Assembly (NCBI GenBank): GCA_017466325.1
Contig: JAFTUK010000029.1
Coordinates: 24,098-88,097 of the forward strand
DNA length: 64,000 bases
Direction of reading: 5' to 3'
Origin: Bacteroidaceae bacterium
GTDB taxonomy: Bacteria; Bacteroidota; Bacteroidia; Bacteroidales; Bacteroidaceae
The notes beneath the pieces are model-generated. The model was given only the letters and a program-made list of their open reading frames with translations, did not search any database and was not told the DNA's origin. Made by a program: the position numbers and the translations under genes. Positions within the stretch are counted from its first letter, which is position 1; each line of letters opens with the position of its first letter. Positions 1-64,000 of this stretch are shown piece after piece.

Positions 1-408
1 CTTCATATAGTTATGACCCTCCACACCGATGGCCACGATGCCCTTCACGCTGACCTGGAAGAAACCGTTTACAATGCTCTTTTGCAATGTGGGGTCGCTC
101 TTGTCAAAGGAATACAGGGCGCTGTATCCGCCACCTATGGCAAAACCGGTGTTGATGTTGTAGGCAGGACCGAAAACGAAGCCTCCGTCGTACGTGACAT
201 CGCTGCGCATCTTGTTGGAGTTGGCCAGATAGTTGTACACCCAGTAAAGGGGCTTCAGTGTCTTGTTGTCCGTCAACTTATACTTACGCACGTCTCCTGT
301 GATGGAGTCAACCACTATGCTGTCCCTGGTTGCTGATGCAGGTTCCTGTCCGGCATAAGAAAGCAACACGGGAAATAACATGGTCAGAAGCAAGAACTGT
401 CGTTTCAT
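1..408 (-). CDS. Outer-membrane beta-barrel protein, N-terminal part (runs off the window)
   Basis: The first 136 residues are visible; the rest lies beyond the left edge. The protein begins with a signal peptide (MKRQFLLLTMLFPVLLSYAG), then a short polar stretch, then Gly/aromatic-rich alternating segments (FVFGPAYNINTGFAIGGGYS, ALYSFDKSDP) typical of the first strands of a BamA/TamA-like surface-antigen barrel of Bacteroidetes. It probably sits in the outer membrane. The start at 408 is set by the signal peptide and by a TAACTTTG promoter box about 50 bases upstream. The family assignment is by resemblance only, since no complete domain is visible. Confidence 0.6.
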   Translation of the reverse strand, partial: MKRQFLLLTMLFPVLLSYAGQEPASATRDSIVVDSITGDVRKYKLTDNKTLKPLYWVYNYLANSNKMRSDVTYDGGFVFGPAYNINTGFAIGGGYSALYSFDKSDPTLQKSIVNGFFQVSVKGIVAIGVEGHNYMK

Positions 409-457
409 ACACGCATTATCTTTTAATCCTTTTACTGTCTTCGTATCTTTTCGGATA

Positions 458-465
458 CAAAGTTA
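458..465 (-). promoter_or_regulatory. Bacteroidetes-type -7 box for the partial outer-membrane gene
   Basis: TAACTTTG on the minus strand fits the TAnnTTTG consensus. It lies about 50 bases before the start at 408. No TTTG is seen at the expected -33 distance, so this is a partial match. Confidence 0.5.
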
Positions 466-483
466 CAAAAAAAGCCCCTATTA

Positions 484-515
484 TTTGTACGGATGCTTTT
501 AAAATAGTACATTTG
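484..515 (+). promoter_or_regulatory. Promoter of fbp
   Basis: TTTG at 484-487, 20 bases, then TACATTTG at 508-515: a full match to the Bacteroidetes sigma-ABfr consensus. It predicts transcription starting near 520 and a leader of about 25 bases. A single DnaA-box-like TGTGGATAA (514-522) overlaps it. Confidence 0.75.
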
Positions 516-543
516 TGGATAAATTTGAACACTTTATACTGCT

Positions 544-2535
544 ATGGAGCACACTAAGAACGATATGGCCGAACGTATCAAGGCCGACATGAGACTTTTG
601 GGTCTGCTGGCACAGAACTTCCCCAGCGTGGAGGCGGCATGCACGGAAATCATCAATCTTGAAGCGATACTGAACCTGCCAAAGGGCACGGAGCACTTCA
701 TGGCAGACATACACGGAGAGCACGAGGCCTTCGAACATATCCTGCGCAACGCATCGGGCAACATAAAGCGCAAGGTTCGAGAACTCTACGGGGACGAACT
801 CAGCGAGGAAAGTATCCGCGAACTCTGCACGCTGATATACTATCCCGAGGAGAAACTGGAACTCCTGGAGGCTCAGGAAGAGGAACTTCCTGCCGATTTC
901 TATGGCGACACGCTCCTGCGTCTCATCCGCGTGTGCCAGAGCGTGTGCAGCAAGTACACCCGCAGCAAGGTGCGCAAGGCCCTGCCCCAGCAGTTCGCCT
1001 ACATCATAGAGGAACTCATGCACGAGAATGCCGAGGACGGCAACAAGCAGGCCTACTTCCAGTGCATCATAGACAGTATAGTGCAGACGGGACAGGCGGG
1101 CAACTTCATCACGGCCATCTGCCAGGTGATACAACGCCTGGCCATAGACCAGATGCACATTCTGGGCGACGTGTGGGACCGCGGTCCCGGTGCGCACATC
1201 ATCATGGACGCACTGATGAACTACCACAACTTCGACTTCACCTGGGGTAACCACGACGCCCTGTGGATGGGTGCCGCCGCCGGCAACGAGTGCTGCATCT
1301 GCACGGTACTGAGGTTCTGCCTGCGCTTCGGCAATATGGACACCCTGGAGGACGGATACGGCATCAACCTCCTGCCCCTGGCCACTCTGGCACTGGAGGC
1401 ATACAAGGACGACCCCTGCACCATTTTCCTGCCAAGCAACAGGTATGGCAAACTGAGCGAGCGCCAGAGGGAACTCATAGGCAAGATGCACAAGGCCATC
1501 ACCATCATCCAGTTCAAGGTGGAGCAGCAGACAATAAACGCACATCCCGAATGGGTTATCTCGCGCGAAGGCACACTGGAGCATGTCAACCCCGAACGCG
1601 GCACGTTCAGCGTGAACGGCCAGGAGTATCCCCTGCGCGACACCCTGTTCCCCACCGTGGATTGGAGCGACCCCTACAAACTTACACCCGAGGAGGAGGA
1701 CATGCTGCGCAAACTGAAGCACTCCTTCCGCGTGTCCGACAAGTTGCAGAAGCACATCAAGTGCATCCTGTCCCATGGCGGCATGTACAACATCTGCAAC
1801 GGCAACCTCCTGTTCCACGCTTCCGTCCCCCTCAACGAGGACGGCACACTGAAGGAGGTGGAACTGATGGGCAGGAAGAGTTCCGGCCGCGAACTCATGG
1901 ACAGAATAGGCATTATGGTGCGCAAGGCCTTCAACCGCGACATTCCACGCAAGGAACGTGTGGAGGCGCGCGACTATCTGATGTACCTGTGGTGCGGTCC
2001 CGAGTCTCCCCTGTTCGACAAGAAGCGCATGATCACCTTCGAGCGCTACTTCTGCTCGGACAAGTCGCTGATACATGAAGAGAAGGGCGCATACTTCCGC
2101 CTGCGCAACGACCCCAAGGTGTGCGATTACATCCTGGACAGTTTCGGCGTGAAGGGCGAACACCGCCACATCATCAACGGACATGTGCCAGTGCACGTGG
2201 CAGAGGGCGAAAGTCCCATCAAGGCAGACGGCCGCCTGATGGTTATCGACGGAGGTTTCTCCCAGCACTACCACTCCACCACGGGCATTGCCGGCTACAC
2301 ACTGGTGTACCACAGCCGTGGCTTTGAACTCATCCAGCACGAACCGTTCACCAGCCGCAAGGATGCCATACAGAACGGCACCGACACGCACTCCAGCATA
2401 CAACTGGTGGAAATGACCGGTCACCGCCTCCGTGTGCGCGACACCGACCTGGGCGGCAAGATACAGGTGCGCATTGCCGACCTCCGCGAACTGGTATATG
2501 CCTACAGACACGGCTACCTGAAGGAGAGGAAGTAA
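544..2535 (+). CDS. fbp: Fructose-1,6-bisphosphatase, class III
   Basis: A 663-residue protein of the class III fructose-1,6-bisphosphatase family, which has a calcineurin-like metallophosphoesterase fold. It hydrolyses fructose 1,6-bisphosphate to fructose 6-phosphate in gluconeogenesis, in the cytosol. The metal-site motifs are all present: ADIHGEHEAF near residues 54-63, GDVWDRGPG near 208-216, GNHD at 235-238 and INGHVPVH near 543-550. The length is normal for the family. It has its own promoter (484-515) and is followed 56 bases later by a pseudouridine synthase gene on the same strand, so the two may be cotranscribed. It is divergent from the outer-membrane gene on the left. Confidence 0.95.
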   Translation: MEHTKNDMAERIKADMRLLGLLAQNFPSVEAACTEIINLEAILNLPKGTEHFMADIHGEHEAFEHILRNASGNIKRKVRELYGDELSEESIRELCTLIYYPEEKLELLEAQEEELPADFYGDTLLRLIRVCQSVCSKYTRSKVRKALPQQFAYIIEELMHENAEDGNKQAYFQCIIDSIVQTGQAGNFITAICQVIQRLAIDQMHILGDVWDRGPGAHIIMDALMNYHNFDFTWGNHDALWMGAAAGNECCICTVLRFCLRFGNMDTLEDGYGINLLPLATLALEAYKDDPCTIFLPSNRYGKLSERQRELIGKMHKAITIIQFKVEQQTINAHPEWVISREGTLEHVNPERGTFSVNGQEYPLRDTLFPTVDWSDPYKLTPEEEDMLRKLKHSFRVSDKLQKHIKCILSHGGMYNICNGNLLFHASVPLNEDGTLKEVELMGRKSSGRELMDRIGIMVRKAFNRDIPRKERVEARDYLMYLWCGPESPLFDKKRMITFERYFCSDKSLIHEEKGAYFRLRNDPKVCDYILDSFGVKGEHRHIINGHVPVHVAEGESPIKADGRLMVIDGGFSQHYHSTTGIAGYTLVYHSRGFELIQHEPFTSRKDAIQNGTDTHSSIQLVEMTGHRLRVRDTDLGGKIQVRIADLRELVYAYRHGYLKERK

Positions 2536-2590
2536 TCCTCCACACCTACCCCCATCCCACCTACACGGAAAGGATACCATTACACTCATT

Positions 2591-3499
2591 ATGCGAAACA
2601 CTAACGGCGCGGCCTATGCCGCAAGCAAATACATAGAAATACCCGTCAGGGAGGAGAGCACGCTGCTGGACTTCCTGCTGAAACAAATGGGCATAAGCCG
2701 CAACAGGGCCAAGGACCTGCTTTCAGGCAAAGCCATCACCGTGGACCGCAAACTGGTCACACGCCACGACACTCCCCTGCACGTGGGTGAGGTGGTGCGC
2801 GTTTCACGCCACCGCCAGAGCACCATGCTGGAGAACAAGTACGTGAAGATTGTCTACGAGGACAAGGACATCGTGGTGATTGAGAAGAGCGAGGGCATCC
2901 TGTCCATGGCATCCTCGCCCAAGCAATATTGCGTGAAAAACGTACTGGACGAATACTTCGAGAAGCGCCACTTCAAGTGCACCGCCCACGTGGTGCACCG
3001 CCTGGACCGCGAAACCAGCGGACTGATGATATATGCCAAGAACGTGGATGTGGCCAGGATACTCGAAGACAACTGGCACGATATGGTCTACGACCGCCGC
3101 TATGTGGCCCTGCTTTGCGGAAAGATGGAAAAGGAGGGCGGCACGGTGCAGTCCTGGCTCAGGGAGAGCAAGTCATTCGTAACCTACTCCTCGCCCACGG
3201 ACAACGGCGGCAAACTGGCCATAACACACTATCACCGGTTGAAGGGCAACGACGACTTCTCTCTGGTGGAGATGAAACTGGAAACGGGGCGCAAGAACCA
3301 AATCCGCGTGCACATGGCCGACCTTGGCTTCCCCGTAGCCGGCGACCGCAAGTATGGCAACGGGCGCGACCCTCTGCACCGTCTGGCACTGCATGCCTTC
3401 CGCCTGAACTTCATCCACCCCGTCACCAAGGAGAACATGCTGTTCGAGACTCCCATACCCAGGGAGTTCCTCAGACCTTTCCAAAGCGATGAGCAGTGA
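2591..3499 (+). CDS. RluA-family 23S rRNA/tRNA pseudouridine synthase
   Basis: A 302-residue protein with an N-terminal S4 RNA-binding domain (about 22-85, containing SRNRAKDLLSGKAITVD) and an RluA-type catalytic domain. The catalytic motif HRLDRETSGLMIYAKN (near 136-151) carries the active-site aspartate; the distal GRKNQIRVHMADLGFPVAGD motif follows. It isomerises particular uridines in structured RNA to pseudouridine, but the exact site cannot be read from sequence, so I give no RluC/RluD symbol. The ATG at 2591 is the first in frame after fbp. Its 3' end runs into a low-complexity repeat. Confidence 0.9.
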   Translation: MRNTNGAAYAASKYIEIPVREESTLLDFLLKQMGISRNRAKDLLSGKAITVDRKLVTRHDTPLHVGEVVRVSRHRQSTMLENKYVKIVYEDKDIVVIEKSEGILSMASSPKQYCVKNVLDEYFEKRHFKCTAHVVHRLDRETSGLMIYAKNVDVARILEDNWHDMVYDRRYVALLCGKMEKEGGTVQSWLRESKSFVTYSSPTDNGGKLAITHYHRLKGNDDFSLVEMKLETGRKNQIRVHMADLGFPVAGDRKYGNGRDPLHRLALHAFRLNFIHPVTKENMLFETPIPREFLRPFQSDEQ

Positions 3500-3528
3500 G
3501 AGAATGAGCGGTGCGGCTTTAAAAACTT

Positions 3529-3627
3529 TAAGGACATTAGAGACATTAGAGACCCTAAGGAAAACCGCTTTCAGTTTCCTGCTTTCATTTTCCTGCTTTC
3601 CGCTTTCAGTTTTCCGTTTTCCGTTTA
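3529..3627. repeat. Degenerate tandem words (ATTAGAGAC type) followed by TTTCCG-rich run
   Basis: Between convergent rluA-type and plsC genes. Four near-repeats of a 9-10-base word (ttaagg / acattagag / acattagag / accctaagg) are followed by about 55 bases built from TTTCCG, TTTCAG and TTTCCTGC. The same two kinds of sequence recur in other gaps of this window (17553, 19884, 25036, 31491, 38979, 42832, 48920). Confidence 0.7.
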
Positions 3628-3633
3628 TGAGGG

Positions 3634-4374
3634 CTACTGGTCTGGATTTTCCACCATGCCACGGTAATGTGGGGGCAGGGCGGACTCTATGACGGAGTAT
3701 GACTCATGCATGATGCTGTCCAGGTCCTCGCGGTATGGGATGGGGTCGTGGATGACGAGACGAAGTTTGTGGCGGGTGAGGAAGTTGAAACCCTTCTGGC
3801 GGGGCAGGACATCGAAACTGCCGTCTATGGTCACCGGCACTATGGGCAGGTGCAACTGATGTCCGAGCATGAAGGGTCCGCGGCGGAAACGTGCCATGTG
3901 GCCGGTGAAGGTGCGGCTGCCTTCCGGAAAGACCACTATGGAGGTACCTCCCTGGAGTGTTTCGCGTGCCTGTGCCTGAGTACGGGCAATGGCCTTGGGA
4001 CCACTCTTGTCCACCATTATGTGGCCGGCTTTCTCGCATGCACGTCCTATGAGGGGGATGCTGCGCAGTTCCTTCTTCATGAGCCAGCGGAAACTATGTC
4101 CCAGATAGCCGTAGACGAGGAAGATGTCGTAAGGTCCCTGATGGTTGGAGACGAAGACATAACTGGTATCCTTCTGTAGTTTCTCCCTGCCCACAATCTC
4201 TACAGGCAACAATGGTATGCGGCACATGAGCCTGCTCCAGATGCACGGGGGCCAGTATGCCCAGAAGGATGCCTTGCCAAACGTGCACCCTACAATGGTG
4301 AGCAGGGCGGTGAGCAGGGTAGACAGTCCCAAAAGGGGCAGACATACTACGAGCTGATATATCTTATATAGCAT
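3634..4374 (-). CDS. plsC: 1-acyl-sn-glycerol-3-phosphate acyltransferase (PlsC family)
   Basis: A 246-residue membrane-associated acyltransferase. A hydrophobic N-terminus (about 5-32) is followed by the acyltransferase motifs: NHQGPYD (the NHx4D catalytic motif, near 77-83) and FPEGSRT (near 148-154). It transfers an acyl chain to lysophosphatidic acid to make phosphatidic acid, the precursor of membrane phospholipids. The gene starts 32 bases after the stop of ftsB on the same strand and is probably cotranscribed with it. Related Bacteroidetes acyltransferases with other acceptors exist, so the exact substrate is inferred. Confidence 0.88.
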   Translation of the reverse strand: MLYKIYQLVVCLPLLGLSTLLTALLTIVGCTFGKASFWAYWPPCIWSRLMCRIPLLPVEIVGREKLQKDTSYVFVSNHQGPYDIFLVYGYLGHSFRWLMKKELRSIPLIGRACEKAGHIMVDKSGPKAIARTQAQARETLQGGTSIVVFPEGSRTFTGHMARFRRGPFMLGHQLHLPIVPVTIDGSFDVLPRQKGFNFLTRHKLRLVIHDPIPYREDLDSIMHESYSVIESALPPHYRGMVENPDQ

Positions 4375-4406
4375 CGGGGAAGTGGTATGTGTTATGGAAA
4401 ATGATA

Positions 4407-4724
4407 TTACTCGGCCGGTTTTACGTACTTTATCACGAAGACATCCTCGTCGGGACGCTTCATCAGATACTTCTCACGGGCCAGACGCTCCACGTTTTCA
4501 TATTCCTCCAGACTTTCCAACTTGCGCGTGTCCTGCTCGTATCTGGCCTTCAATAAGGAAATCTCGTACTGGAGGTTCTCTATTTCCTCTATGCGTTCCT
4601 GGCGGTTCAGGAAACTGTTGTCATCCAAAAAACCGACAACGAGGATGATAATCGCCAGCGTGACGACATACTTTGTAAACCTGTTGTTCCGGATTGAAGT
4701 TGCGATGCTTTGTAGTCTGCCCAT
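4407..4724 (-). CDS. ftsB: FtsB/DivIC septum formation initiator
   Basis: A 105-residue bitopic protein with a short cytoplasmic N-terminus, one membrane segment (about 19-37, YVVTLAIIILVVGFLDD), then a coiled coil (about 42-85) and the typical tail (NVERLAREKYLMKRPDEDVFVI). FtsB/DivIC bridges early and late divisome proteins with FtsL and FtsQ. I take the start at 4724 (MGRLQSIA) and not a longer reading, because the TATCTTTG promoter box lies only 21 bases upstream. plsC follows directly. Confidence 0.88.
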   Translation of the reverse strand: MGRLQSIATSIRNNRFTKYVVTLAIIILVVGFLDDNSFLNRQERIEEIENLQYEISLLKARYEQDTRKLESLEEYENVERLAREKYLMKRPDEDVFVIKYVKPAE

Positions 4725-4745
4725 GATATTCGTCTTATTTGTGGA

Positions 4746-4753
4746 CAAAGATA
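4746..4753 (-). promoter_or_regulatory. -7 box of ftsB-plsC
   Basis: TATCTTTG on the minus strand matches TAnnTTTG. It fixes the ftsB start at 4724 with a leader of about 17 bases. Confidence 0.6.
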
Positions 4754-4796
4754 TAAAAAAGAACGCATGCCTGTAAGGATTATAGAGATTTTTTCC

Positions 4797-4804
4797 TAAA
4801 TTTG
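4797..4804 (+). promoter_or_regulatory. -7 box of dnaX
   Basis: TAAATTTG matches TAnnTTTG and lies 33 bases before the dnaX start. It sits back to back with the ftsB promoter about 45 bases away, which makes this a compact divergent promoter region. Confidence 0.6.
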
Positions 4805-4837
4805 CATGAAATAATGTCAATGTAAACACATACAGAA

Positions 4838-6613
4838 ATGCAGGAATATATAGTTTCGGCACGCAAATACCGTCCTATGACCTTCAGCACCGTAGTGGGG
4901 CAGTCGGCGCTCACCACCACTCTGAAGAATGCCATTGCCTCGGACAAACTGGCGCATGCCTATCTCTTCTGCGGTCCTCGCGGTGTGGGCAAGACCACAT
5001 GCGCACGCATCTTTGCCAAGACCATCAACTGCCTCACTCCCATGGAGGACGGCGAGAGTTGCGGACAGTGCGAGAGTTGCGTGGCCTTCGACAAGGGCCG
5101 CTCGATGAACATCCACGAACTGGATGCCGCCTCCAACAACAGCGTGGAGGACATCCGCGAACTCATCAAGCAGGTGCAGATTCCGCCGCAGACGGGGCGC
5201 TACAAGGTGTTCATCATCGACGAGGTGCACATGCTCTCGTCCCAGGCCTTCAATGCCTTCCTGAAGACACTTGAGGAACCGCCATCATACGTAATCTTCA
5301 TCCTGGCCACCACCGAGAAGCACAAGATTCTGCCCACCATCCTGTCCCGTTGCCAGGTGTACGACTTCTCCCGAATGAGCGTGGAGAACACCGTGGCACA
5401 TCTGCGTAGCGTGGCCGAGAAGGAAGGGTACACCACCGAGGACGATGCCCTGCAACTCATTGCCGAAAAGGCCGACGGCGGCATGCGCGATGCCCTGAGC
5501 ATCTTTGACCAGATGGTGTCCTTCACCGCAGGCGAACTTACCTACGACAAGGTCTGCGCCAGCCTCAATGTCCTCTCCACGGAGTATTACTTCCGCCTGA
5601 CCGACCACTTCCTGGCACAGGAGGTGGCACCCTGCATGCTTCTCTTCAACGAAGTTCTTTGCAAGGGCTTCGACGGCAGCAACTTCATAGCCGGGTTGGC
5701 CAACCACATGCGCCAACTGCTGGTGGCCAAGGATGCCTCTACCCTGCCCCTGCTGGAGGTGTCCGAGAAGACACGCCAGCGCTATTGCGAACAGGCAGCC
5801 AAGTGCAGCAGCAAGTTCATATACCGCGCCATAAAACTCTGCAACGATTGCGACCAGGCATACCGACAGAGCCACAACAAGCGCCTGCAGGTGGAAATCT
5901 GCCTCATACAGTGCGCACAACTCTCCGATGCCGACGATGCCGCAGGTTCGGGGCGTTGCCCCGGCAAGATTCTTAAACCCATATTCAATCTGGGGGCATT
6001 GGCTCAGCCATCCCCCCAGACCGCTGTCCCCCAACCAGAAAAGGCAAAAACAGGGACACATGCGCCCCAGCATGCAGCACACACACTGAACATCCCCACC
6101 ACCCAACCTTCCGGACAGACGGTAAGTGGCGGACCACGACTGAAGAAATTCAACCTCAACCAACTGGGGCCCAGCATCAACGTGGCACCACCCACACACA
6201 CCACCGAAGAGAAGAATCTGGAGACAGAGACGTTAGAGGCCGCCAACAAGCCATATACCCAGGAGGATATCACCTTCCAGTGGCATTCCTACGTGGAGCG
6301 CATGCCCCTTGAACGCCGCGCCATGGCCATGAGAATGCGTGCCATGACACCCAAACTCATTAGCCACAACACCTTTGAAATCGTGGCCAACAACCCCCAG
6401 ATAGCACAGTACCTGCTGAACCTGAAGGACAACATCCTACAGACCATGAGGAAGAACCTCTGCAATCTGGACATCAATATGAGCGTACGCATAGCCGACA
6501 TCCAGGAGGTGCGCCACATAACCAGCAAACCCGCGCTCTACCAGATGATGGTGCAACGCAACAAGAACGTGCAGCGCCTGGCCGAGATGCTGAAACTGGA
6601 AATATGCATGTAA
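4838..6613 (+). CDS. dnaX: DNA polymerase III subunits gamma/tau
   Basis: A 591-residue clamp-loader ATPase. Walker A is GPRGVGKTT (about 46-54), a four-cysteine zinc module lies between about 64 and 82 (C-x(n)-CGQCESC), and Walker B with sensor is IIDEVHMLS (near 125-133). The AAA+ part ends near 360. A Pro/Thr-rich linker (about 385-440) leads to a C-terminal tau-like region. It loads the sliding clamp and organises the replisome. I saw no obvious slippery run for a programmed frameshift. It is transcribed from its own promoter and followed by an unrelated C_GCAxxG_C_C gene. Confidence 0.95.
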   Translation: MQEYIVSARKYRPMTFSTVVGQSALTTTLKNAIASDKLAHAYLFCGPRGVGKTTCARIFAKTINCLTPMEDGESCGQCESCVAFDKGRSMNIHELDAASNNSVEDIRELIKQVQIPPQTGRYKVFIIDEVHMLSSQAFNAFLKTLEEPPSYVIFILATTEKHKILPTILSRCQVYDFSRMSVENTVAHLRSVAEKEGYTTEDDALQLIAEKADGGMRDALSIFDQMVSFTAGELTYDKVCASLNVLSTEYYFRLTDHFLAQEVAPCMLLFNEVLCKGFDGSNFIAGLANHMRQLLVAKDASTLPLLEVSEKTRQRYCEQAAKCSSKFIYRAIKLCNDCDQAYRQSHNKRLQVEICLIQCAQLSDADDAAGSGRCPGKILKPIFNLGALAQPSPQTAVPQPEKAKTGTHAPQHAAHTLNIPTTQPSGQTVSGGPRLKKFNLNQLGPSINVAPPTHTTEEKNLETETLEAANKPYTQEDITFQWHSYVERMPLERRAMAMRMRAMTPKLISHNTFEIVANNPQIAQYLLNLKDNILQTMRKNLCNLDINMSVRIADIQEVRHITSKPALYQMMVQRNKNVQRLAEMLKLEICM

Positions 6614-6675
6614 AGCAGATGAGGGCCCAACCAGACAAACGGACATAACGATTTTTAGGACATACCCATACCGAC

Positions 6676-7164
6676 ATGAAACAACTATCAAATGAAATGG
6701 AACAGCGCGTGCGCCTGTCCGTAGACCTCTTCATGCAGGGCTTCGGCTGTTGCCAGAGCGTAGTGGCTGCCTTTGCCGACCTTTACGGCATGGAGCGCGA
6801 CACGGCACTGCGCATAGGAGCCGGTTTCGGCGGAGGCATAGGCCGCATGCGCATGGTGTGCGGAGCCGTATCAGGCATAGTAACACTAGTGGGACTGCAT
6901 TGCGGCAGCACCGATGGCGAGGACCGCGAGGGAAAGGCCCATTGCTACAAGGTGGTGCAGGACCTGCTTGAGAAGTTCCGCCAGAAGAACGGCAGCATCA
7001 TCTGCGCCGACCTGCTGGCACAGAACGGTTGCAAGGTGGAGACAGACACACACGTCCCCGACGAGCGCGACGCGCATTATTATAGTACACGCCCCTGCGC
7101 GCGCAAGGTGGAGGATGCTGCACGCATCTTTGCCGAGTACTTGGAGGAAAGCCAACAAGGATAG
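6676..7164 (+). CDS. C_GCAxxG_C_C family protein
   Basis: A 162-residue protein carrying the spaced cysteines of the C_GCAxxG_C_C family: GCC near 24-26, GGGIGRMRMVCGAVSG (near 51-66) for the GCAxxG part, and later cysteines near 108, 116 and 136. In other bacteria these proteins are often annotated as putative redox or heme/iron-sulfur proteins, but no reaction is established. There is no signal peptide, so it is cytosolic. It lies 62 bases after dnaX and ends before a bidirectional terminator. Confidence 0.85.
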   Translation: MKQLSNEMEQRVRLSVDLFMQGFGCCQSVVAAFADLYGMERDTALRIGAGFGGGIGRMRMVCGAVSGIVTLVGLHCGSTDGEDREGKAHCYKVVQDLLEKFRQKNGSIICADLLAQNGCKVETDTHVPDERDAHYYSTRPCARKVEDAARIFAEYLEESQQG

Positions 7165-7198
7165 GGGCAACAACCCAATCACATTCCCATCTCATCAA

Positions 7199-7239
7199 TA
7201 AAAAAGCGAGACACTACCCTATTGAGGGCGTGTCTCGCT
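7199..7239. terminator. Bidirectional hairpin between convergent genes
   Basis: A 10-bp stem (AGCGAGACAC / GTGTCTCGCT) with a loop of about 15 bases. On the minus strand it is followed by a T run, so it should terminate the TlpA-like gene at 7265; on the plus side it follows the C_GCAxxG_C_C gene. Confidence 0.8.
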
Positions 7240-7264
7240 AATTGTATGTATGGACAGTTCGTCT

Positions 7265-7804
7265 CTACTTCTTTTCCGGCATAAGTTCCTCCAGTTTGCG
7301 GAGCATCTCCTCGCCATGAAGGTTGTTTACCACGATGTTACCCTTCTGGTCAAAGACGAGGACATAGGGGATGTACTGGACGTTGTAAAGGCTGGCGGCC
7401 TTGCTGCCTGTTTCGCCCATGTCCGACATCTGAGGCCATGTGATGCCTACACGCGTCACGGCTCCCTGCCAGGCGGTTTTCTGCTTGTCAAGGCTGATGC
7501 CAACGATTTCCAAACCACGGCTCTTGTACTTGGCGTAGGCGGCCTTCACGTTGGGCATCTCGCGCATACAGGGACCGCACCAACTGGCCCAGAAATCGAC
7601 AAGGACATACTTGTGGTGCCCCACATAGTCGGACAGGCGCACGGTATCGCCCTGCAGGGTAACGAGGGTGGCGTCCTTGAAGTCGTTGCCGAGAGCCGCA
7701 ACCATCTTCTGTTTCTGTTGGGGTACGCAGGTGGTGTTGTTGCCTGCCATGCTATGGATGGAGAAAAGCACTGAAGTGAGTGCCATTAAAATGATTTTCT
7801 TCAT
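7265..7804 (-). CDS. TlpA-family thiol:disulfide oxidoreductase (periplasmic)
   Basis: A 179-residue secreted protein. Residues 1-20 are a signal peptide. The thioredoxin fold carries the redox motif WCGPC (Cys76 and Cys79 in FWASWCGPCMREMP), then the usual GISLDKQ and IPYVLVFDQKGNIV segments. It probably reduces or shuffles disulfides in the periplasm, in the TlpA/ResA/AhpC-TSA group; the partner is unknown. It ends at a strong hairpin terminator. A secreted protein of unknown function lies upstream on the same strand, 67 bases away. Confidence 0.88.
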   Translation of the reverse strand: MKKIILMALTSVLFSIHSMAGNNTTCVPQQKQKMVAALGNDFKDATLVTLQGDTVRLSDYVGHHKYVLVDFWASWCGPCMREMPNVKAAYAKYKSRGLEIVGISLDKQKTAWQGAVTRVGITWPQMSDMGETGSKAASLYNVQYIPYVLVFDQKGNIVVNNLHGEEMLRKLEELMPEKK

Positions 7805-7871
7805 AATATTACTGGTTGGGTTATTGGGTTATGAAATGATTTCGTAGCAACCTGACGGCATCTGGAGTACA

Positions 7872-8738
7872 TCAATCCTTGGACTTGTTCTTGACCTTCT
7901 CACGTTCCTCCTTAGCAGCCTTGATGATGGCAAAGACCTCGGATTCCACCATGGGAGTTTCACGGAAGGTGTCCTTGTCGCGCTTTATGTAGCGGGTGCG
8001 CAAGAAGGGATCTGTCTCGCCCTGAAGCCTTCTAAAGTCCAGTTTGTCGGTCTCCTCCGCGGTTGTTTCCTCATTGAGCAAATATATCCAGCAGTCCTCA
8101 TCCTCGTAGGCAACGGTAAACTTCATGGTGAGACTGGCATTGCCTATGGTTACATACTTCAGAGCAGGTTGAAGAGGGTCGGTATTGGCAATACGCAAGA
8201 GGCATGCCTGAGGCAGTTTGCCCATGTTGAGCAGGAGATAGCTATGAGGGGGGACATACCACACGAGACCACGGTTGAGGTCGTTGATGACAATTTCCTG
8301 ATTTCCGTTGTTCTCGATCATGTACTCACAGGAATAAGGCATCTCATAGTGCTCTGAGACACGGGAGAAATTATTGATGTTCAACGCATTTGGCATCAAA
8401 CCAGGTACCCTTTTCATGGGCATCATGGCGTCTGTGTTGGATTTGCCCTGATGCACAATGGCACGTATGCCACGACAACGTGATATGATGGCGTGCCATG
8501 GCGCCATACGAGCTATGCTCTTGTCCGTGACGGTATTTTTCCAGTCCTCATGGCGTACACGCACAACAACAGTACCATCTGGCGATACGGACTCCTGAAG
8601 AAGGGTGTTGTTCTCCTCATAAATGGTATCTGTCCCCTGTACCCAGTACACGAAGGACAGGTATGTGGGTATCTTCTCCTGCTTTGCCGATGCGGTGACG
8701 GCAAGGAGGAATAAGGGAATAAACAAAAGTCTTTTCAT
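7872..8738 (-). CDS. Secreted protein of unknown function
   Basis: 288 residues when started at 8738 (MKRLLFIPLFLLAVTASAKQ), which gives a clean signal peptide; a start 7 codons upstream is possible but would bury it. The mature part looks like a beta-rich periplasmic or surface protein with a charged C-terminal tail (AAKEEREKVKNKSKD). I recognise no domain. It is probably cotranscribed with the TlpA-like gene downstream. A TACCTTTG promoter box lies about 26 bases upstream. Confidence 0.7.
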   Translation of the reverse strand: MKRLLFIPLFLLAVTASAKQEKIPTYLSFVYWVQGTDTIYEENNTLLQESVSPDGTVVVRVRHEDWKNTVTDKSIARMAPWHAIISRCRGIRAIVHQGKSNTDAMMPMKRVPGLMPNALNINNFSRVSEHYEMPYSCEYMIENNGNQEIVINDLNRGLVWYVPPHSYLLLNMGKLPQACLLRIANTDPLQPALKYVTIGNASLTMKFTVAYEDEDCWIYLLNEETTAEETDKLDFRRLQGETDPFLRTRYIKRDKDTFRETPMVESEVFAIIKAAKEEREKVKNKSKD

Positions 8739-8763
8739 ATACGATAGTGCTATTTTCATTTTT

Positions 8764-8795
8764 CAAAGGTAAGGCTTTAAGGCGAGATACGCAAG
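8764..8795 (-). promoter_or_regulatory. Promoter of the secreted-protein/TlpA operon
   Basis: On the minus strand CTTG, 20 bases, then TACCTTTG (8771-8764). The -7 box is a full match and the -33 box matches at three of four positions. Confidence 0.6.
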
Positions 8796-8867
8796 ATTTT
8801 GCCTCGTTTTGTTGGCAATTAACATTATTTATAGGCAACATCTACCAATGATTCTGCATATATTGAT

Positions 8868-8875
8868 TACTTTTG
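8868..8875 (+). promoter_or_regulatory. -7 box of the gene at 8903
   Basis: TACTTTTG matches TAnnTTTG and lies 27 bases before the chosen start, which favours the ATG at 8903 over an earlier one. Confidence 0.5.
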
Positions 8876-8902
8876 CAAGACAAATATTCAACATCTACGA
8901 CT

Positions 8903-9727
8903 ATGATACAACGGATGGCTCTCTTACTGATACTATCCCTCAGTGGTATGATGGCCTATGCACAAGGGCAGAAGATACAGGGCCGTGTAATGCACGAGGG
9001 CGAACCTCTCGTCAAAGCCAACGTGGTGGAACTGGATGCCAACCACCGTGTAATAAACCAGACGCAGACAGACAATGCCGGCTACTTCTCCATGAACGTT
9101 AGCGGAGGGAAAACCTCGGTGCGGGTAACATACGACGGCATGCGCAGATTCACTCGCAAGATAGGCACACAAACCACCTGGGAGATAGAACTGGACAAGG
9201 ACAACGAAACGGACGGCAAGACAGCAAAGTCGCGCCACGAAACCACGAAACTCCTTGTCGGACATGTGCAGGGCCGCGCCATACCGCAACTGACATGGGT
9301 GGAGCACTTGACCGACACCACCTTCTGCCTGGTTGTGCCGGTACGAGTGTTCAAGGGCGTGGAGGAGTATCCCTCAGGGCGCAAGGTTACCGTACAGGAC
9401 TATAACGGACGCATAGTGGCCACTGGCCGATGCATAGAGACCGCCACCGCCGAAGAGGGTGCACCAGAGAGTTGGGATCCCTTCGTGCGCACCAGCACCA
9501 ACAATTCTGTCGGAAACAACTCCCAGTTCACTACGGACGACCGCGACTATTTCTGCTATCCCCGCTTCATGTTCTCCAAGACGGAACTGGAATACCTCAT
9601 TGACCATAGCAAGGAGATTGCATGTTTCGCCATTGACACTTCGCGCGGAGACAATTACTGGCTTTACTATACCGGCAAAAACTTCGGCAAGGAACTCCAA
9701 AAGATACTGAACAGGATGCTGAAATAG
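8903..9727 (+). CDS. Secreted protein with carboxypeptidase-regulatory-like N-terminal domain
   Basis: 274 residues from the ATG at 8903, which yields a signal peptide (MIQRMALLLILSLSGMMAYA). Residues about 22-95 look like the carboxypeptidase-regulatory-like (CarboxypepD_reg) beta-sandwich common at the N-termini of Bacteroidetes surface proteins (IQGRVMHEGEPLVKANVVEL, TDNAGYFSMNVSGG). The remainder is unrecognised. The longer reading from 8873 overlaps the promoter box. It converges on the endonuclease gene. Confidence 0.65.
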   Translation: MIQRMALLLILSLSGMMAYAQGQKIQGRVMHEGEPLVKANVVELDANHRVINQTQTDNAGYFSMNVSGGKTSVRVTYDGMRRFTRKIGTQTTWEIELDKDNETDGKTAKSRHETTKLLVGHVQGRAIPQLTWVEHLTDTTFCLVVPVRVFKGVEEYPSGRKVTVQDYNGRIVATGRCIETATAEEGAPESWDPFVRTSTNNSVGNNSQFTTDDRDYFCYPRFMFSKTELEYLIDHSKEIACFAIDTSRGDNYWLYYTGKNFGKELQKILNRMLK

Positions 9728-9765
9728 AAACTACCCTACTTTTCAAAAACACACTGAAAAACAAG

Positions 9766-9798
9766 TTGAGCGGTTGGTCGTCATGGCCAATCGCTCAA
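9766..9798 (-). terminator. Hairpin overlapping the 3' end of the endonuclease gene
   Basis: A 12-bp stem with one G-T pair (TTGAGCGATTGG / CCAACCGCTCAA on the minus strand), followed by CTTGTTTTTC. The endonuclease stop codon lies in the loop. It may serve as the terminator for that gene. Confidence 0.55.
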
Positions 9799-10605
9799 TT
9801 TGCAAACCGCCTCCACCCGTCTTTCCACGTCATCCGGCAAGGCGGAGAAGAAGTCCATGGAGGTGATGCGTTCCACCTCGTCCACGGAATTGACGTACTT
9901 GTCGCGCTTATTGTTGCCCGCCTCGTTCTTATAGATGAAACCTATGGCACGGGGATTGCCGCTCTGCACTCCCGTCAGCACCACCTTGAAGAAAGCATCG
10001 GGGATGCGGATTTTGAACTCCTTGCCTATGTAGCCGTACTTGGGCGTGCGGTAGTTGATGGGGCCGCACACTATGTAGACAGGTTCCTCCTCTGCCCAAC
10101 GGCGGCACGCCTCCTCCAGTTCCTTCCAGTCGCCACGGTTCAGGTTGTGGTTCTGCGGACAAATGTTCGTCATGTAGAAACTCTCGTTCATGGCACGCCA
10201 ATGATACTTGTTGTCACCGGCAGGGCACATGTGCCCCCTATCCCAACCGCTACCCGAATACTCCTTCGTGGTAACGGCCTCATCCTCGGGGAGTTTTGGA
10301 TTGGGATAGAACTTGCTGCTGCGGCTCTCCCTCACCACCAGTTTTTCCTCGTTCAGTTCCCATGCCACCCAGTTGGGGATATAAAGTTCGGGATTGTAGG
10401 AAACTGTGTATCCGTACTGCTCCAATAGGATTTCCGCACGCTCCTTGGTGGATACGGGGATTTCATAGCGGACGTTTTCTGTATCTACAGACAGAGAAGT
10501 CTCCTTTTCTTGCAAGGGTGATACTTCATTCTCTTGCCCTTGTCCGAAGGCAAAGTACAATGCCGCCAACAAGACTAATATTATTGTTGTATATAATTTG
10601 TTCAT
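9781..10605 (-). CDS. Secreted DNA/RNA non-specific endonuclease (NUC family)
   Basis: A 274-residue protein of the beta-beta-alpha metal NUC endonuclease family. It has an N-terminal signal or anchor segment (about 5-22), a polar linker, then the catalytic DRGHMCPA motif (DRGH at 122-125, His125 as general base) and the metal-binding NICPQNHNLNRGDW segment with its asparagines. It should cut DNA and RNA outside the cytosol, for nutrient or nucleic-acid turnover. The position between divergent or unrelated secreted-protein genes gives no further hint. Its own stop codon sits inside a possible terminator hairpin. Confidence 0.9.
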   Translation of the reverse strand: MNKLYTTIILVLLAALYFAFGQGQENEVSPLQEKETSLSVDTENVRYEIPVSTKERAEILLEQYGYTVSYNPELYIPNWVAWELNEEKLVVRESRSSKFYPNPKLPEDEAVTTKEYSGSGWDRGHMCPAGDNKYHWRAMNESFYMTNICPQNHNLNRGDWKELEEACRRWAEEEPVYIVCGPINYRTPKYGYIGKEFKIRIPDAFFKVVLTGVQSGNPRAIGFIYKNEAGNNKRDKYVNSVDEVERITSMDFFSALPDDVERRVEAVCKLSDWP

Positions 10606-10736
10606 TTGGAGATTTTTGTCCTCGGCGCATCTCCCTCACAGAGGGAGATTCACCTCGGAATTAGTTACTATTGTAATTTGGTGTTTTAATTTGTACTTTT
10701 AGGTTCTTTTATTCTCTTTTGGGGATGCACAAATTC

Positions 10737-12872
10737 TCAACGCACCACAGCACGCACGGTGTGCCCGATGAAGCGGTCGTTGCAGTACATGACGTGATTG
10801 CCCGAACTGAAGGACAAGCCCCACGCGCCGTACGGACGGCTCTCGTAGAGCGAAGCCGACCAGCAGTAGCCGTAGTCGCCTTCTAAGTAGAGGATACTAT
10901 CGTAGCGAAAGCCGGCAGCAGGCAGAAAGATTGAATTGCCGTTAGGACCGGTTACCTTGTGGCCCTTTGTACCGTTTTGGGTAGTCCAGGTCCAAGTGCA
11001 CTCGTTCACCAGTTCGTTTAGCTCATCATAGGTGGGCATGCGCCATTCTGCACCCATATTGACATAGGCAGCATCGTCCTCGAGGTCAAGGACGGTCTTG
11101 TTGTCTACGGTGCCGTAAGAACTTTTGGTATAGTACTTGGTCATTGATGTAGAACTGCCCTGGCACCATTTGTAGGTACTCCAATTGTAAGTGCTGAAGC
11201 CTTGGGCACAGCGCCTCTTTGTAGAGGTCTCGCCCCAGGCAAAGTAGTCGCCATAGTCCTCGGGAAAGTCGGCACCGACATTGCGGTCAGCCCACAAGGT
11301 TCCGCTGGGAAGACCAAGGTTGACGGTGCCAAGCGACATTCCCTTCTCCAAAGATTCTGATACGGCAGACATCTGGGCTTCATTAACAAGGAAGTTAAGT
11401 TTCTTATCCTTATACCCAGACTTCTTCAGCAGAATTTCATGCTTGCCTATAAGGAATTCGGACAGGAACATGGGCGTAGTACCTACCTTCTTGCCGTCTA
11501 TCCATATCTCGGCCTCGACTGGAGTGGAGTTTATATCTACCGAGCCATATATTGGACTGGGAGGACTCAAAGCTATTGTACCTGTGGCACTGCTTCTTCC
11601 AATCTGTATCTCCTGCTGAGATGATTTATGACCAGGGAGACGGCATTCCACAAGATATGTACCATAGCCCAACTCCAAAGTACAAGAGCCAGTGCCTCGC
11701 TTCTGTTCGTCTATCCAAATCTCTGCATTATTGGCAACGGAGAACCTGGCATTGACATACTGAGGTTCAAGGGATATGTTTACTATATGCTTATTCTTTG
11801 GATCGTTTACCACGATTGTTCCACTCTTTACAGCATGACGTGGGGCTTGCACCCTATACGAATATGTGCCAAAGGGCATACGCTTGGTAGTTGTGCCATC
11901 TACCACTTCAAGCATCTGACCGTCCAGTTCCACCATGGCTTTGTTGGGAGTAACCTTGAAAAGCACATACTGAGATGTCACTGATGGACGAGCAGTTGCC
12001 CCACCGTCCTGAGGTTTGGTTTGAAGAATGACATTATATTTTCTCTTTTCCTTGCTCCTCAATGCAAGTATTTCCTCGGCATCTATCACCCTTTCATTGG
12101 TACCTTCACCCTTGACGCTGATATATGACAGTTCGTCCAGTTCCTTGGACAAAGATGAGACGGTGGCCTCCACTTCCCGGATTTTCTTTTCCAAACGATT
12201 CAAGGCACCTTCGGATGTCTTCCGTGCCAAAAGGTTGTCGTATTCTGCATTCAGTTTGTCCAATTCTGTCCTCACTGTTTCCAAACGGGCATGTAGATTC
12301 TGCAAATGTTCCACATTGATAATCAAAGAATCCACATACACACCTGCCATTGAGCGAGAAGAACGATGTTCCAGTTTCAGCCTTGGATTGTAATTGGGAG
12401 TTATCCTTATCTCGCTGTTTATCTCTATCAGCGCCCAGCCATTACCATGCAGGATATAGTGTCCACCCTCGTCGGACAACTCCATGTAGATAGGTTTCTC
12501 CACGATGTCCACATTGAAGCCCACATACGCATTCGCCTTAAGCAAGACTTGACCTGTCTTGGTGCTTATCACGCTTCCTTTCTTGGAAACCTTGAAGACA
12601 CGGTCAGTAGCAGCACTGATATCAAGTAGCATTTCATACTCGTACACATTATTGCCCAAAGCCTTTGGCATGGTGACTTTAGGATCGCTATTTACCGTAG
12701 TGGATATAATAAGGTCGGGCGACTTGGAATGAAACAGGACACCGGCCTTTCCACCGAGCTGGGCAGTTCTGTTCAACCTGACGTCACGAGATATACTAAT
12801 CATGGACGACTGGGCAAAAACAGCCGAACACAGCACACATAATACAAAGAAGAGACAAAAACGTTGCTTCAT
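10737..12872 (-). CDS. PEGA-domain and FISUMP-domain exported protein
   Basis: 711 residues from 12872, where a signal peptide begins (MKQRFCLFFVLCVLCSAVFA). After a beta-rich N-terminal region there is a coiled coil (about 185-255), then three PEGA-like modules (VTPNKAMVELDGQ; VANNAEIWIDEQKRGTG; INSTPVEAEIWIDGKKVGTTP) and a C-terminal FISUMP module (LPSGTLWADRNVGA ... GDYFAWGE ... WRMPTYDELNEL ... CWSAS). PEGA modules are found in cell-surface proteins and FISUMP is common in Bacteroidetes and Fibrobacteres. The likely location is the cell surface; the function is unknown. An in-frame start 18 codons upstream would put a basic stretch before the signal peptide, so I reject it. Confidence 0.82.
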   Translation of the reverse strand: MKQRFCLFFVLCVLCSAVFAQSSMISISRDVRLNRTAQLGGKAGVLFHSKSPDLIISTTVNSDPKVTMPKALGNNVYEYEMLLDISAATDRVFKVSKKGSVISTKTGQVLLKANAYVGFNVDIVEKPIYMELSDEGGHYILHGNGWALIEINSEIRITPNYNPRLKLEHRSSRSMAGVYVDSLIINVEHLQNLHARLETVRTELDKLNAEYDNLLARKTSEGALNRLEKKIREVEATVSSLSKELDELSYISVKGEGTNERVIDAEEILALRSKEKRKYNVILQTKPQDGGATARPSVTSQYVLFKVTPNKAMVELDGQMLEVVDGTTTKRMPFGTYSYRVQAPRHAVKSGTIVVNDPKNKHIVNISLEPQYVNARFSVANNAEIWIDEQKRGTGSCTLELGYGTYLVECRLPGHKSSQQEIQIGRSSATGTIALSPPSPIYGSVDINSTPVEAEIWIDGKKVGTTPMFLSEFLIGKHEILLKKSGYKDKKLNFLVNEAQMSAVSESLEKGMSLGTVNLGLPSGTLWADRNVGADFPEDYGDYFAWGETSTKRRCAQGFSTYNWSTYKWCQGSSTSMTKYYTKSSYGTVDNKTVLDLEDDAAYVNMGAEWRMPTYDELNELVNECTWTWTTQNGTKGHKVTGPNGNSIFLPAAGFRYDSILYLEGDYGYCWSASLYESRPYGAWGLSFSSGNHVMYCNDRFIGHTVRAVVR

Positions 12873-13088
12873 TATTTTCACAGATCTATTATTATTTCTC
12901 TTTCGTTTATTGTTATAAGAATACACAAGCCTTGGGTGAACGAACAGATTGGATGATGCGGAATATCAATTCGGTGTCGGCAGCCAGAGTTTGTCATTTA
13001 TTATCAGTTCTGTCAGGATTGCTACCTGGGGACAGTTTGTCCCTACGAATTCTGCCAGTTACGAGTCGCAATTTCTCGCCTTCTTGCG

Positions 13089-14294
13089 TTAATGGCAATG
13101 GCAACACTGTTTCTTCTTTCTCAAGCCGAGTTTGGGGAGGACGAGGGCATTGACAAGCAGAAGCAGGAGCAAGCCCGTGCATATCCAACTGAACACGCCG
13201 GCATGCTCATCGTGGCAGGAATGTACCTCCTTCAACTGATAGAGGAAATCTACCATACCGGAGAACTGGAGCATGTCGATGAGATAGCCGAAGGCCATGG
13301 CACCGAGAACTATAGAAAGGATATAAACCAGCATGGTGCGCAATCCCAAGGAACGGCGGATGAGAAGCATGGATGCGAAGTTGCATGCAGGTCCCGCCAT
13401 GAGCATAACCAGGGCGGCACCCGGCGTGAGGCCCTTCATCATCAAGGCCACGGCAATGGGTATGCTGCCCGTAGCACAGAGATACATGGGCATGGCTATG
13501 CAAAGGACAAGGAGCATGCTGGCAAGCGTATTGCCCTGGAAGACGGCAAAATATTCCGTGGGAACAAGCACCGTGATTGCGGCGGCCACAACCAAACCTA
13601 TTACCAACCATTTGCCTATGTCTTCCATCATGTCCACATAGGCATAGGTCAGTGCTTCCTTGATCTTGGTGAAGAAACTCTTGTGACTATGGCAAGCATC
13701 CTCTGCCTTCTTCTCTTCCGAATGGCAATGGCAAACGTGCTCAGCCTCCTCCTTATGTGAGTGGCAACAGCAGGAATGTTCTTCTGCCTTCTCTTCCTCC
13801 GAATGGCAATGGCAAACGTGCTCTGCCTCTTCCTTATGTGAGTGGCAACAGCAGGAATGTTCTTCGGTCTTCTTTTCCTCCGAATGGCAACAACATTTAT
13901 TCTCTGGTTCTACCTTGTCCACGATGACACCGCCGAAGATGGCCGTAAACAGGGCGGCTATGGGGCGCACTATGGCAAAGGGGAGTCCCATGAGGGAGAA
14001 TGTGGCTATGATGGAATCCACACCCGTCTGCGGGGTGGCAATGAGGAAAGACACCACGGCGCCCTTGGAGGCACCTTCTTTCCTGAGCGACATGACCGTG
14101 GGTATCACTCCGCACGAGCACAAAGGCAGGGGTATGCCCAGCAGGGCGGCATTGAGCACGCTACGGAAGGACTTGCGCGAAAGATACTTGGTATAGAACT
14201 TGCCTGGCACGAAGGCATGCATCAGGCCTGCCAGCAGAAAGCCCAGCAGCAGGTAGGGCGACATGCCGGTAATCAGATAAACAACTTCTTGCAT
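13089..14294 (-). CDS. SO_0444-family Cu/Zn efflux permease with His/Cys-rich repeat
   Basis: 401 residues from 14294 (MQEVVYLITGMSPYLLLGF). About eight membrane segments form two permease halves, with GIPLPLCSCGVIP and MYLCATGSIPIAVALM as matching motifs. Between them is a cytosolic loop of about 75 residues packed with CCCHSH and CHCHSEE, built from 27-residue tandem repeats, presumably a metal-binding region. The C-terminus ends in CCHCH. Members of this family (SO_0444-like) are annotated as copper/zinc efflux transporters. A Fur-family regulator lies close upstream with only the orphan MNT gene between, which suggests, but does not prove, metal-responsive control. Confidence 0.82.
   Translation of the reverse strand: MQEVVYLITGMSPYLLLGFLLAGLMHAFVPGKFYTKYLSRKSFRSVLNAALLGIPLPLCSCGVIPTVMSLRKEGASKGAVVSFLIATPQTGVDSIIATFSLMGLPFAIVRPIAALFTAIFGGVIVDKVEPENKCCCHSEEKKTEEHSCCCHSHKEEAEHVCHCHSEEEKAEEHSCCCHSHKEEAEHVCHCHSEEKKAEDACHSHKSFFTKIKEALTYAYVDMMEDIGKWLVIGLVVAAAITVLVPTEYFAVFQGNTLASMLLVLCIAMPMYLCATGSIPIAVALMMKGLTPGAALVMLMAGPACNFASMLLIRRSLGLRTMLVYILSIVLGAMAFGYLIDMLQFSGMVDFLYQLKEVHSCHDEHAGVFSWICTGLLLLLLVNALVLPKLGLRKKKQCCHCH
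13720..13881 (-). repeat. Two tandem copies of an 81-bp coding repeat in the metal permease
   Basis: Positions 13720-13800 and 13801-13881 are near-identical, with a partial third copy at the left (13681-13719). Each unit encodes 27 residues containing HSEE, SCCCHSH and EHVCHC. The copy number is likely to vary by recombination. Confidence 0.8.
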
Positions 14295-14321
14295 ACGTGT
14301 AGTAAATAATGTTTCCACGTG

Positions 14322-14329
14322 CAAAGGTA
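14322..14329 (-). promoter_or_regulatory. -7 box of the metal permease gene
   Basis: TACCTTTG on the minus strand, 27 bases before the chosen start at 14294. It supports this start over a longer reading that would begin upstream of the box. Confidence 0.55.
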
Positions 14330-14379
14330 CACCGAAGTCCTTGCAAGTGAAAAGCAAAAGGGGGGCTATGGGATGACGG

Positions 14380-14451
14380 TTATCTGTGAAGAATAGAATC
14401 ATCTATCTGCTTGAAGAGCGACAATATGATTTCATCCCTTTCAGAACACAT
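14380..14451 (-). pseudogene. Stub of a possible HEPN (HepT) partner of the MNT gene
   Basis: An ATG at 14451 overlaps the last codons of the MNT gene and opens a 23-codon frame (begins MCSERDEIILSL, ends DDSILHR) before TAA at 14382-14380. The position, the overlapping start and the acidic/hydrophobic helix-like beginning resemble the N-terminus of HepT toxins, which normally follow mntA. No continuation is seen in the other frames before the permease promoter. I infer a truncated or deleted hepT; the stub is too short to prove homology. Confidence 0.4.
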
Positions 14452-14737
14452 ACACGCCATCCCTTTCTATTTGTTTCTCCAGCAACTTATTCATATTGTG
14501 GTGTCTCCTGATAACATCCACAGAACACCCGAACAGGTTTTCCAGAAACTGCTTCAATGCTACCAGCACATAGATATCCGGTTCCATATCCACACAGACA
14601 TCCACGTCGCTTTCAGCGTCATGCTCGTTTCTGGCTACGGACCCAAAGATGCACAGAGAGCGGATTCCGAATTGCTGTTTCAGAACCGTCATGTGCTTCT
14701 TTGCCAATTCTATGTATTCATTTCTTGTTTTCATCAT
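14441..14737 (-). CDS. Minimal nucleotidyltransferase (MntA-like antitoxin), orphan
   Basis: 98 residues from 14737 (two consecutive ATGs; 97 from the second). It has the minimal nucleotidyltransferase signature GSVARNEHDAESDVDVCVDM: GS followed by the two aspartates of DxD, and a third acidic position near VDVIRR. In mntA-hepT modules the MNT protein neutralises the HEPN ribonuclease, for example by AMPylation. Here a full HEPN gene is absent and only a 23-codon stub overlaps its end. Transcription starts from a repeat-borne promoter so close to the ATG that the mRNA should be leaderless. Confidence 0.82.
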   Translation of the reverse strand: MMKTRNEYIELAKKHMTVLKQQFGIRSLCIFGSVARNEHDAESDVDVCVDMEPDIYVLVALKQFLENLFGCSVDVIRRHHNMNKLLEKQIERDGVYVF

Positions 14738-14738
14738 G

Positions 14739-14807
14739 TGCAAAGATACGATTAAGCGAGCGAAAAAACAAATCATATTTGATTTTTCCGAGCGTGAGTA
14801 CCTTAGA
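14739..14807 (-). promoter_or_regulatory. Dispersed 69-bp repeat carrying a complete promoter (copy 1)
   Basis: On the minus strand TTTG (14772-14769), exactly 20 bases, TATCTTTG (14748-14741), then the MNT ATG at 14737. By my hand alignment it matches the copy upstream of mtaB (50407-50475) at 62 of 69 positions with no gaps; the conserved distal part contains CGAGCGTGAGTA. With the -7 box 3 bases from the ATG, the predicted start site coincides with the start codon. Confidence 0.8.
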
Positions 14808-14823
14808 TTAACAACCAAAGTTG

Positions 14824-15267
14824 CTATTTAGAAGCACATTTCGGGCACAGACCCTTGACGATGAATTCCATGTCCCGGGCTTCAAAACCTTCGGGCAGGG
14901 CGATGTGGGGGATGGGCATATCCATCAGGCAGATGGTCTTTTGGCACGAGGTGCAGGTGAAGTGTACGTGGCCATGGCGGTGGTCATGACCGGGACAGGT
15001 GCAGAGACAATACTTCTGCATGCCCGAACCGTCGTCGATGGTGTGCAGGAGGCGTTTTTCCGCCAGCAGTGTCAGGGTGCGGAACACGCTGGAGTTGTCG
15101 GCCGTGACCATCTTCTCCATGATGTCCTGCAGGGAGAAGGCACCGCCGTGCATCTGCTCGATGATGGTCTTCAGCACCAGCAGGCGCACGGCGGTTATGC
15201 GGATGCCTGCCTCTAAGAGTATGGATTCGTATGTGGAGCGGGCGTGCATGGGCGCGGATGAGGGCAT
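14824..15267 (-). CDS. Fur-family transcriptional regulator
   Basis: 147 residues from the ATG at 15267, right after the ABC gene stop (TAATATG arrangement); a longer reading would need TTG inside that gene. An N-terminal winged helix (about 10-80, SLQDIMEKMVTADNSSVFRTLTLL) precedes a His-rich metal segment (CPGHDHRHGHVHFTCTSC) and a C-terminal CPKC, so two CxxC pairs for structural zinc. It is a metal-responsive repressor of the Fur/Zur/PerR group, but which metal it senses cannot be read. Being last in an operon with an ABC ATPase and a DUF5687 permease is unusual for Fur. Confidence 0.88.
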   Translation of the reverse strand: MPSSAPMHARSTYESILLEAGIRITAVRLLVLKTIIEQMHGGAFSLQDIMEKMVTADNSSVFRTLTLLAEKRLLHTIDDGSGMQKYCLCTCPGHDHRHGHVHFTCTSCQKTICLMDMPIPHIALPEGFEARDMEFIVKGLCPKCASK

Positions 15268-15268
15268 A

Positions 15269-16009
15269 TTACAGTTCAAAGTAGTTCTCCAGTTCTGCCG
15301 TAGCCTCTCCGTTGGCGTTCTCTATGTCGCGGATAATCACGCCGTGTTCCAACAGGGCAATGCGCGGACAGATGTCCACGGTGTGCTGGAGGTTGTGGCT
15401 GGAGACGAGGATGGTGGCTCCGGTCTTCCTGTTGTAATCCTGCAGGAGGTGCTTTATGGCATTCTGGCTGGAAGGGTCGAGGAAGTTGAAGGGTTCGTCC
15501 AGGATGAGCACCTTGGGTTGCAGGAGCATGGCGCCCACTATGCCCACCTTCTGCTTGTTGCCGGCAGAAAGGTTGCGGATGAGCTTCTTCTGCCCTGCCA
15601 CTTCGCCTGCCATGAAGTGCCCGAATTCCTGGAGGAAGGCATCCACATCCTCCTGCTTGCGGCCAGAGATGCGCCCCAGGAACTGGAAATACTCGTCGGG
15701 GGTGAGGTAGTCGATCAGGAAGGATTCGTCCACGAAGGCTCCCGTCCAGTCCTTCCAGTCCTCTGTGGTGGAGACGTCCACGTCCGACTTTGCCAAGCCG
15801 TCTGCCATTTCCTCCGGTGAGGGCTGCATGAGCACACGGCCGGAATCGGCCTTTATCAGATCGAGCATCAGGCGGAACAGGGTGCTCTTACCGGCACCGT
15901 TGTTGCCCACCAGGCCCAGCATTTCGCCGTCCTTTATTTCGTAGCGCTCTATGTCCACGGCCACTTTCTCGCCAAAGGTCTTCTTCAGGTTCTCTATGAT
16001 TATCTTCAT
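15269..16009 (-). CDS. ABC transporter ATP-binding protein
   Basis: A 246-residue ABC ATPase with Walker A GNNGAGKST (about 35-43), signature LSAGNKQKVG (about 143-152), Walker B VLILDEPF (about 163-170) and the switch histidine in SSHNLQHT. It should energise the membrane protein encoded just upstream (DUF5687 family, 34 bases away). The substrate is unknown. The Fur-family gene begins immediately after its stop, so all three are translated from one message. Confidence 0.9.
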   Translation of the reverse strand: MKIIIENLKKTFGEKVAVDIERYEIKDGEMLGLVGNNGAGKSTLFRLMLDLIKADSGRVLMQPSPEEMADGLAKSDVDVSTTEDWKDWTGAFVDESFLIDYLTPDEYFQFLGRISGRKQEDVDAFLQEFGHFMAGEVAGQKKLIRNLSAGNKQKVGIVGAMLLQPKVLILDEPFNFLDPSSQNAIKHLLQDYNRKTGATILVSSHNLQHTVDICPRIALLEHGVIIRDIENANGEATAELENYFEL

Positions 16010-16043
16010 AATGCGTTTCTATGCTTCTGTGTTTTGTGTTCGG

Positions 16044-17543
16044 TTATGAATTGCGGCTCGTGCGGAAACCGTCCATGTTTACGTATCTTCTGGCCATGAA
16101 GCGGGTGTAGATGTTGCGCAGCCACACCTTGTGCGTGGCAATGCCCAGCGTGCCCAAGGCTATCAGTGCCACATATCCCCACACGTCTCCCAGCACGAGT
16201 ACCAGCAACTTCTCCAGGAGTATGGGCAGGAACAGGACAACCATACTGACTATCTGCTGCATCGTATTGCCCTGCTTGCCGGTGAGTTTCTGGTTCAGGG
16301 GCAAGGTGTTGTTGTTGTAAACCGCCATCTGGAATATCATGGGATACATGACACCTGCCGTCAGGAACAGGTATCCGAGATTCATCCACAGGGAACTCCT
16401 GCCGGCAATGATGAGGGGCAGGACAATGAGGAAGGGAAATATGAGCACGGCGGTGTTGAAGTAGTACTTTGCGCGCAACAGGGCGTAGATGCTCTCCCTT
16501 CTGGCCATGAGGCCGTCTATGTAGTTGCCCTCGTAGCACATGATGGTTATGAGGGTCATCATGCCAAGGACCATGTAGTCGTACATGCACACGAAGGACG
16601 ACATGAAGGCCCCGCTATACACATCGCTGAAGTACTGTATCACGGAGAAGAACAGGATGAAGCCTATGCCCACGAAGAACTGCATGCGCACCTGGCTGTT
16701 GCGCATCCTCAACTTTATCTCCATCTTCAGGTACTCGCCCAGCGTGCCCCAGCGGTTCAGGTAGTTCATCTGCGTGGCGCTCTTCAGTTCCACCTCCTCC
16801 TTCTTGGCCACCTCGTTGTACACCATACGCATCTGCAGGGCATAGTTCGCCCAGTAGAACAGGGCAATGAGTGCAGCCGCACCTATAATATATAAAAGGT
16901 TGCCCTTGGCAAACTCGTACATCATCACGGTGCACGGCATGTCCAGAGGGTTCTTGTCGGGCACGAGCATCAGCGCCACAATGCCTCCGTGCACGGCCAG
17001 GGGCAGAAGCACCCACAGGAAACTCTTCATGCACAGGGCACGGCAGAACAGGTAGCACAACCCGTCGGCCACGCACAAAAGCCACCATCCCAGGAGCCAC
17101 AGGAGGAAACCTCCCCACCCCAGCAGCGGGAGCACGCAGATGGCTCCGAAGGGCACGAGCATGAAGCCCCAGAAGAGATTGCCCGAACTGAATGCCGTGC
17201 GGAGCAGGTAGATATTCATCAGGAACGACCTTCGCACTGGCAGGATGCTATACTGGCGAACCTGCTGGGCGGGTGTCTCCTGCAACCCGAAGCGTGTCCA
17301 GAAGTCCACCAGCAAGAGCCAGGGCAGGAACCCGTCCATCACGTGGAAGGCCGCCACACCGGGATACATGCCGCTGAATCCCATGGGGAGCATCGCTCCC
17401 ATAAGAAGCAGTATGGCGGCATAGTAGAGGACCATGAACCACATCAGTATCTTCATGAAGCGGTTCTTCTCCAACATGGGGTGACGCTTGTCCTTCAGTT
17501 CCTGCTGCTCTACAAGCAGACGGTACAAACGGTACTTGTTCAT
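16044..17543 (-). CDS. DUF5687-family ABC transporter membrane protein
   Basis: A 499-residue polytopic protein with about eleven hydrophobic segments spread along its length and a basic N-terminus (MNKYRLYRLLVEQQELKDKRHP). It resembles DUF5687, a Bacteroidetes family found next to ABC ATPases, and is presumably the permease partner of the ATPase encoded 34 bases downstream. The transported substrate is not known. It is the first gene of the DUF5687-ABC-Fur operon; sppA lies 60 bases upstream behind a repeat. Confidence 0.82.
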   Translation of the reverse strand: MNKYRLYRLLVEQQELKDKRHPMLEKNRFMKILMWFMVLYYAAILLLMGAMLPMGFSGMYPGVAAFHVMDGFLPWLLLVDFWTRFGLQETPAQQVRQYSILPVRRSFLMNIYLLRTAFSSGNLFWGFMLVPFGAICVLPLLGWGGFLLWLLGWWLLCVADGLCYLFCRALCMKSFLWVLLPLAVHGGIVALMLVPDKNPLDMPCTVMMYEFAKGNLLYIIGAAALIALFYWANYALQMRMVYNEVAKKEEVELKSATQMNYLNRWGTLGEYLKMEIKLRMRNSQVRMQFFVGIGFILFFSVIQYFSDVYSGAFMSSFVCMYDYMVLGMMTLITIMCYEGNYIDGLMARRESIYALLRAKYYFNTAVLIFPFLIVLPLIIAGRSSLWMNLGYLFLTAGVMYPMIFQMAVYNNNTLPLNQKLTGKQGNTMQQIVSMVVLFLPILLEKLLVLVLGDVWGYVALIALGTLGIATHKVWLRNIYTRFMARRYVNMDGFRTSRNS

Positions 17544-17552
17544 CGCTATTCA

Positions 17553-17592
17553 AATGACCCTTAGGACTTTAGAGACCTTAAGGACCTTAGGG
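17553..17592. repeat. Degenerate tandem words between sppA and the DUF5687 gene
   Basis: Four imperfect copies of a 9-10-base word (acccttagg / actttagag / accttaagg / accttaggg). It is the same kind of sequence as at 3529 and 19884. Confidence 0.7.
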
Positions 17593-17603
17593 CTGTTTAT
17601 TGT

Positions 17604-19379
17604 TTACTGGATGTTCATCTCAAACGGCATGCGTGCCTGGATGCGGTCGGCATCCTTCACGTTGCGCACCAGGGAGTAGACGGCATAGCCCTCGCCCAGC
17701 AGTTCGCGCAACTCGCTGTCCAGGTATCCGCCCTTTGTCTGGTTCAGCAACTGTTCGAAGGGATTGTCGGCACCGGGATAGGGCACGGCACGGAACTTCT
17801 CCACCTTGGCCAGTTCTGCGGCATGTGCCACGGCATCGTCCAGGTTGCCCAACTCGTCCACAAGGCCGATGTTCAGGCCCTGCTCGCCTGTCCACACGCG
17901 ACCCTCGGCAATCAACTTCACGCTGTCCTGAGCCATGCCGCGGCCGTCGGCCACACGCTTGGTGAAGAGGTCATAACCGCGGTTTATCATCTTCTGCATC
18001 TGGGCGCTCTCGGCCTCGTTGAAGGGGCGTGCCATGGTGCCTATATCGGACATCTCGTTGGTCTTCACCACGTCAAACTTCAGGCCTATCTTCTCGGTCA
18101 TCAGTTCGCTCACGTCTGGAATCATGCCGAAGATGCCAATGGAACCGGTCAGTGTGGTAGGCTCGGCAAAGATGCGGTTGGCGGCACAACTGATGTAGTA
18201 TCCGCCACTGGCTGCCATGCCGCCCATGCTCACCACCACGGGTTTCTTCTCCTTCAGCAGGCACACCTCGCGCCATATCTGCTCGCTGGCAAAGGCACTG
18301 CCGCCGGGACTGTTCACGCGTATTACCACGGCCTTCACATCGTCGTCCTCGCGCAGGTCCTGAAGGTCCTTTATCATCTTCTCGCCCACTATCTGGTGCT
18401 CCTGGCTCATGCCGAGGCCCGTGCCCTGGCTCTGCACAATCTCGCCATAGGCATAGTAGACGGCCACCTGCTCGTCCACCTTCTCGTCCAGTGTCTCGCT
18501 CTTTGCCACATCGGCCACGGAGGCGAATACCAAGTCGTCGTCCTCGTCCTCAAGGCCACTCTTCTCGCGCAGGATGGCCTTCACCTCGTCCATGTAGCAG
18601 AGTTTGTCTACCAGACCTCCGTTCAGGGCCACGGAAGCCTCTGAAATCATTGTCAGCGAATCGGCCAGGGAGTTCAGTTTGCCCACCTCCATGTTACGGC
18701 TCTCGGCCACGTCCTTCAGCATGTTTGTCCAGATGCTGAAGAGGTAGGAGGTAACCTGCTCGCGGTTGGCAGGAGACATCTCGGTGCAGATGAAAGGCTC
18801 CACGGCACTCTTGTATGTACCCACCTTGAAGACCTGCATCTTCACGCCAATCTTCTCCATCACGTCCTTGTAGAACATGATCTGCGAAGCCATGCCGCCG
18901 AAGTCCACGTTGCCCTCGGGGTTAAGCAGTACGGAGTCGGCCACGGAGGACAGATAGTAGGCCGTCTTGCCATAGGAGTCGCCATAGGCAACCACCCACT
19001 TGCCGCTCTCCTTGAACTCCACAAGAGCCTGGCGCAATTCCTGTGCCATACCGGGGTTGGCGCCCATGGCACCGCCCTCCAGATATACGCCGATGATGTT
19101 CTCGTTCTTGGCGGCCTTGTCCAGTGCCAGCAGGGCATCCTCCAGGGACAGAGCCTTGTTTTCTTCGCCCATGAGAGCGGCGAAGGGATTGGATTCGCTG
19201 CGCTCTGCCAAGGTGCCGGAAAGACCTATGCGCAGGATGCTCTTTTCCTTGATGGGAGCGCTCATGCCCTCCGTTGCCATCATTCCGGCCAGCGAGATGA
19301 TGCTGATGATGGTGAACAGCGTCATGGTCAGGAATATACCCACCACGGTTGCCATTGTGTACTTGATGAAACTTTTCAT
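17604..19379 (-). CDS. sppA: Signal peptide peptidase SppA, 67-kDa type
   Basis: 591 residues from 19379 (MKSFIKYTMATVVGIF), which places the single N-terminal membrane anchor at about 7-33. Two tandem S49 domains are present. The lysine of the dyad is in FKVGTYKSAVEPF in the first half and the nucleophilic serine in MGGMAASGGYYIS in the second half, both as in E. coli SppA. It degrades cleaved signal peptides and small membrane remnants in the inner membrane. An earlier in-frame start 18 codons upstream would lengthen the cytoplasmic end without support. A TAATTTTG -7-like box is seen at 19438-19445. Confidence 0.93.
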   Translation of the reverse strand: MKSFIKYTMATVVGIFLTMTLFTIISIISLAGMMATEGMSAPIKEKSILRIGLSGTLAERSESNPFAALMGEENKALSLEDALLALDKAAKNENIIGVYLEGGAMGANPGMAQELRQALVEFKESGKWVVAYGDSYGKTAYYLSSVADSVLLNPEGNVDFGGMASQIMFYKDVMEKIGVKMQVFKVGTYKSAVEPFICTEMSPANREQVTSYLFSIWTNMLKDVAESRNMEVGKLNSLADSLTMISEASVALNGGLVDKLCYMDEVKAILREKSGLEDEDDDLVFASVADVAKSETLDEKVDEQVAVYYAYGEIVQSQGTGLGMSQEHQIVGEKMIKDLQDLREDDDVKAVVIRVNSPGGSAFASEQIWREVCLLKEKKPVVVSMGGMAASGGYYISCAANRIFAEPTTLTGSIGIFGMIPDVSELMTEKIGLKFDVVKTNEMSDIGTMARPFNEAESAQMQKMINRGYDLFTKRVADGRGMAQDSVKLIAEGRVWTGEQGLNIGLVDELGNLDDAVAHAAELAKVEKFRAVPYPGADNPFEQLLNQTKGGYLDSELRELLGEGYAVYSLVRNVKDADRIQARMPFEMNIQ

Positions 19380-20602
19380 AGTGTATTGATGTTTTGTTTG
19401 TTTTCCTTTCCTGTGCATTAGACGCACATTCAACGCACAAAATTACATCTTTTTGGCGAAATTCAGCACACTTGCAAGCAAAAATATCATTCCACCGCAT
19501 CATTTTGTCATTTGTCAAGCCAGGCAAGAGAGAGTCGCTCACCAGCCCTCTCCCGTGGGGGCGTTCCGTTTTGGAACATCCTGCACAGAGGCGGGACTCA
19601 CGCCCAGGCCTACGGACGATATGCCTTGCAAATAGGTCATCTCCCCCTACCGTTGTACGACCTGTTTCGTTTGTAATCCTAAAGTTCCGCTCATTCTTCA
19701 GGAAAAAGCACCAGTTCGCTCTACGAATCCTCCCCCTGTGCGCCAAGTGGATTTTGGGGGAGACAAGCATTTGTATCAGCAAGTCAAAGAACGCTATTCT
19801 GAGGAGGGGGCCCTGTTTTAGGGCGTCATCTGCTATCCCTCCGAATACGATGCAAAGATACAACATCTATTTTGCACAAAGTGACTTAGAGTGACTTAGA
19901 GCGACTTAGAGCGAAATAATCTATGAGCGGTCAACCTTTCCAGTGAAAGTAGTCAACTTTACTCAGACGAGAGAGTCAACCTTTTCAGGAAAAGACACAC
20001 CGTTAACAGATTAACAGTTTAACAGTTAGAAATTATGCTACCACCCCCTCACGGACGGAATACATGGTAAAATATAATTTATATTATATATATATAATAT
20101 AAAATTTTTTCTCAACATCAGTAGCACAGGACATTTTATAACTGTTAAACTGTTAATCTGTTAATGGCAAGAATATTGATGTAAAGATAATTCGATCTCA
20201 ACTAATATTTGACAAGAAGCGGGCAGCGGTTAGCAAATTTTACACCAACGCTCACATTCGCCCGATACAATGCACCCAACCTATATTGCTATTCCATTGT
20301 TACACAGCGCCTTATGTTGCATTTTCATACACCTTCTGTATGCAAATTTGGTTTCATAGGGGACTTCTTTACGTACCGTTGCACTATCAGCAAGGAACTG
20401 ACATATTGTCAGGTCTTCAGCAACACATGTTCAGGGCATAGTCCACACGAGGAATAAGCCTGGATAAAACGAGGATTTCCGCCCTGTACTGACACAGAAC
20501 ATGTGTAAAGAATTTTCACCAAACGGTTAGTCATAGCCACTATACCCCCACCCCACCCCTTTTGCATTGAATTTTGCAAGAAAAAACGAGGAAAATGAGC
20601 AC
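19380..20602. other. 1.2-kb gene-free region between sppA and rmlB
   Basis: No reading frame here looks like a gene. From left to right it holds a TAATTTTG promoter-like box for sppA (19438-19445); a GC-rich stretch (about 19530-19830); three copies of a gtgacttaga-type word (19884-19915); three copies of an AGTCAACCTTTTC-like motif (about 19927-19990); a perfect 26-bp inverted repeat around an AT-only palindrome (20003-20164); and a pair of inverted ACACATGTTC / GAACATGTGT arms (about 20425-20506). It may contain an untranslated RNA or a chromosome-maintenance site. I could not assign either. Confidence 0.6.
20003..20164. repeat. Perfect 26-bp inverted repeat flanking an AT-rich palindrome
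   Basis: Arms 20003-20028 and 20139-20164 are exact reverse complements. Each arm is itself three copies of a TTAACAG-like word. The 110 bases between them include a 24-bp perfect A/T palindrome at 20079-20102, nearly centred between the arms. Confidence 0.85.
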
Positions 20603-20640
20603 AAAAAAAACACCCACAGGGGCATACCTATGAGTGTTTT
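20603..20640 (-). terminator. Rho-independent terminator of the rml operon
   Basis: On the minus strand a 12-bp stem (AACACTCATAGG / CCTGTGGGTGTT, two G-T pairs) is followed by eight T. It lies about 55 bases after the rmlB stop. Confidence 0.8.
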
Positions 20641-20695
20641 GATGGGGTAAACGCTAATGACCGATTTGGGTTAAAAACCGGGTAACGGACAGGCA

Positions 20696-21832
20696 CTATC
20701 GTCCTGCATACATGCTTTCGTAGTACTTCTCGTACTCGCCGGAGGTGATGTTGTCCATCCATTCCTGGTTGTCGAGATACCATCTTACCGTCTTTTCTAT
20801 GCCCTTCTCGAACTGAAGGCTGGGTTCCCAACCGAGTTCCTTCTGGAGTTTGGTTGAATCGATGGCATAGCGGAGGTCGTGGCCGGCACGGTCGGTGACA
20901 TAGGTAATCAGTTCGAGCGACGAACCCTCGGGATTGCCCAGCAGACGGTCCACGGTCTTTATCATCACCTTGATCAGGTCTATGTTCTTCCACTCGTTGA
21001 AGCCGCCGATGTTGTATGTCTCTGCCGTCTTGCCCTCATGGAAAATAAGGTCTATGGCACGTGCGTGGTCCTCCACATAGAGCCAGTCGCGCACGTTCTC
21101 GCCCTTGCCGTAGACGGGAAGGGGACGGCGATGGCGGATGTTGTTGATGAACAGGGGGATCAGTTTCTCGGGGAACTGGTAGGGGCCGTAGTTGTTGGAG
21201 CAGTTGGTGACAATGGTGGGCATGCCGTAGGTGTCGTGATAGGCACGCACGAAATGGTCGCTGCTTGCCTTGGCGGCAGAATAGGGCGAATGGGGGTTGT
21301 ACTTGGTGGTTTCGTAGAAGAAATCCGTGCCGTAGGCCAGGTGGTGCTCCGAAGACGAGGCGGTGGTGGTGAACGGCGGTTCAATGCCCTCGGGATGGGT
21401 GAGTTCCAGTGCGCCGTACACCTCGTCGGTGGAGATGTGGTAGAAGCGCTTTCCTTCGTACCGCTCGGGCAGTGACTCCCAGTAGAGTTTGGCCGCCTGG
21501 AGGAGGCTCAGCGTGCCCATCACGTTGGTGCGGGCAAAGGTGAAGGGGTCCTTAATGCTACGGTCAACGTGGCTCTCGGCGGCCAGGTGTATGATGCCGT
21601 CCACCTTCTCCTCCTGCATGAGGGCATAGAAGGCCTCGAAGTCGCAGATGTCCATGCGCACGAACTTGTAGTTGGGGCGGTCCTCCACGTCCTTCAGGTT
21701 TGCCAGATTGCCGGCATAGGTAAGTTTGTCAAGATTGATGATATTGTAGTCGGGGTACTTGTTCACGAACAGGCGTACCACATGGCTGCCTATGAATCCG
21801 GCTCCACCGGTGATGACTATGCTTCTCTTCAT
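20696..21832 (-). CDS. rmlB: dTDP-glucose 4,6-dehydratase
   Basis: 378 residues from 21832 (MKRSIVITGGAGFIGSHVV). The Rossmann motif GGAGFIGS (8-15), the dehydratase STDEVYG motif and the YSAAKASSDH catalytic Tyr/Lys pair are all present. It converts dTDP-glucose to dTDP-4-keto-6-deoxyglucose in dTDP-rhamnose synthesis. It follows rmlC by 13 bases in a bcp-rmlC-rmlB unit and is terminated by the hairpin at 20603-20640. A reading from further upstream runs into rmlC and is rejected. No rmlD is seen in the window. Confidence 0.95.
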   Translation of the reverse strand: MKRSIVITGGAGFIGSHVVRLFVNKYPDYNIINLDKLTYAGNLANLKDVEDRPNYKFVRMDICDFEAFYALMQEEKVDGIIHLAAESHVDRSIKDPFTFARTNVMGTLSLLQAAKLYWESLPERYEGKRFYHISTDEVYGALELTHPEGIEPPFTTTASSSEHHLAYGTDFFYETTKYNPHSPYSAAKASSDHFVRAYHDTYGMPTIVTNCSNNYGPYQFPEKLIPLFINNIRHRRPLPVYGKGENVRDWLYVEDHARAIDLIFHEGKTAETYNIGGFNEWKNIDLIKVMIKTVDRLLGNPEGSSLELITYVTDRAGHDLRYAIDSTKLQKELGWEPSLQFEKGIEKTVRWYLDNQEWMDNITSGEYEKYYESMYAGR

Positions 21833-21845
21833 TTTCGCCTCTGCG

Positions 21846-22412
21846 TTATTGGTTATGTGGATAGGTGAAGGGGCTCTTGAAATCCACGAGCATGCCATGG
21901 CGCGTGTCCTTCTCTGACAGGATGGCCTTGTCCGTGGGTATGCGCCAGTCAATGCCCAGACTTCCGTCCAGGATGCTGATGCCGTCGTCTGCCTCGGGAT
22001 GGTAGAACTCGTCGCACTTGTACTGGAAGACGGCCGTTTCGCTCAGCACGGCAAAACCGTGGGCGAAGCCCTTGGAAATGAAGAACTGGCGGTGGTTCTC
22101 GGCGGAGAGTTCCACGGCAACGTGCTGCCCGTAGGTGGGCGACCCGAGGCGTATGTCCACGGCCACGTCGAGCACCCGGCCGCTGACACAACGCACCAGC
22201 TTCGTCTGCGTGTAGGGCGGGCGCTGGAAGTGGAGGCCGCGCATCACGCCATAGGTGCTCATGCTTTCGTTGTCCTGCACGAAACGGACGGGTCCCACCT
22301 TCTCTTCAAACTCGCGCTGGGAGAAGGATTCAAAGAAGTATCCTCGTACGTCCTTGAAGATACGGGGCTCCAATATGAGCAGACCCTCGATGCCTGTCTC
22401 AATTACGTTCAT
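21846..22412 (-). CDS. rmlC: dTDP-4-dehydrorhamnose 3,5-epimerase
   Basis: A 188-residue cupin epimerase of normal family length. Recognisable segments include GYFFESFSQREF, the catalytic histidine in MRGLHFQRPPYTQTKLVRC, and FISKGFAHGFAVLSE with a conserved histidine. It epimerises C3 and C5 of the 4-keto-6-deoxy sugar in the rhamnose pathway. Its start overlaps the end of bcp by 14 bases, and rmlB follows 13 bases after its stop, so the three should be one transcript. Confidence 0.95.
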   Translation of the reverse strand: MNVIETGIEGLLILEPRIFKDVRGYFFESFSQREFEEKVGPVRFVQDNESMSTYGVMRGLHFQRPPYTQTKLVRCVSGRVLDVAVDIRLGSPTYGQHVAVELSAENHRQFFISKGFAHGFAVLSETAVFQYKCDEFYHPEADDGISILDGSLGIDWRIPTDKAILSEKDTRHGMLVDFKSPFTYPHNQ

Positions 22413-22866
22413 TTATATAAGAAAGTATCTGTTCGGCGTGAATCTTGGTCTTTATCTCCTTTGGCGTGAAAATCTTCTCTATCACTCCGTCCTCGTTTAC
22501 CAGATAGGTGGTGCGCAGGGTACCAATGGTGCGTCGTCCGCATGCCACCTTCTCGCCCCAGCATCCGAGCAGTTGGAGAAGCGTGGTGTCCGTGTCGGCA
22601 ATCAGGGGGAATTCCAGCCCCTGTGCCTCGGCAAACTTCTTCTGCAACCCCTCCCTGTCCTTGCTCACGCCGATGATGCTGTAGCCAGCCGCCTCCAATT
22701 CGGCCTTGTGTGCCTGCAGGGAGCAAGCCTCAGCGGTGCAGCCGCTGGTGTTGGCCTTGGGGTAAGAGTAGAGCACTATCTTGCGCCCCTTGTAGTCGCT
22801 GGCCTTTATCTCGTTGCCGTCCTGGTCCTTGCCCAGGACTTCGGGTATTCTGTCTCCTACGTTCAT
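22399..22866 (-). CDS. bcp: Thioredoxin-dependent thiol peroxidase (Bcp/PrxQ)
   Basis: A 155-residue atypical 2-Cys peroxiredoxin. The peroxidatic cysteine lies in the motif YPKANTSGCTAEACSLQ (near residue 43), with the resolving cysteine five residues later, as in the Bcp/PrxQ group. It reduces hydroperoxides with electrons from thioredoxin, in the cytosol. It overlaps rmlC by 14 bases, an odd pairing with sugar biosynthesis that probably reflects operon history and not shared function. Confidence 0.93.
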   Translation of the reverse strand: MNVGDRIPEVLGKDQDGNEIKASDYKGRKIVLYSYPKANTSGCTAEACSLQAHKAELEAAGYSIIGVSKDREGLQKKFAEAQGLEFPLIADTDTTLLQLLGCWGEKVACGRRTIGTLRTTYLVNEDGVIEKIFTPKEIKTKIHAEQILSYINERN

Positions 22867-22967
22867 GTGCGTCTTGTTGTCAAAAAAAGTCCCCGAACCG
22901 TCGGCAATGGCGGAGTCGGGGACGGTATAATGCTTAATTCTGATTTCTTGCGCTCGATGGGGGTGAA

Positions 22968-24155
22968 TTACTTCAGCACGCCCATTTCCTTACCGATCTT
23001 GGTGAAGGCAGCGATACACTTGTCCAGATGCTCACGCTCGTGGCCGGCAGAAACCTGCACGCGGATACGTGCCTGGCCCTTGGGAACTACGGGATAGTAG
23101 AAGCCCGTCACGTAGATACCCTCGTCCTGCAGACGTGCGGCGAAGTCCTGGCTCAACTTGGCATCGTAGAGCATAACGGCGCAGATGGCGCTCTGTGTGG
23201 GCTTGATGTCGAAGCCGGCTGCTATCATCTTGTCGCGGAAGTAGTTTACGTTCTCCACCAACTTGTCGTGGATGGCGTTGCTCTCCTTGAGCATGCGGAA
23301 CATCTCTATGCCTGCGCCCACGAGAGAGGGAGCCAGAGAGTTGGAGAAGAGGTAGGGACGGCTGCGCTGGCGCAACAGGTCGATAATCTCCTTCTTGCCG
23401 GTGGTGAAGCCACCCATGGCACCGCCGAAACTCTTGCCCAGTGTGCCGGTGTAGATGTCCACACGGTCGTAGGTGTTGAAGAACTCGCTCACGCCATGAC
23501 CGGTAGCGCCAACCACACCTGCAGAGTGGCTCTCGTCCACCATCACCAGTGCATCGTACTTCTCTGCCAGGTCACAGATCTTGTCCATGGGAGCCACGTT
23601 GCCGTCCATAGAGAACACACCGTCGGTAACGATGATGCGGAAACGCTGGGCCTGAGCCTCCTGAAGGCACTTCTCCAGTTCCTCCATGTTGGCATTGGCA
23701 TAGCGGTAGCGCTTTGCCTTGCACAGACGCACGCCGTCGATGATGGAAGCGTGGTTCAGGGCATCGGAGATGATGGCGTCCTCGTCGGTCAGCAGAGGTT
23801 CGAACACACCGCCGTTAGCATCAAAGCAAGCGGCATACAGGATGGTGTCCTCGGTCTTGAAGTATTCGCTGATTTCAGCCTCCAGAACCTTGTGGATGTC
23901 GGCAGTACCGCAGATGAAGCGCACGCTGGACATACCGAAGCCGCGGCTGTCCAGAGCCTTCTTGGCAGCCTCGATGAGGCGGGGATGGTTGGAGAGGCCC
24001 AGATAGTTGTTGGCACAGAAGTTCAGCACTTCCTTGCCAGCCACCTGGATTTCAGCCTGCTGGGGGCTCTCTATCAAACGCTCGTTCTTGTAAAGTCCTG
24101 CTTCCTTGATCTCTGCCAAAGTCTGGCAAAGATGTTCTTTCATTTTTCCGTACAT
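22968..24155 (-). CDS. kbl: Glycine C-acetyltransferase (2-amino-3-ketobutyrate CoA ligase)
   Basis: A 395-residue PLP enzyme of the alpha-oxoamine synthase family, of normal length. Motifs: NFCANNYLGLSNHP near the N-terminus, DALNHASIIDGVRLC, VDESHSAGVVGATGHG with the PLP-contacting Asp/His, and the PLP lysine in YTGTLGKSFGGAMGG (near 245). It cleaves 2-amino-3-ketobutyrate with CoA to glycine and acetyl-CoA, the second step of threonine degradation. No tdh is in view. Serine palmitoyltransferase is a relative, but the NYLG and TLGKSFGG motifs favour kbl. Confidence 0.92.
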   Translation of the reverse strand: MYGKMKEHLCQTLAEIKEAGLYKNERLIESPQQAEIQVAGKEVLNFCANNYLGLSNHPRLIEAAKKALDSRGFGMSSVRFICGTADIHKVLEAEISEYFKTEDTILYAACFDANGGVFEPLLTDEDAIISDALNHASIIDGVRLCKAKRYRYANANMEELEKCLQEAQAQRFRIIVTDGVFSMDGNVAPMDKICDLAEKYDALVMVDESHSAGVVGATGHGVSEFFNTYDRVDIYTGTLGKSFGGAMGGFTTGKKEIIDLLRQRSRPYLFSNSLAPSLVGAGIEMFRMLKESNAIHDKLVENVNYFRDKMIAAGFDIKPTQSAICAVMLYDAKLSQDFAARLQDEGIYVTGFYYPVVPKGQARIRVQVSAGHEREHLDKCIAAFTKIGKEMGVLK

Positions 24156-24489
24156 AGTCAGTTTAGATTTAGAAGTTTTGGTTATTACGACCCAAAGTTA
24201 CGCTTTTTTGTCCAAACGGCAAAACCAAAACACGCTTTATTTCCACAAATGTACGCTCATCATGTATACAAAAGACAAGAACCGGGACTTTTTAGCAAAA
24301 AAAAACTAATAAGCACGCACAAGTGTTTACGTATGCAAAAACAAATTTGGGGGATAACGCAATATGATATACTTTTGAACAGCAAAACAGAGGTTGTGAC
24401 CACACAAGGCACCTCTGCCGGCGAGAGACACATCATATATATAATATAAAGGACAATCATATCAGAAACACACAAAACAAATACACATT
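24156..24489. other. Divergent regulatory gap kbl / PepSY-like gene
   Basis: A gap of 334 bases without a gene. It contains the TAACTTTG -7 box of kbl on the minus strand (24200-24193) and a long A/T-rich stretch before the plus-strand gene at 24490. No clear TAnnTTTG box is seen for the plus-strand gene. Confidence 0.5.
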
Positions 24490-24939
24490 ATGAAAAAGTC
24501 ATCATTACTTTGCGCCCTGGTTGCAATCCTGGCAACCCTCACATTCCAGACAATTCAGGCACAGAACTACAAAGGCATACCCCAGAACGCCAAGGAATAC
24601 ATTGCAAAGCACTTCAAGGGGTTCAACATCAGCCACTACGAGATGGACAAGGACATCCTCGACGTTGAGCACAAGGTTTACGTAAGCGACAACAGGACAA
24701 CCTACAAACTGGACTTCGACAAGAGAGGCAATGTGACAGACATCGAGTCGACAGACGACAAGACCCCCCTGCCCAACTCCATCCTCCCCGTGAAGATAAC
24801 ACAGCACGTGAAGGGCAAGTTCCCCCATGCCAAGATTATCGAATGGAAGAAGAAGAAGAACACCCAGGTAGTGGAACTGACCAACGACATGGAACTCGTC
24901 TTTGACGGCAAGGGCAACTTCCTCCGCATAGACGACTAA
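24490..24939 (+). CDS. Secreted PepSY-like protein (DUF2874 type)
   Basis: A 149-residue secreted protein with a signal peptide (residues 1-24, ending IQAQ). The mature part holds two PepSY-like repeats: IPQNAKEYIAKHFKGFNISHYEMDKD with VSDNRTTYKLDFDKRGNVTDIES, then ILPVKITQHVKGKFPHAKIIEW with NDMELVFDGKGNFLRID. It belongs to the Bacteroidetes PepSY-like/DUF2874 group of periplasmic proteins, whose role is not established. It is monocistronic and has a strong terminator. Confidence 0.82.
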   Translation: MKKSSLLCALVAILATLTFQTIQAQNYKGIPQNAKEYIAKHFKGFNISHYEMDKDILDVEHKVYVSDNRTTYKLDFDKRGNVTDIESTDDKTPLPNSILPVKITQHVKGKFPHAKIIEWKKKKNTQVVELTNDMELVFDGKGNFLRIDD

Positions 24940-24978
24940 GCCCCTCCCGCAGAAATAACTCTTAATCATAATAATGGC

Positions 24979-25026
24979 AAATACCGCCAGGAGCGCCCAA
25001 AAGGGACTCCGGCGGTATTTTTTTTT
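24979..25026 (+). terminator. Terminator of the PepSY-like gene
   Basis: The stem AAATACCGCC AGGAG / CTCC GGCGGTATTT is followed by a run of T and then eight G. It lies 40 bases after the stop. Confidence 0.85.
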
Positions 25027-25091
25027 GGGGGGGGCGGAGTACTCGGAATAGTCGGAATACTCGGAGTACTCAGATTACTAAGATTACTCCA
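25027..25091. repeat. G8 tract and degenerate tandem words (TCGGAATAC type)
   Basis: Eight G directly after the terminator T run, then about six imperfect copies of a 9-base word (tcggaatag, tcggaatac, tcggagtac, tcagattac, taagattac). Similar words occur at 42832 and 48920. Confidence 0.75.
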
Positions 25092-26447
25092 CTAATCCCT
25101 GCGGAAAATGTCGCGCGTATAGACCTTGTCCTGCACGTCGTCCAGTATGGCGTCGTACCTGTTGGCAATGATGGCACGGCTCATCCGCTTGAACTTCTCC
25201 ATGTCGTTCACCACGAGGGAACCGAAGAAGGTGCTTCCGTCCTCCAGCGTGGGTTCGTATATCACCACCTGCGCACCCTTGGCCTTGATGCGCTTCATGA
25301 TGCCCTGGATGGCACTCTGGCGGAAGTTGTCCGAATTGGACTTCATCGTCAGGCGGTAGATGCCCACGACGGGGACATCGCCCGTCTCGCGAGAGGCGGA
25401 ACCCAGGTACTGGTTGTTGTTGCTATAGCCGTACCAACCAGCCTTGCGGAGGACGGCATCGGCAATATAGTCCTTTCGGGTGCGGTTGCTCTCCACTATG
25501 GCCGTCATCATCTGCTGGGGCACGTCCTGATAGTTGGCCAGGAGTTGCTTGGTGTCCTTGGGCAGGCAGTATCCGCCATAGCCGAAACTGGGGTTGTTGT
25601 AGTGCGTGCCTATGCGGGGGTCAAGCCCTATGCCCTGGATGATGGCCGCGGAATCCAGACCCTTCATCTCGGCATAGGTGTCCAGTTCGTTGAAATAACT
25701 GACTCTGAGCGCCAGGTATGTGTTGGCAAAGAGTTTCACCGCCTCGGCCTCCTTCATGCCCATGAACAGGCAGGGGATGTCCTTTTTCAGCGCACCCTCC
25801 CGAAGAAGCATGGCAAAGGTATGCGCCGCCTCCTCCAAATCCTCGGGCGCCACGTTTCTGATGGCTTCGTTGTGCCTTTCGTCCTCATCCTCGGCACTGA
25901 GCATCTTGGGGAAGCCCACGATGATGCGCGAGGGATAGAGATTGTCGTACAGGGCCTTGCTCTCGCGCAGGAATTCGGGCGAGAAGAGCAGGCGGAACTT
26001 CCTGTCCGTCCAACCGCGGCGGGCGAAGAGTTCGGCATACTTCGCATACAGGCTCCGGCAATAGCCCACGGGGATGGTGGATTTTATCACCATCGTTGCC
26101 TCGGGATTTACCTCCAGCACCAGGTCGATAACGTCCTCTATGTGGTGCGTGTCGAAGAAGTTCTTCACGGGGTCGTAGTTCGTAGGGGCCGCTATCACCA
26201 CAAAGTCGGCATCGGCATAAGCAGAGCGGCCGTCCAAAGTGGCGGTAAGGTCCAACTGCTTCTCTGCAAAGTACTTCTCTATGTATTCGTCCTGTATGGG
26301 GGATATGCGGCGGTTTATCTTGTCCACCTTCTCCGGTATTACATCCACGGCGGTCACCTGGTGGTTCTGCGCCAAAAGGGTGGCTATGCTAAGCCCGACG
26401 TATCCCGTGCCGGCAACGGCTATCCTCAGGTCCTCAAAGTTTCTCAT
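25092..26447 (-). CDS. ugd: UDP-glucose 6-dehydrogenase (nucleotide-sugar dehydrogenase)
   Basis: A 451-residue member of the UDP-glucose/GDP-mannose dehydrogenase family. The NAD motif GTGYVGLS is at about 12-19, [10 protein letters not shown] lies in the middle, and the catalytic cysteine is in [16 protein letters not shown]. The C-terminal UDP-binding domain follows ([21 protein letters not shown]). It oxidises UDP-glucose to UDP-glucuronate for polysaccharides. It is 63 bases downstream of rmlA on the same strand, which supports a surface-polysaccharide role. The exact sugar (glucose or an N-acetyl sugar) is inferred from overall resemblance. Confidence 0.88.
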
Positions 26448-26510
26448 TATCTGTGTATGTCTTTTAGTGCCATGCCCACACTATTTGTAAGGTATGGGCA
26501 GCCTCCCTTT

Positions 26511-27413
26511 TTACAAATTTGACTCGCCTGTCTCCTTCAGTTCATCTATCACTTTCAGCAGATACTGGCCGTACTGGTTCTTTATCATGGGCTGCGCCAG
26601 TTCGCGCATGCGCTCCTCGGTAATCCAGCCCTGACGGTAGGCAATACCCTCCAGGCATGCTATCTTCAGGCCCTGGCGCTTCTCCAGAACCTCTATGTAG
26701 GTGGATGCCTCGCTCAGAGAGTCGTGGGTACCCGTATCGAGCCACGCAAAGCCGCGTTGCAATGTCTGCACCTTCAGTTCGCCCTTCTCCAGGAAATGCT
26801 GGTTCACGGTGGTTATCTCGTATTCTCCGCGTGCCGAGGGCTTGATGTTGCGTGCCACGTCCACCACACGGTTGGGATAGAAGTAGAGGCCCACCACGGC
26901 ATAGTTGCTCTTGGGATTGGCAGGCTTCTCCTCGATGGAGAGGCAGTTGCCCTCGCGGTCAAACTCTGCCACGCCATAGCGCTCGGGGTCGTTCACCCAA
27001 TATCCGAATACGGTGGCCTTGTCCTCCTCCTCCACGGTACGCACGGCCTCCTTGAGCATGCCAGTAAATCCGGCACCGTGGAAGATGTTGTCGCCCAGAA
27101 CCAGACAGGCGCTGTCATCGCCTATGAAATCCGCGCCTATGGTAAATGCCTGTGCCAGGCCGTCGGGCGAAGGCTGCTCGGCATATGTGAACTCCACGCC
27201 ATAATCCGAACCGTCGCCCAGCAGGCGCTTGAAGCCCGGCAGGTCGTGGGGAGTGGAGATGATCAGTATCTCGCGTATGCCGGCCAGCATCAGAACGCTG
27301 ATGGGGTAATACACCATCGGTTTGTCGTAGATGGGCATCAGTTGCTTGGATATGCCCTTGGTGATGGGATACAGACGTGTTCCCGAACCACCTGCCAATA
27401 CAATACCTTTCAT
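26511..27413 (-). CDS. rmlA: Glucose-1-phosphate thymidylyltransferase
   Basis: 300 residues from 27413 ([20 protein letters not shown]). The nucleotide-binding signature GGSGTRLYP, the following [16 protein letters not shown], and the catalytic-site segment VLGDNIFHG identify RmlA. It makes dTDP-glucose, the first step of dTDP-rhamnose synthesis. Longer readings extend into the radical SAM gene upstream and are rejected. ugd follows. rmlC and rmlB are 4 kb further on in the same orientation, separated by kbl and an opposed gene, so the pathway is split here. Confidence 0.95.
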
Positions 27414-27495
27414 ATTTCGTTGGGATGGATAAAGTTTTTTCAGTGTAAAGATAAGGAATATTCCTGATAACGGCAAAAATCGGATAGACAATTCA

Positions 27496-28398
27496 TCAAC
27501 TCTTGTCCATAAGTGCCCGGATACGTGCCTCCACCACGCTCTGCTTGACGCCAAAACGGGGCGAAATGAGCATGTCCTTGGGTGCGGACGAGGCAAACCG
27601 CTCGATGCGGATATCGCTTCTGAGCCTCTGCACGAAATCGGCCACAAGTTGGGCATAGGTGTCCAGGGTGAAGGAGAGGAAATCCTCCTTCCGCTCCTCC
27701 CACTCCCTTGCCATGCGGGTACCGCGCAATATCTGCAACTGGTGGATTTTCAGGGATGCCACGGGCAAGGCGTTCAGGATTTCTGCCTCGGCAAGGATGT
27801 CGTCCCTGTCTTCGCCGGGTAGGCCGAACATGAGATGCACCGTCACGGGGAGGCCATATTTATGGCAAAGGTGTATGGCATCCACGGATTGGTGCGAGGT
27901 GTGCCCGCGGTTCACACGTGCAAGGGTACGGTCGTGGAAGGACTCGCATCCCAATTCTATCGTCACGGAATAACCTCTCTCGCGGATGGATACCAGAAGG
28001 GCAAGCACATCGTCGTCTATGCAATCGGGCCTTGTTGCCACCACCAGGCCCACCACATCCTCCACGGCAAGGGCCTCATCGTAGCGCCGGCGCAGGACCT
28101 CCAAGGGGGCATAGGTGGAACTGTATGCCTGGAAGTAGGCAAGGTACAGCATCCTCGGGTACTTGCCCTCGAAGAACTTCTTTCCAGCCTCCATCTGTTC
28201 CGTGATGGTGGAATGTCTGCGGCAATACTCGGGATTGAACGACTCGCACAGGCAGAACGTGCATCCTCCCTGCCCCACCCTGCCGTCGCGGTTGGGACAG
28301 GAAAAGCCTCCGTCCAGCATTATCTTCTGCAACTTCACCTCCGGGCGCTTTTCCATGTCACGGCTATTGTACGGCAACACTGTCGGAAGATACGGCAA
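27496..28398 (-). CDS. TIGR01212-family radical SAM protein
   Basis: A 300-residue radical SAM enzyme of the TIGR01212 (YhcC-like) family. The iron-sulfur cysteines lie in [16 protein letters not shown] (first Cys near 34), with [16 protein letters not shown] and [11 protein letters not shown] downstream, both characteristic. The reaction is not firmly established for this branch. Its start overlaps the end of the DHHW-family gene by 35 bases, so it is translated from the polysaccharide O-acylation message. Confidence 0.9.
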
Positions 28399-29944
28399 CC
28401 GGCTCCACGCTCCCGGTCACGCTGGAGGCAGCCTCCGCACTTGCGGTACTGTCGGCCTTGGGGGCAGGAGTTTCCCTTTCGGGTTCGTCTGCCAGAGGCA
28501 CCGAGTCCCTCTTCTGCGAAGCAATGGTATCCGTCTTCACGTCCAGAGTGTCCTTCTGCCTGTTCTTGAAGAAGGCGGTACTGGGGTTCTCGCGGCAACC
28601 CTCTTCCATGGTCAGGAAGAACTCGTAGGCACGATAGCGGCTTCCGCATGCCTGGAAGATGTTGTTGGCAAAGAGGATGTCGGTTATCTTATGCTCGCGC
28701 ACATATTCCTTCATGTTGTGGGTGAAGTAGCGGCCGTCTATGACGTGTATCTCCTCGAAGGAGTAGAAGAGATAGCCGGGCAGGGCATTGCCGTAACTGT
28801 CCTTCAGAATAATGAGCCTGCGGCCGTTGCCCACGTTGGTGCGCACCTGTGTCAACTTGGTGTCTCCGCCCATGAAAGTGCTGTAAGCCATGGAACTGCC
28901 GTCCTTGAACTTCTTGAAGAACTCGTCCTTGTGCGGACGGCCAACGGAGATTACCTGATAGTCCTCGTCCACCTGATACTGCTCGAACGTGGTTTCGTAC
29001 ACGGCCTTCAGGGGCTTGTAGTAGATGAAGTCCTCGGGGGCTTTCTTCACGGCTATGTCCTTGGAGTATCCATACATGGAACCCACGAAGCGGAATACCG
29101 TATCTGGCTGGTAATATCCTGCCTCGTCCAGGTCGTGGAAAGGCACGTCCGCCACCTCTGCAAACTTTCTGGCGGCATAGTATGCCCCGAGGGGCGACCA
29201 GTGGTGGTCGGTCCGCAGGTAGATGTCCTCACCGGCATGTTCGCCAAGCACCGTATAAACATCCACGGCACGCACGGCAGAATCCAGATGGTTGTATATG
29301 TTGCGTATGGTGGCCGACTGGTCCTTGCTCATCTTCTGCACCTTCTCGGGCATGTAGAACGCCGCGGCAGAGGGTACTATCATGCAATAGATGTTCACGC
29401 CGGGGAAGGTTTCACGGTACCTGTTGCACACGTTGGCATAGGGCGTACCTGCCTTGGCGCTGCCCCCGTAGCACATGAGGGCACGCACGTTCTCGCCTCG
29501 CCCTATTATCACTATACCGGCATTGGAGACCTTGGCCTTCTCGTCGGCCGTAAGTTTGTTGACGTATCCGCCCGGATTGCGTCCGTCGTCCCCGTCAGGC
29601 TGCTCCTCGGCAGCCATCCCTTCGCCCTCGGCAAAGTCGGCAAGCCCCTCGGTGGAGGCATGGTAGGTGACATGGTCGTCGCCCACCCTCAGCACCGTCC
29701 AGTCCTCCACCGTCATGGAGAAGGCCATGAACCTGTCGCGGAAAGGCTGTGTATCGGAAAACCACTTGCCTATCGCCTCGGCATAGTCGCCGCTCCAGAG
29801 GCTGTCCAGTGTGAAGGCGGGGAAGGTGGCAAGGTCGCGCTTCTCCAACTCGGAATAGCGCGGACGCGGGAAGGTGTCGAACACCAAGGCAAAGGCCGCA
29901 AAGACGATGCCAACGAGTGTCAGGTATATCTTGTCATGCTTCAT
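28364..29944 (-). CDS. DHHW-family (AlgJ/AlgX-like) exopolysaccharide O-acylation protein
   Basis: 526 residues from 29944 (MKHDKIYLTLVGIVFAAFALVFDTFP), giving one N-terminal membrane anchor at about 7-25. It resembles DHHW/AlgX-like proteins that act with MBOAT acyltransferases: the conserved RDRFMAF, the catalytic-type segment YLRTDHHWSPLGAYYAA and the GGDTKLTQVR...LIILKDSYGNALPGYL core are visible. The tail (about 450-526) is Pro/Ala/Ser-rich. It should pass acyl groups to a surface polysaccharide on the periplasmic side. It begins 17 bases after the MBOAT gene, across a run of eight C (minus strand). Confidence 0.88.
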   Translation of the reverse strand: MKHDKIYLTLVGIVFAAFALVFDTFPRPRYSELEKRDLATFPAFTLDSLWSGDYAEAIGKWFSDTQPFRDRFMAFSMTVEDWTVLRVGDDHVTYHASTEGLADFAEGEGMAAEEQPDGDDGRNPGGYVNKLTADEKAKVSNAGIVIIGRGENVRALMCYGGSAKAGTPYANVCNRYRETFPGVNIYCMIVPSAAAFYMPEKVQKMSKDQSATIRNIYNHLDSAVRAVDVYTVLGEHAGEDIYLRTDHHWSPLGAYYAARKFAEVADVPFHDLDEAGYYQPDTVFRFVGSMYGYSKDIAVKKAPEDFIYYKPLKAVYETTFEQYQVDEDYQVISVGRPHKDEFFKKFKDGSSMAYSTFMGGDTKLTQVRTNVGNGRRLIILKDSYGNALPGYLFYSFEEIHVIDGRYFTHNMKEYVREHKITDILFANNIFQACGSRYRAYEFFLTMEEGCRENPSTAFFKNRQKDTLDVKTDTIASQKRDSVPLADEPERETPAPKADSTASAEAASSVTGSVEPVAVSSDSVAVQ

Positions 29945-29961
29945 TGTTGCCTCGGGGGGGG

Positions 29962-31449
29962 TTAGAATCGTGTATAGATGAACGGATTGTTTGTCTCGCC
30001 TACAAGCAGCGCCACGCTGAGCACCATGATTGCCACGGAGAGCACGGTACGGCTCAGGAACACCACGTTCCTGGTGGTGGTGCTGTCCTCGCCTGCCACA
30101 CGGACAAGGTGCCCGTAGCACCATTCCCTGACGGGCATGCAGAAGAGGATTGCCACCACCCACAACCAGAAGTGGTCGGTTATGGCGCTTACGCTGACAT
30201 ACGAGTGGAGTTCCTCCGCTCCGCCGAATGCCTTCACGAAGAACTCTTTCATCTGGCCGAAGTCGGTAAAGTAGAACAGGCCTCGTCCCAGGGTGACAAG
30301 TCCCATGGCATAGAGGTGCAGGAAGGGCGAGGGAATGAAGTCCATCACCTTGCGGTATCGGGGACGTCCCTTGTGGTCGGGGGTGGGCAGAGGTTTGCCC
30401 ACGTTCTTCATGAGGGTGTATTTCTCGAACAGGAGGATGATTCCGAAGTAGAGGCCCCAGCATGCAAAGTTCCAACTGGCACCATGCCAGAAACCGGTCA
30501 GGAACCACGTGGCCAGAATGTTGAACCACTGGTGCCGGCGGTTACCGCCCAGGGGTATGTAGACATAGTCGCGGAAGAAACTTCCCAGGGAGATATGCCA
30601 ACGGTGCCAGAAGTCGGTGATGGAGTTACAGCAGTACGGGTGGCGGAAGTTCTCGTTGAAGTGGAACCCGAGGCAACGCCCTATGCCTATGGCCATGTCG
30701 GAATAGCCGGAGAAGTCAAAGTAGACCTGCAGGGAGTATGCCAGTATGCCTATCCAGGCACCCGTGGTGGTGCATCCGTCGAAGCCGTTCACCAGGAACT
30801 GTTCCGCCACGATGCTCATCTGGTTGGCAATGATAACCTTCTTGCCCAGGCCGTAGATGAAGCGGAAGACTCCGTCGGCCACGTCGCCCATCTTCACCTC
30901 GCGCCCGTTTATCTCCTCGGCAATGGTGCCGTAGCGCACGATAGGGCCGGCAATGAGTTGGGGGAACATGCTTATGTAGAGCAGAAGGTCCATGAATCGC
31001 CTCTGGGCAGGGCTTTCCTTCTTATAAACATCTATCAGATAGGATATGCTCTGGAAGATGTAGAAACTGATGCCTATGGGCAGGGCTATCCTGGGGTCGG
31101 GCACGGGTATGCCAATCATGGTAAGGGTAGTTGCCGTAAGCGAGGCGTACTTGAACACGCCCAGTGCCAGCACGTTGGTGATGACGCCTATGTTCAGTGC
31201 CAGTTTCCGGTGCGAGGATTGCGTGTCTATGAACTTGCCTATATGGAAGTTGACGAACACCAGTGCGAACATCAGGAACACATACACCGGTTCGCCCCAT
31301 GCATAGAAAAGCAGGGAGAAGAGCACAAGGCAGGCATTGCGGCACCTGTGCGAGGAGAGCCACTTCCTGTCCACGTATGCGGCAAGCATATAGGAGAGGA
31401 AGAATGCCGGCAGGAAGACAAAGAGAAAGAATAAATCCGAGAATACCAT
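29962..31449 (-). CDS. MBOAT-family O-acyltransferase (AlgI-like)
   Basis: A 495-residue polytopic protein with about eleven membrane segments. The MBOAT core is clear: SYLIDVYKKESPAQRRFMDLLLYISMFPQLIAGPIVRY, FWHRWHISLGSFFRDYVYIPLGG and the catalytic histidine in GFWHGASWNF. It moves an acyl (usually acetyl) group across the inner membrane for transfer to a polysaccharide, together with the DHHW protein encoded just downstream. The upstream gap to the antiporter gene contains TTTCCG-type repeat sequence. Confidence 0.92.
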   Translation of the reverse strand: MVFSDLFFLFVFLPAFFLSYMLAAYVDRKWLSSHRCRNACLVLFSLLFYAWGEPVYVFLMFALVFVNFHIGKFIDTQSSHRKLALNIGVITNVLALGVFKYASLTATTLTMIGIPVPDPRIALPIGISFYIFQSISYLIDVYKKESPAQRRFMDLLLYISMFPQLIAGPIVRYGTIAEEINGREVKMGDVADGVFRFIYGLGKKVIIANQMSIVAEQFLVNGFDGCTTTGAWIGILAYSLQVYFDFSGYSDMAIGIGRCLGFHFNENFRHPYCCNSITDFWHRWHISLGSFFRDYVYIPLGGNRRHQWFNILATWFLTGFWHGASWNFACWGLYFGIILLFEKYTLMKNVGKPLPTPDHKGRPRYRKVMDFIPSPFLHLYAMGLVTLGRGLFYFTDFGQMKEFFVKAFGGAEELHSYVSVSAITDHFWLWVVAILFCMPVREWCYGHLVRVAGEDSTTTRNVVFLSRTVLSVAIMVLSVALLVGETNNPFIYTRF

Positions 31450-31490
31450 TGCTAATCACAAACGCTAATTACTCATCCGCCTACTTGCAG

Positions 31491-31545
31491 TTTTCCGTTT
31501 TCCGTTTTCACATTTCCGTTTTCCGTTTTCACCTTTCCGCTTCCC
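31491..31545. repeat. TTTTCCGTTTTCCG-type pyrimidine-rich repeat
   Basis: About 55 bases built from TTTTCCG, TTTTCAC and ATTTCCG. A 30-base stretch is almost identical to 38979-39010 upstream of the DUF554 gene. It lies between the antiporter stop and the MBOAT start. Confidence 0.75.
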
Positions 31546-33000
31546 TCACTCTTCCTTCTTGTTTTCGGAGATGTACAGGAGTTTGTCTCCCACCTTCAGT
31601 TCCATGCGTCCGTTGGGAATCATGAACTCGGAGCCACGCTTCACGAGCATCACCAGAGTGCCGGGGGCGATGTTCATGTCCATCAGGCGGTTTCCGTCCT
31701 CAAGCATTTCAGGGGTGAGGGTAACGTCGGTCAACTGGCTGTCTATCTCCTCGGGAATCTCCACGCCGAACTCGTTGCCCTCCTTCTCCTCGGGGAGGTC
31801 AAGGCTGAGCCACTTTGCTACGGGGGCGATGGTCATGCCCTGGAAAATCAGGGACAGGAGGGTGATGAAGAACACTATGTTGAAGATGACCTGCGAACCT
31901 GGAATCTCGGACACCACGGGATAGGTGGCGAAGATGATGGGCACGGCACCGCGGAGGCCCACCCAGGAGACGAAGCACTTGGCCTTGAATGTCATCTGGC
32001 GGAAGGGCAGGAGGCATAGCATTACGGTGAGCGGACGTGCCACGAATATCATGAAGAGGCCTATGAGCATGGCGCAGACGGAGACTCCCAGCATCTCGTG
32101 AGGGTTGACCAGAAGGCCCAGAGAAAGGAACATCACTATCTGGCTGAACCATGTGAGGCCGTTCATGAAGGTGTTTATCTCCTTGCGGAAGACGAGCCGT
32201 GCATTGCCCACGATAACGCCAAGGATGTACACGGCCAGATAGCCGTTGCCATGGAGCAGGTCGGTGATGGTGAATGTGATGAACACAAGGCTCAGCAAGA
32301 GGATGGGATACAGGGAACTGTTGGAGAGGTTCACCTTATTTATAAGCCATACGGCCAGGCGTCCGAAGGCATAACCCATTACACCGCCCACGAAGAACTG
32401 GACAAGCAGGTCCTTGACCAGAAGGCCAATGTCGAAACCGCTATCGCTGGCAATTACCTGGATGAGGGCTATGGTGAGCATATATGCCATGGGGTCGTTA
32501 CTACCGCTCTCCAACTCCAGCATGGGTTTGAGGTTCTCCTTCAGGTTCATCCTCTGCGAACGGAGCAGGTTGAAGACGGATGCCGAGTCGGTAGAGGACA
32601 TTGTGGCGGCCAGCAGAAGGCTGGTCAGTATGGGCATGGCTATGTTCATGGACGAAAATCCGGAAAGCCAGAAGATGAAGCCGCCCGTGAGCAGGGTGGT
32701 GAGCAGCACGCCCACGGTGGAGAGTATCATACCCTGTGCCATGACGGGCTTTATGTCGCGCAACTTGGTGTCCATACCACCGGTGAACAGAATGATGCTC
32801 AGGGCTATCATACCTATGAACTGGGCATCCTTGGCACTGTTGAACTCAAGACCGAGACCGTCGGTGCCGAAGCCCATGCCCACGAGCAGGAACAACAACA
32901 AGGTGGGGATACCGAAGCGGTAGCCAGTCTTACTGATCATAATGGCGCAGAATATCAGTATCGCGCCTATCAACAGAATGTTTTCTGCGGTAAATATCAT
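31546..33000 (-). CDS. Potassium/proton antiporter (CPA1 family) with TrkA-C domain
   Basis: A 484-residue membrane protein with about twelve transmembrane segments (1-395), the family segments LLLAATMSSTDSASVFNLL and ELESGSNDPMAY near the ion path, then a cytosolic TrkA-C/RCK-C domain (about 405-484, MDMNIAPGTLVMLVKRGSEFMIPNGRMELKVGDKLLYI). It exchanges K+ (or Na+) for H+ across the inner membrane. It is transcribed away from the nucleosidase gene, with TACCTTTG at 33042-33035 as a probable -7 box. Confidence 0.9.
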   Translation of the reverse strand: MIFTAENILLIGAILIFCAIMISKTGYRFGIPTLLLFLLVGMGFGTDGLGLEFNSAKDAQFIGMIALSIILFTGGMDTKLRDIKPVMAQGMILSTVGVLLTTLLTGGFIFWLSGFSSMNIAMPILTSLLLAATMSSTDSASVFNLLRSQRMNLKENLKPMLELESGSNDPMAYMLTIALIQVIASDSGFDIGLLVKDLLVQFFVGGVMGYAFGRLAVWLINKVNLSNSSLYPILLLSLVFITFTITDLLHGNGYLAVYILGVIVGNARLVFRKEINTFMNGLTWFSQIVMFLSLGLLVNPHEMLGVSVCAMLIGLFMIFVARPLTVMLCLLPFRQMTFKAKCFVSWVGLRGAVPIIFATYPVVSEIPGSQVIFNIVFFITLLSLIFQGMTIAPVAKWLSLDLPEEKEGNEFGVEIPEEIDSQLTDVTLTPEMLEDGNRLMDMNIAPGTLVMLVKRGSEFMIPNGRMELKVGDKLLYISENKKEE

Positions 33001-33085
33001 ATCGTATTGGTTAGGATTTCCGGATAAACGGATGCAAAGGTACTATTTTTCCGCCAAAGTACACCTATTTTATAATATCTTTTCA

Positions 33086-33093
33086 TAACTTTG
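33086..33093 (+). promoter_or_regulatory. -7 box of the nucleosidase gene
   Basis: TAACTTTG matches TAnnTTTG, 38 bases before the start at 33131. The antiporter promoter faces the other way about 45 bases to the left. Confidence 0.6.
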
Positions 33094-33130
33094 CAAGAAA
33101 GATTAACACAGGCATACAAACACAACGAAC

Positions 33131-33853
33131 ATGAACATTCTCTACATCATAGCCATGCAGGCAGAAGCCCAGCCTTTCATCGACCACTACGGGGTTCAGG
33201 AGGTGAAGGATTTCTTCGCTCCGTTGCCTTGCAAACTTTATCAGACAAGCATCAAGGGCGCCAACGGAGAAACCTCCACGCTAAGTGTGGTGCTCAACGG
33301 GCAGCAGCACGGGAGCGACCTGGTAGGATGCGAGGCGGCTTCCGTGGCCACACTGGCCGCCATAGAGCGCCTGCACCCGGATCTGGTCATAAACAGCGGC
33401 ACGTGCGGAGGCTTCCAATCCAGGGGGGCGGACATAGCCAAGGTGTACATAGGCAATGCATGCATGTTCCACGACCGCCGTGTTCCGGGCGACGACCAGT
33501 GGGGCACACAGGCCTTGGGCAACTATCCCGTGTGGGAAGGGGCGGAGGCTCTTGCCGGGCAGTTGCATCTGCCCATGGGCAAGGTGACGACAGGTTCATC
33601 GCTGGACATGCAACCCTGCGACCTCAAGATAATACAGGAAAACGGGGGCGAACTGAAGGACATGGAGGGAGCGGCCGTTGCCTTCGTGTGCTCGCTCATG
33701 GCCACGCCCATACTCTTCGTGAAGAGCGTCACCGACCTTTGCGATAGCGGTGCGGAGACATTCGAGGAGTTCTCGCGCAATCTGGCCAAAGCCAGCCAGG
33801 CATTGAAGGAGACAAATATCAGGGTAATCGACCACCTGACCAATGCCGTTTGA
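33131..33853 (+). CDS. 5'-methylthioadenosine/S-adenosylhomocysteine nucleosidase-like protein
   Basis: A 240-residue phosphorylase-superfamily protein. NSGTCGGF (near 89-96) matches the NxGTAGG loop, DMEGAAVAFVC (near 177) carries the substrate-binding Met-Glu, and SVTDLCDSG has the catalytic aspartate. It should hydrolyse MTA or SAH to adenine and the thioribose or homocysteine part, recycling the by-products of SAM use. The sequence differs somewhat from the E. coli enzyme, so another purine nucleoside substrate is possible. It is followed by a 22-bp direct repeat and a small TPR gene. Confidence 0.85.
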   Translation: MNILYIIAMQAEAQPFIDHYGVQEVKDFFAPLPCKLYQTSIKGANGETSTLSVVLNGQQHGSDLVGCEAASVATLAAIERLHPDLVINSGTCGGFQSRGADIAKVYIGNACMFHDRRVPGDDQWGTQALGNYPVWEGAEALAGQLHLPMGKVTTGSSLDMQPCDLKIIQENGGELKDMEGAAVAFVCSLMATPILFVKSVTDLCDSGAETFEEFSRNLAKASQALKETNIRVIDHLTNAV

Positions 33854-33904
33854 GGAACCTTCGCAATGCCCGTGAAAACGAGTCCCGACGCAAAGGGCAT
33901 CGCG

Positions 33905-33960
33905 TCGTGAGGCGAAGAGCCTTGCATCGTGAGGCGAAGAGCCTTGCATCGTGAGGCGAT
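33905..33960. repeat. 22-bp direct repeat, two and a half copies
   Basis: Units at 33905-33926 and 33927-33948 are identical and a truncated third starts at 33949 (TCGTGAGGCGA...). It lies in the 150-base gap between the nucleosidase and small TPR genes. Confidence 0.85.
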
Positions 33961-34005
33961 AAAACGCAACAAAATACAAGAACAATTACAGATAATATAA
34001 GGTAT

Positions 34006-34209
34006 ATGGAAAAGCACATGATCATGGCCATGATAGCCGCCATGGACGAAGAACTGGAGAAGGGAGGACCTAACGCCAACATACTGAAGGAACGTGGCAG
34101 GTTGAAGATGCTGGCAGGTGACAAGAAGGGGGCTATGGAGGACCTCCGCCAGGCGGTAAGCCTCGACCCGTCCATCGTGGACAATATCACCGGCGAGTTC
34201 AAGAAATAA
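34006..34209 (+). CDS. Small single-TPR protein
   Basis: A 67-residue protein without signal peptide. Residues about 25-60 (ANILKERGRLKMLAGDKKGAMEDLRQAVSLDPSI) form one tetratricopeptide unit with the usual G-x-A and D-P positions. A lone TPR this short may act as a small adaptor or oligomerise; no partner is evident. It is separated by about 90 bases from pheA, which has its own promoter. The reading frame, composition and helix-like sequence make it more likely real than chance. Confidence 0.6.
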   Translation: MEKHMIMAMIAAMDEELEKGGPNANILKERGRLKMLAGDKKGAMEDLRQAVSLDPSIVDNITGEFKK

Positions 34210-34285
34210 TGGTCTATATTCTACCTTAATGCGTAATATCTATCTTTTTTAATGGTAGAAACATGCGCGTACTACCAAAAATATA

Positions 34286-34293
34286 TACCTTTG
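34286..34293 (+). promoter_or_regulatory. -7 box of the aromatic amino acid operon
   Basis: TACCTTTG ends 8 bases before the pheA ATG at 34302, which predicts a leader of only about 5 bases and rules out the earlier in-frame ATG at 34263. No -33 TTTG is seen. Confidence 0.6.
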
Positions 34294-34301
34294 CCAATAC
34301 A

Positions 34302-35147
34302 ATGAGAAAACAAGTAGCCATACAAGGAATAAGGGGATGCTTCCACGACATTGCCTCGCACCGTTTCTTCCAGGGCGAGGAACTGGACCTCGTGCAATGC
34401 AACAACTTCGAGGAGGTCTTCCTTGCCATGAAGCAGAACCCCGACATGATAGCGCTGGTGGCCATAGAGAACACCATAGCGGGTTCGCTCCTGCACAACT
34501 ATGAACTGTTGCGCGATTCGGGCCTTACCATCATAGGCGAGCACAAATTGCGCATCCAGCATAGCATAATGTGCCTGCCGGAGGACAACATGGAGGACAT
34601 CACCGAGGTGAACTCGCACCCCGTGGCACTGATGCAGTGCCGTGCCTTCCTGGAGTCAATGCAGGGCATCAAGGTGGTGGAGGCCGACGACACGGCCAGC
34701 GCGGCGGCAAAGATAAGCAGGGAGAAACTGCGCGGACATGCTGCCATCTGCCACAAGGACGTGGCCAAGATATACGGGCTCAAGGTACTGCAGGAGGGCA
34801 TAGAGACAAACAAGCACAACTTCACACGCTTCCTGGTGCTCGCCAGCATAGCAAGGGCGGGAAAGTTGCGCGACGTGAACCTGTCCAACAAGGCAAGCCT
34901 GGCCTTCACCCTTCCGCACGAGGAGGGTTCGCTCTCGGCCATACTCTCCGTCCTGTCGTTCTACAAACTGAACCTCACCAAGATACAGTCCCTGCCCATC
35001 ATAGGACAGGAGTGGCAGTACATGTTCTATGTGGACATCTGCTTCAACGACATCCAACGCCTGCACCAGGCCATCAATGCCATCGCTCCCCTCACCCAGG
35101 AACTTCAGACCTTGGGCATCTACCGCGAGGGGGAGCAGACAATATAA
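34302..35147 (+). CDS. pheA: Prephenate dehydratase
   Basis: 281 residues from 34302 (MRKQVAIQGIRGCFHDIA). The catalytic domain (about 4-185) contains the conserved ETNKHNFTRFLVL with the TRF motif. An ACT regulatory domain (about 200-275, LAFTLPHEEGSLSAILSVLSFYKLNLTKIQSLPI) binds phenylalanine in this family. It makes phenylpyruvate from prephenate. It is first in the operon pheA, aminotransferase, DAHP synthase-chorismate mutase, tyrA, with short gaps between genes, so it is likely feedback-inhibited at the protein level. Confidence 0.95.
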   Translation: MRKQVAIQGIRGCFHDIASHRFFQGEELDLVQCNNFEEVFLAMKQNPDMIALVAIENTIAGSLLHNYELLRDSGLTIIGEHKLRIQHSIMCLPEDNMEDITEVNSHPVALMQCRAFLESMQGIKVVEADDTASAAAKISREKLRGHAAICHKDVAKIYGLKVLQEGIETNKHNFTRFLVLASIARAGKLRDVNLSNKASLAFTLPHEEGSLSAILSVLSFYKLNLTKIQSLPIIGQEWQYMFYVDICFNDIQRLHQAINAIAPLTQELQTLGIYREGEQTI

Positions 35148-35177
35148 CCCCAACATCCGGAACACACAAGCACAACA

Positions 35178-36350
35178 ATGATAAAACCAGCAGAAAGACT
35201 CAGCACCGTAAACGAGTACTATTTCTCGCGCAAGGGCAAGGAGATTGCCGCCATGAACGCCAAGGGCATGGACATCATCTCTCTGGCCATCGGAAGCCCC
35301 GACATGCCTCCCTCGGAAGAAACCGTCGAGACGCTTTGCCGTGAGGCACGCAAGGCCGACGCACATGGCTATCAACCCACCACTGGCATACCGCAACTGC
35401 GACAGGCCATGGCCGATTTCTACCGCCGCTGGTATGGCGTGGAACTGGACCCTGCCAAGGAAATACAGCCTCTCATAGGTTCCAAGGAGGGCATCCTGCA
35501 TGTCACCCTTGCCTTCGTGAATCCGGGCGATGCCGTGCTGGTGCCAAACCCCGGCTACCCGACATACACGTCGCTGAGCAACCTGCTGGGGGCACGCATC
35601 GTGAACTACGACCTGGTGGAGGACAACGGTTGGCAACCCGACTTCGACCAGTTGGAGGGCATGGACCTTACGGGCGTGAAACTCATGTGGACAAACTATC
35701 CCAACATGCCCACGGGAGGCCGTGCGCAAAGGGAGACCTACGAGCGTCTGGTGCGCTTTGCACGGGAGCACGACATCATCGTGGTGAACGACAACCCCTA
35801 CTCCTTCATCCTGAACGAGGGCGAGAAACTCAGCATCCTGCAGATTCCGGGGGCGAAGGACCATTGCATAGAGTTCAACTCCATGTCCAAAAGCCACAAC
35901 ATGCCGGGATGGCGTGTGGGCATGCTGGCCACAAACGGCGAGTTCATATCATGGATATTGAAGGTGAAGAGCAACATAGACAGCGGCACATTCCGTGCCC
36001 TCCAGTTGGCGGCGGCACAGGCTTATGCCAACACGGAGCAGTGGCACACGGAGGCCAACATTGCCACATACGCAAGAAGACGTGCCATGGCTCAGGAAAT
36101 AATGGACACACTGCATTGCTCCTACGACCCCAATCAGGTGGGCATGTTCCTCTGGGGCAGGATACCCGACTCCTATGCCGACGTTGAGGAACTGACCGAG
36201 CGCGTCCTGCACGAGGCCAGGGTATTCATCACACCGGGCTTCATCTTCGGTTCCAACGGCAAGAGGTTCATACGCATCAGCCTCTGTGCCAAGGACGAGA
36301 AGTTCCGCGAGGCGGTGGAGCGCATCAAGGCCCTCGAATGGACACGCTAA
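35178..36350 (+). CDS. Class I/II aminotransferase (aromatic operon)
   Basis: A 390-residue PLP aminotransferase. NPGYPTYTSL, the NYPNMPTGG loop, VVNDNPYSFI and the PLP lysine in FNSMSKSHNMPGWRVG are all in place, as is the substrate carboxylate arginine near the end (RFIRISLC). Sequence style is close to LL-diaminopimelate/aspartate aminotransferases. The position between pheA and the DAHP synthase suggests that it transaminates phenylpyruvate, hydroxyphenylpyruvate or prephenate. I give no symbol because the substrate is inferred from context. Confidence 0.85.
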   Translation: MIKPAERLSTVNEYYFSRKGKEIAAMNAKGMDIISLAIGSPDMPPSEETVETLCREARKADAHGYQPTTGIPQLRQAMADFYRRWYGVELDPAKEIQPLIGSKEGILHVTLAFVNPGDAVLVPNPGYPTYTSLSNLLGARIVNYDLVEDNGWQPDFDQLEGMDLTGVKLMWTNYPNMPTGGRAQRETYERLVRFAREHDIIVVNDNPYSFILNEGEKLSILQIPGAKDHCIEFNSMSKSHNMPGWRVGMLATNGEFISWILKVKSNIDSGTFRALQLAAAQAYANTEQWHTEANIATYARRRAMAQEIMDTLHCSYDPNQVGMFLWGRIPDSYADVEELTERVLHEARVFITPGFIFGSNGKRFIRISLCAKDEKFREAVERIKALEWTR

Positions 36351-36416
36351 CGTCAATGTATCACCAACACGACATCAACACATATCATCAACAATAAAAA
36401 ACTACGACACTACAAT

Positions 36417-37478
36417 ATGGAATTAGATTTGCAACCCCTCAACCTCCCTTGCAGCACAGAGAGGCCTTTCATAATTGCAGGTCCCTGCTCTGCCGAGACA
36501 GAGGACCAGGTAATGAACACCGCCAAGCAACTGGCCGGCAAGGGTTTCCACGTGTTCCGTGCAGGAATATGGAAACCCCGCACCAAACCGGGCGGTTTCG
36601 AGGGCAACGGAGAAAAGGCCCTGCCTTGGATGCAGATGGTGAAACAGGAGACGGGCATGCTTACCGCCACCGAGGTGGCCACTCCCGAACATGTGGAACT
36701 GGCCCTGAAATACGGCATCGACATATTGTGGATAGGTGCACGAACCACGGCAAACCCCTTTGCCATGCAATCCCTGGCAGATGCACTGAAGGGTGTGGAC
36801 TTGCCGGTATTCGTAAAGAACCCCGTGAATCCCGATCTCGAACTATGGATAGGTGCCCTGCAACGTCTGAACGGTGCCGGCATAAAGCGCTTGGGTGCGA
36901 TACACCGTGGCTTTACCAGTTATGAGAAGAAACTGTACCGCAACGTGCCCATGTGGCAGATTCCCATCGAGTTGCACCGCCGTCTGCCCAACCTTCCCGT
37001 GGTGAACGACCCCAGCCACATCAGCGGCCGGCGCGACCTCATCGCTCCCTTGTGCCAGCAGGCCATGGACCTCGGTATGGACGGCCTTATGGTGGAGAGC
37101 CATTGCGACCCGGACAAGGCCTGGAGCGATGCTTCACAACAGGTTACGCCAGATGTGCTCGACTACATCCTGTCCATGCTCACCATCCGTGAAACGGTGG
37201 ACCTGACGGCTTCGCTCAGCACTCTGCGAAAGGGTATTGACGAGATAGACAACGAACTCATCGACCTTCTGGCAAAGCGTATGGGCATATCACGCGAAAT
37301 AGGTGCATACAAGCGCAACAACGGCATGACCATCGTACAGACAAAGCGCTATAGCGAAATCCTGGACAAGCGTGCCGCACAGGGTGTACTGAAGGGCATA
37401 GATGCAGAGTGCATCAAGAAGATATTCGAATGCATACACGAAGAGAGCGTGCGCCAGCAGGTGGAACTTTTACGTTAA
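36417..37478 (+). CDS. Bifunctional DAHP synthase / chorismate mutase
   Basis: 353 residues in two domains. Residues about 1-255 are a 3-deoxy-7-phosphoheptulonate synthase of the KDO8P-synthase-like type (FIIAGPCSAETEDQ, GIWKPRTKPGGFEGNG, LGAIHRGFT, LPVVNDPSHISGRRDLI). Residues about 262-353 are an AroQ-type chorismate mutase (LRKGIDEIDNELIDLLAKRMGISREIGAYKRNNGMTI). It therefore catalyses the first step of the shikimate route and the branch to prephenate. The mutase domain probably mediates feedback. Its last four codons lie in the first copy of a 78-bp direct repeat. Confidence 0.93.
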   Translation: MELDLQPLNLPCSTERPFIIAGPCSAETEDQVMNTAKQLAGKGFHVFRAGIWKPRTKPGGFEGNGEKALPWMQMVKQETGMLTATEVATPEHVELALKYGIDILWIGARTTANPFAMQSLADALKGVDLPVFVKNPVNPDLELWIGALQRLNGAGIKRLGAIHRGFTSYEKKLYRNVPMWQIPIELHRRLPNLPVVNDPSHISGRRDLIAPLCQQAMDLGMDGLMVESHCDPDKAWSDASQQVTPDVLDYILSMLTIRETVDLTASLSTLRKGIDEIDNELIDLLAKRMGISREIGAYKRNNGMTIVQTKRYSEILDKRAAQGVLKGIDAECIKKIFECIHEESVRQQVELLR

Positions 37479-37620
37479 GCCAAGAGGGCAGAACCAAACT
37501 TGTTTGAGTTATGCCTTGGCGAGTAAAAGAAGAACAAAGTTCAGCTTTTACGTTAAGCCATAAGAGCAGAACCAAACTTGTTTGAGTTATGCCTTGGCGA
37601 GTAAAAGAAGAACAAAGTCT
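37467..37620. repeat. 78-bp tandem direct repeat at the 3' end of the DAHP synthase gene
   Basis: Copies at 37467-37544 and 37545-37620 differ mainly at about six positions. Copy 1 includes the final codons and stop (CTT TTA CGT TAA); copy 2 repeats them in noncoding DNA. Each unit has outer inverted arms CTTTTAC / GTAAAAG, and copy 1 also has GCCAAG / CTTGGC, so each could fold as a hairpin between this gene and tyrA. Confidence 0.85.
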
Positions 37621-37638
37621 AACTTATCAATAAGTAAT

Positions 37639-38412
37639 ATGAGAATACTTATCCTCGGTGCCGGCAAGATGGGCAGTTTCTTTACGGACACTCTGAGTTT
37701 CGACCACGAGTGTGCCGTCTACGAAATAGACCCTCGGCGCATGCGCTTCCTTTACAACACCAGACGCTTCACCACCCTGCAGGAGATAGAGGACTTCCGT
37801 CCCGAACTCGTGATAAATGCCGTCACGCTGAAATACACCTTGTCGGTGTTCAAGGAAATAATCCCCCACCTGCCCAAGGACTGCATCATCAGCGACATCT
37901 CCAGTGTGAAGACCGGTTTCCTGGACTTCTACGAACAGACAAGCATGCGCTACGTGAGCACCCACCCCATGTTCGGCCCCACGTTTGCCAACTTGGGCAA
38001 ACTGCGCACGGAGAATGCCATCGTCATCACTCAGGGCGACTACATGGGGCGCATCTTCTTCCTGGACCTCTACCGCCGCCTCGGCCTTAACGTGCACGAA
38101 TATACCTTTGACGAGCACGACGAGGCCATGGCCTACTCTCTCTCCGTGCCTTTCGTGAGCACCTTCGTCTTCTCTGCCGTAATGAAGCATCAGGATGCCC
38201 CGGGCACCACCTTCAAACGGCATCACGAGATAGCACGCGGAGTCCTGTCGGAAGACGACACCCTGCTTCGCGAAATCCTCTTCAACCCCCGTACAAAGAA
38301 CCACGTGGAGAATGTCCGCGCCGAACTGAAGCACCTCATACAGATAATAGACGACAAGGACGAGGATGCCATGCACGCCTACCTCACCAAAATCCGCAAG
38401 AACATCGAATAA
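37639..38412 (+). CDS. tyrA: Prephenate dehydrogenase
   Basis: 257 residues from 37639 (MRILILGAGKMGSFFTDTL). The NAD-binding GAGKMGSF is at 7-14; DISSVKTGFLDFYEQ and STHPMFGPTF are typical TyrA segments with the catalytic histidine. It oxidises prephenate to 4-hydroxyphenylpyruvate for tyrosine. It completes the aromatic operon. A reading that begins 19 codons upstream would be translated from the direct repeat and is rejected. The intervening tandem repeat may affect expression relative to the upstream genes. Confidence 0.92.
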   Translation: MRILILGAGKMGSFFTDTLSFDHECAVYEIDPRRMRFLYNTRRFTTLQEIEDFRPELVINAVTLKYTLSVFKEIIPHLPKDCIISDISSVKTGFLDFYEQTSMRYVSTHPMFGPTFANLGKLRTENAIVITQGDYMGRIFFLDLYRRLGLNVHEYTFDEHDEAMAYSLSVPFVSTFVFSAVMKHQDAPGTTFKRHHEIARGVLSEDDTLLREILFNPRTKNHVENVRAELKHLIQIIDDKDEDAMHAYLTKIRKNIE

Positions 38413-38424
38413 CCCTCAATTCCT

Positions 38425-38468
38425 ATAGCCACTATAGAATCTATAGTCTCTATAGCATCTATAGAAAT
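38425..38468. repeat. Five imperfect copies of a CTATAG word
   Basis: The words CTATAGCCA, CTATAGAAT, CTATAGTCT, CTATAGCAT and CTATAGAAA follow each other at about 9-base spacing, between tyrA and the phosphoesterase gene. Confidence 0.75.
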
Positions 38469-38477
38469 CTCCCCCCC

Positions 38478-38963
38478 ATGACCCGCATCGCCCTCCTCTC
38501 CGACACCCACGCCTACTGGGACGAACGCTATGCCAAATACTTCGCCGAATGCGACGAGATATGGCATGCCGGCGACATCGGTTCCCTGGAACTGGCCAAC
38601 CGTCTGCAGGACATCCGTCCGCTCAAGGCCGTGCACGGCAACATAGACGGAGGCGACCTGCGCAGGATATACCCCGAAACACTGACATGGCAATGCGAGG
38701 AGGCAAAGATTATGATGACCCACATAGGCGGATACCCAGGGAAGTACGACCCTCGCATACGCAAGCAACTTTATGCCACCATGCCCGACCTGTTCATCAG
38801 CGGACATAGCCATATACTGAAGGTCCAGTACGACCCTGCCCTATCCTGCCTGCACATCAACCCCGGTGCCGCAGGCCTGCAAGGATGGCAAACGGTACGC
38901 ACCCTGGTACGCTTCACCATTGACGGAAAGCAATTCAAGGACCTGGAAGTAATAGAACTATAA
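38478..38963 (+). CDS. YfcE-type metallophosphoesterase
   Basis: A 161-residue calcineurin-like phosphoesterase of the YfcE/MJ0936 type, with all metal motifs: LSDTHAYWD (6-14), HAGDIGS (near 31-37), GNIDGG (near 54), MTHIGGYP (near 79) and SGHSH (near 114). It hydrolyses phosphodiesters; the natural substrate is unknown. The ATG is immediately preceded by seven C (38471-38477), with no recognisable ribosome-binding site. It lies 66 bases after tyrA behind a tandem-word repeat. Confidence 0.9.
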   Translation: MTRIALLSDTHAYWDERYAKYFAECDEIWHAGDIGSLELANRLQDIRPLKAVHGNIDGGDLRRIYPETLTWQCEEAKIMMTHIGGYPGKYDPRIRKQLYATMPDLFISGHSHILKVQYDPALSCLHINPGAAGLQGWQTVRTLVRFTIDGKQFKDLEVIEL

Positions 38964-38978
38964 CCCTTACCCCCACGG

Positions 38979-39010
38979 TTTTCCGTTTTCCGTTTTCACA
39001 TTTCCGTTCT
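38979..39010. repeat. TTTTCCGTTTTCCG-type repeat upstream of the DUF554 gene
   Basis: A near-exact copy of part of 31491-31545, ending 3 bases before the DUF554 ATG. Confidence 0.7.
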
Positions 39011-39013
39011 AAT

Positions 39014-39745
39014 ATGATTGGCACCATAGTTAACACCTGCACAATAATCATCGGCAGCCTTGCCGGAGCAAAACTGAAACAGCGCATCCGCCCGGAATGG
39101 CAGGGTGTGCTCTATACCGCCATGGGATTGGCTTCATTGTCCCTTGGCTTCAATGCCGTATGCAAGAACATGCCTGAGAGCCGCTACCCCGTGCTCTTTG
39201 TCATATCGCTGGCCCTCGGTTCCCTGCTTGGCACCATGATGAATCTGGCAGGACGCTTTGATGCCCTCGTTGACAAGTTGAAGCGGAAGAAGCATACTAC
39301 CTCCACCAACAAGCCAAGTGGCCAAAATCTGGCACAGGGACTCTCCACGGGCATCCTGCTCTATTGCATAGGCACACTGAGCATACTTGGCCCGATAAAC
39401 AGCGCCTTGCTTGGGGACGAGACCTTCCTGCTAACAAACGCCACCCTGGACCTCGTCACCAGTGCCGTCCTGGCGGCCACCTACGGCTATGGCATGGTAT
39501 GGGCGGCGCCTGTACTTTTCTGTTGGCAAGGCACATGGTATCTGTTGGCAAAGATGTTCGGCAACGTCATCCCCGACGACATGCTTTGCGAAATGAGCAT
39601 CGTGGGCGGTACACTGATTGCCGCCTCGGGCCTTGGCATTCTGGGCATAAAGGATTGCAAAACCTTGAACCTGCTGCCCTCGCTCTTCGTCCCCGTGGTG
39701 TTCTTCCTGATTAAAAACCTTGTCGAGAACCTGAACCTATGGTAA
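39014..39745 (+). CDS. DUF554 membrane protein (YdfK-like)
   Basis: A 243-residue protein with about six to seven membrane segments. It begins MIGTIVNTCTIIIGSLAGAKLKQRI and contains GLSTGILLYCIGTLSILGPINSALLGD and GTLIAASGLGILGIKD, all characteristic of DUF554 (YdfK). Its function is unknown; transport has been proposed for the family. It overlaps the trmO start by 7 bases, so the two are probably coupled in translation. Confidence 0.88.
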   Translation: MIGTIVNTCTIIIGSLAGAKLKQRIRPEWQGVLYTAMGLASLSLGFNAVCKNMPESRYPVLFVISLALGSLLGTMMNLAGRFDALVDKLKRKKHTTSTNKPSGQNLAQGLSTGILLYCIGTLSILGPINSALLGDETFLLTNATLDLVTSAVLAATYGYGMVWAAPVLFCWQGTWYLLAKMFGNVIPDDMLCEMSIVGGTLIAASGLGILGIKDCKTLNLLPSLFVPVVFFLIKNLVENLNLW

Positions 39746-40401
39746 CCATTGCCCACATATACAACGACTTCAACGGCAAGTTCGGCATCCCCAGGCAGAG
39801 CGGACTTGTAGAGGGACTGGAGGCGCGCATCGTCTTCTGTCCCGAATACCGCAATGCCGATGCCTTGCGTGGTTTGGAAGGTTTCTCACACATCTGGCTT
39901 CTGTGGGATTTCAGTCAGGCACATACCGACAAATGGTCGCCCACCGTACGCCCTCCGCGCCTTGGGGGCAACAAGCGCATGGGGGTATGGGCCACCCGTT
40001 CGCCTTTCCGTCCCAACAACATAGGCCTGTCCTCTGTGCGCATACTACGTATAGAACTGGACACCACAGAAGGACCTGTAATCCACGTTGAGGGAGCCGA
40101 CCTGATGAACGGCACTCCCATACTGGACATCAAACCCTACCTGCCCTTTACCGACTCGCACCCCGAAGCCTCATCCGGATGGACGACAGAAGCCGACAAC
40201 ACTCCATTGAAAGTAGTCATTCCCGACTCCGCCCGAGCCTCCTATCCTTTCACTCCCCGTCAATGGACGGCAATAGAAGGTATCCTGGCCGGAGATCCAC
40301 GCCCCCATTACCAAAGCGACCCTGAACGCATCTATAGTTTTGAGTTCAACGACATCACCATCCGCTTCAAGGTAGAAGGTGATACTGTTACCGTATTGTA
40401 A
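39739..40401 (+). CDS. trmO: tRNA (N6-threonylcarbamoyladenosine(37)-N6)-methyltransferase TrmO
   Basis: A 220-residue TsaA/TrmO-family protein: a beta-barrel domain with FGIPRQSGLVEGLEARIVF, GFSHIWLLWDF, RMGVWATRSPFRPNNIGLSSVRI and GADLMNGTPILDIKPYLPF. The C-terminal part is also typical (TPRQWTAIEGILAGDPRPHYQSDPERIYSFEF). It uses SAM to methylate t6A37 in threonine tRNA. Its ATG lies within the last codons of the DUF554 gene. A long hairpin follows about 55 bases after the stop. Confidence 0.93.
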   Translation: MVTIAHIYNDFNGKFGIPRQSGLVEGLEARIVFCPEYRNADALRGLEGFSHIWLLWDFSQAHTDKWSPTVRPPRLGGNKRMGVWATRSPFRPNNIGLSSVRILRIELDTTEGPVIHVEGADLMNGTPILDIKPYLPFTDSHPEASSGWTTEADNTPLKVVIPDSARASYPFTPRQWTAIEGILAGDPRPHYQSDPERIYSFEFNDITIRFKVEGDTVTVL

Positions 40402-40453
40402 CCAACAAAATTCCTACCGACCTTAACGGCATCCCTCCCCGAGAACTACAACA

Positions 40454-40534
40454 GTCCTCGGTGGCGGTAAAATGAGCCGCCCTCGGCGATAAAATTCACC
40501 GCCACTGGCGATGAGATTTACCGCCACCGAGGAC
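40454..40534. repeat. Long hairpin: perfect 18-bp inverted repeat
   Basis: GTCCTCGGTGGCGGTAAA (40454-40471) and its exact reverse complement (40517-40534) enclose a 45-base loop that itself repeats GGCGATAAAAT / CACCGCC words. It lies between the convergent trmO and 40627 genes. It lacks a T run, so it is not a standard terminator. Confidence 0.85.
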
Positions 40535-40626
40535 CACCATTGATAGATAGGTTTTCCAAGACTGATGTTTGAGAAAAAGCCCTTAGTACCTTGATGCGAT
40601 GACCCGGATTTACAAATTCCACCTCT

Positions 40627-41325
40627 CTACCCCTTCATCACCTGAAGGAAGGCATCGTAGTTCTGTTCTATGCGTGCCAACTGGTAGGGTTCGAGAGAGA
40701 GGGAAAAGGTGCCTCGCACTTCTTCCAGGCCGAATGAAAGACGCAGAATGCTGGCCATGTTGAAACTTTGTCCGTCGCCCCGCTTCATGAGGAAATGACA
40801 GGTGCGGATGAGCAGAGGTTTGTCGTGCTCTACATAACGGAGGGCCTTCAACAGGAGGAAGTAGCATGGTTTGCTCTGCACCTGCAGGAGGAATGGTATC
40901 CATAAGGAACTTTCCTTCAAACCGCATTGGAGCAGCAGGCGTTCTGCATCCGAGGGGGAGGCGAATAGCGGCAACAATGCCAGAAGGATCTTCTTGCGGT
41001 CGGTGTCGGTAAGTTCTTGGCAAATGGAGGGGAATACACCCGTCCATAATCCCACCTCGTCCAACACTTCGGACGTGGGATGCCCCCCCTTAGGACATAG
41101 CCTTGCCACAAGTGCCTTTAGCAGAGTACCGAGATAAGCTTTCCTGTCACAGAGGAACAAGGTGCGGAACACCAGCCAAAAGACATCATTATCCACCGAT
41201 GGCAACAGTCTCTCACCAAGCACACGACTGGCATTGCGGAACTGGGCATTGCTCATTTCCCCGAGATAGGCGAGCAACTGTTCGGGGGTCTCCAACAAAG
41301 TGGAGAGTTTCCTGGCATCCAACAT
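40627..41325 (-). CDS. Leucine-rich helical protein of unknown function
   Basis: 232 residues from the second of two adjacent ATGs, with no signal peptide or membrane segment. It looks all-helical, with repeated Leu-rich amphipathic helices (TPEQLLAYLGEM, DTDRKKILLALLPLF, SDAERLLLQCGLKESSLW) that may form a HEAT/ARM-like solenoid. I recognise no family. It ends at 40627 near the long hairpin and starts just downstream of nhaD (18 bases from its stop), so it is probably cotranscribed with nhaD. Confidence 0.65.
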   Translation of the reverse strand: MLDARKLSTLLETPEQLLAYLGEMSNAQFRNASRVLGERLLPSVDNDVFWLVFRTLFLCDRKAYLGTLLKALVARLCPKGGHPTSEVLDEVGLWTGVFPSICQELTDTDRKKILLALLPLFASPSDAERLLLQCGLKESSLWIPFLLQVQSKPCYFLLLKALRYVEHDKPLLIRTCHFLMKRGDGQSFNMASILRLSFGLEEVRGTFSLSLEPYQLARIEQNYDAFLQVMKG

Positions 41326-41343
41326 CATTTTTCTCTCCGTTCG

Positions 41344-42717
41344 TCAATAAAGGAACATGTACACAAGGACACCGCCACAGAAGCCCAACAGGGCAAGAGG
41401 GCTGAAACGTTTCAGATAGTAACCGAAGGATATCTTCTCCATACCCATAACCGTAACACCTGCTGCCGAACCGATTATGAGCAGGCTGCCTCCGGTAACG
41501 GCACAGAAGGCCAGCAACGTCCAGAAGGAACTGTCGGCAGCAAAAATACCGGCCTCCTGCAAGGGATACATGCCCATGGTGGCAGAGACGAGCGCCACGT
41601 TGTCAAGGAATGAGGAGAGAATGCCCAGCACTATGGCAATGTGATTCTTGTCGGCAAAAGTGTCGCTTAGGAAATTGGCCATGATGGCCAGTTGGCCGGT
41701 GACGATAAGCGCCTGAACGGACATGAGGATGCCCAGGAAGAAGAAGATGGTGCTGATGTCCACACGCGCCAGCGACCTCTGCACACGCAGGTTCTGCTTG
41801 GACTCGTCCTCGGAATCAGCATACTTACGGTCTGTTATCACCCATAATATCACCAAGCCAAGCAACACTCCCATAAACGGAGGCAACTGTATGAGGGTCT
41901 GCAACACCGGCACCATGGCCAGGGAACCGAGTCCTACCCACAGGACTGCCTTGCGCGTGCCCGGATTGACGTCCATCTGCGCCGAAGGGGCGACAGAAAT
42001 GGGTGTGGGGACAGTCTCCTTTGGCAACATGAAAGTGGCTATGGACAAAGGGAGGAGAAGCATTACCATAGAGGGCAATATCAGTGAAGCCACCTGATGC
42101 AGGGCAGAAAGATTGCCTCCCGTCCACAGAAGCAGAGTGGTGACATCACCAATGGGCGAGCAGGATCCGCCCGCATTGGATGCAATGATTATCATGCAAC
42201 TGAATATCAGCCGGGCATTACGGTCGGGCACCAGTTTGCGTGCTATGGACACCATCACTATTACGGTGGCAAGGTTGCCCAGAAGTATCGACATGAAGAA
42301 GGTGACGGCACTCAGTGCCCACAGAAGTTTGCGCCTGCTGTTTGTCTTTATCGACTGGGAAATGATGCCGAAGCCTCCATGGGAGTCCACTATGTCTATG
42401 ATGGCCATGGAACCGAGTACGAAGAACAGCGTGGTGGCAACATCGCCCAAACCGCGCACCAGTTTCACTTCCAGAAACTCAAAGGCCACTTCATGCAAGG
42501 ACATCTCCGACAGTTGGGGAAACATGATGACGAACTCCCTGATGTGCTTAGGAGGATTTATCACGAAGAAGTGCTCGGCATTGAGCAGGAACACAAGCCA
42601 TAGCAGTATGCACATTCCCACGGCAGTGGCAGCCTTGTTCACCTTGATAACATCTTCCAGGGCTATGCCTATGATGCCCAAGAGGAAGATAATCGGCATC
42701 AGATAATAGAAAAACAT
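41344..42717 (-). CDS. nhaD: Sodium:proton antiporter NhaD
   Basis: A 457-residue polytopic membrane protein with about twelve segments, matching the NhaD family of the ion transporter superfamily. Visible features include FFVLGSMAIIDIVDSHGGFGIIS, SNAGGSCSPIGDVTTLLLW (the ion-path loop), and SSFLDNVALVSATMGMYPL near the C-terminal half with the second loop. It expels Na+ in exchange for H+ and helps set pH and sodium balance. The helical-protein gene follows 18 bases later on the same strand. Confidence 0.92.
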   Translation of the reverse strand: MFFYYLMPIIFLLGIIGIALEDVIKVNKAATAVGMCILLWLVFLLNAEHFFVINPPKHIREFVIMFPQLSEMSLHEVAFEFLEVKLVRGLGDVATTLFFVLGSMAIIDIVDSHGGFGIISQSIKTNSRRKLLWALSAVTFFMSILLGNLATVIVMVSIARKLVPDRNARLIFSCMIIIASNAGGSCSPIGDVTTLLLWTGGNLSALHQVASLILPSMVMLLLPLSIATFMLPKETVPTPISVAPSAQMDVNPGTRKAVLWVGLGSLAMVPVLQTLIQLPPFMGVLLGLVILWVITDRKYADSEDESKQNLRVQRSLARVDISTIFFFLGILMSVQALIVTGQLAIMANFLSDTFADKNHIAIVLGILSSFLDNVALVSATMGMYPLQEAGIFAADSSFWTLLAFCAVTGGSLLIIGSAAGVTVMGMEKISFGYYLKRFSPLALLGFCGGVLVYMFLY

Positions 42718-43251
42718 GGTTTTAAGGTTAGGTGTTTACTGTTTGCGCAACAAATATATGTATAAATAAGGTAATGCGGAAAGGATTTGTGTTAATGGTT
42801 GCAAAATGGACGTTTTACGGGGAGCGGGGAAGTCCGAGTAGTCAGAATAGTCAGAGTGCTCAGTGCTCAGTTTTCTGTTTTCCGTTTTGACTTGACTTAA
42901 CGTCGACCTTTGGTTCGTTGAACCTGCTTCCGCTCGGCTTTTCGGACACGGCATGCCGTGTCCCTACCATGCTTCTGCTCTCGTTTACTCGCAGTTTTCC
43001 GTTTTCACCTTTCACCTTTCCGTTTTCGTTTTTATCATACCCCCTCCGCTTCGCTCGTCCCCCTGTCTCAGGGGGACAAAGAGGGTATTTAGAAGATTGA
43101 CTAAATGTCCATCTGTACCTCGTGAGGGTCGCAACCCCCATTACGACGCTGGGACTCGGCATGCCGAGTCCGATTGTTCTATGTTTTTCGGACACGCCGT
43201 GTCCCTACCATAAACAGTTTTCCGTTTTCCGCTTTCCGTTTTCCGTTCCCC
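42718..43251. other. Repeat-filled intergenic mosaic
   Basis: A gap of 534 bases without a gene, composed almost wholly of dispersed elements: GTCAGAATA-type tandem words (42832-42872); TTTTCCG runs (about 42878, 42992-43032, 43215-43250); a 20-bp palindrome GGACACGGCATGCCGTGTCC (42944-42963) followed by CTACCA; a CCCCCTCCG...GTCCCCCT/AGGGGGAC hairpin element (about 43037-43085); a variant palindrome GGACTCGGCATGCCGAGTCC (43152-43171); and a shortened one (43190-43204). Confidence 0.8.
42944..42969. repeat. Dispersed palindrome with CTACCA tail (copy 1)
   Basis: GGACACGGCATGCCGTGTCC is perfectly self-complementary and preceded by TTC. An identical 20-mer with the same flanks (TTC before, CTACCA after) lies at 63733-63758. 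Confidence 0.85.
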
Positions 43252-43980
43252 CTACTTTCCTATAAGGAAGATGGCAGGTATCTTGCCCAGGTCGGGCATG
43301 CCGGTGCGCTTCCAGTCGCGGATGGTCTGGGTGCGTATCCATTCGTCTGGAGTGGTGATGCCGGCCGCTATGCACATGCGGGTGTCGGGGCGCAGGGAGG
43401 CACACATGGTGTCGAACATCTTGCGGTTGCGGTAGGGAGTCTCGATGAACAGTTGTGTCTGTCCCTCTGCCCATGCACGGCTCTCCAGTTGCTTCAGGCG
43501 CTTGGCACGGTCGGCATCCTGAACGGGAAGGTATCCGTTGAAGGCAAAACTCTGTCCGCCAAGGCCCGATGCCATGACGGCAAGGATCATGCTGCTGGGA
43601 CCCACAAGGGGAACTACACGTATGCCACGCTTCTGTGCCAGGGAGACGACATCGGCACCGGGATCGGCCACGGCAGGGCAACCAGCCTCGCTGATGACAC
43701 CCACGGAATGTCCCTTGGCAATGGGGGCAAGGTATTCCGAGAAACGTGAGACATCGGCATGCTTGCCCATCTCGTAGAAAGTACAATCGTCAATGGGGAA
43801 CTCGCGGTCCATACGGCGCAGGAAACGGCGTGCGGTACGTATCTCCTCCACCACGAAGTGCCGTATCAGCCCTACCACCTGAGCATTGTAGGAAGGAAGC
43901 ACATTCTCATGCGAAGTGTCGCCAAGTGTGACGGGGATGAGATACAGGGCAGGCTGTGCTATGTTATGGTTCTCGTTCAT
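43252..43980 (-). CDS. RsmI-like SAM-dependent methyltransferase (tetrapyrrole methylase fold)
   Basis: A 242-residue protein of the tetrapyrrole-methylase fold. It begins LYLIPVTLGD and contains SEAGCPAVADPGADVV (the RsmI-type SDAGxPxxxDPG motif), PLVGPSSMILAVMASGL, and FIETPYRNRKMFDTM. These resemble RsmI, which 2'-O-methylates C1402 of 16S rRNA, but the protein is shorter than standard RsmI (about 280 residues) and diverges at the N-terminus. I leave it as RsmI-like; the substrate is not certain. Confidence 0.82.
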   Translation of the reverse strand: MNENHNIAQPALYLIPVTLGDTSHENVLPSYNAQVVGLIRHFVVEEIRTARRFLRRMDREFPIDDCTFYEMGKHADVSRFSEYLAPIAKGHSVGVISEAGCPAVADPGADVVSLAQKRGIRVVPLVGPSSMILAVMASGLGGQSFAFNGYLPVQDADRAKRLKQLESRAWAEGQTQLFIETPYRNRKMFDTMCASLRPDTRMCIAAGITTPDEWIRTQTIRDWKRTGMPDLGKIPAIFLIGK

Positions 43981-44013
43981 AATACAGTCAATATTTGTCT
44001 ATTCGTATAAAAA

Positions 44014-45144
44014 TCATTTACTTTCTAGTTTTATACCTACAAACCAACATACACCTAACAAAAGTACAAACGCTGGCAAACGCCACGGAGTGTCTCCCAA
44101 AAAGTCTTCAAATACTTTTAAACCATGACGAACTAAGAAGGCGACCGAAACATTCAAGATACTACACAACAAGAACCCCAGACATCCCAACATCGGTTTC
44201 TTTTTCCAAGGAAAGAAAGGGAACAACATTCCCATCAACAATGTTATGCATAATATTTGCCGGATTCTGAAGTTCATTGTTTCTGGAAGTAGCCCATTGT
44301 TATGCTTCGTTCCAAATAGCGTTACAAACGATACTATCAAAACAGCCAACCACAGCAAACGCCACATAATCATCTTGGAACCGCCCAAGACGTTCTTCAG
44401 CCATTGGCACTTTTCTATTAAATCATCCCACTCAAGCCATAACGACAATCGCGAGTGCCTAAAAGGCACTGGGGCATTGAAGAATTTCTGGCGAAGATAC
44501 GAAACCTGCCACCAATCGATATAGCCAGGGTCGACCAAACCGCGCTGCTCAGCTTGCCGACTGCTGTTGGACATAATCTTTCCAAAACCCGTGTAGACTA
44601 TGCATATCTCCGTAAGATATTCCGTAACCTGTGTGGGAGAAATATTCAGATAACGCTTAGTACCCTTATATCCGCATGTCCTTAGCATTTCGTGGCACAG
44701 CTCATGAATAACAACCTCCATAACAGACGATGGTGCCAGCATCCTGCTTTCTATAGAATCCAAGTCGAAATAGATATCAATAAACCTACGCTCTCTGTCA
44801 TTAATATAGACAATAGCACGAACCTTCTCCTCTGGCGTGAAACGCTTGAATGTCACACTGACCCTTCGTTCAACATTCAGCGGATACTGGTGTTTATGAC
44901 CCATTGCCAGCCTATCCAAGCCCAGATGCTTTATCACCTTATTCACTGCCTCCTTTATATCCTCTGTTGTGTATTCCTCAGGTAGGGCTAAAGCCTTCGG
45001 TTCCACTTCATCGAACTTGAGTTCAAGCAATGCCGACGGAAGCATGGCAGCCAGAGCATCAAGGTCGTGACAACTAAGATTGTTGCGATAATGCTTTTGC
45101 TCAACAACTCGTTTCCAAAGAGGTATTTGGGGTTGCGTATTCAT
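44014..45144 (-). CDS. HExxH membrane protein, paralogue A
   Basis: 376 residues. A soluble N-terminal part (about 1-245) carries a zinc-peptidase-like HELCHE (HExxH, near 149) and, about 25 residues on, EYLTEICIVYTGFGKIMSNSS, whose glutamate could be a third ligand as in gluzincins. The C-terminal third has four probable membrane segments. It is a clear paralogue of the next gene upstream (45258-46415): the N-terminal halves match closely (LDALAAMLP, VSYLRQKFF), while the membrane parts are strongly diverged. I recognise no named family; I infer a membrane-bound metallopeptidase. Confidence 0.7.
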   Translation of the reverse strand: MNTQPQIPLWKRVVEQKHYRNNLSCHDLDALAAMLPSALLELKFDEVEPKALALPEEYTTEDIKEAVNKVIKHLGLDRLAMGHKHQYPLNVERRVSVTFKRFTPEEKVRAIVYINDRERRFIDIYFDLDSIESRMLAPSSVMEVVIHELCHEMLRTCGYKGTKRYLNISPTQVTEYLTEICIVYTGFGKIMSNSSRQAEQRGLVDPGYIDWWQVSYLRQKFFNAPVPFRHSRLSLWLEWDDLIEKCQWLKNVLGGSKMIMWRLLWLAVLIVSFVTLFGTKHNNGLLPETMNFRIRQILCITLLMGMLFPFFPWKKKPMLGCLGFLLCSILNVSVAFLVRHGLKVFEDFLGDTPWRLPAFVLLLGVCWFVGIKLESK

Positions 45145-45153
45145 ATCTGTTAG

Positions 45154-45201
45154 TCTTCTATTCCAGTGTTTATCTGCGGCAAGGGATTGACAGTGCTATG
45201 C
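45154..45201 (-). repeat. Duplicated 3' end of rmuC between the two paralogues
   Basis: Nearly identical to 46428-46472, the last codons of rmuC. It still reads VNPLPQINTGIE before a stop in the same frame, but has no gene upstream. It marks a tandem duplication of the segment [rmuC 3' end + HExxH gene]. Confidence 0.85.
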
Positions 45202-45257
45202 TGTCGTTATGATAACTGTTCATAATATAATAAGGTATTATTGCTGTATGGCGGGCA

Positions 45258-46415
45258 TTAAGGTTTTCTTTCATTCCTAGCGCTTAAATAATAGGCAAAG
45301 AATATCAGTATAATATAAACGATTGCCATCGGCGTATACCATGGAGTACCATGCAAAACGCCTGAAGCAGGATTGTTTTTAGTGCCAAAAAGATATATAC
45401 CGCTGCCACCCAATAGGAGCATTAGACCCACAAACATGATGTCCTTGAGTTTCCATGGCAAGAAGAGGAGCAGTAATGCGACAAACCACACAACTCCCAA
45501 CACCGTCTTTATTGTTTCCATCTCAGGAGGGAGTACGTATATATTCACCACATGCAATATTAACGCGAAAACAAACAAGAATGCCGCATATACGAAGCGG
45601 TACCGCATCGCCACACAAGCATGCCACAACTTGACAAACAGGGTACACACTCCTGCATACAACAAGTAAAAGAGCGAACGTCCAAAGCGTGTGTGCCGAA
45701 CAGGAACGGAAGCACCAAAGAACTTCTGGCGCAGGTATGAGACCTGCCACCAGTCTATGTATCCCGGGTCACCCAAACCACGCTGCTCAGCATGCAGACT
45801 GCTGTTGGACATAATCTTTCCAAAACCCGTGTAGACCACGCACATCTCCGTAAGGTACTCCGTAACTAGTTCACGAGAAATATTCCGATAACCCTTAGTC
45901 TCCACATATCCGTATGTCCATAGCATTTCATGGCACACCTCATGAATAACAACCTCCATAACAGACGAGGGGGCGAACTCCCTTTTTTCTATTCTGTCCA
46001 AGTCAAAATAGATATCAATAAACTCACGCTCTCTGTCAAAGATATAGGCAACAGCCTTGTCCTTGTCCTTCTCCTCAGGTGTAAAACGTTTGAATGTCAC
46101 CCCGACTCTCCGTTCAACCTGCGGTGGAGTTTTTGGGGTGTGACGTGTCATTCCACGAGATGGCCTGCGCTTATGTACCCGTTTATGCAGGTCCAAGTGT
46201 CTGACCACCTTATTTACTGCCTCCTCTATATCCTCTGTAGTGTACTCCTCTGGCAAGGAAAATGCCTCCGGTTCCACTTCATCGAACTTGAGTTCAAGCA
46301 ATGCACGTGGGAGCATAGCGGCCAAAGCATCAAGGTCACTACATGTAAGATTGTTGCGATAAGTCTTTTGGTCGACTACCTGCTTCCAATATGGTATAGT
46401 TGATTGGTCAGGCAT
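45258..46415 (-). CDS. HExxH membrane protein, paralogue B
   Basis: 385 residues. Soluble N-terminal part with HEVCHE (HExxH; APSSVMEVVIHEVCHEML) and EYLTEMCVVYTGFGKIMSNSS, then about five hydrophobic segments (about 245-380). It differs from paralogue A by an Arg-rich insert near 85-105 (HKRRPSRGMTRHTPKTPPQ). Its ATG is 6 bases after the rmuC stop, so it is translated from the rmuC message. The motif suggests a zinc peptidase acting at the inner membrane, but no substrate or known family is evident. Confidence 0.72.
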   Translation of the reverse strand: MPDQSTIPYWKQVVDQKTYRNNLTCSDLDALAAMLPRALLELKFDEVEPEAFSLPEEYTTEDIEEAVNKVVRHLDLHKRVHKRRPSRGMTRHTPKTPPQVERRVGVTFKRFTPEEKDKDKAVAYIFDREREFIDIYFDLDRIEKREFAPSSVMEVVIHEVCHEMLWTYGYVETKGYRNISRELVTEYLTEMCVVYTGFGKIMSNSSLHAEQRGLGDPGYIDWWQVSYLRQKFFGASVPVRHTRFGRSLFYLLYAGVCTLFVKLWHACVAMRYRFVYAAFLFVFALILHVVNIYVLPPEMETIKTVLGVVWFVALLLLFLPWKLKDIMFVGLMLLLGGSGIYLFGTKNNPASGVLHGTPWYTPMAIVYIILIFFAYYLSARNERKP

Positions 46416-46421
46416 ATTGTA

Positions 46422-47780
46422 CTATTCCTCTATTCCAGTGTTTATCTGCGGCAAGGGATTGACGGTGCTCTGCTTGGCACCGAGTTTCTGCAACTTGGCA
46501 CAGGTCTGCAGGATGCTCTGGCCTGAGGGTTGAAGTTTCTTCTCTCCGTCCTCGAAAGCCTTCTGCGCATTATCCAGAGCCTTGCCTATGGCCTGGTATT
46601 TCTTCATGAACTGCCCTACACGGTCCAGCATCTCGTTGGCAAGGGCATAGACCTTCTCGTGATTCTCGGTCTGCGCTATCTGCGTCCATGTCAGGCTGAC
46701 AATGCGCAAGGCGGCAAACAGCGTCTGCTCGTCGGCAATAAAGACATTGCGTTCCATGGCCTTGCGCCACATGTCGGGTTGGGCATTGAGTGCCGTCCAC
46801 AAGGCTCCGCTATGGGGCACGAACATGATTACATAGTCCATACGCACCTTAGGCGGACGGATATAGGACGAGTAGTCCTTTGTGGAGAGTTCCTTGACAT
46901 GCTTCTGCAAACTGTCCACATGGGCCTTCAGGTAGCGCTGGCGGTCGTCCTCCGTCTCGGCATTGACATAATCCATAAAGGCGGTAAGCGAGACCTTAGA
47001 GTCTATGATTACCTCGCGCTGGTTGTCGAGATGCAGGATCACGTCGGGGCGCATCATGCTTCCTTCCTCGGACTTCAGCACATATCCGTCTGCTCCGCGC
47101 ATGGTTATCTGGGTATCGTAGTGCAGTCCGCATTTCAGTCCCTGACTGTCCAGCAGTTCGCATAGCACCGTCTCTCCCCAGTCGCCCTGCACCTTCCGTC
47201 CGTGCTTGAAGGCACGTGCCAGTTCCTCGGCACTGGTGCGGGCCGCCTCGCTCTGTTTCATGAGCAGTTCTATCTGCTCCTTCATGGAGGAGGACAGGGC
47301 GGTGTGTTGTATATTACTGTCGCTCATCGTCTTGCGCATGGCCTCTATGGTCTCCTTCAGCGGTGTGACAATCTGCCCCAAGTTCTGAGTACTGCTTTGC
47401 GAGAACTCCTGCTGGCGCTGTTTCAGCATCTCGTCGGTGGCGGTCTTCATCTCCGATGTCACTCTGGCCAAGGATTCCTTGAAACGCTCGTCCTGAGCCT
47501 CCATGGCTTTGCGGTGGTTTTCCTCGGCCACCCCCTGGGCCTCACGAAAACGTGCCTCTTGGGCGGCGAGCGCCTGACGGTGGTTCTCTTCGGCGAGTGC
47601 CTTCGTCTCCTCAAAATGCTTCCTGTCGGCCTGCATCTGTGCCTCCAGTATCTGTATGCGCGTGCCAGTTACCTGGCTCTGCTCTGCATACTGTGCCTTT
47701 TGGCGGAAGTAGGCAACAAGCATGGCGGCGACGCCGATTGCCAAACCTGCAATGAAAGATATGATGATTGTAAATTCCAT
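46422..47780 (-). CDS. rmuC: DNA recombination protein RmuC
   Basis: A 452-residue protein with an N-terminal membrane segment (about 4-24), a long coiled coil (about 28-170), then the RmuC domain: GRKVQGDWGETVLCELLDSQGLKCGLHYDTQ, PDVILHLDNQREVIIDSKVSL, and VIMFVPHSGALWTAL. The PD-(D/E)XK-like core (D...DSK) suggests nuclease activity. RmuC limits rearrangements at inverted repeats in E. coli. It leads an operon with the two HExxH genes. Its 3' end has been copied between them. Confidence 0.93.
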   Translation of the reverse strand: MEFTIIISFIAGLAIGVAAMLVAYFRQKAQYAEQSQVTGTRIQILEAQMQADRKHFEETKALAEENHRQALAAQEARFREAQGVAEENHRKAMEAQDERFKESLARVTSEMKTATDEMLKQRQQEFSQSSTQNLGQIVTPLKETIEAMRKTMSDSNIQHTALSSSMKEQIELLMKQSEAARTSAEELARAFKHGRKVQGDWGETVLCELLDSQGLKCGLHYDTQITMRGADGYVLKSEEGSMMRPDVILHLDNQREVIIDSKVSLTAFMDYVNAETEDDRQRYLKAHVDSLQKHVKELSTKDYSSYIRPPKVRMDYVIMFVPHSGALWTALNAQPDMWRKAMERNVFIADEQTLFAALRIVSLTWTQIAQTENHEKVYALANEMLDRVGQFMKKYQAIGKALDNAQKAFEDGEKKLQPSGQSILQTCAKLQKLGAKQSTVNPLPQINTGIEE

Positions 47781-47803
47781 ATATTATATATAAGGTATAT
47801 TGA

Positions 47804-48829
47804 TTACTTATACAACTGCATGAATGTCTTGTGTCCCTTCGCATAGTATTGCCAGAGAAGCGAGAAGGAACTCTGTTCGGGCACAGGGGACAATACGGTC
47901 TTGCTCAGGTTCTCCTCACGGTCCTTGCGGAAGTCATCCTTCATTCCATGGAAAGCACGTCGTGCCTTCCATACGGCAAGGAAGGATCCCCATTGCATGG
48001 TGAGCAGGAACTGCAGGCTGGCCAGCGCATCAAGCCAGAAGCGGAGGCGCATGACGGACTTCAGCCTGTCCTCTGGCAGGTTCTTGTAGAGGAGCAGAAG
48101 GTTGTTGCGGAAGTTGAGGAACGTCTTTCTGGGGTTGCCCTGCGGCAAAGTACCGCCTCCCAGATGATATGCTACGCTCTGCGGTACGCACACCACTCCC
48201 CTACCCCGGCTACGCAAACGCCAGCACAGGTCTATCTCCTCCTGATGGGCAAAGAAACGTCCGTCCAGACCTCCTGCCTGCCAATAGTCCTTGCTTCGTA
48301 TGAGCAGACATGCACCTGTGGCCCAAAGCACCGGGGTAATGTCGTCGTACTGTCCGCAGTCTTCCTCCACCGTGCCCATCACCCTGCCACGGCAATAGGG
48401 ATAGCCGAGGGCATCTATGAAGCCACCGCATGCGCCGGCATACTCAAAATCCTTGGACGACCACTGGCACAGGAGTTTGGGTTGGCAGGCGGCCACCTCG
48501 GGGTGTGCGTCCATGTATTGCATCATAGGGTCGAGCCAACCCTCACGCACCTCCACGTCGCTGTTCAGCAACAGGTAGTATTCCGCCTCTATGGGCTTAA
48601 GACCACGGTTGTAGCCCTCGGCAAAACCGTAGTTCTTGTCCAGCACAACCTGACGCACAGAGGGGAACTCGCGCGAAAGCATCTCCAAGGAGTCGTCGGT
48701 ACTGCCGTTGTCGGCAACCACTATCTCTGCGTCTCCGCTATGACGTATTACGGACGGGAGGAAACGTCGCATCATGTCTGCTCCGTTCCAGTTCAGTATT
48801 ACTATGGATAATTTGGTTTTGTTGCTCAT
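47804..48829 (-). CDS. Glycosyltransferase family 2 (rhamnosyltransferase-like)
   Basis: A 341-residue GT-A fold glycosyltransferase. LSIVILNWNGADMMRRFLPSV and VADNGSTDDSLEML form the nucleotide-binding start, LLLNSDVEVREGWLDPM carries the metal-binding DxD-like position (NSDVE), and HQEEIDLCWRLRSRGR is the ED-type catalytic segment. It should transfer a sugar to a lipid or polysaccharide acceptor on the cytosolic face of the membrane. The donor is unknown; rhamnose is a possibility since rml genes are present. It precedes rmuC by 23 bases. Confidence 0.9.
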   Translation of the reverse strand: MSNKTKLSIVILNWNGADMMRRFLPSVIRHSGDAEIVVADNGSTDDSLEMLSREFPSVRQVVLDKNYGFAEGYNRGLKPIEAEYYLLLNSDVEVREGWLDPMMQYMDAHPEVAACQPKLLCQWSSKDFEYAGACGGFIDALGYPYCRGRVMGTVEEDCGQYDDITPVLWATGACLLIRSKDYWQAGGLDGRFFAHQEEIDLCWRLRSRGRGVVCVPQSVAYHLGGGTLPQGNPRKTFLNFRNNLLLLYKNLPEDRLKSVMRLRFWLDALASLQFLLTMQWGSFLAVWKARRAFHGMKDDFRKDREENLSKTVLSPVPEQSSFSLLWQYYAKGHKTFMQLYK

Positions 48830-49045
48830 CTTCGTTTGGTTTGATGTTTCAGGCGGCAGGGGGGGGAACGTTGAACGTTGAACGTTGAACGATGAACGTT
48901 GAGCGGAGAGCGGGAAAGTCCGATTTCTCTGAATACTCTGAATACTCCGAGTTCTCTGTTTTCCGTTTTCCGTTTTCTTTGTCCCTCTAAGTTAGGGGGA
49001 CGAGGAGCGTAGCGACGGAGGGGGCATGACCTTTTCGCTCACCGT
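48830..49045. other. Intergenic repeat mosaic between mtaB and the glycosyltransferase gene
   Basis: A gap of 216 bases holding a G8 run (about 48851-48858), four to five copies of a GAACGTT word (about 48865-48905), CTCTGAATACT-type words (about 48920-48950), TTTTCCG repeats (48956-48978), and the CCCCCTCCG / GTCCCCCT hairpin element on the minus strand (about 48978-49026). No gene is seen. Confidence 0.75.
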
Positions 49046-50404
49046 TCATCCGTTTTCCATTCCCACCATCGTTCCCTTCAGCGCCGTGCCGTCTTCGTTC
49101 CATTCGCCGAGGCGCACATCAACTATGGTATTGTCCACCATATCGCTGGAGGTGCCGTCAGGCAGGGTTATCTCCACACGTATGTAATTGTCGGTAAAGC
49201 CGTGCATGGTACGCTTACTCTTGCTATGCTCCAGCAGCACCGGCCGCACCTTGCCTATATATCTGTTGTAAAAGTCGTGGGTAATGCGCTCGCTGAGGTC
49301 AAGTATCTTCTGGCTCCTCTCCTTCTTCTCCTCGGGACGCACCTTGTGCGGAATCTCCAGAGCCTTGGTACCGGGGCGCTCGCTATAGGGGAAGACATGG
49401 TACTGTGCTACGGGCAGGGAAGCCATATAGTCGTATGCCTCCTGGAAGAGTTCCTCCGTTTCGCCACGGGTTCCCACGATAGTGTCCACGCCTATGAAGG
49501 CATCGGGCATAAGTTCCAGAACGCGCTCCACCTTGCTGCGGAACAGTGCCGTGTCGTACTTTCTGCGCATCAGGCGCAGCACCTCATCGCTTCCGCTCTG
49601 CAGGGGAATATGGAAATGCGGCATGAAGGCACGGCTCTTTGCACAGAACTGCAACACCTCGTCGGTGAGCAGGTTTGGCTCTATGCTGGATATGCGGTAT
49701 CGCTCTATACCCTCTACTGCATCCAGGGCCTTCAGCAAGTCCAGGAAACTCTCTCCCGTGGTCTTGCCGAAGTCTCCTATGTTCACTCCGGTGATAACTA
49801 TCTCCTTGGCACCTGCCATGGCAGCCTCGCGGGCTTGGGAAACCAGCAACTCTATACTGCCGTTGCGCGAGCGTCCACGTGCAAAGGGTATGGTACAGTA
49901 GGTGCAATAATAGTCGCAACCGTCCTGAACCTTCAGGAAATAGCGGGTTCTGTCTCCGCAGGAGCACGAAGGCATGAAGTTGCGTATGTCTGCCGTACGC
50001 ACGGTGCGATGCTCGTGTGCCGCCAGTTTGCGTTCCTCGGGCATCATCTGCATGCGTTCCAATATTGCATCCACTATCTGTCCTTTCTCGTTACTGCCCA
50101 GAACCAAGTCTACTCCCTCCATGGCCGAAACCTGCCCGGGTTTCAGTTGGGCATAGCACCCCGTCACCACCACAATGGCACCGGGATGGTTCCTGACCAG
50201 ACGATGTATGGCCTTGCGGCACTTGCTGTCCGCCACCTCTGTAACGCTACACGTATTTACCACACATATATCCGCTATCTCGCCCTTGCGAGCAGTACGC
50301 ACACCACGTGCCTTCAATTCCGCACCCATGGTACTCGTCTCTGCAAAGTTCAGTTTACAACCCAAGGTGTAATATACCGCTTTCTTGTCCTCAAACATGT
50401 TCAT
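49046..50404 (-). CDS. mtaB: tRNA t6A37 methylthiotransferase MtaB
   Basis: A 452-residue radical SAM methylthiotransferase. The N-terminal UPF0004 domain holds three cysteines (near 16, 51 and 85: TLGCKLN, NTCSVTEVADSKCRKA, VVTGCYAQ), the radical SAM triad is in GCDYYCTYCTIPFARGRSR (about 159-177), and a TRAM domain ends the protein. It converts t6A37 to ms2t6A in tRNAs reading ANN codons. The start at 50404 (a second ATG is at 50398) lies only 4 bases after the promoter -7 box, so the mRNA should be leaderless. Confidence 0.94.
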   Translation of the reverse strand: MNMFEDKKAVYYTLGCKLNFAETSTMGAELKARGVRTARKGEIADICVVNTCSVTEVADSKCRKAIHRLVRNHPGAIVVVTGCYAQLKPGQVSAMEGVDLVLGSNEKGQIVDAILERMQMMPEERKLAAHEHRTVRTADIRNFMPSCSCGDRTRYFLKVQDGCDYYCTYCTIPFARGRSRNGSIELLVSQAREAAMAGAKEIVITGVNIGDFGKTTGESFLDLLKALDAVEGIERYRISSIEPNLLTDEVLQFCAKSRAFMPHFHIPLQSGSDEVLRLMRRKYDTALFRSKVERVLELMPDAFIGVDTIVGTRGETEELFQEAYDYMASLPVAQYHVFPYSERPGTKALEIPHKVRPEEKKERSQKILDLSERITHDFYNRYIGKVRPVLLEHSKSKRTMHGFTDNYIRVEITLPDGTSSDMVDNTIVDVRLGEWNEDGTALKGTMVGMENG

Positions 50405-50406
50405 GT

Positions 50407-50475
50407 TGCAAAGTTACGATTAAGCGAGCGAAAAAGCAAAAGAATTTTGATTTTTCCGAGCGTGAGTAACTTAGA
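50407..50475 (-). promoter_or_regulatory. Dispersed 69-bp repeat carrying a complete promoter (copy 2)
   Basis: On the minus strand TTTG (50440-50437), exactly 20 bases, TAACTTTG (50416-50409), then the mtaB ATG at 50404. It matches 14739-14807 without gaps. The mtaB message should begin at or one base before the start codon. Confidence 0.82.
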
Positions 50476-50876
50476 CCGAAGGTCAGAGTTACGATTAAGC
50501 GAGCGATTTGCCAAATTTGCGATTAAGAGAGAGCAGAAAAATATTTTTTATGCCGAACGTGAGCAAATTGAAGCCTTTGCTTAAATTTATTTGAGCAAAT
50601 CCGAGCGTGAACACTTTGAAATCCACCAAAGAGTTCCAATGCATCAAGCAAGCAAGCGTGCTTCTTCACGAAAACAATTTGAGGCAATTTCTCAGGCAAA
50701 AACACATGCTCTTCCCGGAGTATATAGAAAAATAATAGTAGTACATACATGATATATAACATAAATATACGTAGAAGACCCAAATTAGGTTAACTTCGCT
50801 CTACAGAACACTACAACTGATATTCAGCGAGTTAGCAAAATAGTTGTAATGAAAAAGCAAAAAAATCTAAAAATAA
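50476..50876. other. Gap with decayed copies of the promoter repeat
   Basis: No gene. A second copy starts near 50487 (CAGAGTTACGATTAAGCGAGCG), with the promoter box altered from CAAAGTTA to CAGAGTTA. A third more divergent copy spans about 50517-50572 (GCGATTAAGAGAGAGC ... CCGAACGTGAGC) and a fragment ends near 50612 (CCGAGCGTGAAC). The rest (about 50620-50876) is AT-rich with no recognisable element. Confidence 0.7.
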
Positions 50877-50911
50877 TTGAAGAATTGTATGCGTGATAAC
50901 AAAAAATGTCG

Positions 50912-50919
50912 TACCTTTG
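50912..50919 (+). promoter_or_regulatory. -7 box of the Cys-rich lipoprotein gene
   Basis: TACCTTTG matches TAnnTTTG and lies 53 bases upstream of the ATG at 50973. Confidence 0.6.
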
Positions 50920-50972
50920 CACCGCAAAAAGGAAATAATGATTGTTTTACAGTATTAAAAAGTAACAAAAAA

Positions 50973-51158
50973 ATGAAGAAGTTAGCATTTGTATTTGCAG
51001 CTATCGTAGCTGTATCTTTCGCTTCTTGCGGCAACAAGACCACTGGTACTGAGTGCGCTGACAGCACTGCTTGTGATAGCGTTGTATGCTGCGACAGCGT
51101 TGCTTGCGACAGCGTTTGCTGCGACAGCGTTGCTTGCGATAGCGTAGTAGCTGAGTAA
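50973..51158 (+). CDS. Small lipoprotein with Cys-Asp-Ser-Val repeats
   Basis: 61 residues from 50973; earlier in-frame starts overlap the promoter box. A lipoprotein signal (MKKLAFVFAAIVAVSFASCG, lipobox Cys19) is followed by a mature tail of about 42 residues dominated by a five-residue word: CDSV VCCDSV ACDSV CCDSV ACDSV. That puts about eight cysteines in 30 residues on the cell envelope, which suggests metal or thiol chemistry. The DNA repeat makes length variation likely. It has a promoter and a strong terminator of its own, so it is probably well expressed. Confidence 0.75.
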   Translation: MKKLAFVFAAIVAVSFASCGNKTTGTECADSTACDSVVCCDSVACDSVCCDSVACDSVVAE

Positions 51159-51181
51159 TTAGCCACAGACGATACCAAGAC

Positions 51182-51213
51182 AAAGAGGAATGATTAATCA
51201 TTCCTCTTTTTTT
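51182..51213 (+). terminator. Terminator of the Cys-rich lipoprotein gene
   Basis: AAAGAGGAATGATT / AATCATTCCTCTTT is a perfect 14-bp stem without loop bases, followed by a T run. It starts 24 bases after the stop. Positions 51214-51474 to its right hold no gene that I can recognise. Confidence 0.88.
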
Positions 51214-51474
51214 ATTTATATATACCATCACTTGCTCCGTCTGCCAAACCAACACTTTGCTGATAACATCTCTCAGCAATGGTTTAGGAGGTTATTACTG
51301 AAAACATCCAACGCTGTACTAAAGAGGCATTATTTATCATCAGTAATAATTCACCGAACCATCGGTAATCGTTCGTCGAACGAACAGTAATGATGCGTCC
51401 CCATCATCACGAAGACAAACTAAAAGGAAAAAGAAGTCCATCAAAATATATAACCGTAGACAAACCGGGCATAT

Positions 51475-51505
51475 AAAAAATCCCCGATAGCATTGCTTCG
51501 GGGAT
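51475..51505 (-). terminator. Terminator of rpsF-rpsR-rplI
   Basis: On the minus strand ATCCCCGAAG...CGGGGAT is followed by six T, about 55 bases after the rplI stop. Confidence 0.85.
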
Positions 51506-51560
51506 CATTTCTCAGCACAAGGCTGATATAGTTTTACAGTTTTTTCTGTATCAAACAGGA

Positions 51561-52034
51561 TTAAGCCTCCTCTGATGCAGCCTCTACAGCAGCACCCTCT
51601 GCCACTACGTCGAATGCAACGTTTGCAGTAACGTCCTTGTGCAACTTAACAAGAGCAACATAAGAGCCAACCTCCTTAACGTCCTTCAGAACGATAATCT
51701 TGCGGTTAACCTCAAGACCGAGCTTAGCCAACTCCTCTGCAATGTGCAGATTGTTCACGCTGCCATATATCTGACCGGTAGCGCTGACCTTGGTGCTGAT
51801 GGTCAGCTGAACAGCGTTCAACTTCTCTGCCATAGCCTCGGCATCAGCCTTGATCTTGGCCAACTTGACAGCCTTCTGCTTCAGGTCCTCGGCCAACTGC
51901 TTCTTTGCGCTCTCGCTGGCAATTACAGCCTTACCATAAGGAATCAGGTAGTTACGGCCATAACCAGCCTTCACATTAACGATTTCATTCTTGAAACCCA
52001 AGCCAATGATGTCTTCTTTCAGAATAATTTCCAT
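51561..52034 (-). CDS. rplI: 50S ribosomal protein L9
   Basis: A 157-residue L9 with the N-terminal signature MEIILKEDIIGLGFKNEIVNVKAGYGRNYLIPYGKAV, a long connecting helix (about 40-75), and the C-terminal rRNA-binding domain. The tail is acidic and Ala-rich (VAEGAAVEAASEEA), a little longer than in E. coli. It is the last gene of rpsF-rpsR-rplI, 18 bases after rpsR. Confidence 0.97.
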   Translation of the reverse strand: MEIILKEDIIGLGFKNEIVNVKAGYGRNYLIPYGKAVIASESAKKQLAEDLKQKAVKLAKIKADAEAMAEKLNAVQLTISTKVSATGQIYGSVNNLHIAEELAKLGLEVNRKIIVLKDVKEVGSYVALVKLHKDVTANVAFDVVAEGAAVEAASEEA

Positions 52035-52052
52035 ATCTACTTCCTCCTTAGT

Positions 52053-52316
52053 TTACTTCATCAAATCGGTTACGAAGGGCAGCAGAGCCAGGTGACGAGC
52101 ACGCTTAACGGCCTGAGCCACACGACGCTGATACTTCAAAGATGTACCGGTGATACGACGGGGAAGAATCTTGCCCTGCTCGTTCAGGAACTTCTTCAGG
52201 AACTCGGGATCCTTGTAATCAATATACTTGATACCGCTCTTCTTGAAACGGCAGTACTTCTTCTTCTTGATATCAATTGCAGGAGCGTTCAGATAACGAA
52301 TTTCAGACTGTGCCAT
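52053..52316 (-). CDS. rpsR: 30S ribosomal protein S18
   Basis: An 87-residue S18 with the typical core [49 protein letters not shown]. It pairs with S6 on the platform of the small subunit. Its ATG is 2 bases after the rpsF stop, which suggests coupled translation. Confidence 0.97.
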
Positions 52317-52318
52317 GT

Positions 52319-52654
52319 TTATGCCTCCTTTTTATTGTTACGACGCTTTTCAGCATACTCTGCTGCATACTTCTCCATCTTTACGGTCAGATAACGCAGC
52401 ACTCTCTCGTCACGACGGTAAGCGATCTCCAGAGTCTTGATAGTCTCGGGAGCAGCCTTGAACTCGATGAGCTCATAAAAACCGGTGCTCTTCTTCTCAA
52501 TTGGGTAAGCAAGCTTCTTCAGGCCCCAGTTCTCCTCGTTGATGATCTCAGCACCACACTTAGCAAGAACGCCCTTGAACTTCTCTACCGCTTCCTTCAT
52601 CTGTTCATCAGACAAAACGGGAGTCAAAATGAAAACGGTTTCGTATTGGTTCAT
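52319..52654 (-). CDS. rpsF: 30S ribosomal protein S6
   Basis: A 111-residue S6 beginning [26 protein letters not shown], with [24 protein letters not shown] and the [13 protein letters not shown] segment. First gene of the S6-S18-L9 operon. The leader between the promoter box at 52706 and the ATG is about 45 bases and AT-rich. Confidence 0.97.
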
Positions 52655-52705
52655 AATACGTTGATAAATGATTAATTAATTAGTTAATTGTGCAAAAATG
52701 CGGTG

Positions 52706-52737
52706 CAAAGGTACTGCTTTTATATGAGGTACGCAAC
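52706..52737 (-). promoter_or_regulatory. Promoter of rpsF-rpsR-rplI
   Basis: On the minus strand GTTG, 20 bases, then TACCTTTG (52713-52706). The -7 box is perfect and the -33 box matches three of four positions. Confidence 0.7.
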
Positions 52738-52890
52738 TATTCCCGCTTTTTTTTGCTCCAATCGTCTATTTTTTACGACATAAATTAGGAGATGTCATAA
52801 AATTTTCCTTATTTTGCATAGCAATTTGGGCAAGAGCATAGTCCCGTTGCCTTAAATCAGGATTATAGAACATATATATACATATTCAAA

Positions 52891-53076
52891 ATGAAGTACA
52901 CTGGTATCATCATGATTGTGGTTGGAGCATTGATCCTTTTGCTCAGTTATGCAACCGACAGATTCCTTAACACCGGAACCGTAGACAATAATTGGATTCA
53001 AGGTTTGGCTATGTTGCTGATCATTGTGGGCATACCTACCCATATACATGTAGTAGGCAAGGCATCAAAGGCATAA
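52891..53076 (+). CDS. Small membrane protein of unknown function
   Basis: 61 residues with two membrane segments: MKYTGIIMIVVGALILLLSY at the N-terminus and GLAMLLIIVGIPTHIHVV near the end, separated by a short polar loop (ATDRFLNTGTVDNNWIQ). This looks like a conserved short hypothetical of Bacteroidales, but I cannot name a family. It stands alone between divergent rpsF and convergent rprY and has a strong terminator, which supports it being a real transcript. Confidence 0.7.
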   Translation: MKYTGIIMIVVGALILLLSYATDRFLNTGTVDNNWIQGLAMLLIIVGIPTHIHVVGKASKA

Positions 53077-53099
53077 CGCATTCACACAATCAGAAAAGT

Positions 53100-53145
53100 A
53101 ATGGGATGGAAGGCAATCGCTTTCCATCCCATTCCTTTCTTTTTT
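53100..53145 (+). terminator. Terminator of the small membrane protein gene
   Basis: A 12-bp stem (AATGGGATGGAA / TTCCATCCCATT) is followed by CCTTTCTTTTTT. Confidence 0.85.
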
Positions 53146-53190
53146 GACCACCTTACCGTCTTTTTTGACGGACAGGGCATCCCATGAGGC

Positions 53191-53886
53191 CTAAGCCTCC
53201 GGGATTATCAGACGGTAGCCCTTGCCATGGACATTGTTTATCTCAATACGGTCATCACCTTTCAGGTGCTTGCGTAACTTGGTGATGTACACGTCCATTG
53301 AGCGCGCATTGAAATAATTATCATCAATCCAGATGGTTTTCAAAGCTAACTCACGCTCCAACACCTGATTGCCATGGGCACACAAGAGGGCAAGCAGTTC
53401 GCTCTCCTTGGTGGTAAGCTTGGTGTTCACATCTCCCATAGTAAGGAGCTGGCGCTGCGTGTCAAAGGTATAGGCACCCAGTTGATAAACGGTCTGAACC
53501 TTCTTTACCTTACCCTTCACACGACGCATGATAGCCTCCATGCGGAATACCAGTTCGTCCATGCTGAAGGGTTTTGTCAGGTAATCGTCTGCCCCGACCT
53601 TGAATCCGTCCAGGATATCGTCCTTGAGGTTCTTTGCCGTCAGGAAAATAATGGGGACCTCCTGATTTACCAGGCGGATTTCCTTGGCCAAAGTGAAACC
53701 GTCCATCTTGGGCATCATCACGTCAAACAGGCACATGTCGTAATGTCCTTTCATGAACGCACGATAACCGGCCTCGCCATCAAGATACAATTCTGCGTCA
53801 TAGCCCTTGGCCTGGAGGTACTCTCTCAGAAGCATGCCGAGACTCTCCTCATCCTCACACAATAGAATTCTCTGTCTTGTTTCCAT
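53191..53886 (-). CDS. rprY: Response regulator RprY (OmpR family)
   Basis: 231 residues: an N-terminal receiver domain (acidic pocket CEDEE near 10-14, phospho-acceptor Asp in CLFDVMMPKMDG near 54, Lys in YLTKPFS near 107) and a C-terminal winged-helix OmpR-type DNA-binding domain (about 130-231, LTTKESELLALLCAHGNQVLERE ... NARSMDVYITKLRKHLKGD ... VHGKGYRLI). It matches RprY, described in Bacteroides fragilis with the kinase RprX. It is encoded 56 bases after rprX on the same strand. Confidence 0.9.
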   Translation of the reverse strand: METRQRILLCEDEESLGMLLREYLQAKGYDAELYLDGEAGYRAFMKGHYDMCLFDVMMPKMDGFTLAKEIRLVNQEVPIIFLTAKNLKDDILDGFKVGADDYLTKPFSMDELVFRMEAIMRRVKGKVKKVQTVYQLGAYTFDTQRQLLTMGDVNTKLTTKESELLALLCAHGNQVLERELALKTIWIDDNYFNARSMDVYITKLRKHLKGDDRIEINNVHGKGYRLIIPEA

Positions 53887-53942
53887 AATCTAATTTATTA
53901 TCTCCTGCCAGGAGGCATAGCCTTCACATACAGGATTTGTTA

Positions 53943-55361
53943 CTATTCTTTTTCCTTACACAAGGGCAGTGTAATCATAAACCTTGTTCCCTTTCCGTAT
54001 TCACTTGTTGCCTTTATCGTGCCATGGTGCAACTTAACCATCTTGTGCACATAAGCCAAGCCCAAGCCGAATCCCTTTACATTATGGGTATTGCCGGTGT
54101 GCACCCTGTAGAACTTGTCGAAGACACGTTTCAAATCATCCTTCTGAATTCCGATGCCGTTATCCTCGATCTGTATGTAAAGGTTGTCCGAATCACTTCG
54201 GGTGGACACCTTCAACTGCAGGCTGACATCATCACGCTTATACTTGACGGCATTATCCATCAGGTTGAAGATAACATTTGTAAAGTGCATTTCGTCGACC
54301 TTCACCATAGAGTCCACGGCATCCAGATTTGTATCGATGCTACCACCATTCTGCACAACCTTGATATTAAACGTCTGCACGACACTGTCTATCAATTCGT
54401 TGGCATCCAGGGGCTGCATCTTCAAGGCTATATTGCCTCCATCGTACAACGACATCTGAAGGACCTTCTCCACCTGATAGCGCAGGCGCTTTGTCTCTCC
54501 GTAAATCACTCCGCTCAAACGCTCGTACGTGTCGGGAGACTTCTGCAACTTGTTGTCCGAGAGCATCTGTGCGGCAATGCTTATGGTGGATATGGGCGTC
54601 TTGAACTCGTGCGTCATATTGTTGATGAAGTCGTTCTTCAGTTCGGTCAACCTCTTCTGTCTGACAACGAGATAAACCGTAATCAGGAAAGTGACAAAGA
54701 GGAACAGGGTAAAGAGCAATGCCAGATATATCATGTTGGCAACCTCCAGCACATACCTGTTGAGTTTCGGGAAATGTATGCTCACAACTCCCATTTTTCC
54801 CGTCGGGTCGTTACGGAAGAGTGTCTGGCTGTAACAGTAGTCCTCCCCTTCCGGGTCGTAGTCAGGACAACGGTAAACCTCGCGTCCCTCGCTATTGAAC
54901 ACCCTGTAGTGGAATTCCAGTTCTATGCCGTTGTTGCGCAGGGAGCGACGCAGTGCCTGCACCAGGAAGTCCTTGTCCACACGCTCCTCAAAGCCTTTTT
55001 CTCCCGAGGCATACAATACGCGGAGGATGACCTCGTCCAAAACCTCCCTTTCATATATATACGCATTGCGGATTCTGCGCTGGAAGGTCCGCATCCCGGT
55101 CATGGTTATGTCCATGCCATACGATGAAGAGTACATGTCCAACGAGTCTCCGTACAGGCCCACCACATCCTGAAGATACAGCATCGTCTCGTTTCGCTCA
55201 AGATTCCTCGATGCGGCGTCAAGGCTCCTCAATACACCTTCATTGAACTGCTCTCGTCTAACTGCAATCATGGTTCTTGCATACCTGAGCTGCAGGTAAA
55301 GCAACACCACGAAGCAGACACCCATGGTCAGGCAGATTGTCCAAATCATCCATCGTTTCAT
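53943..55361 (-). CDS. rprX: Sensor histidine kinase RprX
   Basis: A 472-residue membrane kinase. Two membrane segments (about 6-26 and 218-240) enclose a periplasmic sensor region of about 190 residues. The dimerisation domain holds the phospho-accepting His in NDFINNMTHEFKTPISTISIA, followed by the ATPase domain (NVIFNLMDNAVKYKRDD, IEDNGIGIQ, GFGLGLAYVHKMV). It should phosphorylate RprY. Its start lies 4 bases after a perfect promoter -7 box, so the transcript is predicted leaderless. Confidence 0.9.
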   Translation of the reverse strand: MKRWMIWTICLTMGVCFVVLLYLQLRYARTMIAVRREQFNEGVLRSLDAASRNLERNETMLYLQDVVGLYGDSLDMYSSSYGMDITMTGMRTFQRRIRNAYIYEREVLDEVILRVLYASGEKGFEERVDKDFLVQALRRSLRNNGIELEFHYRVFNSEGREVYRCPDYDPEGEDYCYSQTLFRNDPTGKMGVVSIHFPKLNRYVLEVANMIYLALLFTLFLFVTFLITVYLVVRQKRLTELKNDFINNMTHEFKTPISTISIAAQMLSDNKLQKSPDTYERLSGVIYGETKRLRYQVEKVLQMSLYDGGNIALKMQPLDANELIDSVVQTFNIKVVQNGGSIDTNLDAVDSMVKVDEMHFTNVIFNLMDNAVKYKRDDVSLQLKVSTRSDSDNLYIQIEDNGIGIQKDDLKRVFDKFYRVHTGNTHNVKGFGLGLAYVHKMVKLHHGTIKATSEYGKGTRFMITLPLCKEKE

Positions 55362-55365
55362 AGTG

Positions 55366-55397
55366 CAAAGATAACAATCACATATCCATCTAACAAA
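55366..55397 (-). promoter_or_regulatory. Promoter of rprX-rprY
   Basis: On the minus strand TTTG (55397-55394), exactly 20 bases, TATCTTTG (55373-55366): a full consensus match, 4 bases from the rprX ATG. The -33 box overlaps the T tract of the upstream terminator. Confidence 0.75.
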
Positions 55398-55425
55398 AAA
55401 GAGAGCGGCAATCGCTCTCTTTTTT
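55395..55425 (-). terminator. Terminator of the EF-G paralogue gene
   Basis: The stem AAAAAAGAGAGCG / CGCTCTCTTTTTT has a 5-base loop and lies about 60 bases after the stop at 55485. Confidence 0.88.
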
Positions 55426-55484
55426 GCTTTTATTTAGATATCAGCGGTTCATTAGTTAACAAATCAGTAACTATGCCCCTGTTC

Positions 55485-57638
55485 TTATTCCTCGTCTGTG
55501 CCCTTGTACTCGGCAACGAGTTTCTGCTGTACGTCACCGGGTACGAGTTCATAGCTTGCGAACTTGGTGATGAAGCTGGCACGGCCACCGGTCAGGCTTG
55601 ACAGAGCGGTTGAGTAACTGGACATCTCCTTCAAGGGAGCCTTGCAGGTCAGTTTCTCATAACCGTTCTCGCTCTGCATGCCGGTAATCATGGCACGACG
55701 GCCCTGCAGGTCGCTCATCACGTCGCCCATCTTGTCGCTGGGCACGAACACCTCCACGTCGTAGATAGGCTCCAGAATCTTGGGACCTGCCTCGCGGAAG
55801 GCTGCGCTGAAGGCATTGCGTCCGGCAAGCATGAAGGACAGTTCGTTGCTGTCCACGGGGTGCATCTTGCCATCATATACTATAACGCGCACGTCACGGG
55901 CATAGCATCCGGTCAGAGGACCCTGCTCCATGCGCTGCATCACACCCTTCAGGATGGCGGGCATGAAACGTGCATCAATGGAACCGCCCACGATACTGTT
56001 GATGAACACCAGTTTGCCGCCCCATTCGAGTTCCACGGTCTCGGTGCTCTTCACGTTGATGCGGTACTCCTGGTTGCCGAACTTGTAAACCTCGGGGGCG
56101 GGCATGCCCTCGTAGTAAGGCTCTACAATCATGTGCACCTCGCCGAACTGGCCGGCACCGCCTGACTGCTTCTTGTGGCGATAGTCGGCGCGGGCAGCCT
56201 TGGTGATGGTCTCGCGATATGGAATCTTGGGTTCGTCGAATACGATCTGTATCTTCTCGTTGTTCTCCATGCGCCACTTCAGGGTACGCAGGTGGAACTC
56301 TCCCTGACCATGAACCAGAATCTGCTTCAGTTCCTTGCTCTGCTCAATCTTCCATGTGGGATCCTCCTCACGCATTCTCTGCAGGGCGTTCATCATCTTC
56401 TCGGTCTCGCTCTCGTTTACGGCACGGATGGCACGTGAATACTTGGGGTTGGGATACTTGATGAAGTTGAAGCGGTGCTCGGCGCCCTTGGCATTAAGGG
56501 TGTTGCCGGTCTTCACGTCCTTCAACTTGACGGTACAGCCTATATCGCCTGCCACGAGTTCCTCCACCTTGATGCGGGTGGCACCTGCGCAACAGAACAA
56601 CTGGGCCATGCGCTCCTTACTGCCACGGTCGGCATTGGTGAAGTCGTCGCCCTCGCGTACCTTACCCTGCATAACCTTGAAGTACTGTACTTCACCGATA
56701 TGGGGCTCTACGGCAGTCTTGAAGAAATAAAGGCTGGTGGGAGCGTCAACGACGGGAGCAACCTCCTCGCCGCGTGTGTTGTGAACCTTGGGCATCTGGT
56801 CGACGAAAGGAACGACATTGCCCAGGAACTCCATCAGACGGCGTACGCCCATGCACTTGCCGGCGCAAACACAGAATACGGGGAACATGCCACGTGCGGC
56901 CAGACCCTTGCGGATACCCTCGCGCATCTCGTCCTCTGTGAGGCTCTCGCTCTCGAAGAACTTCTCCATCAGGCTCTCGTCGTGCTCGGCAGCAGCCTCT
57001 ACCAGCGCCTTGTGCATCTCCATGGCCTTGTCCATCTCCTCTGCGGGAACATCCTCGATAGTGGGAGCACCACCCTCGGGACCCCATGAATACTTCTTCA
57101 TGAGAAGCACGTCAATCAGAGAGTTGAAGTTGGGACCTGTCTGCAAGGGATACTGAACGGGCACAACCTTTGAGCCGTACACGTCGGTCAACTGAGACAA
57201 GATGTTGTCGAAGTCGGTATTCTCGTCGTCCAACTGGTTCACCAGGAATATGACGGGCTTGCCCAACTTCTCAGTGTAACGGAAATGGTTCTGTGTGCCC
57301 ACTTCCACACCGTTGGCACCCTTCAGCAGAAGGATAGCGGTATCTGTTACATTGAGGGCTGTCATGGCTGCGCCAACGAAGTCGTCGCTACCGGGGCAGT
57401 CAATTATGTTCAACTTCTTACCATTCCACTCCACATGGTAAACGGTGCTGAATACGCTGTATCCGTACTCCTGCTCAACGGGGAAGTAATCGCTGACAGT
57501 ATTGTGCTGTGTAATTCGTCCTCTGCGGCTGATTACTCCTGCCTCATAGAGCAGGCTTTCTGTCAGGGTTGTCTTACCACTACCGTCATTGCCCAGCAAG
57601 GCAATGTTCTTGATTTCCTGTGTCTGATAAGTTTTCAT
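55485..57638 (-). CDS. fusA2: EF-G paralogue (EF-G2) with degenerate GTPase motifs
   Basis: 717 residues with the five-domain layout of elongation factor G. The P-loop GNDGSGKT (16-23) is intact, but switch I reads QEYGYS where canonical EF-G has QERGIT. Switch II is DCPGSDDF (80-87), with Ser84 in place of the catalytic histidine of DTPGHVDF, and the guanine-specificity motif is NQLD (134-137) instead of NKMD. The domain IV loop (SGGAGQFG) is kept. These losses match the description of Bacteroides EF-G2, a paralogue lacking GTPase activity that supports translation during starvation and gut colonisation. It stands alone, with a terminator. Confidence 0.88.
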   Translation of the reverse strand: MKTYQTQEIKNIALLGNDGSGKTTLTESLLYEAGVISRRGRITQHNTVSDYFPVEQEYGYSVFSTVYHVEWNGKKLNIIDCPGSDDFVGAAMTALNVTDTAILLLKGANGVEVGTQNHFRYTEKLGKPVIFLVNQLDDENTDFDNILSQLTDVYGSKVVPVQYPLQTGPNFNSLIDVLLMKKYSWGPEGGAPTIEDVPAEEMDKAMEMHKALVEAAAEHDESLMEKFFESESLTEDEMREGIRKGLAARGMFPVFCVCAGKCMGVRRLMEFLGNVVPFVDQMPKVHNTRGEEVAPVVDAPTSLYFFKTAVEPHIGEVQYFKVMQGKVREGDDFTNADRGSKERMAQLFCCAGATRIKVEELVAGDIGCTVKLKDVKTGNTLNAKGAEHRFNFIKYPNPKYSRAIRAVNESETEKMMNALQRMREEDPTWKIEQSKELKQILVHGQGEFHLRTLKWRMENNEKIQIVFDEPKIPYRETITKAARADYRHKKQSGGAGQFGEVHMIVEPYYEGMPAPEVYKFGNQEYRINVKSTETVELEWGGKLVFINSIVGGSIDARFMPAILKGVMQRMEQGPLTGCYARDVRVIVYDGKMHPVDSNELSFMLAGRNAFSAAFREAGPKILEPIYDVEVFVPSDKMGDVMSDLQGRRAMITGMQSENGYEKLTCKAPLKEMSSYSTALSSLTGGRASFITKFASYELVPGDVQQKLVAEYKGTDEE

Positions 57639-57766
57639 CGTGTATTAGTATTGGTTTGTTTTAGGCTTTATTGGCATAAACACTGGCTTCAAGGCCATGT
57701 AAAATGCCGAAATCGGACGTAAAAATACGCTTTTTTGACGAAATACGGACGGGGGCTTTCTATGTT

Positions 57767-58870
57767 TTACAACATCATGTCGGACATAATGTCGTTGGAC
57801 ACGAAGATACCGTCTTCGGTAAGCCTCAGCACATCCCCGCACTGCACCATCCTGCCGCTTTTTATATGCGGTTCGGCCATCTTCATGGCATACTCCCTGT
57901 ACCTCGGCTTAAGGGTGGAGAGGTCCAAACCGTCGATAGTGCGCAAACCTTTCAGCACCTTCTCCTCATACAGGCAATCCTCGTCCAGCACCTCCACTTC
58001 ATGCTCCGGCATGCCGTCGGACATGATGTAGGCTTTCAAGTCGGAGGGGTTGCTGCTACGGACATTGGCACCGTCATAACTATGTGCACCGGGCCCAAGC
58101 CCCACGTACGGTTCATCGCGCCAGTATCCGCTATTGTGCCGTGCCCTCATGCCGGGCATGGCAAAGTTGCTCACTTCGTAATGCTCCATGGAATACATTG
58201 CCGCGGCCTTGACAATATATTCATACATGCCTCGGGATACTTCGTCAGAAGCCTCGGCCACTTCACCGCGCTCAAGCATGCGGTACAACGGGGTTCCCTC
58301 CTCCCATTGCAGGGAATAGGCGCTCAGGTGTGGCACGTGCAGGGAGAGGATTTCATCCACGTCCTTACGCCACATTTCCATTGTCTGCCCCGGAAGGCCG
58401 TACATCAAATCAAGGCTGATGTTGCTGTATCCCGCCTCACGCAACAGGGACACTGCCCTGTGTGCCTGCTCCGAGGTGTGACGTCTTCTCAGGAGGCGAA
58501 GCAGATTGTCATCGAATGTCTGCACGCCCATGCTCACTCGGTTCACGGGTGTTGCCTTCAGGACATCAACAAACTCCGGAGTAATGTCATCGGGATTACA
58601 TTCTATCGTAACTTCTGCATCTTCTTGCAAAGGTGCCACCCGTTGCAGGGCATCAAAGATGTCCGTCAGGTGCTTGGCGTCCAGTTGGCTTGGCGTACCG
58701 CCACCTATATATATGGTATTTGCGCGCGCGAAGCGCAGTTCCTCTGCCCTGCCCTCTATCTCCTTCAGCAGAGCCTTCACGAAGTCGTCCTTCAGATCCG
58801 AGGATGTGGTAGAAAAAAAGTCGCAGTAGAGACACCGCGACTTACAGAATGGTATGTGGATATATATCAT
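57767..58870 (-). CDS. hemW: Radical SAM heme chaperone HemW
   Basis: A 367-residue HemN-like radical SAM protein with the iron-sulfur motif in YIHIPFCKSRCLYCDFFS (C-x3-C-x2-C near 8-15), the GGGTPSQL segment, VSMGVQTFDDNLLRLLRRRHT, LMYGLPGQTMEMW, and a HemN C-terminal domain. Its length and lack of an extra N-terminal cysteine module fit HemW, a heme chaperone, and not coproporphyrinogen dehydrogenase HemN. Its ATG overlaps the stop of the DUF4827 gene (ATGA), so the two are coupled. Confidence 0.9.
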   Translation of the reverse strand: MIYIHIPFCKSRCLYCDFFSTTSSDLKDDFVKALLKEIEGRAEELRFARANTIYIGGGTPSQLDAKHLTDIFDALQRVAPLQEDAEVTIECNPDDITPEFVDVLKATPVNRVSMGVQTFDDNLLRLLRRRHTSEQAHRAVSLLREAGYSNISLDLMYGLPGQTMEMWRKDVDEILSLHVPHLSAYSLQWEEGTPLYRMLERGEVAEASDEVSRGMYEYIVKAAAMYSMEHYEVSNFAMPGMRARHNSGYWRDEPYVGLGPGAHSYDGANVRSSNPSDLKAYIMSDGMPEHEVEVLDEDCLYEEKVLKGLRTIDGLDLSTLKPRYREYAMKMAEPHIKSGRMVQCGDVLRLTEDGIFVSNDIMSDMML

Positions 58871-59553
58871 AATTCCTGAAACGTGAGTTCATAGAAACAA
58901 GGATAAACGCTTGCCATGGCGTGCGAATGTCCTGCGCTATGCGGCACTATCAACCTTACCTTGGCTATGCGCCTCTCGTCTGTCTGCGTACCTACACGGA
59001 CATACTCCAAGGGCTTGAGCCACCCGTCGGGTACATCGGAGTCTCCGTAAGTGGAATACATAAGACTGCCGGTGGGCATAGTCAGGTCAAAACTTCCGCT
59101 AATATAACCGGAATTGTTGGAGACATTCATATACTCAGGTCTTGTAGCATAACTCTGGATACGGTTGGTCAATTGCAGGCTGTCGCCCATGATGTTGTAC
59201 TCCCAGAAACGGCAGATAAGACGACGGCTCTCACCGGATTCTATGCGCTTGCCCGTACCTTCACGAACAATCTGCATGTACACACCGGTATTGGAGAACA
59301 GGACAAACTCGTTCTTCTCAACGTTAGTGGTACTGTCCTGCTTCTCAAACTCTTCCTCTGTGATGACCTTTATCTTGCCCAGGTCAAGCAGAGTGTCGGT
59401 GCCAATCATCATCACAACATCACGCTTGATGAAACTGCTCACCACTTCGCGTTCATGCTCCTTCTGCTCTCCATAGGTCTGGTCCTCGCTACCGCACGAA
59501 TACTGTGCCAGGACTACGAGAGCAGCAAGAAACAACCAATATATTCTTTTCAT
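58867..59553 (-). CDS. DUF4827-family lipoprotein
   Basis: 228 residues from 59553 (a second candidate ATG is two codons upstream). A lipoprotein signal (MKRIYWLFLAALVVLAQYSC, Cys20) leads into a DUF4827 domain with FKBP-like features (REGTGKRIESGESRRLICRFWEYNI ... PTGSLMYSTYGDSDVPDGWLKPLEYVRVGT ... AKVRLIVPHSAGHSHAMASVYPCFYELTF). It is anchored in the envelope; its function is unknown. It overlaps hemW by four bases. A longer reading would start 24 codons upstream, across the TATCTTTG box at 59581-59574. Confidence 0.83.
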   Translation of the reverse strand: MKRIYWLFLAALVVLAQYSCGSEDQTYGEQKEHEREVVSSFIKRDVVMMIGTDTLLDLGKIKVITEEEFEKQDSTTNVEKNEFVLFSNTGVYMQIVREGTGKRIESGESRRLICRFWEYNIMGDSLQLTNRIQSYATRPEYMNVSNNSGYISGSFDLTMPTGSLMYSTYGDSDVPDGWLKPLEYVRVGTQTDERRIAKVRLIVPHSAGHSHAMASVYPCFYELTFQEL

Positions 59554-59573
59554 ATTCATTCCTTTTTCGCGCA

Positions 59574-59581
59574 CAAAGATA
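59574..59581 (-). promoter_or_regulatory. -7 box of DUF4827-hemW
   Basis: TATCTTTG on the minus strand, about 20 bases before the start at 59553. No -33 TTTG is seen. Confidence 0.55.
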
Positions 59582-59777
59582 CGAATTAAAATTAACAATT
59601 GACCATGATAGAGTGAAAATAGCAATTCCAGAGAGCATTATTTAACATAGCAACTGTTGGACAAAAGAATTGTTGAACGCAGAAGTGATGTTTGGATAAA
59701 AGATAGCCTCCTCCTCTATTCCTTACCGAACAAAACGAGGAGCGACGAAACAGGATGTAAAAAAGATGGCTAATGAA

Positions 59778-59841
59778 AGTGTTGATGCGACAACACTCAA
59801 GTGTTGACGCAACAACAGAATAGTGTTGTCGGGGCAACACT
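59778..59841. repeat. Three successive small hairpins with AGTGTTG / CAACACT arms
   Basis: 59778-59797 and 59822-59841 are 20-base hairpins with 7-bp arms AGTGTTG / CAACACT. 59800-59817 is a degenerate copy (AGTGTTGACGCAACAACA). They lie 29 bases after the S41 peptidase stop, upstream of the DUF4827 promoter. Confidence 0.75.
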
Positions 59842-59869
59842 GATAAATAGACGAGAAGGTCCGAGGCAC

Positions 59870-61600
59870 TTATCTGCCCGTCAGGATTTCCAATGCCCTC
59901 GTCATGGTGGCATCATGCTTGTCCTTGAAATGACTTTTGTACGTTTCTCCCACAACAATGGTCGGGCGTATGCCATATCCCACGAACTCCGTTCCGTCGG
60001 GTGCAGTATCATGCTTGGAACAGATATTGGCAAAAGAACCATCATCCTCAAACAAGGTCACACGTACACCGTTGCCTGTGCTTCCACCCGTTGGGGTTCC
60101 CACCACTTCGCCACGTCTTATGCCCATGAACATTACGGCAAAGTCCTCTGCCGCAGAAAACGTGCCGGCATCCACAAGCAGCACAATAGGACGGGTATAG
60201 GCTTCCTTCCCAACAATAGGATTAATAACGTTTCCCTTGGATGAATACTCTTCCAATTCCCTGCCCCACGATGCAAATGCCGGTATATACATGGGACTTT
60301 TCCAGGACGAGGAAACAATCTGCTTGTCGGTAAGGTGACGCAGTATGTACTCACTATTGCCGGAATTGCCTCCGCCATTGCCACGGATATCCACAATCAG
60401 GGCCTTGGTCTTACTTATGCTCTCAAAGGCTTTGTCAAACTCTTCCCTTATGTTACTACGCCAGAAATCGCGTATTGTCAGCAGACCTATGCCTTTCTTA
60501 ATCTCAGTGAAGGATATGACAGGTTTTTGCTTTAGCAGGTCAAAAGGTGCAGAACCTCCAACGTATTTGACAGACTTTTTACGTCCGTCATGCACGAAAT
60601 CCAATCTTAGGCCCTCGCCTACGGCACAACGCAACAGGTCATAGGACTCGAATGTTATCCTGTTGCGCCACTGGTTGGTGGAGGCGGCGGCATAGGGCAT
60701 GAAGTTCTTTTCTCCATATTCCTTAACGGGAATACCGTTTATGTGCGTCAATTCCATACCACGCCTGATTCCCATATCCACCAAGACCTGGCTCTGAACA
60801 TCATCTACATAAGCACGGTCTTCCAGCATCTTTAGCAACAATGGTGTGGCAGGCTTGCTGATGTTTCCCTGCACGAATGTATGTCCATCATTGCAATGGG
60901 CAATCATACGTTGCATAACCCGTCTGCACTCTTCCCTGTCCTTAGCCGCAAGCATCTGTGGCAGGGTGGCAACATACAGGCTGTCCCAATCCGCCTTCAT
61001 CCTTGAATAGAAGACGAAGTTGGACTTTACCCCTGCCCAAAGTCTTGCCAGGGCAAGTGAACGCAGGGTTGCTTCAGAAACGTCGCTCTTATTCTTTCGC
61101 AGGAAAGGTTTACTCTTGTCCGTAGCATCAAGTTCGTCAACCTCCATCCAACACATAGGCAAGGAAATATTTCCTGTCGAATGAGCCTTCAGGAAATAGA
61201 GCGAACCATCTTTGCTATGTCCGTATGCATATATAGTATTCGTGGCATCATCTATAGAGGCAGACATGGCTGAGGTTGTTACCACAAATATTTTCTTCTG
61301 CTGCAATTCGTTGAAAACCTTGACTAACTTCTTTTCATGCCTGACGTCCCCGTTCTTAAAACACAAGCGCATGCCTTTCGTCCACCCTGCTCCAGGCTTA
61401 CGCATCATCAAGAAGCCGTCCTTGGCTATGGAAAAGTCATCCCCCGTATAACGAACTGAATCCTTATGCACATCAAAGGAGACACTCAGTTCATCATATA
61501 GCTTGTCCACATCCTTGAAAAGGGATTTTACTTGTGCATTTGCACTTTGACACAAAAAGGAAAACAACACATAGAATGTAACGATACTGCTTTTCTTCAT
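59870..61600 (-). CDS. Exported S41-family peptidase
   Basis: 576 residues from the second of two adjacent ATGs. A signal peptide (MKKSSIVTFYVLFSFLCQSANAQ) precedes a helical N-terminal part and an S41 core: IVDIRGNGGGNSGNSEYILRHLT (near 395), VLLVDAGTFSAAEDFAVMF with the probable nucleophilic Ser in TFSAAE, and GGSTGNGVRVTL. S41 peptidases (tail-specific proteases) act in the periplasm. A PDZ-like insert is visible near 270-345 (MGIRRGMELTHINGIPVKEYG). It is last in an ECF sigma, anti-sigma, exported protein, peptidase cluster. Confidence 0.85.
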   Translation of the reverse strand: MKKSSIVTFYVLFSFLCQSANAQVKSLFKDVDKLYDELSVSFDVHKDSVRYTGDDFSIAKDGFLMMRKPGAGWTKGMRLCFKNGDVRHEKKLVKVFNELQQKKIFVVTTSAMSASIDDATNTIYAYGHSKDGSLYFLKAHSTGNISLPMCWMEVDELDATDKSKPFLRKNKSDVSEATLRSLALARLWAGVKSNFVFYSRMKADWDSLYVATLPQMLAAKDREECRRVMQRMIAHCNDGHTFVQGNISKPATPLLLKMLEDRAYVDDVQSQVLVDMGIRRGMELTHINGIPVKEYGEKNFMPYAAASTNQWRNRITFESYDLLRCAVGEGLRLDFVHDGRKKSVKYVGGSAPFDLLKQKPVISFTEIKKGIGLLTIRDFWRSNIREEFDKAFESISKTKALIVDIRGNGGGNSGNSEYILRHLTDKQIVSSSWKSPMYIPAFASWGRELEEYSSKGNVINPIVGKEAYTRPIVLLVDAGTFSAAEDFAVMFMGIRRGEVVGTPTGGSTGNGVRVTLFEDDGSFANICSKHDTAPDGTEFVGYGIRPTIVVGETYKSHFKDKHDATMTRALEILTGR

Positions 61601-61652
61601 CATATCTTATTTATATATTAAGTTGGGTATATTCCTTAACCTGCTGGTGTCT

Positions 61653-62552
61653 CTATTTGATCTCCGTTTTGGAAATTATCCGGTAATCATACCACTTGTA
61701 TGGGTAAGCAACAGAATTTCTTGCACTCAACCGCAATATCTGAAGTGCTCCGTTTGGCAGAAGCCTGAAACTGACACCTTGCGTATAAGAACTCAGGAAG
61801 TACACCATATCGTCTTCCTCTATCCAGTCGAAAAGTGTATCGTGATTGGCGGTCTTCTTTTTCGCAATGTCATACAGCATCCTGTAGCGCTTGCGATTTT
61901 CCTTCGATGGGGGAAGTTCGTACCGTGTCCCTACACTTGGTGCCGCCTCACGCCAGATATTTAACCAATCGATTTTCTCATTGTACGAATACCTGACGGG
62001 AAAACTCCTCGCGCCGCGCACCTTTGACATCCTATACAACAGAGAATCTATGTCCGAGAAATCACACGCCCTTTCAGAAGCCACCTTGTCAAGATACTCC
62101 GTCTGATTCAGAACCACCAGCAATTTATTGCCATACTGACGGTATAACAGATAGGAACGGACAGACAAATCCCTCAACATTTCAATCCCATGAAGACTGT
62201 AGTAGTGCGGAGCCTGCACCATGGCACGCGATGTATCACGCCATATCATGGTATATGTCAGTGTATCTCGCTTCTTGTACCTGTTGCTTTCCGGAGCGAC
62301 AAACAGTTCTTCGTCAATGTACTTTAATATGCATGCTCTTTTTGCAGAATCAGAATGATTCAGTTCTGTACGCAACACCACTGTATTCATGTATGCTCCG
62401 TTTGCAGATGAACGCAGTACCTTCTCTGCCAGTTCCACTTTATGGGGAAAGGCATTGCGCAAAGCGGTCGTAAGTTCTTCAAAACAGGTTTGCGACAATA
62501 AACCAATAGATTGTAGTAACAGAATTGATAGGAAAAGACAACGCTTGGTCAT
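61653..62552 (-). CDS. Exported protein of unknown function (sigma/anti-sigma operon)
   Basis: 299 residues from 62552 (MTKRCLFLSILLLQSIGLLSQ); an ATG three codons upstream would overlap the anti-sigma stop. After the signal peptide the protein is mixed alpha/beta and rich in Arg, Tyr and Trp, with no domain that I recognise. It begins at the end of the putative anti-sigma gene and is followed 52 bases later by the S41 peptidase gene, so a shared role in an envelope response is likely. Confidence 0.7.
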   Translation of the reverse strand: MTKRCLFLSILLLQSIGLLSQTCFEELTTALRNAFPHKVELAEKVLRSSANGAYMNTVVLRTELNHSDSAKRACILKYIDEELFVAPESNRYKKRDTLTYTMIWRDTSRAMVQAPHYYSLHGIEMLRDLSVRSYLLYRQYGNKLLVVLNQTEYLDKVASERACDFSDIDSLLYRMSKVRGARSFPVRYSYNEKIDWLNIWREAAPSVGTRYELPPSKENRKRYRMLYDIAKKKTANHDTLFDWIEEDDMVYFLSSYTQGVSFRLLPNGALQILRLSARNSVAYPYKWYDYRIISKTEIK

Positions 62553-62553
62553 A

Positions 62554-63015
62554 TTACTCATTCAATGAAATTAAATTAAAAACTTCGGTTTCCATCGCCT
62601 CTCTATGTAGCGCATCTTGCATCAACGCATCCTCCAACGTTGGCACAGGTATCACTTCCGTTGTGACGCCATTATCACTCACACTCTCACGACTGAACAA
62701 GAGAGGACAAAGAGCCACAATACAGGCAGCAATTCCTCCTGTCACGTAATGCCACATCAGAGAAACGCGTTTCTTCGTATGCATGGAAGCCTGTTCCTTG
62801 CCTTTCAGCACACCATGCAAACGCTGCCCGAATCCACGTGGCAAGGTTTCAGCGTTTACATCTGGCAAGAGAGGCAACAACATTAAGCATTTATCACGCA
62901 ATTCTATCGGACAATCCTCCGACATCAACAGGGAAGCCAATTCACGCTCCTCGTCCATGGTGCTTTCTCCGCTCATGAAACGCTTTAACAATTCCAGGTT
63001 ACTCTTTGTATTCAT
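62554..63015 (-). CDS. Putative anti-sigma factor, single-pass membrane protein
   Basis: 153 residues. The N-terminal cytosolic half (about 1-88, helical, charged: LELLKRFMSGESTMDEERELASLLM) resembles sigma-binding regions. A single membrane segment lies at about 90-109 (YVTGGIAACIVALCPLLF) and a short periplasmic tail follows. Its ATG overlaps the stop of the ECF sigma gene by four bases (ATGA). This gene order and topology make an anti-sigma role likely; there is no direct motif proof such as HxxxCxxC. Confidence 0.7.
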   Translation of the reverse strand: MNTKSNLELLKRFMSGESTMDEERELASLLMSEDCPIELRDKCLMLLPLLPDVNAETLPRGFGQRLHGVLKGKEQASMHTKKRVSLMWHYVTGGIAACIVALCPLLFSRESVSDNGVTTEVIPVPTLEDALMQDALHREAMETEVFNLISLNE

Positions 63016-63521
63016 ACATCAACCTCCTTAAGATATTTGCATTGTTCCATCAGCCGCTTGCGTCCCCGCGACAGAATACTTCTCACATTCACTTCCGTCT
63101 CTCCCACAACAGAGGCAATCTCCGCTATATCCATCTCTGCATACAGACGTAATATCAACACGCGTGACATCTTCTTGGGAAGGTTTGACTTCATCCATTC
63201 CCGAACCAACCTTCGCCTGCAGTCCTCTTCCAACAATTGTTCCGGATTTAATGCATCGTCCAGCATCAGTTCAAGCACCCGTTCATCCACATTATCGCGA
63301 CGTTTCCTGAGGCAATCCACACATGAATTGCGAAGGACCGTAATGATGTAAACCTCCACATTGTCCAAAGAACCCAATACATCACGCTTGCCCCATAACT
63401 TCAGGAACACGTCATGCACCACATCCTCCGCATCCTGACTATTGTCCAACAACGACAATGCCATACGATACAAACGGGCACTATAGTGAATATACTTATG
63501 TTCAAACTCCTCTACCGTCAC
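63012..63521 (-). CDS. ECF-type RNA polymerase sigma factor
   Basis: 169 residues if started at the GTG at 63521 (V/M-TVEEFEHKYIHYSARLYRMAL). A TTG eight codons upstream also keeps frame, and no ATG is available, so the start is not settled. Sigma region 2 (SLLDNSQDAEDVVHDVFLKLWGKRD) and region 4 (DIAEIASVVGETEVNVRSILSRGRKRLMEQ) are clear. It directs transcription in response to an envelope signal through the overlapping putative anti-sigma gene. No autoregulated promoter was identified upstream. Confidence 0.85.
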   Translation of the reverse strand: MTVEEFEHKYIHYSARLYRMALSLLDNSQDAEDVVHDVFLKLWGKRDVLGSLDNVEVYIITVLRNSCVDCLRKRRDNVDERVLELMLDDALNPEQLLEEDCRRRLVREWMKSNLPKKMSRVLILRLYAEMDIAEIASVVGETEVNVRSILSRGRKRLMEQCKYLKEVDV

Positions 63522-63545
63522 AATACTAGCATATATCAATTCCAA

Positions 63546-63869
63546 TACACTGACACGCCAATACGCTCATCCAAATAATAACAGATGCGCATCACAATTA
63601 TAACACATCTCTAATATAATAACGTATCAAGTCCCTTGTTTGTGACAATGAAATAAAGAAAACTTGATACAAGAATCAACAATTAGGCGCTAATAAGCGA
63701 TTGGGGGCAGGTGCGGGCGTGCTTTGGCTTTCGGACACGGCATGCCGTGTCCCTACCAGTCATTGCTCAACATTCACCGCTCATCCGCTCACCGCTAAAC
63801 GTTAAACATTCAACGTTAAACGCTCACCGTTCATCGCTCCCCGCCCCTCCAACACATACATACAACAAA
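63546..63869. other. Repeat-filled gap before the rRNA operon end
   Basis: A gap of 324 bases without a gene. It holds the dispersed palindrome GGACACGGCATGCCGTGTCC with CTACCA tail (63733-63758) and about eight imperfect copies of an AACGTTAAACGCTCACCG-like word (63770-63838), related to the GAACGTT words near 48870. The left part (63546-63700) is AT-rich and should hold the sigma operon promoter. Confidence 0.75.
63733..63758. repeat. Dispersed palindrome with CTACCA tail (copy 2)
   Basis: The 20-bp palindrome and the CTACCA that follows are identical to 42944-42969. Confidence 0.85.
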
Positions 63870-63902
63870 GGAGTCCTTCGGAACATTCTCCAAAGGACTC
63901 CT
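63870..63902 (-). terminator. Terminator of the rRNA operon
   Basis: On the minus strand GGAGTCCTTTGG / CCGAAGGACTCC is followed by TTTGTTG, starting about 12 bases after the 5S 3' end. Confidence 0.8.
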
Positions 63903-63913
63903 CTTCTTGAAAA

Positions 63914-64000
<87 letters not shown>

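What the first reader, a model, noticed from the sequence alone, without database searches (positions are those of the whole stretch)
14739..14807. Portable promoter repeat giving leaderless mRNA (two intact copies, plus decayed ones)
Seen: 14739-14807 and 50407-50475 are the same 69-bp element (62 of 69 positions by my hand count, no gaps). Both sit directly upstream of unrelated genes (an orphan MNT gene and mtaB) in the same orientation. Each contains TTTG-N20-TAnnTTTG, the full Bacteroidetes promoter consensus, and the -7 box ends 3-4 bases before the ATG. Two or three further copies at 50487-50612 have lost the box. Inference: a dispersed, non-coding promoter cassette that places a start site exactly at a start codon, a way to recruit genes without a leader.
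Basis: partly seen in the sequence, partly recalled or inferred. Interest (0 to 1): 0.75.

Follow-up and report, generated by a model that had tools for sequence, protein, structure and literature searches.

The report
Hairpin repeats that take over promoters
Short hairpin-forming DNA repeats in gut Bacteroidales sit right at gene promoters and carry a complete promoter-like sequence of their own, so a new copy may be able to land on a promoter and replace it without moving the start of the message.

Summary
The repeat is real: 62 of 69 positions agree. It belongs to a family with 99 covariance-model matches in this genome. Units have a 7-bp outer stem and a variable inner hairpin, both with strong covariation; 146 of 150 boxed units have TTTG 19-21 bp before TAnnTTTG. 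Arrays face gene starts: 30 of 37 here and 106 of 127 in named loci, against 15% and 20% for random intergenic points. The gene-proximal unit keeps the -7 box (31 of 32); internal units mostly do not (8 of 35).

Leaderlessness is not its doing: own-genome box-to-start distances are alike with and without the element, and 15 of 20 element-free mtaB orthologues already have the box within 2 nt of the window's 4-nt spacing. Named loci show a mild excess of short leaders (P=0.04). An older box often survives on the left, unit number differs from a close genome, and one nested insertion has its empty site there.

Best reading: a mobile REP/MITE-like hairpin unit that docks 3' of the TTTG of an existing -7 box and supplies the next promoter. 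Promoter activity, the insertion rule and the enzyme are unproven.

The parts
14741..14804 (-). Single unit upstream of the MNT gene: arm T' AAGGTAC (14798-14804), linker, variable hairpin, linker, arm and box GTATCTTTG (14741-14749). The variable base of the outer stem is G against T here, i.e. not Watson-Crick.
14741..14748 (-). -7 box TATCTTTG, 3 nt before ATG at 14737; -33 TTTG at 14769-14772, 20 bp upstream
14816..14824 (-). GCAACTTTG at the left end of the unit, a possible decayed older box (position by reading the 24-nt stretch 14801-14824)
   Evidence: inference
50409..50472 (-). Gene-proximal unit A upstream of mtaB: T' AAGTTAC, linker, hairpin, linker, GTAACTTTG
50409..50416 (-). -7 box TAACTTTG, 4 nt before ATG at 50404; -33 TTTG at 50437-50440, 20 bp upstream
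50473..50483 (-). Small joining hairpin ACC-TTCG-GGT region between units B and A
50484..50511 (-). 3' part of older unit B; its box now reads TAACTCTG (50484-50491)
50512..50582 (-). Nested unit C inserted in the hairpin loop of B; empty site in close relative G085; AAATTT on both sides
50583..50616 (-). 5' part of older unit B

Best explanation
A family of about 75-bp, directional, non-coding mobile repeats, REP/MITE-like in kind. In gene orientation a unit is: small hairpin, arm T', TCACGCTCGG, variable hairpin, GCTCGCTTAATC, arm T (GTAnC) and TTTG; T' is the reverse complement of T plus TT. The variable hairpin holds a -33 TTTG, and T plus TTTG is a -7 TAnnTTTG box 19-21 bp later. A new unit is placed 3' of a TTTG, by preference that of an existing -7 box. 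As it brings its own -33 and -7, the gene regains a full promoter at the same distance from its start and keeps its leader, so insertion should be nearly silent; the old box, now behind, is free to decay. SHOWN in sequence: anatomy, covariation, position bias, box kept in the proximal unit and lost behind it, older boxes on the left of part of the first units, unit-number differences between close genomes, one nested insertion with an empty site. INFERRED: that the box is the working promoter, that placement 3' of TTTG is the general rule, and that a folded single strand is the moving form. UNKNOWN: the enzyme.
For: Covariation: 90.7% of cells paired against 77.0% shuffled, 80 double changes against 21.9 (46 units). 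Promoter spacing kept in 146 of 150 boxed units. Array ends face a gene start in 30 of 37 and 106 of 127 cases, chance 15% and 20%; in two genomes of other families 12 of 13 and 9 of 10, chance 0.30-0.35 with that looser criterion; box-less relatives of the unit only 2 of 8. Box intact in 31 of 32 proximal and 8 of 35 internal units; proximal units score 52.2 bits against 34.9 for the others. TTTG lies 5-16 nt left of T' in 39 of 89 first units, against 151 of 1685 control windows; 29 of the 39 are TAnnTTTG. mtaB: G085 has one more proximal unit with its own arm and box before the same CAAC-ATG; flippase gene: two units in G000, one in G085, same leader, older TACCTTTG on the left. trmD: element-free G004 and G063 have the box at the same 9 nt as G000. 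Nested unit C: empty site in G085.
Against: No expression data. 50 of 89 first units show no TTTG at the left, and the split into first and later units is a rough pattern rule. Where unit number differs (10 of 17 loci with a measurable gap) recombination between units would do as well, and in several of them the missing unit is not the proximal one; for mtaB, loss in G000 instead of gain in G085 is possible. At cysS, trmD and lpxB most element-free orthologues have no box within 80 nt, and the guaB spacing of G000 (34) differs from most others (median 26). At L032 G085 has neither unit nor box. 17 of 41 own arrays had no orthologue in the G085 stretches fetched. At cysS inner hairpins changed places between genomes while arms stayed, so parts are also exchanged.
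Confidence: 0.68

Rival explanations
1. One reading: a portable promoter whose point is to recruit genes and to start transcription exactly at the start codon.
For: Both window copies end 3-4 nt before ATG; short spacing somewhat more frequent with the element in the named loci (17 of 90 against 12 of 131, P=0.04); lpxB has the element in G000 and G004 while 0 of 27 element-free orthologues have a box.
Against: Most units lie 18 nt or more from the start; no difference in own loci (4 of 28 against 5 of 40); element-free mtaB orthologues have the same short spacing (15 of 20).
Confidence: 0.12
2. No mobility of its own: an old repeat at promoters that spreads and changes number only by recombination, unequal crossing over and gene conversion; the box is kept because promoters are.
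For: Whole-unit number differences between G000 and G085 at shared loci; exchange of inner hairpins at cysS.
Against: Nested unit C with an empty site in G085; units at the same gene in some genus members and not in others; presence in other families of the order.
Confidence: 0.12
3. A regulatory site: the conserved linkers are operators of a transcription factor, or the hairpins act in RNA as attenuators or terminators.
For: Very conserved linkers, one of them in the -33/-7 spacer; tandem sites behind promoters.
Against: Patchy presence at orthologous genes; the genes downstream are of many kinds; the units lie upstream of the box and so are not in its transcript; one-sided changes in the stems are few (12 of 644 cells, 14 G-T cells), which speaks for DNA; no Rfam family in the window but 5S rRNA at gathering scores, and only a chance-level match in the one array searched below them.
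Confidence: 0.08

Closest known systems
REP / BIME elements moved by TnpA_REP (RAYT); GTAG- or CGTC-tagged palindromes (PMC8266576 passages; PMC3733652 one passage)
   Same: Short palindromic intergenic repeats in many copies, often in tandem, thought to move as folded single strands.
   Different: No GTAG or CGTC before the hairpin; all units of an array point the same way; carries a full promoter at gene starts; no Y1 transposase in the own genome and no association in the genus.
IS608 and the IS200/IS605 family (PMC5934647 passages)
   Same: IS608 inserts 3' of a tetranucleotide that stays at the left flank and reads its target by base pairing with a guide next to a hairpin; here a unit follows TTTG and an arm matches the old box.
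   Different: No transposase gene in the unit, arm of 7 nt, TTTG instead of TTAC, no enzyme known.
BrickBuilt MITE of Porphyromonas gingivalis (PMC4596501 abstract and one section)
   Same: Intergenic repeat element of a Bacteroidales species with promoter activity (tested in E. coli).
   Different: 23-bp minisatellite with leader and tail, 19 copies, 49-591 nt from coding sequences, bidirectional promoters; the present unit sits at the -7 box and points one way.
Mobile promoters / promoter reuse (search listing only; concept otherwise recalled)
   Same: Promoter sequences found in several copies in a genome.
   Different: Here a defined, covarying hairpin unit that stacks on existing promoters.
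Integron attC sites (recalled)
   Same: Outer complementary boxes, conserved inner parts and a variable terminal hairpin.
   Different: No gene cassettes between units, other ends; integrases were not searched for.

Membership tests
REP element (RAYT-associated) | Palindromic intergenic repeat in many copies | tested here: met
REP element (RAYT-associated) | GTAG (or CGTC) tetranucleotide directly before the hairpin | tested here: not met
   Alignment A1 has CTCGG before the inner hairpin; the feature is as stated in PMC8266576
REP element (RAYT-associated) | Y1-type transposase in the genome | tested here: not met
   0 matches to PF01797 in G000, which is 88% complete; over the cut-off in 2 of 15 element-rich and 3 of 12 element-free genomes among G001-G036
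IS200/IS605 derivative | Insertion 3' of a fixed short target kept at the left flank | tested here: inconclusive
   TTTG left of T' in 39 of 89 first units, 9% in control windows
IS200/IS605 derivative | Guide-type pairing with the target | tested here: inconclusive
   Variable base of left box equals right box in 38 of 45 usable of 81 first junctions, shuffled mean 15.0; duplication or conversion not excluded
MITE of a DDE transposon | Terminal inverted repeats and fixed-length target duplication | tested here: inconclusive
   Outer arms are inverted repeats of 7 nt inside the unit; one nested insertion shows AAATTT on both sides, other junctions differ
Rfam structured RNA | Match to a curated family | tested here: not met
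   Window: only 5S rRNA at gathering scores; one array of L037: best match chance level; other arrays not searched
Primary sigma (Bacteroidetes) promoter | TTTG near -33 and TAnnTTTG at -7 | tested here: met
   146 of 150 boxed units have TTTG 19-21 bp before TA; consensus from PMC7366714
Primary sigma (Bacteroidetes) promoter | Transcription starts from it | not testable with these tools
   no expression data held

The most novel reading that the evidence does not exclude
A promoter-homing element: the 7-nt arm T' is a built-in DNA guide that pairs with the -7 box of the target promoter, the stretch melted in an open transcription complex; the unit is inserted just 3' of that box and rebuilds the promoter, so that insertion into essential promoters is silent. 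The match of old box, arm and new box (left equals right in 38 of 45 usable first junctions, shuffled mean 15; arm equals right in 40 of 45) would be the trace of guided targeting; where left and right differ, the arm fits the right box in 16 of 17 cases.
Probability: 0.22. Interest if true: 0.9.

Novelty: new variant of a known kind. Interest (0 to 1): 0.7.

Why it matters
If right, this is a selfish repeat that found a safe harbour in a dangerous place, the core promoter of housekeeping genes, by carrying a replacement for what it breaks. It would mean that core promoters in a major rumen and gut lineage are overwritten again and again while transcription starts stay put, and it poses a testable question: what enzyme moves a 75-bp hairpin, and does it read the target by base pairing. 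It also warns that covarying intergenic hairpins next to start codons need not be riboregulators.

Tried and rejected
Leaderless cassette as a general property: rejected, with a mild excess of short spacing in the named loci left standing. Y1/RAYT transposase as the mover: no match in the own genome, no association in the genus. Known RNA family: none found where searched. A 9-bp target duplication of GTAnCTTTG as the only rule: rejected, because left and right box differ in 7 of 45 first and 10 of 45 later usable junctions and the arm fits the right one in 16 of these 17. A swap test of the inner hairpin on 187 units of mixed length was not convincing (4.31 of 9 pairs, swaps 4.16, highest swap 4.31), as arms were out of register; 46 ungapped units settled it. 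A first, cruder gene caller gave 22 of 36 and 87 of 128 and was replaced by a coding-potential caller, which still misses the short MNT gene and so counts the window's MNT unit as far. Literature: nothing on this repeat in the listings (open-licence PMC only).

Rows dropped before counts: 1 of 38 and 7 of 134 arrays (locus edge or no 3' end); 238 raw units to 187 unique with a recognisable first linker; 87 unique 64-nt units to 46 that differ at more than 4 sites; orthologues without a start found: 5, 0, 1, 1, 1 of 30. The 113 named loci were picked by a pattern that demands TAnCTTTG, so their box counts are biased; the own-genome counts are not selected that way except that the BLAST query held a box.

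Full report
WHAT WAS CLAIMED AND WHAT IS THERE. The two 69-bp copies agree at 62 of 69 positions, lie upstream of the MNT gene and mtaB, and each holds TTTG-N20-TAnnTTTG with the box 3 and 4 nt before the first ATG. The material at 50484-50616 is one older unit interrupted by a second unit.

A LARGE FAMILY. BLAST with one copy gives 65 matches at E<=10 in the own genome (G000, 2.59 Mb in 56 contigs, 88% complete). A covariance model from 46 units gives 99 at E<=0.01; at least 8 of these, the ones fetched and read, are a box-less subfamily. In a search of relatives 27 of 61 genomes, the own included, had a match at E<=0.001. With the model 12 of 119 genomes drawn from the order, the own included, had one at E<=1e-4. 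Two viral contigs carry one unit each.

ANATOMY. In gene orientation: arm T' (mostly AAGnTAC or TAGnTAC), TCACGCTCGG, a variable hairpin of 23-48 nt (26 nt in 98 of 187 units), GCTCGCTTAATC, arm T (GTAnC) and TTTG. Units in arrays are joined by small hairpins such as ACC-TTCG-GGT. On 46 ungapped units 90.7% of the cells of a 14-pair structure are paired (77.0% after shuffling), with 80 double changes against 21.9 and a covariation score of 0.342 against 0.095; sliding the partners by 1-3 columns leaves 34-49% paired. One-sided changes are few (12 of 644 cells; 14 cells are G-T); I read that as a sign of DNA rather than RNA, which is inference. The variable pair of the outer stem takes three states: GC 70, TA 51, AT 49 of 187 units. 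A swap test of the outer stem gives 6.18 of 7 pairs against 5.55; the same kind of test of the inner hairpin on units of mixed length was not convincing.

A PROMOTER BY CONSENSUS. The published primary sigma consensus is TAnnTTTG at -7 and TTTG near -33 (PMC7366714, passages). Of 150 boxed units 146 have TTTG 19-21 bp before TA. Array ends face a called gene start within 150 bp on the same strand in 30 of 37 cases here and 106 of 127 in the named loci; random intergenic points do so in 15% and 20%; the opposite direction gives 13 of 38 and 17 of 134. Two genomes of other families, chosen because the model found them, repeat this: 12 of 13 and 9 of 10, with boxes in 13 of 13 and 10 of 10. Nine further own arrays give 7 of 9 (box in 8), while eight box-less copies give 2 of 8. 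With that looser start criterion random points give 0.30-0.35 and the opposite direction 5 of 13, 3 of 10, 3 of 9 and 3 of 8.

THE PROXIMAL BOX. TAnnTTTG is intact in 31 of 32 proximal units and 8 of 35 internal ones here, and in 120 of 124 and 31 of 70 in the named loci, where the search pattern itself required the box. In the own genome internal boxes often read TCTG (9 of 35, plus 4 shifted by one base). Proximal units fit the family model better than the units behind them (52.2 against 34.9 bits in 26 arrays, 57.7 against 43.1 in 56).

LEADERLESSNESS. In own loci the median box-to-start distance is 32.5 with and without the element (<=10 nt: 4 of 28 and 5 of 40). In the named loci it is 31 and 36 (17 of 90 and 12 of 131; P=0.04), a mild excess of short spacing with the element. 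At mtaB 15 of 20 element-free orthologues have the box within 2 nt of the window's spacing. At trmD element-free G004 and G063 have the same 9 nt as G000, but only 6 of 24 element-free orthologues have any box within 80 nt; at cysS it is 7 of 26, at guaB 23 of 25 (but mostly 23-30 nt against 34 in G000), at lpxB 0 of 27. In B. thetaiotaomicron about 3.7% of 5' UTRs are under 10 nt (PMC7366714, passage).

HOW IT GETS THERE. First units often still show an older box on their left: TTTG 5-16 nt before T' in 39 of 89, against 151 of 1685 control windows; 29 of the 39 are TAnnTTTG. The rule that splits first from later units is rough and lets some internal units through. G085, the genome of locus L086, has downstream flanks 84-100% identical to G000, 19 of 24 of them above 94% (17 of 41 own arrays had no orthologue in the stretches fetched). 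Of 17 loci with a measurable gap 10 differ by more than 20 bp. At mtaB G085 has one more proximal unit, with another arm and box, before the same CAAC-ATG; the flippase gene has two units in G000 and one in G085 before the same leader; rfbD differs by a proximal unit too, with a leader that is not identical; other loci differ by units further back, which recombination explains as well. The unit nested at 50512-50582 is absent from G085, where the target reads AAATAAATTTGGCAAATC and contains TAAATTTG; in G000 AAATTT stands on both sides. At cysS the two hairpin types are in opposite order in the two genomes with the same arms, so inner parts are exchanged as well. At L032 G085 has neither unit nor box.

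A POSSIBLE GUIDE. Of 81 first junctions 45 are usable; the variable base of the left box equals that of the right box in 38 (shuffled mean 15.0, maximum 25) and the arm fits the right box in 40. For later units it is 35 and 45 of 45. Where left and right differ (7 and 10 cases) the arm fits the right box in 16 of 17. So arm and box appear to travel together and targets resemble them. Guided insertion would leave this, as in IS608, which inserts 3' of TTAC and reads its target by pairing (PMC5934647, passages). Duplication of the target followed by decay, or gene conversion, are not excluded. The Y1 transposase family of IS608 and RAYT is not found in G000 and does not go with the element in the genus (2 of 15 element-rich, 3 of 12 element-free genomes).

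VERDICT. Promoter activity, the rule of insertion and the enzyme remain to be shown.

Noticed in passing
L412, L416-L422 (own genome C31, C20, C1, C8, C42, C53): A box-less subfamily (outer arms GAATCTGC / GCAGATTT) lies in other composite repeats; gene start ahead in 2 of 8, about the chance level.
   Followed up: partly
window 42944 and 63733; flanks of arrays in L041, L044, L048, L051: A second dispersed palindrome, GGACACGGCATGCCGTGTCC, next to several arrays.
   Followed up: no
L173, L174 (IMG/VR contigs): One unit each in contigs filed as viral; L174 has a TATCTTTG box on its left and a 54-aa ORF 18 nt downstream.
   Followed up: partly
L036 2950-3240 and L362 9260-9560 (cysS): Two inner hairpin types in opposite order in two close genomes while arms and joining hairpin stay.
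   Followed up: partly
arrays of the own genome, e.g. L040, L042, L044, L047: Internal boxes recurrently changed from TTTG to TCTG at the same base; cause unknown.
   Followed up: partly
L056 (lpxB): In G000 lpxB stands behind a unit array with other DNA upstream, while the 27 element-free orthologues examined have no box within 80 nt.
   Followed up: partly
window 13089-14402: ArsP-type permease (PF03773) with a His/Cys-rich repeated insert, near a FUR-family gene at 14824-15249.
   Followed up: no
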